A model generated the notes under the pieces. It saw only the letters and a program-made list of their open reading frames with translations. It did not search any database and was not told the origin of the DNA. Positions 1 to 21,485 of a stretch of 21,485 bases of DNA are shown here, piece after piece. The stretch's first letter is position 1; the number at the start of each line of letters is the position of its first letter. This stretch comes from a virus. The translations under genes were made by a program, and so were the position numbers. The DNA is taken from positions 1 to 21,485 of IMG/VR virus record IMGVR_UViG_3300017760_000129; one strand, written 5' to 3'.

Positions 1-1
1 C

Positions 2-256
2 GTTATACATAAGCATATTGTATCTAAAGATTCTTTAAAACTGAGAAAGTATCTAATTGAAAATGAAAATGAGTTTCAAGGTGATTACCATAACTTAATG
101 AAGCAGTACTTAAACTACGTATATACTTCTAGTTTAGATGGCAATAAAAAACGTCAATATATTGTGACTATTTCAGATCACATGTATAAAGACGTATTTG
201 TATTAGATAAAGAAATTAATGCTTTTGCTTGCTGGGTTAATCTTGAAAAGATCTAA
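2..256 (+). CDS. 3' end of an unrecognised phage gene (partial)
   Basis: An open frame enters from the left edge and runs 84 codons to a TAA at 254-256. The start lies outside the window. The visible part is mixed charged and hydrophobic, with no cysteine cluster, signal peptide or membrane segment, and I recognise no family motif; it ends in the residues FACWVNLEKI. It is the only plus-strand frame here without internal stops, and its codon use is as AT-rich as the neighbouring genes. Its last four bases overlap the end of the minus-strand gene that follows, so the two genes are convergent and tail to tail. Function cannot be assigned from this fragment. Confidence 0.6.
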   Translation, partial: VIHKHIVSKDSLKLRKYLIENENEFQGDYHNLMKQYLNYVYTSSLDGNKKRQYIVTISDHMYKDVFVLDKEINAFACWVNLEKI

Positions 257-834
257 CCGTTGATTGGCATATACTGTGAAGTATAATTTTCATTAACTGC
301 TGGTGATTTAGTTGCTGGGGATGAAGGAATCTTAGTATTTTGTGTTGGATTTGACATTTCTGTTTTCTTAAGGCTATTACCTTGTTGTGTCATAGTTTGT
401 TGCTGCTCTTCATTTTCTTCTGGTTCTTTAGGATCAATTTGCACTTTATTATCATACTCTGTATCAGGGTCTTTCGGTGTTCTGTTAATACCAGTATCAA
501 TAGGCTCTAGCATATCACTCGTAACTGTAACTTGACCTTGCTGGTCAGTCAAACCATTAGCTAATTCTTTTGCTACTGTAATATAGAAAAAATTACCCCT
601 ATTATCACTATTACCAGGAGCAGATGACGGGTATTCAGTAGATATATTCTTTACTTTATAATTACCATCTGAATTAAAATAATCGTCAATATATTTTTGT
701 TGTTCTTTATTTTGGGATTTGTAGCCCTCTTTAGATTTATAATTACTAGCTAATTTTACCAAACCACCAGTCGTGAAACCACTATTCATCTGTTTCTGTA
801 TATTTTCTATTAAATTTAAGAATTTTTTTGCCAT
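253..834 (-). CDS. Hypothetical phage protein with disordered C-terminal half, 193 aa
   Basis: The protein starts MAKKFLNLIENI, an amphipathic helix, followed by a lysine- and tyrosine-rich stretch to about residue 60. A more structured segment at about 60-115 contains a YPSSAPGN motif. From about residue 115 the chain is rich in Pro, Gln, Glu, Thr and Ser and looks disordered. No enzyme motif, signal peptide or membrane segment is visible. The start is supported by a perfect TATAAATA late-type box four bases upstream on the minus strand. It is divergent from the fibre gene cluster and shares the same short promoter region, so a late, virion-related role is plausible. That role is inference from context, not from a recognised domain. 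Confidence 0.75.
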   Translation of the reverse strand: MAKKFLNLIENIQKQMNSGFTTGGLVKLASNYKSKEGYKSQNKEQQKYIDDYFNSDGNYKVKNISTEYPSSAPGNSDNRGNFFYITVAKELANGLTDQQGQVTVTSDMLEPIDTGINRTPKDPDTEYDNKVQIDPKEPEENEEQQQTMTQQGNSLKKTEMSNPTQNTKIPSSPATKSPAVNENYTSQYMPING

Positions 835-838
835 AATA

Positions 839-846
839 TATTTATA
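839..846 (-). promoter_or_regulatory. T4-like late promoter box for the 193-aa gene
   Basis: Reading the minus strand, a perfect TATAAATA lies four bases before the ATG at 834. This is the T4 late (gp55-dependent) -10 consensus. With the usual short spacing to +1, transcription would begin at or immediately next to the start codon. It is back to back with the plus-strand box at 890-897. Confidence 0.65.
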
Positions 847-889
847 TTTATGTTATCTAATAGTTTTTTCTATAGATTCCAGTACCGTT

Positions 890-897
890 TATAAATA
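890..897 (+). promoter_or_regulatory. T4-like late promoter box for the 487-aa gene
   Basis: A perfect TATAAATA sits six bases before the ATG at 904. The family expectation for a T4 late promoter puts +1 about six bases after this box, so the transcript should have essentially no leader. It is the first box of the plus-strand fibre cluster. Confidence 0.7.
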
Positions 898-903
898 TAA
901 TAT

Positions 904-2367
904 ATGGCCAGAAAGATTAATATATATGCAAATTTTGATACCACAGCGGTAACTGATCCGGAAAGAGAATATTATAACTTGCCAAGAAATGAATTACCGA
1001 TATTTAACCAGACTACTGCTAGTACAAGTATTGAAATACTTGAAAATTCTCCAGTAGATAAGTTAGTATTTTCAACAACAGGTATTGACGGTTATGGTTA
1101 TAACGATACAACCTTCAATTTTGATAATAATTATTTTAAGAACCAAATTATTTATTTTACTGTTAGAGTTAAAACTCGAAATAATTATCCAGCTAAATAT
1201 TTAAATAATTTAAGTCTTGGTAATGGGTCTAATATTGATACTATATCAATAGATTTAAAAGATCAAAATAATAACTCTTTAGCTGCTACTATATCCAGTG
1301 ATTTTGGTATATTATCATCAGATACCGTTGGAGGCTTCTTTAAAGGGGCTTTTCAATATGATGGTTCAGCAAATAATGTTAAATTAACAGCAAAAGCGAC
1401 TGTAGGTCTAAGTGGTATACCTATAGATGGTGAAAGTAATACGTTTAATATTGTACCTGTTAGTGATAGTAAAGAATTTCGTAAGATAAATGAAAATAAT
1501 AATCAAAAAGATAATTTTATAAATTATTTATATCAACCAAATTTAAGAGATAACCCAAAATTCTTTACCGATATTATAGGTCAAATAGTTGGAGATGCAA
1601 ATAATCCTAACACTTTAGGGGTAAAGGTTTATGAAAAAATATCTAACTTTTTATTAAATTCAAGTGACATAGAATATGCAAATATTGATAATTTAATTAG
1701 TAATATGAAACTAATCGATAGTAATGTTAATAAATTTTCAGAAAGCTACCCAGCCAGTCTAAAACGTATTGTTGATTTTTTCAGTGTTAATCGCTCAAAG
1801 ATAATACCTATAAAAAATAAATTTAGTCAAGATTTTAATGATAAAGGTCGAGCTGATAGCGGTTTAGGTAAAAATTTAGGTAAAGAAATAAAACTTTCTG
1901 ATACTCTATCAGGTGGAGATAATTTCAAACCTATAGTAGCTTTTGAAAAATTTAGTCAAAGATATTATATGCTTAATACTGACCCAACTAGTGGTTTTGA
2001 TTTTAGATATTTAGGAACTAATAAAACTTATCAAATATCATCTTATAATATAAATTGGGGTTGGGGATTAGTTTTACCTGATGGGATTGGTGATTTTACA
2101 TATATGCTAGATATTAGTGGTAATAATTTAGTATTAGAAAATGGTTTTAGAATTCTAAATGAAGATAGAGGTTTAGATACTAATGATATATCAAAATATT
2201 ATACTTTCTTTGAATATATTTCAACTTTTAATAATAGTAATATATTTGCATTTTATGATGATGCCAATGTAAATTCTACTAGCGATGTATCATCTTTAAG
2301 TGCTATTAATAATAGTATTGATGAAATTATATTAAAAGACATTTACTCGGGTACAAATTTAATTTAA
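904..2367 (+). CDS. Tail/baseplate-associated structural protein, 487 aa
   Basis: The product has no catalytic motif and the Asn/Ser/Thr-rich, beta-strand-rich composition of phage fibre and baseplate proteins. Residues 1-190 form a beta-rich N-terminal part containing the stretch FTVRVKTRNNYPAK. Residues 200-320 are more helical and polar. The C-terminal part, from about 340, contains PIVAFEKFSQRYYML and later SSYNINWGWGLVLP, a pattern I associate with structural proteins of T4-like marine phages; this is recognition from memory, not a search. The ATG at 904 follows a perfect TATAAATA box and is the first gene of the fibre cluster, 73 bases ahead of the 1325-aa gene. A peripheral baseplate or fibre-attachment role fits but is inferred. 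Confidence 0.7.
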   Translation: MARKINIYANFDTTAVTDPEREYYNLPRNELPIFNQTTASTSIEILENSPVDKLVFSTTGIDGYGYNDTTFNFDNNYFKNQIIYFTVRVKTRNNYPAKYLNNLSLGNGSNIDTISIDLKDQNNNSLAATISSDFGILSSDTVGGFFKGAFQYDGSANNVKLTAKATVGLSGIPIDGESNTFNIVPVSDSKEFRKINENNNQKDNFINYLYQPNLRDNPKFFTDIIGQIVGDANNPNTLGVKVYEKISNFLLNSSDIEYANIDNLISNMKLIDSNVNKFSESYPASLKRIVDFFSVNRSKIIPIKNKFSQDFNDKGRADSGLGKNLGKEIKLSDTLSGGDNFKPIVAFEKFSQRYYMLNTDPTSGFDFRYLGTNKTYQISSYNINWGWGLVLPDGIGDFTYMLDISGNNLVLENGFRILNEDRGLDTNDISKYYTFFEYISTFNNSNIFAFYDDANVNSTSDVSSLSAINNSIDEIILKDIYSGTNLI

Positions 2368-2425
2368 TTGAATTTTAATACTTTAGTTTTAAATAGATAT
2401 ACGAAAATTGATATATAATTTTCAT

Positions 2426-2433
2426 TATAAATA
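2426..2433 (+). promoter_or_regulatory. T4-like late promoter box for the 1325-aa gene
   Basis: A perfect TATAAATA lies seven bases before the ATG at 2441, inside the 73-base gap between two fibre genes. No Shine-Dalgarno sequence is visible between box and ATG. The rest of the gap is A/T-rich with no convincing terminator hairpin. Confidence 0.7.
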
Positions 2434-2440
2434 TTAATAG

Positions 2441-5400
2441 ATGTCTTTATCTCCTACATATCAAAATTTAAGTGCTTTATCTCCTTTATATTTTAAAGAT
2501 TCTGATGAAAAACTAGAATTTATTAATAAAGATAAATTTACATTACAAGGTTTAAACTTAGTAACATATAATATAAATCAAAGTGCTAATGATAGTTTTA
2601 TAAAAAATTATTCTGTGAATAATTTGATAAAAGATAAAAATTCTAATGAAATTTTTAATTTAACTAATAAAATAGATACTCAGGATTTAAATACAAAATT
2701 AAATTTTAAAGCTACTCAAAGTACGTTAAGCGCCACGTTCTTTTTACAAGCTATAACGACTAATGATGATAAAGAATCACCAGCAAAGTTTAATATTGAT
2801 GCTAAGAATCTTAATGGTACAAAATTTTTAGTAGATTTCGTAAATAAAGATTTTTGTACAGTATCATTTTTTGATGGTAAAATTCCTAAATTTTTATACG
2901 ATGCCAGTCGAGATGCATTGGTTTTTAAATTTTTAAATACTGCAAATTTACCATTAACTTCATTTTATTATTTTAATTATTTTTACGATAGTCAAAATAA
3001 AAAATTAAGATTATATAAAAATGATAATGTAGTAACTACTGTAACTACTATATTAACTACAAATTCCCAAGCAATATCTACCGGTTCTGATGGTTATCAA
3101 CTATTTATTAATACTGTATTATCAGCAGAAATAGATTCTATAGGTTTGTTACCAGCAAATACTGATAGATTGTTAAATGGTACGATAGGTGTAGGTAATG
3201 AAATAAAATTATTAAACAACGATAACATAGATCAATTTATATACTATGATTTTCAAGATAACTATAGACTATCAAACGATACAGTTAGTGGGGTTAAATA
3301 TGATTTTTTAACTTATTATACCTATTCTAATGTAATAACAGGTGATAAAAATTATGCTAATTTAAAGTTTTTTAATCTAAAGAATCATATATCTAATGAT
3401 AATATTGCTTACGGGGGACCATTAGAAAATAGAGATGATGATTTTGAATATAGAGGTAGGGAATATCAAAATTTTACTAATCAAAAAAGTAAAGAAACTG
3501 ATTATGATAATATATCATTAAATTATACATTTTTTGATAAAGAGTATAAAATTGGTTCAAAAGACTATACAGCGTTTACATTACCAGGGGATTTATTTCC
3601 ATTCCGCAAAATTAACATAAACGATACAGGTTTAGCAACAAATGGGTCATTTGCTGCGACTAGTCCATATTTTAGTGATAAAGTATTTAAACTTACAGAT
3701 AAAAATAAAAATAAATTGCAAGATAGCTTTATAGAAGATCAAGAATTTTTAGTATTACAAGATGATGTAAGTTTAGTTGTTTTACAAAGTGGAGATTTGT
3801 TAGGTTTTCAAAGTATAAATGATACCCAGTCAAATGATATTTTTGGAGATTATTTATGTACATGGTTAAAAGGCGATGGTGTTACTAAAGGTATATGGTT
3901 TGATAGATATTATCTACCTAAAGATAATTCATACACCGTATCATTCTCAGGTAATTCAAATATTTTCGATACCACTACCCAAGCAGCTGAATATTTTAAA
4001 AATAATGAAACTGATTTAGTTTATTACGATTTGAAAAGTAATTTAACTTTTGAACCAAGTGCATCGTATGGCTATCAGCGAATTAACAAAAAGCAAATTA
4101 ATGCTTATATCGACGGTCAAAAGGATAAGTTAATAAAGGATTCATTTAGTATCCAAACATCAGCAGTACAGATACAAAATGTTGATGAAGTAAATCTTAA
4201 TGATACTAAAGGTTACGATAATATAGATATTAAGTCAATACCTAATAGAGATTTTAATATTGGTTTTGAACTCGAACTAGACTCCCTATCATCTTTAGAT
4301 TCATTTCAGCTAGCTGGTAATTTATATGAAGACGGGTTTGCTTTGAAAAATAACTTTTTCTTCACACCATTTATATTTATACCTCAAGGTAATGTGCTTC
4401 ATATATATGATAATAATTTAAAGTTATTAAGATCAAATACATATACAGATACAGAAAATATATTAGACGTACTTTATATAGAACAAAATAATAATATAGT
4501 TTTAGTTTGTGATAATAAATTAATAAAAACTAATTATTTTGGTGAAATATTAAATGAAAGATACCCAGCTGACGGAGGTGCTAATAGTGATTTAATATTA
4601 GAAATAATTAAATCATATGTAAGTAAAACTTACCATGGTTACAATAATGTATTTTTTATAACTAATCAATATTTAACTAATAACAAAATTATTAATTTAG
4701 ATTTAAACAATCTTATACCAGTTGAGAATACGGTTTTACAGCAACAATATCTATCTGACCCGTTATCAGCTTTTTCACAAAGTATTGTACCAACAATTAC
4801 TGGTAGTTATAGATTTCTTGTCGGTATTGAACCGAATAAATTAAACAATGATGTTGCATGTTCATTACAAAATGTTGATAGATTTATATCTAAGCAATTT
4901 ATACCAGGGGATGCTTTTTTAACAACATCATTATCATCCGAACTAAGTAGTGGTATAATACAAGGTCAGTCTTATGATGAAAATTATTATACCGTTATTC
5001 AGACAGCAACCGGTGAACCAACTTTTAATAGTACATTTTTAACTTTTTTCGACTTTATACAAGATGGAAGAGCTAGAATTGTTTTCGATAATTTAGAAGT
5101 AGTCCAAAATGAAGACCCAATTTTAGATAGTATTAACGCAAAAATTTACGATATTAACTCAGTTAATGAAAGATTATTTGTACAATATGTAAACTTAACA
5201 GCTGGTAAAGGGTTTGTACAAGAATTTACACCAGAAAGATTTAAACTATCAGCATATGAACTCAGTGAAACGGTAAATACTGGTTATAAGATAGATTTTC
5301 TTGAGGAAAATAAAGAATTAAAGATAATGTCATTTGCAAGAGACTTATCATCAAATATAGTTGTAGATAAGATAAACGCGACTACTGGTAACCTTGAAGA

Positions 5401-6418
5401 AACGTATAACTTATCATTAACTGGGATTGATACTGATAGACAAACAGCATATGCTACTAATGAAGAAATACCTGTATCGACATTCGGGACTAATTCATTA
5501 ACTGCTCTTTACCCGAAAGGTTTATACAAATACAGAAGAATAGAAGGTAATGCATATGAAGATATTATCGCATTCAATTCTGGACTATCTACTAAATTTG
5601 ATACGTTATTGAGTAATAAATTACATTTCACACCTATTAATTACCATGCAATAGATCAAAAGTATAACTCTTATAGAGATCAAATAGTGTTTAAATTTAA
5701 CTTAAACTCTTTAATTGATATTGAAACTTTAACCGAATTATGGAATAATGCAGGACCGCCTCTATCAGCCACCGGTCATTCAGCATTTACTTGGAATACC
5801 CCAGCCTCATCATTAAGTGGGTGGGATGGAGAATTTTTACCGGTCAATTCAGAAAATGTAACTAATGTTGAAATAATATTTGTTGTACCTAATATTTCTA
5901 TTAAAAATTATTTTAATTTAGATTTAGATTTAAATTCAGGTAAAATAAAACTATACAATAATGGTTTATTTTTCGGTGAAATATTTTTTAACCCTAATTT
6001 GATACCAATTGAAAGAATTATCTACCCAGAATTATTTTTAAATACTCAAAATATTCGCAATATACCTATTGACGAAATAATAAAAGACATTTCATATAAT
6101 AGTTCAGGCGGTACCTTAAAAAACTTTAAAGTTCATAATACATCATTTGATCAAAGTTTAATAAACTATTTAGAATTACAGACTAAACAAATAGATCCTT
6201 TATATTTTAGAGTACCATGTGGTACGAGAAATAGTAATGAAGAAATCGATACGCTATTTACATATAATATACCGGGTAATATTAGTAATTATATAAAAGT
6301 GAACATTAAAGATATTGATATAAATAATGATATTAAACAGAAATTAATTGATTATTTACAAAGTTCTGTAAAAGTTGTCACCCCATCTCAACAAAAATTA
6401 ATTTATAACATCGATTAA
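2441..6418 (+). CDS. Very large tail fibre/baseplate structural protein, 1325 aa
   Basis: This is the longest gene in the window. The protein is Asn/Asp/Ser/Thr-rich and almost entirely beta-strand-like, with no signal peptide, membrane segment or catalytic motif that I can see. Residues about 650-710 contain short alternating hydrophobic strands (for example VLHIYDNNLKLL and NNIVLVCDNKLIKT) that resemble beta-propeller blades, like those of the next protein. The segment around residues 380-500 has Trp/Gly/Asp-rich turns that could belong to a lectin-like sandwich. The last 180 residues again look like a separate globular unit, ending PSQQKLIYNID. The ATG follows a TATAAATA box by seven bases, and the next gene starts three bases after the stop. 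It is probably a long fibre or a baseplate-to-fibre connector; the exact role is inferred from size, composition and position. Confidence 0.7.
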   Translation: MSLSPTYQNLSALSPLYFKDSDEKLEFINKDKFTLQGLNLVTYNINQSANDSFIKNYSVNNLIKDKNSNEIFNLTNKIDTQDLNTKLNFKATQSTLSATFFLQAITTNDDKESPAKFNIDAKNLNGTKFLVDFVNKDFCTVSFFDGKIPKFLYDASRDALVFKFLNTANLPLTSFYYFNYFYDSQNKKLRLYKNDNVVTTVTTILTTNSQAISTGSDGYQLFINTVLSAEIDSIGLLPANTDRLLNGTIGVGNEIKLLNNDNIDQFIYYDFQDNYRLSNDTVSGVKYDFLTYYTYSNVITGDKNYANLKFFNLKNHISNDNIAYGGPLENRDDDFEYRGREYQNFTNQKSKETDYDNISLNYTFFDKEYKIGSKDYTAFTLPGDLFPFRKININDTGLATNGSFAATSPYFSDKVFKLTDKNKNKLQDSFIEDQEFLVLQDDVSLVVLQSGDLLGFQSINDTQSNDIFGDYLCTWLKGDGVTKGIWFDRYYLPKDNSYTVSFSGNSNIFDTTTQAAEYFKNNETDLVYYDLKSNLTFEPSASYGYQRINKKQINAYIDGQKDKLIKDSFSIQTSAVQIQNVDEVNLNDTKGYDNIDIKSIPNRDFNIGFELELDSLSSLDSFQLAGNLYEDGFALKNNFFFTPFIFIPQGNVLHIYDNNLKLLRSNTYTDTENILDVLYIEQNNNIVLVCDNKLIKTNYFGEILNERYPADGGANSDLILEIIKSYVSKTYHGYNNVFFITNQYLTNNKIINLDLNNLIPVENTVLQQQYLSDPLSAFSQSIVPTITGSYRFLVGIEPNKLNNDVACSLQNVDRFISKQFIPGDAFLTTSLSSELSSGIIQGQSYDENYYTVIQTATGEPTFNSTFLTFFDFIQDGRARIVFDNLEVVQNEDPILDSINAKIYDINSVNERLFVQYVNLTAGKGFVQEFTPERFKLSAYELSETVNTGYKIDFLEENKELKIMSFARDLSSNIVVDKINATTGNLEETYNLSLTGIDTDRQTAYATNEEIPVSTFGTNSLTALYPKGLYKYRRIEGNAYEDIIAFNSGLSTKFDTLLSNKLHFTPINYHAIDQKYNSYRDQIVFKFNLNSLIDIETLTELWNNAGPPLSATGHSAFTWNTPASSLSGWDGEFLPVNSENVTNVEIIFVVPNISIKNYFNLDLDLNSGKIKLYNNGLFFGEIFFNPNLIPIERIIYPELFLNTQNIRNIPIDEIIKDISYNSSGGTLKNFKVHNTSFDQSLINYLELQTKQIDPLYFRVPCGTRNSNEEIDTLFTYNIPGNISNYIKVNIKDIDINNDIKQKLIDYLQSSVKVVTPSQQKLIYNID

Positions 6419-6421
6419 AAT

Positions 6422-8392
6422 ATGTCAGCAAATAATATAACAACGGATTTTTATGTTGGTCAAGATCTAGAAAACACTTCTAGTGATGAATATAAATCAA
6501 TAATAACCTCAAAAAAAGTAGCATTTTCGGATGGAAATGAATTTACTTTTGATGGGGTAAATTACACTGGGTATTATAATTATGATGGTACTAATTTTTA
6601 CAAAACTAAAACATTAAAAGATGATAAACTAACAGTTGTAGAAAATATCAATACTGATATATTAAATTCTAATAAATTCTTTGATCGAACTATCTTCACT
6701 AAATTAAACCCTTCATATGTTTTAGATGATATTTTATTCAAACCAAATGAAATAATAAATAAAAATTCGATAAATTTCAAACTTAATTTATTATATGATA
6801 ATTTTATAGATTTATATAGATTTTCAAATATAAATAATCCTTTAATACCAACTGATTTTAATGCTTATGCAGTATTATCAACTACATCAACAAATACTGA
6901 GTGGCAGTGGGTATCTTCAGATGTTAGATTTATTTCTGGAGGTCTAGACCCAAGCTTAGTTTCTTTTTCAGCTTATAATGAACAATTTTTTGCTGTAGAT
7001 AAAATGAATACTATTGCATTAAAAAGTACTAAAGTACCTGATGAATATACATTATTCGTAACTACAAGTTCATACTTATTTGCGTATCAATTAGACAGAG
7101 ATGATACGATGTTTGACTTTGTATTAAGTGCAGATTCAATTGGTATAGACGGTAAACTAAGATTCGAAAATATTACTAGTATTGCAGCTGATAAAGAAAA
7201 TAATATTCTTTATTTGAATGATAGAGGTAAGCAACAAATATATAAAGCTGATACAAAAACTATTATTAATAAAGATCGTACAGGTGTTAGACAAATTCAA
7301 CTATTAGAAACTATAGGTGGTAAAGGTAGCGATAATACTAACTTTAATGATAACACTTATATTGAATATGGTAACGGCAATATATTTGTATATGATGATA
7401 TTGATAAAAGTATAAAAAAGTTTAGTGATAAATTCGTTTTTAAACTTAGATATGCTAATAAAAATTTATTTGAAGAAAATAAATTTGTTAGTATGACATA
7501 TAATACCACATTTGATTTATTATACGTTTTAACTGAAACTTATAGAGTGGTTGTATTAAATGCTAATAATTTTGAAGAAATTGATAGGTATGTCTTAACT
7601 AGTAACCCTTTTGAATTTGCTATACCTCTTATAGGTAAATTTGAATTACCAAGTAAAATAGTTTTTTCTAAAAATGATAGTAATATTTACTACCTACAAA
7701 CTACAAAAAATGTGTATAAATATTTTTTAAATACTCAAACTAAAAATATAGAAAGATTTACTATTGATATAAATTTTGATTCTGTATCTTTGTGGAATAC
7801 AGTATTTGCTAGATTTTCTGCTTATGAAGTAGAATGGGATGATCTACCTGATTTTGATAAATTTGCAATAGCATCAAACGGGTTACAAATAATTGATAGT
7901 GATGTAGTAGATACAGATAAATTATTATTATGGTCTAATAAAAGGGTATTTAGTTTTAATGAAGATAATAATTATGTTTCTTTATTAAACACTAGTAGAC
8001 CTAATTTTTATAAGAAAAGTGAAATATTTATAAAAGATGAATATTTTAATAATATAACGTTTAATTCTACTATATTCAGGCATTTATTTAACTTAAATTT
8101 ATTAAGTTCAAATTTAAATAAACAACTACTTGCAGTTTTTGATACAATAGAAACTGACGGTTATCTAAGATTTAAAGACTTCCTAGAGCTATCGCATGAA
8201 GATAAAGAAATATTAGATTTAAATAATCAAAAGCAATACTTTGCTGGAGTTAATGAAACCCTAAATGGTAATACATTGAATAGAATAATGACAAATCTTT
8301 TTGAATATCAAAATAATATTATACAGTCTGTTGAAACTAAAATAATTGGTGAAAGAATACCCATTTTAAAGACAGTACTATTAGATAAATAA
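6422..8392 (+). CDS. Fibre/structural protein with beta-propeller-like repeats, 656 aa
   Basis: Residues about 170-450 hold repeated blade-like units of alternating hydrophobic strands ending in Asp/Asn turns. Examples are ITSIAADKENNILYLNDRG, then IEYGNGNIFVYDDIDKSIK, then FDLLYVLTETYRVVVLN. This is the look of NHL/SMP-30-type beta-propellers, which often bind ligands or glycans. The N-terminal 150 residues are Asn/Asp-rich and beta-like. The C-terminal 100 are more helical and may mediate assembly. The gene starts three bases after the preceding stop and has no late box or Shine-Dalgarno of its own, so it is probably translated from the upstream transcript. A receptor-recognition role is inference. 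Confidence 0.7.
   Translation: MSANNITTDFYVGQDLENTSSDEYKSIITSKKVAFSDGNEFTFDGVNYTGYYNYDGTNFYKTKTLKDDKLTVVENINTDILNSNKFFDRTIFTKLNPSYVLDDILFKPNEIINKNSINFKLNLLYDNFIDLYRFSNINNPLIPTDFNAYAVLSTTSTNTEWQWVSSDVRFISGGLDPSLVSFSAYNEQFFAVDKMNTIALKSTKVPDEYTLFVTTSSYLFAYQLDRDDTMFDFVLSADSIGIDGKLRFENITSIAADKENNILYLNDRGKQQIYKADTKTIINKDRTGVRQIQLLETIGGKGSDNTNFNDNTYIEYGNGNIFVYDDIDKSIKKFSDKFVFKLRYANKNLFEENKFVSMTYNTTFDLLYVLTETYRVVVLNANNFEEIDRYVLTSNPFEFAIPLIGKFELPSKIVFSKNDSNIYYLQTTKNVYKYFLNTQTKNIERFTIDINFDSVSLWNTVFARFSAYEVEWDDLPDFDKFAIASNGLQIIDSDVVDTDKLLLWSNKRVFSFNEDNNYVSLLNTSRPNFYKKSEIFIKDEYFNNITFNSTIFRHLFNLNLLSSNLNKQLLAVFDTIETDGYLRFKDFLELSHEDKEILDLNNQKQYFAGVNETLNGNTLNRIMTNLFEYQNNIIQSVETKIIGERIPILKTVLLDK
8384..8391 (+). 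promoter_or_regulatory. Late promoter box (GATAAATA) for the first S74 fibre gene
   Basis: GATAAATA differs from the T4 late consensus at one base and lies five bases before the ATG at 8397. It overlaps the end and stop codon of the preceding gene. The spacing matches the other boxes in the window. Confidence 0.55.
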
Positions 8393-8396
8393 TTAT

Positions 8397-9239
8397 ATGT
8401 CAACCAATATAACAGGTTTAGCAGGTGAAATAATAGCTTTCACATACCCCTCACTTATTAAAGTATCCGACAACGGTAATATGCCAACCACAGATGGTGG
8501 TAATAGAAATGCAAATGCGGTTTTTACCCATCCTAATAGATCTGAATTACCTACAGCTTTATCAAGATTATCAGACGGCAGTGGTGTTGTAAGCTCATTA
8601 GCAATAGGGCCACAGAATGGAGGAGCTAAAATATTTGGCCCTCTGATAGTACAAGGTGATTCAGGTACCGTTACATCAAAAACACTTGAAATTAAAAATG
8701 GAGGTCTTTGTCTTTTATGTCAAATTTGTGCAGCAGGTACAGGTACCCATACTATTAACGGTACCACACAACTAGGTACATTAAAAGTTACTGACGGTTC
8801 AACTTTATGCGGAGCTATTTTAGGCTGTAATAATTTAGTAATATGCGGTACTTCTACTTTACATGGTTGTACGACGCTAAACGGTGGTCTTAACGTTGCA
8901 AGTGGTAATCTTTTAGTCACCGGTACTATTGACGCTACTGGTGATATTACAGCATTTAAAACATCAGATAAAAGACTTAAAAATAATATCATTAAAATTC
9001 ATAATTCAAATGATGTAATTAATAGTTTAAACGGCTATAAATATGAATGGGATAAAAAAGCTACACAAACCGGAGAAGATGTTGGTGTAATAGCTCAAGA
9101 AGTTAAAGAATTTATACCTTCTGCAGTTAGAGAAAATGAAAAAGGTTATCTATCAGTAGATTACGTAAAACTTATACCATACTTAATTGAAGAGGTAAAA
9201 AGTTTAAACAATAGAATTAAAATATTAGAGGAGAAATAA
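8397..9239 (+). CDS. Tail fibre protein with C-terminal S74 intramolecular chaperone, 280 aa
   Basis: The C-terminal region from about residue 185 is a Peptidase_S74 domain. It has the signature TSDKRLKNN, then GVIAQEV, then VDYVKLIPYLIEEVKSL, which is the closing coiled-coil helix. In this family the Ser and Lys of the S-D-x-R-L-K motif (here S190 and K195) form the self-cleavage dyad that releases the chaperone once the trimer has folded. Residues 60-180 form a Gly/Thr/Ser-rich stem with strand-like repeats typical of trimeric fibres. It is unusually cysteine-rich: C105, C108, C111, C138, C144, C150 and C158. A GATAAATA box lies five bases before the ATG. The stop overlaps the start of the paralogous downstream gene by one base (TAATG). 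Self-processing is inferred from the conserved dyad. Confidence 0.88.
   Translation: MSTNITGLAGEIIAFTYPSLIKVSDNGNMPTTDGGNRNANAVFTHPNRSELPTALSRLSDGSGVVSSLAIGPQNGGAKIFGPLIVQGDSGTVTSKTLEIKNGGLCLLCQICAAGTGTHTINGTTQLGTLKVTDGSTLCGAILGCNNLVICGTSTLHGCTTLNGGLNVASGNLLVTGTIDATGDITAFKTSDKRLKNNIIKIHNSNDVINSLNGYKYEWDKKATQTGEDVGVIAQEVKEFIPSAVRENEKGYLSVDYVKLIPYLIEEVKSLNNRIKILEEK
9227..9233 (+). promoter_or_regulatory. Strong Shine-Dalgarno site for the second S74 fibre gene
   Basis: AGAGGAG, containing AGGAG, ends five bases before the ATG at 9239. It is the clearest Shine-Dalgarno sequence in the window. It fits a start that overlaps the previous stop and therefore depends on internal initiation or coupling rather than on its own promoter. 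Confidence 0.7.
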
Positions 9240-10003
9240 TGGCAACTTTATTAGGGAAAAATATAAATGAAACTTATACAGGTTTACTAAAAACCTTCAA
9301 TAGTAATACATTGGCTTCATCTAATCAAATTTCAGATGGTTTAGGTGAGTTAACAGCTTTAACATTAGGCAGCGCTGGTAATGGTTCTTCTTTTGATAAT
9401 TCATTAGTAGTTGGTACTACTTTACTTGCTTGCAATGCTCTTACCACTAATAGCAATCTATGTGTAAAAGGTTCAGGCAAGTTTGATAATAATATAATTG
9501 TTACTGGTAACACCCTTGTAAGTGGTAGTTTAACAGCTGCAGACTTTTTATTTGCTGGTTCGGGATCGTTTAATGGTGGTATTACATTTAATAATGCGGT
9601 AAGTATTTGTGGGGTATCGAATACAAAAGATACAAACCTAACTGGTTGTATGGATATTACAAGTGATTTAACTGTAGGTGGGACTATTAGTGCTGCTGGT
9701 GATATTATTGCTTTTAATACATCTGATAGTAGATTAAAAGAAAATTTAATTCCAATTGATTCTGAAAATTTTGTTAGTAATTTAACCGGTTATGAGTTTG
9801 ATTGGAATGAAAGATCTAAAAGATCTGGTAAAGGTAAAGGAATCATAGCTCAAGACTTATACAATATTGATAAGAGTTTAGTTAGAGAAAACAGCGACGG
9901 TTATCTTACAGTAGACTATACAAGTCTAATACCTGTACTAATTGAAGAAGTTAAAAGATTAGGTAAAGAAATAGATTACTTAAAAAGCTTACAAGATAAT
10001 TAA
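9239..10003 (+). CDS. Second, paralogous tail fibre with S74 chaperone domain, 254 aa
   Basis: The C-terminal region from about residue 158 is a Peptidase_S74 domain: TSDSRLKEN, GIIAQDL, then VDYTSLIPVLIEEVKRL. The expected dyad is S162 and K167. The stem at about residues 30-155 has strand-like repeats similar to the preceding protein; both share an SDG-x-G element followed by an L-x-[IL]-G and L-[IV]-V-x-G pattern. Cysteines at 65, 75, 124 and 137 again lie in the stem. The two proteins differ throughout the stem, so this is an old duplication rather than a recent copy. Its ATG overlaps the upstream stop by one base behind a strong AGGAG site. Its stop overlaps the convergent PKD-protein gene by four bases. 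Trimeric fibre assembly and self-cleavage are inferred from the family. Confidence 0.88.
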   Translation: MATLLGKNINETYTGLLKTFNSNTLASSNQISDGLGELTALTLGSAGNGSSFDNSLVVGTTLLACNALTTNSNLCVKGSGKFDNNIIVTGNTLVSGSLTAADFLFAGSGSFNGGITFNNAVSICGVSNTKDTNLTGCMDITSDLTVGGTISAAGDIIAFNTSDSRLKENLIPIDSENFVSNLTGYEFDWNERSKRSGKGKGIIAQDLYNIDKSLVRENSDGYLTVDYTSLIPVLIEEVKRLGKEIDYLKSLQDN

Positions 10004-10770
10004 ACGTACGTAGGCTCGAAATAACGAAAACTACCAAAACCAGAAGTACCTACTAAAGTATTATCATCTGCTGATAGCGTGGTTAATAGAAGCTCACCTG
10101 AAGAAAATTTACCATAAATAAAGGTACTATTAGTTTTTATACTTTCAATAACTTCAAATTTTTCATCTGGTGATGTAAAGAAGAAACTTTTATTTTGATA
10201 TTGAAAATTAGTATTATCTAAATAATTTTCTTCCAATTGTAAAGGTGAATTGTTTCCATCCACACTTAGGTTTATTTTATAATCATTAGCTGATAATGTT
10301 CTCGATGTTACAATATTATTAAATCTAGTAATATAAAAAATAGCAGTACTTTCACTTTCATTTTGAGATTCTACGTCCTGTGATATAAAAATTTTATCAG
10401 GTACAGGGTCTTTAACATTAATAACAAAACTACTTTTAGATCTAAAGAAATCTCCACTACTAGTTGCGACTACTAACGTAACTTGAAAATTACCTGATGT
10501 TTTATATGTATGAAATGCTGAAAGATTATTTTCAATAATGGTACCATCTCCAAAATCTACAAAAAAATCAGTATCTGAAATAATAGGATCAGCAGATATA
10601 AAATCAGGAACTGCATATACACCACCTAGATTACCTGAATAAATAGTACTACTTAAATCAGTACTATTAGAAGAACCTCCTAATACCTTTTCGAAATTTT
10701 TGTTATATATATCTAGCGGTATAATTATACCTGATAATGAATTATAATCTTTGTTAAAACTGTAATTCAT
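10000..10770 (-). CDS. PKD-domain structural protein, 256 aa
   Basis: Residues about 62-120 form a PKD-like immunoglobulin-fold domain. The hallmark VDFGDGT is at 71-77, followed by AFHTYKTSGNFQVTLVV, the H-x-Y/G-x-[FY]-x-V-x-L pattern that closes the fold. No catalytic residues or membrane segments are visible. The rest is beta-rich, Asn/Ser-rich and typical of virion surface proteins. It is the last gene of the minus-strand baseplate cluster, starting one base after the gp6 stop, with only a weak AGAG about ten bases upstream and no late box. It is therefore likely expressed from the gp6 transcript. It may decorate the baseplate or anchor a fibre; T4 has nothing obvious to compare it with. 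Confidence 0.75.
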   Translation of the reverse strand: MNYSFNKDYNSLSGIIIPLDIYNKNFEKVLGGSSNSTDLSSTIYSGNLGGVYAVPDFISADPIISDTDFFVDFGDGTIIENNLSAFHTYKTSGNFQVTLVVATSSGDFFRSKSSFVINVKDPVPDKIFISQDVESQNESESTAIFYITRFNNIVTSRTLSANDYKINLSVDGNNSPLQLEENYLDNTNFQYQNKSFFFTSPDEKFEVIESIKTNSTFIYGKFSSGELLLTTLSADDNTLVGTSGFGSFRYFEPTYV

Positions 10771-10771
10771 T

Positions 10772-12595
10772 TTATGCGTTCTCTACAATAATATTAGATA
10801 AAATAGATTTGTTTGATAAGTAAGGAAATTTAAAAAATGGTAATTTTATATCACTACCAACTATCTGTATATCGTTATCTGGGTATATGGGATTATAAAC
10901 AACAAGACTAATACCTTCAACTTCATTAACTTGAATATTATTTACAACTCTTCTAGTACGAATATCTTCAATACCACCAATATTAAAAATTTGATTGCTT
11001 AATTCCTTTAAACTTACTAAATCGCCTAAATTTAAATTATCAAAATAATTAACTAATATATTATTAATTCTTTCTTTTATTGCTTCTGTACTTGAATTAC
11101 TTAATACATTTCTTTTTATAATTAAAAAAGACTCATTGGATATATCTTTAGTTATATTTTCATTTTCACCAGATCTAACCCCTAACCCGAAAGAAGTATA
11201 TACTGGATCAACAGGTACTATATTTACATTAGCTTGTTGCTGTTCTTTAAATGAATTTATAATTGATGATTTTTGAGAAGTTGAAACAAAACTGAGATTA
11301 TCGTTCTCATCAACATTATTAAATTTAGATACTAAAAATAAATAAACATTATTAATTTGATTTATAGAATTAAAATTAACTTGATTGAATAAGACTCTAC
11401 TATCGTCATTAGGTTTATTTAAACCGATATTTAAAAAATAATTTAAATATTGATCTACATAATCATCATTATTAACTACGTTAAAAGATTTTAAAACTTG
11501 CGAAAAATTAGTAGAAAGAAAATCATTATAATCATTTAAGGTTATTATTCTGTTTTGTAATTGGAAATTTTTAGCAGCATTATTTCTAATTGTTTCAGTA
11601 TCTTCTTTCTCTACTGGTTCTGTCGATTGAAGACTATTTGAAAAATTTAAATATTGAATTTGTTGGGTAGTTAAAAAATTAAATGTATTATTATAAATAT
11701 CTTGACTTATTTGATTAAATCTTGGAGTATTATATAAATTTAATTTATTGCCATCCAATACACCAGGTGATATTACACCAGCTTCACCTGAACTTTGTAT
11801 ATAATATATAAAAATACTATCCCCTGCATTAACTTTTTTACCAAATATCCCGTTACCAAATTTGAATTCATATAGGCCATTTTCATTTAATCTTTTTTCA
11901 TAAACAGTTGAGTCAGAATTTTCTAAAAATAAACTAGATGTTTCAGTAAATTCTATAATTTTTTTAGTATCGACGTCTTGCACATATAGTCCTATAGAAT
12001 TACTATCTACATTTATTTTTAAATTATCATCATTACTTTGTACTGCTAAAGTTACAGTTTCGAAATCTTCCCCCAAAGCAGTTATTTCTGGGTATTCAAA
12101 ATATTGCCCTTCTCTTAAAATATTTTCACTTGAAAAATTTTGTAAATTTTGATCTCCTGGAACTGTTTTGTTAAAAGTACTATCATTAATAAATGAATAA
12201 TATAATCCCCCTGCAACAAAATAGCTATACCGTTTAATTGTATATGCATCTTCTGGTAATAAACTTGAAGCGTTTAAATTAAAAGAAAGTAATGAAGTTT
12301 GATAGCCTTTTGGTTTATAATCAATCAATTTAACAATTCTATTCATATTTTCATATATACTAGTATCGGTAAACATTGACTCTGCAGATGTTTGATTTAG
12401 ATAAAATAGAAGTAAATGATAACTATATGCTATAACGTCAATTATTGAAGACATATTACTACCTTCGAAAGTCTGGTCAGTATATATACCCCCCTCATTC
12501 AATCTTGTTTGAATAAGTTCTTTTAGTGATTTTGCATCAAAAGCAGTATAACTATCTCTTGATAAACTAAAATCAGTTAAATTTTCCTTCGCCAT
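10772..12595 (-). CDS. 6: Baseplate wedge protein, gp6-like, 607 aa
   Basis: In T4, gp6 dimers form the ring of the baseplate wedges and join neighbouring wedges. The N-terminal 110 residues here carry the family pattern: AFDAKSLKELIQTRL, then an FEGSN motif at 43-47, IIDVIAYSYH at 51-60, and YENMNRIVKLIDYKPKGYQTS. A central strand region containing YIQSSGEAGVISPG resembles the baseplate J-like fold, and the C-terminal third is beta-rich. T4 gp6 is about 660 residues, so the length fits. It lies 12 bases after the gp25-like gene, the same gene order as T4 (25 then 6). An ATTAAATA box lies five bases before the ATG. The assignment rests on recognised motifs and gene order. Confidence 0.9.
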   Translation of the reverse strand: MAKENLTDFSLSRDSYTAFDAKSLKELIQTRLNEGGIYTDQTFEGSNMSSIIDVIAYSYHLLLFYLNQTSAESMFTDTSIYENMNRIVKLIDYKPKGYQTSLLSFNLNASSLLPEDAYTIKRYSYFVAGGLYYSFINDSTFNKTVPGDQNLQNFSSENILREGQYFEYPEITALGEDFETVTLAVQSNDDNLKINVDSNSIGLYVQDVDTKKIIEFTETSSLFLENSDSTVYEKRLNENGLYEFKFGNGIFGKKVNAGDSIFIYYIQSSGEAGVISPGVLDGNKLNLYNTPRFNQISQDIYNNTFNFLTTQQIQYLNFSNSLQSTEPVEKEDTETIRNNAAKNFQLQNRIITLNDYNDFLSTNFSQVLKSFNVVNNDDYVDQYLNYFLNIGLNKPNDDSRVLFNQVNFNSINQINNVYLFLVSKFNNVDENDNLSFVSTSQKSSIINSFKEQQQANVNIVPVDPVYTSFGLGVRSGENENITKDISNESFLIIKRNVLSNSSTEAIKERINNILVNYFDNLNLGDLVSLKELSNQIFNIGGIEDIRTRRVVNNIQVNEVEGISLVVYNPIYPDNDIQIVGSDIKLPFFKFPYLSNKSILSNIIVENA

Positions 12596-12600
12596 AAATA

Positions 12601-12608
12601 TATTTAAT
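12601..12608 (-). promoter_or_regulatory. Degenerate late box for the gp6-like gene
   Basis: On the minus strand, ATTAAATA lies five bases before the ATG at 12595, in the short gap after the gp25-like gene. It keeps the TAAATA core, but its first two bases differ from the T4 consensus. In sequence this A/T-rich it is supported mainly by its consistent position. Confidence 0.4.
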
Positions 12609-13081
12609 TAGTAACTATAAAAACCAGATTTGTTTAATCTACCTTTTAAATTTAGAGGGTTGTTATTAAATTCAGGTATATTAATTACAAGATTTAATTC
12701 ATATTCCCCTTTTTCAATATCTGCTATAACCTCAATTTCAGTTATTTGTATTCTTGGTTCAAAACCAACAAAAGTATTATTTATAGTTTCTCCAATAACT
12801 GTAGCTCTAGCTTTTGATACTGGTAAGAATAATAGATCACCGAAATTCATACCAAACTCTGGATTGAGTATTTTTTGTCCAGGAAATGTAGTTATTAAAT
12901 TAATTAAAGAATTTTTTATAGCTTCAAAATTAACCGAAGTATTCAAATCTTTTAAATTTTCTGAGCTAGTTAATTGATCACCTTTTACTATACCTACGTT
13001 TACATTCAGGCTAAGGTCCCTGTAAATTATATCATCTGTCTGATTTATTACAGGTTCTAAAATATTTAGTTTTATAGGCAT
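12608..13081 (-). CDS. 25: Baseplate wedge protein, gp25-like, 157 aa
   Basis: This matches the GPW/gp25 family, a small wedge component with a lysozyme-like name but a structural role, located at the inner baseplate next to the sheath initiator. The helix AIKNSLINLITTFPGQK leads into the diagnostic NPEFGMNFGDLLF (73-85). After it come a helix at about 88-104 and two strands, ITEIEVIADI and YELNLVINIP, as expected for the fold. T4 gp25 is 132 residues; this protein has a slightly longer N-terminus of about 50 residues. It lies between the 912-aa gene and the gp6-like gene, and an ACTAAATA box is five bases before its ATG. Confidence comes from the NPEFG motif plus adjacency to gp6. Confidence 0.9.
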   Translation of the reverse strand: MPIKLNILEPVINQTDDIIYRDLSLNVNVGIVKGDQLTSSENLKDLNTSVNFEAIKNSLINLITTFPGQKILNPEFGMNFGDLLFLPVSKARATVIGETINNTFVGFEPRIQITEIEVIADIEKGEYELNLVINIPEFNNNPLNLKGRLNKSGFYSY

Positions 13082-13086
13082 ATAGA

Positions 13087-13094
13087 TATTTAGT
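13087..13094 (-). promoter_or_regulatory. Degenerate late box for the gp25-like gene
   Basis: ACTAAATA on the minus strand ends five bases before the ATG at 13081, in the 21-base gap between two baseplate genes. The TAAATA core and the spacing match the other boxes. Confidence 0.45.
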
Positions 13095-13102
13095 AAAAGT
13101 TA

Positions 13103-15841
13103 TTATGTACTGATAAAGTTATATAAAGTATTATTTCTATCAATTAAATTGAATACAAAATTACCATTATTAGTTTTTTGACCATTAATAGCTTTCAATT
13201 GTAATGTTGATAGGTCTGAAATTAATTTAATAGGTTCTAAATTTATAGTAGTTATACCTCCATTTTCATAGTATAATTTTATTGAACCAGTTGAAGATAT
13301 TGTATCAGCAAATGAAGTATAAGTATGGTTAAAATTATCTAATTTAAGCGTATTATCAGATGATTGAAATTTAGAATATACTGTATCAGTATTAGAATCA
13401 CCGTAATCTATTTCTGCTTTGTATAAACTCATACTAGCTGATAATTGAGTAACATTTTGTAAATCAAAATTAATGTCAGTAGTGCCTGAATATGCAAAAG
13501 TGACTGTTCTAGAAAAATCATCTTCAGGGAATGATAAAGATGGTAAAGTTAAATCTCCTGACCCTGATAAAAAGTTAAATGTATCAGTTAATTGAGCCGC
13601 ATTTATAACTGCATTTCGTGTATTAGTAATACTAGTGTTATTAAAATTAGTAAAGAGGTCATTAACTATAATTGAAATTTTATTATTAATTATTCTATAA
13701 TTAAAATAATGTATAACTATTGAATTATTAGTATTAGAATATGTTGATGTTAATATATAAGAATCGTCATAACTATTATATTTTAAATCACTGTTAACTA
13801 ATTTATCAATTGTTACACTACCATCCGGTGAATTAAAATTAAATGTATTTAAAAAGTAAGTAGATGTTTCTGTATTTCTAGTACTAATCTCATCTATAAT
13901 TTTCTTTTGTGTATCAAACTTATATAATTCATAACGAAAAGTATTTGAATTACTTGAGCCTGATAAACTTATATTGAATTTATATATAGAATTGTTATTA
14001 TAACAATCTTTTGTAATATATGCAAAACTAGGCTGGGTTAGATCTTTTTCAATTATTAAAGGAGAATTTACCTGTTCGATGAAATTTCCATCATATTTAA
14101 AAGCATCAACTATTGAAAATGAACTTAAATCTAAACTATATGTATCCTCATACACATTAATATCTAAAACATCAGAGCTAGTAATTTGATGATATAAAGT
14201 GCTGTTATGTGTAAATTTATTATATATGGTATTAAAGTTTGAACTAGATAACGGCTTTAATTTTTTTGTTATTACATCTTTAATATAAATTGATTTTAAA
14301 CTATTAATTTTATCACTAAAACCAGACAGCTGTTCAACAACACCATATCGATTTTCAGAAATATCAATTGTATTACCTGATTCAAATTCTGCATTTTGAA
14401 TAATATCTATATCAGATGTATTTCTTATTACACCTCTATTTGGTATTATTTGTATATATTCATTACCGTAAATATCTGTTTCAATTTTATCTACTGAACC
14501 ATAATTAATTAAATCGGTAACTGAATCTGGAAATACACCGCTATTGTTAATATTAATACGTTTATTTTCTACTGATTGATATGAATGAAAATAATGATTT
14601 CTTTCATTAGCCTTAACCGTATTACGTGAAGAAGAAGAGGAAATATTCTTATAACTATTATTATCAAAATAAAAGTTAAAAGGGTTTTCTCTTTTCGTAT
14701 TACTTAAGTTTATAACATCACCATATTGGTCAGGGTCTGGAAAAACGTATACGTAATTATCTATCAATTTTGATTTTATTTTTCTTATATATTCCCCATC
14801 TACCTTTAAAATAGAAAATTTAGTAGGGTTAAAAAACAAACCAATATTTCTTTCATAATCACTTGGTTCTTTTTCCTTAGCCATTACTGAAGGAAAGTTA
14901 ATATTAAATAAATTTTTAGCTTTATTTTTTGCTTCAAATAATTTACCTGATACAAATTCACTACCGGTATTGCTCAAATAATAATAATCAGTACCTACTA
15001 AATGTTCTGATAATTCAGCTTCAAAAAGAACTCTATATGTATCAGTGTTATTAGTAATTTTATAATCAATGAAATCATCTCTACGTAATAAATTTGTATT
15101 AACTTCATTAAACTCAACTACTAATTTGTAAGGATTTAATTCAGTAAGTGTAATTTTATTTTTATTAAGAACTTCCACTAAAGCTTGATCAATATCTAAA
15201 AATGAATTTTCATTTATATCATTAGTTATATATGTTTCATTAGCTTCTATAGATAGCGGATTAACATCAAAATAATCATTAAATGTATCATAACCTAATT
15301 CTACATCAATTCTTAAAGATGATAATGAAATAACATCACCAGTATAATCGGGACTAGTAAAGAAATTAGCAATATTATTTTTAATTTGATCTTTAACACT
15401 TAAGTTACTACCTTTTCCTTGTTTTTCTCTTAACTCTCTTTGAAATGTATTTCTTTTTTCCCGATAATAATTTAAAATTTCTACTATTTTTTTTCTATAA
15501 AATGGTATTATTTTAGTTAAAGAATCTTGATCGAAAAAATCAATAGTATTAAAGAATCTTCTTTGTTCTTGAGTAGAATATTTTAAAGTTAAATCATTAA
15601 AGAAATTTAGATAAATTGATCTTATATTAACTGCATTGTTTTTATTATTATCAAAATCAGTTTCTTTCCATTTTTCTAAGTATTTTTTATATTGATTAAA
15701 GTTTTCTAAATCGTTTGTATCGATAACTTTTACATAATTTAAATACTCAATAAAATTGAATGGACTACCTACATCAAATTTATCATCAGATAAAGTATTA
15801 GTTATACTATTATTAACAATATACTCTGTGAATTTTATCAT
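13103..15841 (-). CDS. Large baseplate structural protein with C-terminal PKD-like domain, 912 aa
   Basis: The N-terminal 160 residues are charged, tyrosine- and asparagine-rich and helical, including YRKKIVEILNYYREKRN, which could form a coiled coil or docking helix. The long middle is beta-rich and Asn/Ser/Thr-rich. Near the C-terminus a PKD-like domain is visible: a strand leading to IDYGD (811-815), then FNHTYTSFAD (837-846), then strands to about 870. No catalytic motif, signal peptide or membrane segment is seen. It sits between the gp5-like spike gene and gp25, so it is very likely a baseplate component, but I cannot match it to a T4 gene product. An ATTAAATA box lies seven bases before the ATG. 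Confidence 0.72.
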   Translation of the reverse strand: MIKFTEYIVNNSITNTLSDDKFDVGSPFNFIEYLNYVKVIDTNDLENFNQYKKYLEKWKETDFDNNKNNAVNIRSIYLNFFNDLTLKYSTQEQRRFFNTIDFFDQDSLTKIIPFYRKKIVEILNYYREKRNTFQRELREKQGKGSNLSVKDQIKNNIANFFTSPDYTGDVISLSSLRIDVELGYDTFNDYFDVNPLSIEANETYITNDINENSFLDIDQALVEVLNKNKITLTELNPYKLVVEFNEVNTNLLRRDDFIDYKITNNTDTYRVLFEAELSEHLVGTDYYYLSNTGSEFVSGKLFEAKNKAKNLFNINFPSVMAKEKEPSDYERNIGLFFNPTKFSILKVDGEYIRKIKSKLIDNYVYVFPDPDQYGDVINLSNTKRENPFNFYFDNNSYKNISSSSSRNTVKANERNHYFHSYQSVENKRININNSGVFPDSVTDLINYGSVDKIETDIYGNEYIQIIPNRGVIRNTSDIDIIQNAEFESGNTIDISENRYGVVEQLSGFSDKINSLKSIYIKDVITKKLKPLSSSNFNTIYNKFTHNSTLYHQITSSDVLDINVYEDTYSLDLSSFSIVDAFKYDGNFIEQVNSPLIIEKDLTQPSFAYITKDCYNNNSIYKFNISLSGSSNSNTFRYELYKFDTQKKIIDEISTRNTETSTYFLNTFNFNSPDGSVTIDKLVNSDLKYNSYDDSYILTSTYSNTNNSIVIHYFNYRIINNKISIIVNDLFTNFNNTSITNTRNAVINAAQLTDTFNFLSGSGDLTLPSLSFPEDDFSRTVTFAYSGTTDINFDLQNVTQLSASMSLYKAEIDYGDSNTDTVYSKFQSSDNTLKLDNFNHTYTSFADTISSTGSIKLYYENGGITTINLEPIKLISDLSTLQLKAINGQKTNNGNFVFNLIDRNNTLYNFIST

Positions 15842-15848
15842 ACTATAA

Positions 15849-15856
15849 TATTTAAT
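15849..15856 (-). promoter_or_regulatory. Degenerate late box for the 912-aa gene
   Basis: ATTAAATA on the minus strand lies seven bases before the ATG at 15841, in the 45-base gap after the spike gene. The same gap holds a T-run on the minus strand, but no convincing stem, so I do not call a terminator there. Confidence 0.4.
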
Positions 15857-15886
15857 ACAGGTTAATAACTATAAAAAAAGCTATTA

Positions 15887-18289
15887 TTATCTTGCTGGTC
15901 CTATAGGTTGATCTGCTGATGTATTACCTGTATACGTATTTCCAGTGCCGGTCCCTACAGCGTCGCCGCTAGACAATGATTCAGCATATGTATCATCAAC
16001 AGTAATACCACTTTTTATTGTATTGAATTGAGGGGTAGCAGTAACTCTTTGATCACTATTAATACCACTGTTTTTAGCTGAGTTCCTTACACTTTCATTA
16101 CCATCAGTTAAAGTTAAAGGTAGATTATTAAATGTATGGGTGTGTGGGTAAGTTGCAATTGTATCAGGAACAGGTATACCTGTTTGGGTACCACCATAAA
16201 CAGGTACAGTAGCCGAACCAGCTGAACCTGTCCAAAAATAAGGTACATATCCAATAATAGCCCCTTGTACAGTTTGTCCTAATACTTGGGTAGTATTAGT
16301 TACTTGCGTTTCTGCTGGTGCAGTTACATGTTGTAAATAAGTTTCACCTTCCACTGATAAACCACCACCAATTATTACGTTTTTATTTACCCCAAGACTA
16401 CTATCTACCAAAACCTGTCTTTGTCTTTTATTGCGTAATTTTAAAATTTCTGCACTTATATTAATAACTTTAGCATCTAAATTAATTTCATTTTCCGAAC
16501 CAACATTAACTTGCTGACCTGCAATATTAGTAATGCTGCCTGAGATATTAGTAGGCCCATAAGATTTTAAATTGATACCACCGGCCCCGACCATTACATT
16601 ATATCTATTATTAACATTTAAATTATATGTACCTCCTGGTAAATCTTGAACATCAACGTACTCTAATAAAGGACCAGAATCACTATTCGTATATGTACTT
16701 TTGCTACCAACCAATACTTCATTGTTTATTAGTTTACCGATTGGGTCAAATCTAATACTACCATAATCGTTCATAACAGTTCCAATATTTTCTAATTTAT
16801 TTTTACTGATTTCAATAATTTCACTACCTCCAAGACCAAAATTTCTTTCTTTAATCATTAAATCGGCTTGAACTTTTAATATTTCCTCACTTAAATTTTT
16901 ATCTTCTGGGCTCCAATTACCGTCTTGTGTTGATGGACTTTTACCAATTCCATTTACAAACGTACTTCCTGATTCACCTGGCCAGGCTTCATCGGTTGTA
17001 CCTATATTAGAACCAGGAGGTGGTGTTGGTTCTGGACCTCCTGAAGCAACTGGTAATGATAATATCTTTAGATTATTGTCATAAAAAGGTATTAACCCTC
17101 CGTTAAAAGCTCCTGATATATTTAATTCAGGAAAACCTGAACTGGTAAATGTATTTATATTGTTTAAACCAAAGTACTCTTTAGAGGCTGTTACTGGGAA
17201 AGGAGCAAATGAACCTGATCTTTTCTGGTCTATACTATTAAGTTTTAAAATAATATCACCATTAGATTTTATATTATTATTTTCAGCTCTCTTAACATCA
17301 AATAATTGTTTTTTATCTTGTATTACTCCAAAAGCTTGCTTCCATTGTTCAAAAAATGCATCATTTAAATTTCCAATTTTTTTATACTTATCACGTAAAA
17401 TTACTTCATCATAATTCTTACCAGTAAATTCATTTTTAAAACCTTTAACTGTATTAAACTCATCATTAATAACTAATTTTTGATTATTTTTAGTTGCTAG
17501 TTCCGAATTTGTATTGTTATTAATCTCTTTAAAGGAACCTGAGTAATGAGTTAATTTTATTTTTTCGTTATGATCGGTATTGTTTATTTCAAAAGTACCA
17601 CCTTTTTGATTTAAAACATATTTGTTCCTATAAGTTTTTACATTATAATCTTCTTCAGTAGAACTACTATCATAATTTTCATATTTTCCTGGGTAATCTA
17701 CCTCACTATCATATATACCCTGCCAATCTTCCTTACCAAATGATGTACCTATTAAGACAGGAAACTGAGTATTACCATCTCTAAAAAATACATAAACGTG
17801 AGCCCCGACACTAGGAATACCAAATGAGCCTTTTGCTTTATTAGAGTAAGTATTAGGTTTATAATTAAAAGAGTATGGATTTATGTTATTAACATTATTA
17901 CTATTATCATTAAAAGCGTCACTCAATCTAAACATACTTTGATCGTATATTTCTCCAGTTGATGCTGAACCATCTGCACTTAAATTAGCAAAAGAATTTG
18001 TATCAGATACAGTTGCCTTATTAGTATAATTATTATATCGCTTAGATGTATTTTCACTTGTTAATGGGCAGCTAACTTCTGCCCATGGTAATATGGTCTT
18101 TAATTTAGCCATTATAGGTTGTAGTTGACCATCAATTGACTTAAAGTATTTATCAGTATTATCTTGTACCCAATTTTCATATACAGTAGGAGATAAGTGA
18201 GGTACAAATACTTTAACCCTACCTCTTTTTTTAGGGTCATTATTTTGAACTACTATACCCAAATATATACTATTAAATTCTTTTTCCAT
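15887..18289 (-). CDS. 5: Baseplate hub / cell-puncturing spike, gp5/VgrG-like, 800 aa
   Basis: The N-terminus is an OB-fold of the gp5/VgrG type: YLGIVVQNNDPKKRGRVKVF at residues 9-28, LPWAEVSCPL near residue 66, and GIPSVGAHVYVFFRDG followed by PVLIGTSFG near 155-185. After it comes a VgrG-like GGTFEIN/NEKIKLTHYSGS segment. A Pro-rich linker (PEPTPPPG) lies near residue 420, and a C-terminal Gly/Asn-rich strand-repeat region at about 550-640 fits a trimeric beta-helix needle. T4 gp5 carries a lysozyme domain between these parts; I see no lysozyme signature here. A His-Thr-His at 716-718 recalls the metal-binding H-x-H of spike tips. The gene lies 45 bases upstream of the 912-aa gene. TATAAAGA lies four bases before the ATG. 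Confidence 0.85.
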   Translation of the reverse strand: MEKEFNSIYLGIVVQNNDPKKRGRVKVFVPHLSPTVYENWVQDNTDKYFKSIDGQLQPIMAKLKTILPWAEVSCPLTSENTSKRYNNYTNKATVSDTNSFANLSADGSASTGEIYDQSMFRLSDAFNDNSNNVNNINPYSFNYKPNTYSNKAKGSFGIPSVGAHVYVFFRDGNTQFPVLIGTSFGKEDWQGIYDSEVDYPGKYENYDSSSTEEDYNVKTYRNKYVLNQKGGTFEINNTDHNEKIKLTHYSGSFKEINNNTNSELATKNNQKLVINDEFNTVKGFKNEFTGKNYDEVILRDKYKKIGNLNDAFFEQWKQAFGVIQDKKQLFDVKRAENNNIKSNGDIILKLNSIDQKRSGSFAPFPVTASKEYFGLNNINTFTSSGFPELNISGAFNGGLIPFYDNNLKILSLPVASGGPEPTPPPGSNIGTTDEAWPGESGSTFVNGIGKSPSTQDGNWSPEDKNLSEEILKVQADLMIKERNFGLGGSEIIEISKNKLENIGTVMNDYGSIRFDPIGKLINNEVLVGSKSTYTNSDSGPLLEYVDVQDLPGGTYNLNVNNRYNVMVGAGGINLKSYGPTNISGSITNIAGQQVNVGSENEINLDAKVINISAEILKLRNKRQRQVLVDSSLGVNKNVIIGGGLSVEGETYLQHVTAPAETQVTNTTQVLGQTVQGAIIGYVPYFWTGSAGSATVPVYGGTQTGIPVPDTIATYPHTHTFNNLPLTLTDGNESVRNSAKNSGINSDQRVTATPQFNTIKSGITVDDTYAESLSSGDAVGTGTGNTYTGNTSADQPIGPAR

Positions 18290-18293
18290 ATTA

Positions 18294-18301
18294 TCTTTAT
18301 A
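18294..18301 (-). promoter_or_regulatory. Late-like box (TATAAAGA) for the spike gene
   Basis: TATAAAGA on the minus strand, one base off the T4 late consensus, lies four bases before the ATG at 18289. An overlapping alternative, TTTAAATA at 18300-18307, would be ten bases away; I cannot tell which is used. Confidence 0.4.
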
Positions 18302-18342
18302 TTTAAATTAAATATCGCACATTACAATGTTATAGTTTTATT

Positions 18343-19341
18343 TTATACTGGTCTTATTACCCCTTGTAATCGATCTTCTATACCAATTATTTCTTTGGTA
18401 TCTGGGTCTATTATATCTACAAATCTTTGAGATGGTACAGGGTCAATATTATCAGCAACTTTAAATTCATCATTAAATGTTTCTAAATAATTTAACGTTT
18501 CTTCTTCTTTGTTAAATCTATTAACTATATCGACATTTCTTGCAATTGGTGGCACAACTTTAGTTACATTGGTAAGCTTAAACTGCTGATCAGCTATTGC
18601 ATCTTTTGAAATTGAAGCTTCATCTATAATTTTTACATCAAAAAAAGAAAAATTTGGATTAGTTGTACTTATAAAACTATCGACACTATTATTAGAGATA
18701 TCAGTAATTTGGGTATCAAATATAGAAGTTTCAGAAATACTATTAAATGATAAATTAAAAATTTTATCTTTTTGTTGCTGTACTAAATTATTAACAAATG
18801 ATAATTGTTTATCAGGATTAAATGTAAAATCTCTTATTTGAGTATTTGATAAATTTTTAATATTATTAATTGCACTGATTGAACTTTTACCTGCAATTAT
18901 ACCGGCTTCAACTTCACTACTAATATCATCCAATTGGCTATCCAAAGCAGCATTTAATTTATCTCCTAATGAGATATCATCCAAACTTAGCTTACTATAT
19001 TTACTAATTATAGTTTTTGAAAATTTATTTAAATTTACTCCTATGTTTTGATCAATTACCCCGTATAAAGAATTTAAATTTAAACTAGATAAAGATGGAA
19101 AAGGTAAACCTTTTAAACCATTAGCAAAATTTATTCCTCCAGTTAATTTTGATAGATTTAAATTTAAACTCGACCCTACTAAACCTTGTAAATTGCTAAA
19201 TAAATTACCAGTAGCTTGACTTATTAAGCTGGTTTTAACCATACTACTAAGATTTTGAATTTTAGATGTTGCTATAGCTTTTAAATTATTAGTAAGATTA
19301 CCAATAATACTATTAAAATTTACATTAAGTCCAAACGCCAT
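18343..19341 (-). CDS. Unrecognised baseplate-cluster protein, 332 aa
   Basis: I do not recognise a family. The first 130 residues are Leu/Asn/Ser-rich with hydrophobic, helix-like stretches (for example SIIGNLTNNLKAIATSKI) and short Gly-rich turns. The middle is helical and Ser/Asn/Ile-rich. The last 80 residues are more acidic and Pro-containing (VPSQRFVDIIDPDTKEII). It is the first gene of the minus-strand cluster, directly upstream of the gp5-like spike, so a hub or wedge role is a reasonable inference. I place the start at the ATG at 19341 (MAFGLNVNF). An in-frame ATG eight codons upstream, at 19365, would make 340 residues. AGTAAATA lies five bases before the downstream ATG, as in the other late genes, which favours it. 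Confidence 0.7.
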   Translation of the reverse strand: MAFGLNVNFNSIIGNLTNNLKAIATSKIQNLSSMVKTSLISQATGNLFSNLQGLVGSSLNLNLSKLTGGINFANGLKGLPFPSLSSLNLNSLYGVIDQNIGVNLNKFSKTIISKYSKLSLDDISLGDKLNAALDSQLDDISSEVEAGIIAGKSSISAINNIKNLSNTQIRDFTFNPDKQLSFVNNLVQQQKDKIFNLSFNSISETSIFDTQITDISNNSVDSFISTTNPNFSFFDVKIIDEASISKDAIADQQFKLTNVTKVVPPIARNVDIVNRFNKEEETLNYLETFNDEFKVADNIDPVPSQRFVDIIDPDTKEIIGIEDRLQGVIRPV

Positions 19342-19346
19342 ATATA

Positions 19347-19354
19347 TATTTACT
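19347..19354 (-). promoter_or_regulatory. Degenerate late box that decides the start of the 332-aa gene
   Basis: AGTAAATA on the minus strand ends five bases before the ATG at 19341. If it is the promoter, the upstream in-frame ATG at 19365 would not be on the transcript. It abuts the -35 of the divergent dpdA promoter. Confidence 0.45.
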
Positions 19355-19381
19355 TGATATATCATTTTCTGTCTATATAAT
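19354..19381 (+). promoter_or_regulatory. Sigma70-like promoter for the dpdA cassette
   Basis: TTGATA at 19354-19359 and a perfect TATAAT at 19376-19381 are separated by 16 bases, a good housekeeping-type promoter. Transcription would start about seven bases after the -10, which is at the ATG at 19388. This predicts early expression by the host polymerase and a leaderless or nearly leaderless message, in contrast to the late boxes of the structural genes. Confidence 0.6.
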
Positions 19382-19387
19382 TATAGT

Positions 19388-20179
19388 ATGTTAGTATCTC
19401 ATGAAAGTCCGATTAGTATTTTAGATAAATCTCTATCATATAACGATTATGATTATGCGTTAGTGCATTTATTTGAAACCCACCCTCAGTATTATAACTA
19501 TTTTAAAAATAGTGTAAAAATAGGTAGAGAAGTTCTTTTAGATAATAGTATTTTTGAACTTGGAGAATCATTTGAACCGGGTAAATTTGCTAAGTATGTA
19601 AAGCAACTTAAACCATCTTATTATATTGTACCAGATGTATTAGAAGATGGATATGCTACTATTAAAAGCTTTCATGAATTTACTACAAAATATACAAAGT
19701 TACCTGGATTAAAAATAGGGGCAGTTCAAGGTAAAACTTATGATGAAATAGTAGATTGTTATAATTATATGTCAGAAAATGCTGATTATATTGCAATTAG
19801 TTTTGATTTTAGTTATTATATTGTAACTGGTAAAGGTAAATCTAAATTAGAAAGATGGTGTGATGGTAGAAGAAGATTAATAGAACAATTGAAGAAAGAT
19901 GGTATTTGGAATAATCAGAAACCTCACCATCTATTAGGTTGTTCATTTGCTAAAGAATTTAAAAACTATGTAGGTGATAAAACTATTAGATCAGTTGATA
20001 CGTCTAATCCAGTAGTAGCTGGTATTAAGGAACTTAGATATACTGGTAATCTAGGATTAAATGAGAAACCTTCAATTATGTTGGCTGATTTAATTGATCA
20101 TGAGGTTACAGATACGCAAATGGAAGATATAGAATATAACGTTAATTGTTTTAAAGATATAATTGGTCATGGTTATTAG
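19388..20179 (+). CDS. dpdA: DpdA-like DNA guanine transglycosylase, 263 aa
   Basis: This is a compact member of the tRNA-guanine transglycosylase (TGT) superfamily. The residues that define the TGT pocket can be placed in order: LLDNS (D52, S54) for the D102/S103 region, VPDV (D83) for D156, GAVQG (Q114) for Q203, LLGCS (G184) for G230, and SVDTSNP (D204) for the nucleophile D280 (Zymomonas numbering). The C-terminal C-x-C-x2-C...H zinc site of tRNA enzymes is absent, and the protein is about 100 residues shorter. Those features fit phage DpdA proteins, which exchange guanine in DNA for preQ0-derived bases. It starts a plus-strand cassette, overlaps the kinase gene by 11 bases, and is followed by queF. 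A tRNA-directed role cannot be fully excluded. Confidence 0.82.
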   Translation: MLVSHESPISILDKSLSYNDYDYALVHLFETHPQYYNYFKNSVKIGREVLLDNSIFELGESFEPGKFAKYVKQLKPSYYIVPDVLEDGYATIKSFHEFTTKYTKLPGLKIGAVQGKTYDEIVDCYNYMSENADYIAISFDFSYYIVTGKGKSKLERWCDGRRRLIEQLKKDGIWNNQKPHHLLGCSFAKEFKNYVGDKTIRSVDTSNPVVAGIKELRYTGNLGLNEKPSIMLADLIDHEVTDTQMEDIEYNVNCFKDIIGHGY

Positions 20180-20717
20180 TTTTACAGGAGCTCAAAGTAC
20201 TGGTAAATCTACTTTACTTAGTAAGATGCAATTAGAAGAAAGATTTAGAAAGTTTAATTTTGTCCCGGAAATAACTAGAGGTTTAAAAAAGAAATATAAT
20301 TTAAATATAAATGAAGGTGGAGATGAACTGACTCAATTGATAACAGTTAATAGTCATTTATATAATTATCTAGATCATAAAGGTAGGGATGTTATATTGG
20401 ATAGATGTATTTTGGATGGTTTAGTATATACTACATATCAATATCATATGAAGAAAGTATCTAAAGAGGTATATAATTATAGTGAGTATCTCTTTAAGAA
20501 ATTGATTGGTGAATTAGATATTATACTATATACAGAACCTGATATCCCCTTAGTAGATGACGGTGAGCGTAGCATAGATAAAGAGTTTCGTGATATAGTA
20601 GTTAACTTATTTGAAGAAGCAATTGATCATTATAAGATAAATGTAATTAGGTTAAGTGGATCAGTTGATAATCGTATGAAAACAATTTATAATATAGTAG
20701 ATAATTATGGCAAATAA
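20169..20717 (+). CDS. P-loop NTPase / nucleotide kinase of the AAA_28 (NadR-like) type, 182 aa
   Basis: A Walker A motif GAQSTGKST lies at residues 7-15 straight after the first strand. EITR at 34-37 and VILDR at 75-79 follow the pattern of NadR-type and deoxynucleoside kinases, where the D-R pair binds substrate. LDIILYTEP at 116-124 is a core strand. D-G-E-R-S-x-D-x-x-F-R at 131-141 looks like the Arg-bearing lid. I choose the ATG at 20169; an in-frame TTG two codons upstream is possible but less likely. The gene overlaps dpdA by 11 bases and queF by 11 bases, so the three are almost certainly one operon with coupled translation. The substrate cannot be read from the sequence; nucleoside, nucleotide or a modified-base intermediate are all possible. 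Confidence 0.8.
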   Translation: MVISFTGAQSTGKSTLLSKMQLEERFRKFNFVPEITRGLKKKYNLNINEGGDELTQLITVNSHLYNYLDHKGRDVILDRCILDGLVYTTYQYHMKKVSKEVYNYSEYLFKKLIGELDIILYTEPDIPLVDDGERSIDKEFRDIVVNLFEEAIDHYKINVIRLSGSVDNRMKTIYNIVDNYGK

Positions 20718-21485
20718 AGAATTAGATAATAGTAGAATTAGCAAGCATCTAGGTCAAACGTCTCAATATAAGAGTGCGTATGATTCTGGGTTGCTTGTAA
20801 GAGAACCTCGTAGTAATAATCGAGTATATTTAAATATATTTGATGATGATTTACCTTTCGTAGGATCTGATACATGGAATGCTTATGAATGTTCATTCCT
20901 TTTAGATAATGGACGACCTGTAACTGGAGTTGTAAAGTGTGTATACCCCTGTAGTAGTAAGTATATTGTTGAGAGTAAAAGTATTAAGTTATACTTTAAT
21001 TCCTTTAATATGACTAAAATGGCTGCTGATAAAGATAAAGCTGTTGCTGCATTTGAAAATACTGCAAGTAAAGATTTAAGTAGATTACTACAGACTGATG
21101 TTGAGGTTAAATTCCAAGATGGTGATCGCGTTAATAAGAAATTCGATAGTCCTAATATGGAATGGGAGATCGATGATTTCCATAATGTAGATCTACTAGT
21201 AGATGATAAAGATTTTATATATACTCAATATACTGAGGACCCTAGCCTATTAGAAGGTGTTATTCGTGAAAGAGATTTAGAGCAAAAGTTTTATTCAGGT
21301 CTATTAAAAAGTAATTGCCGTGTTACTTCGCAGCCTGATTGGGGTGATGTATTCATTTATATTAAATCTAAGACTGCTATAGATGCTCATAGTATTAAGA
21401 ATTATGTTGTATCATATAGAGATGAGTGTCATTTTCATGAAGAGATATGTGAATGCTTTTATAAAAGATTAAAAGATGCTTTCGA
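20707..21485 (+). CDS. queF: QueF, NADPH-dependent preQ0 reductase (partial, 5' part)
   Basis: QueF reduces the nitrile of 7-cyano-7-deazaguanine (preQ0) to the amine preQ1 using two NADPH. The 259 visible residues align by eye with the long, two-domain type of E. coli (282 aa). The matches are YKSAYDSGLL and LPFVGSDTWNAYE in the N-terminal half, the QueF signature ESKSIKLYFNSFN at 89-101, and the catalytic KSNCRVTSQPDWG with nucleophile C204 and acid D211. FHEE at 243-246 supplies the substrate-binding His/Glu. All key residues are present, so the enzyme should be active. The gene overlaps the kinase by 11 bases and runs off the right edge, missing roughly the last 40 residues. Next to dpdA, its likely purpose is supply of preQ1 for DNA; a role in tRNA queuosine is the alternative. 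Confidence 0.93.
   Translation, partial: MANKELDNSRISKHLGQTSQYKSAYDSGLLVREPRSNNRVYLNIFDDDLPFVGSDTWNAYECSFLLDNGRPVTGVVKCVYPCSSKYIVESKSIKLYFNSFNMTKMAADKDKAVAAFENTASKDLSRLLQTDVEVKFQDGDRVNKKFDSPNMEWEIDDFHNVDLLVDDKDFIYTQYTEDPSLLEGVIRERDLEQKFYSGLLKSNCRVTSQPDWGDVFIYIKSKTAIDAHSIKNYVVSYRDECHFHEEICECFYKRLKDAF

Follow-up and report, generated by a model that had tools for sequence, protein, structure and literature searches.

In the DNA of the Campylobacter phages CP220 and CPt10, 100% of the deoxyguanosine (dG) is replaced by dADG, and several other phages contain about 0.1% dADG or less (PMC8306585). Phages that carry dPreQ1 and phages that encode DpdA together with QueF are already known: dPreQ1 has been measured in the DNA of Dp-1 and HVTV-1, and in Dp-1 it makes up 1.7% of G (PMC6884629). 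Reviews describe the insertion by DpdA as post-replicative, taking place in the DNA polymer (PMC12707154, PMC12783734). For the dADG phage MED16 the timing of modification is unknown (PMC8306585). How guanine comes to be replaced in full is unsettled: it is difficult to imagine every G being exchanged after replication, and the kinase described below offers an alternative. Cui et al. 2023 reportedly gave one subfamily the name DpdA3 and linked it to full dG replacement.

We analyzed a stretch of viral DNA of 21,485 nt (IMG/VR record IMGVR_UViG_3300017760_000129, positions 1-21,485), called the window here. As the initial annotation had observed, three overlapping genes on the + strand lie at its right-hand end. 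These are dpdA (19388..20179), encoding a DpdA3-type guanine transglycosylase of 263 aa; a gene for a P-loop kinase of the nucleoside/nucleotide type (20163..20717, 184 aa); and queF (20707..21485, at least 259 aa), encoding an NADPH-dependent preQ0 reductase of the two-domain type. The overlaps are 17 nt between dpdA and the kinase gene, which starts at a TTG codon with an in-frame ATG at 20169, and 11 nt between the kinase gene and queF. The queF frame runs from 20707 to the contig edge, and its 3' end is missing; an uncut queF of 309 aa (L009:3610-4539) is present on another contig (L009), which encodes a DpdA 100% identical to that of the window. Many other IMG/VR contigs show this overlap of three genes and DpdA relatives are encoded on at least 545 IMG/VR stretches, so the operon is not a product of chance.

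Matches to Pfam and PHROG place baseplate and tail-fibre genes beside the operon, which bears out the earlier call of a phage. On one side is a - strand baseplate module (gp25-like, gp5/hub-like and wedge proteins), and on the other, where relatives extend further, another group of genes on the - strand. As part of the overall explanation developed below, we tentatively read the carrier as a marine T4-like phage and the operon as the part of a DpdA3-type 7-deazaguanine system that carries out the insertion. Elsewhere in the window, three large ORFs at 904-8392 (487, 1325 and 656 aa) have no PHROG match and, judged from their neighbours, are probably tail or fibre proteins. Two adjoining genes at 8397-10003 both match the same C-terminal tail-fibre PHROGs (5668 and 8215), and look as if they were duplicated receptor-binding tips.

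The DpdA of the window had no match in Pfam, NCBIfam or PADLOC, and matched PHROG 19058, which has no assigned function. Because searching its profile against the sequences of solved structures returned chance matches only, fold comparison was needed. The AlphaFold (AF2) model (pLDDT 92.5) has a TGT fold, aligning with the archaeosine TGT 1iq8 over 235 aa (VIA Z 17.7, rmsd 3.1) and, over its full length, with tRNA-guanine transglycosylases (Foldseek, 2pot, E 2e-9). Its conserved residues are D52, D83, Q114-G115, H181-L-L-G184 and D204; the three aspartates are invariant in 27 sequences, and Q114 is conserved in at least 90%. In an hhalign comparison with E. coli TGT that is weak by itself (E 0.06), D204 faces D264, which we take to be the TGT nucleophile, and Q114-G115 lies in a VQG motif matching the IQG of TGT, with Q114 facing the Gln of IIQG. 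D52 and D83 would fit the other two TGT aspartates, a placement made by motif order only.

The nearest named relatives of this protein are in Flavobacterium phage immuto (50% identical) and in the Campylobacter phages CP220, CPt10 and CP21 (46-48%); the identity to the CP220 and CPt10 proteins is 46-47% over 99%. More distant relatives occur in Cellulophaga phiST, Chryseobacterium MA9V-3, the Bacillus BSTP phages and Weizmannia Youna2. An hhalign comparison of the DpdA profile with the 9g DpdA gave no significant match. The window DpdA groups with the CP220 kind, for which 100% replacement is reported, and not with the 9g type, where replacement is partial, so we would expect replacement of dG in this phage probably to be near-complete as well. 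The class is the one that we take to be DpdA3. Searches of IMG/VR for distant relatives with the BSTP12 and CC_R7 DpdA proteins found nothing, and the net charge and pI of the proteins, taken as a sign of DNA binding, did not separate the DpdA classes.

The queF product matched both Pfam domains above their gathering scores (QueF_N, PF14819, 2.6e-31; QueF, PF14489, 1.6e-13), and among solved structures a bacterial QueF is its best match (PDB 3bp1, 1.2e-32). Residues C204, D211, H244 and E245 are invariant in an alignment of relatives that includes the Dp-1 QueF, and the ESKS motif at E89 is conserved in the two-domain members. The pairing of a DpdA-like transglycosylase with a competent-looking QueF in one overlapping operon, as first proposed, holds up. 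The uncut L009 protein scored 240 bits against TIGR03138, under the equivalog cut-off of 293, and we accordingly file it in the QueF family at the Pfam level and not as that equivalog. QueF and QueF-L are hard to distinguish by sequence; since dPreQ1 is found in Dp-1 DNA, the window enzyme likely forms preQ1 (PMC6884629). Judged by its sequence, this QueF looks competent and likely reduces preQ0 to preQ1.

The initial annotation had usefully suggested looking to the right of the window for queC, queD, queE and folE. These genes, which would supply preQ0, are found in longer relatives, folE in some of them. The window is a 21-kb fragment, so their absence from it carries no meaning. One relative, with a DpdA 95% identical to that of the window, carries queC (G007); two others carry queC, queD and queE (G001, 83% identical, and G002, 64%); and a fourth adds folE to these three (G006, 67%). 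CP220 carries queC, queD and folE. For this phage, dPreQ1 is the simplest prediction and a fair one, with a derivative of preQ1 also possible; at other loci, gene content leads us to expect preQ1, formyl-preQ1 or carboxy-deazaguanine. In clusters of the immuto type, a phosphoribosyltransferase-like gene (L003:9834-10229) lies near queE and folE, and its relatives (cluster 8) are found near dpdA in other contigs.

The middle gene of the operon encodes a kinase with the Walker A motif GAQSTGKS, which matched AAA_28 (PF13521, 8.6e-16; 59 bits, gathering score 27) and PHROG 2107, named 'thymidylate kinase' (2.6e-32). Its AF2 model (pLDDT 92.2) is nearest to the ribosylnicotinamide kinase domain of NadR (Z 18-19) and then to deoxynucleoside and thymidylate kinases (Z 16), and a VDDGxR stretch is common to this protein and the NadR kinases. 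We rejected an assignment to NadR itself, as the TIGR01526 score was 36 bits against a cut-off of 341 and only the kinase part was matched. The fold points to a P-loop kinase of the nucleoside/nucleotide type, with either a nucleoside or a nucleotide as candidate substrate. Among the matches listed from a collection of 50,697 phage records, close relatives (at least 35% identity) occurred in DpdA3 phages only.

This kinase is not an oddity of one operon; it proved to be a constant partner of this DpdA class. We took a census of 152 loci, partly redundant and containing 115 distinct dpdA sequences; 145 of these have 700 bp or more of downstream sequence, and an AAA_28 kinase is present in 130 of the 145, where in most cases it overlaps dpdA or starts within 20 bp after it. 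Fourteen of the remaining 15 have an AAA_28 kinase about 7 kb away or a P-loop kinase of a different kind. Three of the exceptions are short re-fetches of L036, L040 and L042, with the kinase about 7 kb downstream, and three further ones also have an AAA_28 kinase about 7 kb away. BSTP12 and Youna2 encode a PHROG-761-type kinase immediately upstream of dpdA, and MA9V-3, phiST and L121 an AAA_18-type P-loop kinase in the same position; in L122-L124, which gave identical match scores, an AAA_18-type kinase lies about 1.5 kb upstream. Only one of the 145 loci, on a MAG contig (L205), shows no kinase. In L036, L040 and L042 the intervening 7 kb consists mainly of - strand genes between dpdA and the kinase-queF pair, and this block, common to several contigs, may be a mobile or inserted module.

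The dpdA-linked kinases thus fall into three families that profile search did not join, the A2 kinase profile having left the kinases of BSTP12, MA9V-3, phiST and Youna2 undetected. By comparison, in a small control sample of six loci from other DpdA classes, no nucleotide kinase was found among the dpdA neighbours of 9g, CAjan, RHEph06 and Dp-1, by P-loop scan and annotation, or of Typha and Finch, by annotation alone; the neighbours there include polymerase, clamp, ParB-like and que genes. A mirror-tree comparison of DpdA and kinase gave r 0.87, with the placement of CC_R7 unsure owing to a long branch, but we do not lean on this value, as shared phage descent would also give a high correlation. 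We regard the linkage of kinase and dpdA as a strong finding. The dpdA-kinase unit is what is new here; the literature may hold an earlier mention of the linkage.

Phage CC_R7 provides a natural replacement of this unit. It is assigned to Firehammervirus and shares 93.84% BLASTn identity with CP220 (PMC12398825). The dpdA-kinase pair of CP220 (L004:8001-9361) is missing from CC_R7, which instead has one divergent dpdA (29% identical) and an adjoining divergent kinase gene (21%) at L103:4385-5728. This pair sits between queC and the DNA polymerase gene, which adjoin each other in CP220; at the DNA level this queC shows 73% identity. The two genes were displaced together by very divergent versions at another place in the genome and so behave as one unit. 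Beside its dUTPase gene, CC_R7 has retained a further paralog of the kinase, and the kinase linked to dpdA is therefore more than just the thymidylate kinase of the phage. Second kinases of the same family are found near queE/queD in two relatives, at L116:9467-10285 and L117:3047-3820, and next to dUTPase in CC_R7, at L089:6545-7081.

What might such a kinase do? It is constant across phages with different base chemistry, so its target is unlikely to be the 7-substituent and is more likely to be the sugar or phosphate end. A target there would imply a free deoxynucleoside or nucleotide, and hence a base exchange before polymerization. We therefore propose the following route. FolE, QueD, QueE and QueC of phage and host would make preQ0, the nitrile of which the operon's QueF would reduce with NADPH to preQ1. 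DpdA, which has the catalytic residues of a tRNA-guanine transglycosylase, would then swap guanine for preQ1 irreversibly, so that most or all of the dG in the virion would become dPreQ1. In this DpdA3-type enzyme the substrate would be a small molecule, deoxyguanosine or dGMP; the adjoining kinase would phosphorylate the preQ1 deoxynucleoside or its monophosphate, and conversion to the triphosphate and incorporation by the polymerase would follow. It is conceivable that two kinases act in sequence. As a whole (a preQ1 operon, a DpdA acting on a small molecule, a kinase and a polymerase), this is our best explanation, tentative and not far short of an even chance. The analysis itself shows the order of the genes, their folds, the conserved residues and the linkage; which base is made, how much dG it replaces, at what substrate level DpdA works and what the kinase phosphorylates are deduced from these. 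Genes of the dGTP-removal type (MazG/HD) occur near dpdA in immuto, phiST and CP220, but a MazG search (PF03819) of 13 records gave a weak match in phiST only, and we rejected such genes as a general partner of dpdA because they are not conserved. This, like the failure of protein charge to separate the DpdA classes, counts against the proposed route.

The main rival keeps the same base but has DpdA insert preQ1 in place of guanine once replication has produced the DNA polymer, with the kinase serving as a dNMP kinase for nucleotide supply that is co-transcribed because both proteins serve genome synthesis. This is the published description of DpdA (PMC12707154, PMC12783734), and DNA is modified in vivo by the DpdA1 of phage 9g, which means that an enzyme of this fold can work on the polymer (PMC6884629). 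The kinase could indeed simply serve nucleotide pools, given the thymidylate kinase name of its PHROG family and the paralog beside dUTPase in CC_R7. Moreover, Cui et al. 2023 are said to have argued for post-replication insertion by all DpdA classes, and Crippen et al. 2019 reportedly found no dADG phosphate in cells infected with firehammerviruses. Polymer-level insertion leaves unexplained, however, why three kinase families are repeatedly found at dpdA genes of the DpdA3 class and not at those of other classes, and why the pair in CC_R7 was displaced as a unit despite the second paralog. We consider this rival a serious possibility, if a somewhat doubtful one. Owing to the published post-replicative view and the reported absence of dADG phosphates, we give somewhat less than half our credence to the pre-replicative route, in which the base would be exchanged by an enzyme with a TGT fold while the deoxynucleoside or nucleotide is still free, and the product would reach the polymerase through a dedicated kinase that has been recruited repeatedly.

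A separate question, and one that overlaps with the other explanations, is whether dPreQ1 is only an intermediate and the final base a derivative such as formyl- or methyl-preQ1, which would be the product of a gene located elsewhere in the genome. Among loci with at least 3 kb downstream of dpdA, 44 have both a formyltransferase-like gene and queF near dpdA, as immuto does, and a 185-kb relative (G001) has a gene with a formyltransferase domain away from dpdA. Cui et al. 2023 reportedly described preQ1 derivatives. There is no formyltransferase gene beside the dpdA of the window, however, which resembles the 58 comparable loci that have queF without one, and Formyl_trans_N had no match in the relatives G002, G006, G007 and G021, some of them fragments. 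We consider a derivative unlikely here, though far from negligible.

P-loop kinases in phage DNA-modification operons are a known arrangement, and the kinase might phosphorylate the modified base within DNA, as the 5-hydroxymethyluracil DNA kinases of thymidine hypermodification do. Yet position 7 of preQ1 and ADG lacks a hydroxyl, kinases of this family occur in phages with and without queF, the reported base of CP220 is unphosphorylated dADG, and the nearest folds are nucleoside and nucleotide kinases, all of which make this reading very improbable. Least probable is that DpdA acts as a TGT on host or phage tRNA and that the operon boosts queuosine: the fold would suit this, and so would QueF and preQ1 as parts of the tRNA pathway, but the protein is shorter than bacterial TGT (263 aa as against 375 aa in E. 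coli), the phages that carry its nearest relatives have fully substituted DNA (PMC8306585), the gene hardly occurs outside virus contigs (at least 545 IMG/VR stretches, compared with 4 MAG contigs among 84,980 genomes), and the window contains no tRNA gene.

The pre-replicative route, if true, would run against the accepted post-replicative view of DpdA. A dpdA-kinase pair working on nucleotides would open a new route to DNA of four letters in which G is a different base, would explain why replacement reaches 100% in this DpdA class and is far lower in others, and would offer enzymes for the preparation of modified dNTPs. Because the two genes are small, overlap and are present in hundreds of virus contigs, whether the base is exchanged before or after replication is directly testable with them.

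Of the described systems, Flavobacterium phage vB_FspM_immuto_2-6A comes closest to the window, as its dpdA, kinase and queF genes (50%, 36% and 44% identical, respectively) follow one another in the order seen here; it has queD, queE and folE upstream of them and queC in the genome. It differs in having a formyltransferase-like gene between dpdA and the kinase gene, where the window trio overlaps directly, and a PRA-PH/MazG-type gene two genes upstream. The initial annotation is thus partly supported in its interpretation: the trio is real, but a preQ1 phage is not new in kind, given dPreQ1 in Dp-1 and HVTV-1 (PMC6884629) and the trio of immuto. The firehammerviruses CP220 and CPt10 share the DpdA (46-47%) and an adjoining AAA_28 kinase (38-40% identical), but no queF was found beside the pair, no firehammervirus matched the window QueF, and their base, which replaces 100% of dG, is ADG and not preQ1 (PMC8306585). 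Dp-1 and HVTV-1 resemble the window in encoding QueF, and their DNA contains dPreQ1; the Dp-1 operon has both dpdA and queF, but its DpdA is related to the 9g class, its queF is short, no kinase lies nearby and 1.7% of G is replaced. As a comparison of working principle only, the PurZ phages with dZ (2-aminoadenine) start from synthesis at the dGMP level, followed by phosphorylation and incorporation by the polymerase (PMC12783734); the window has no PurZ-type chemistry, and its base would instead be swapped in by a transglycosylase.
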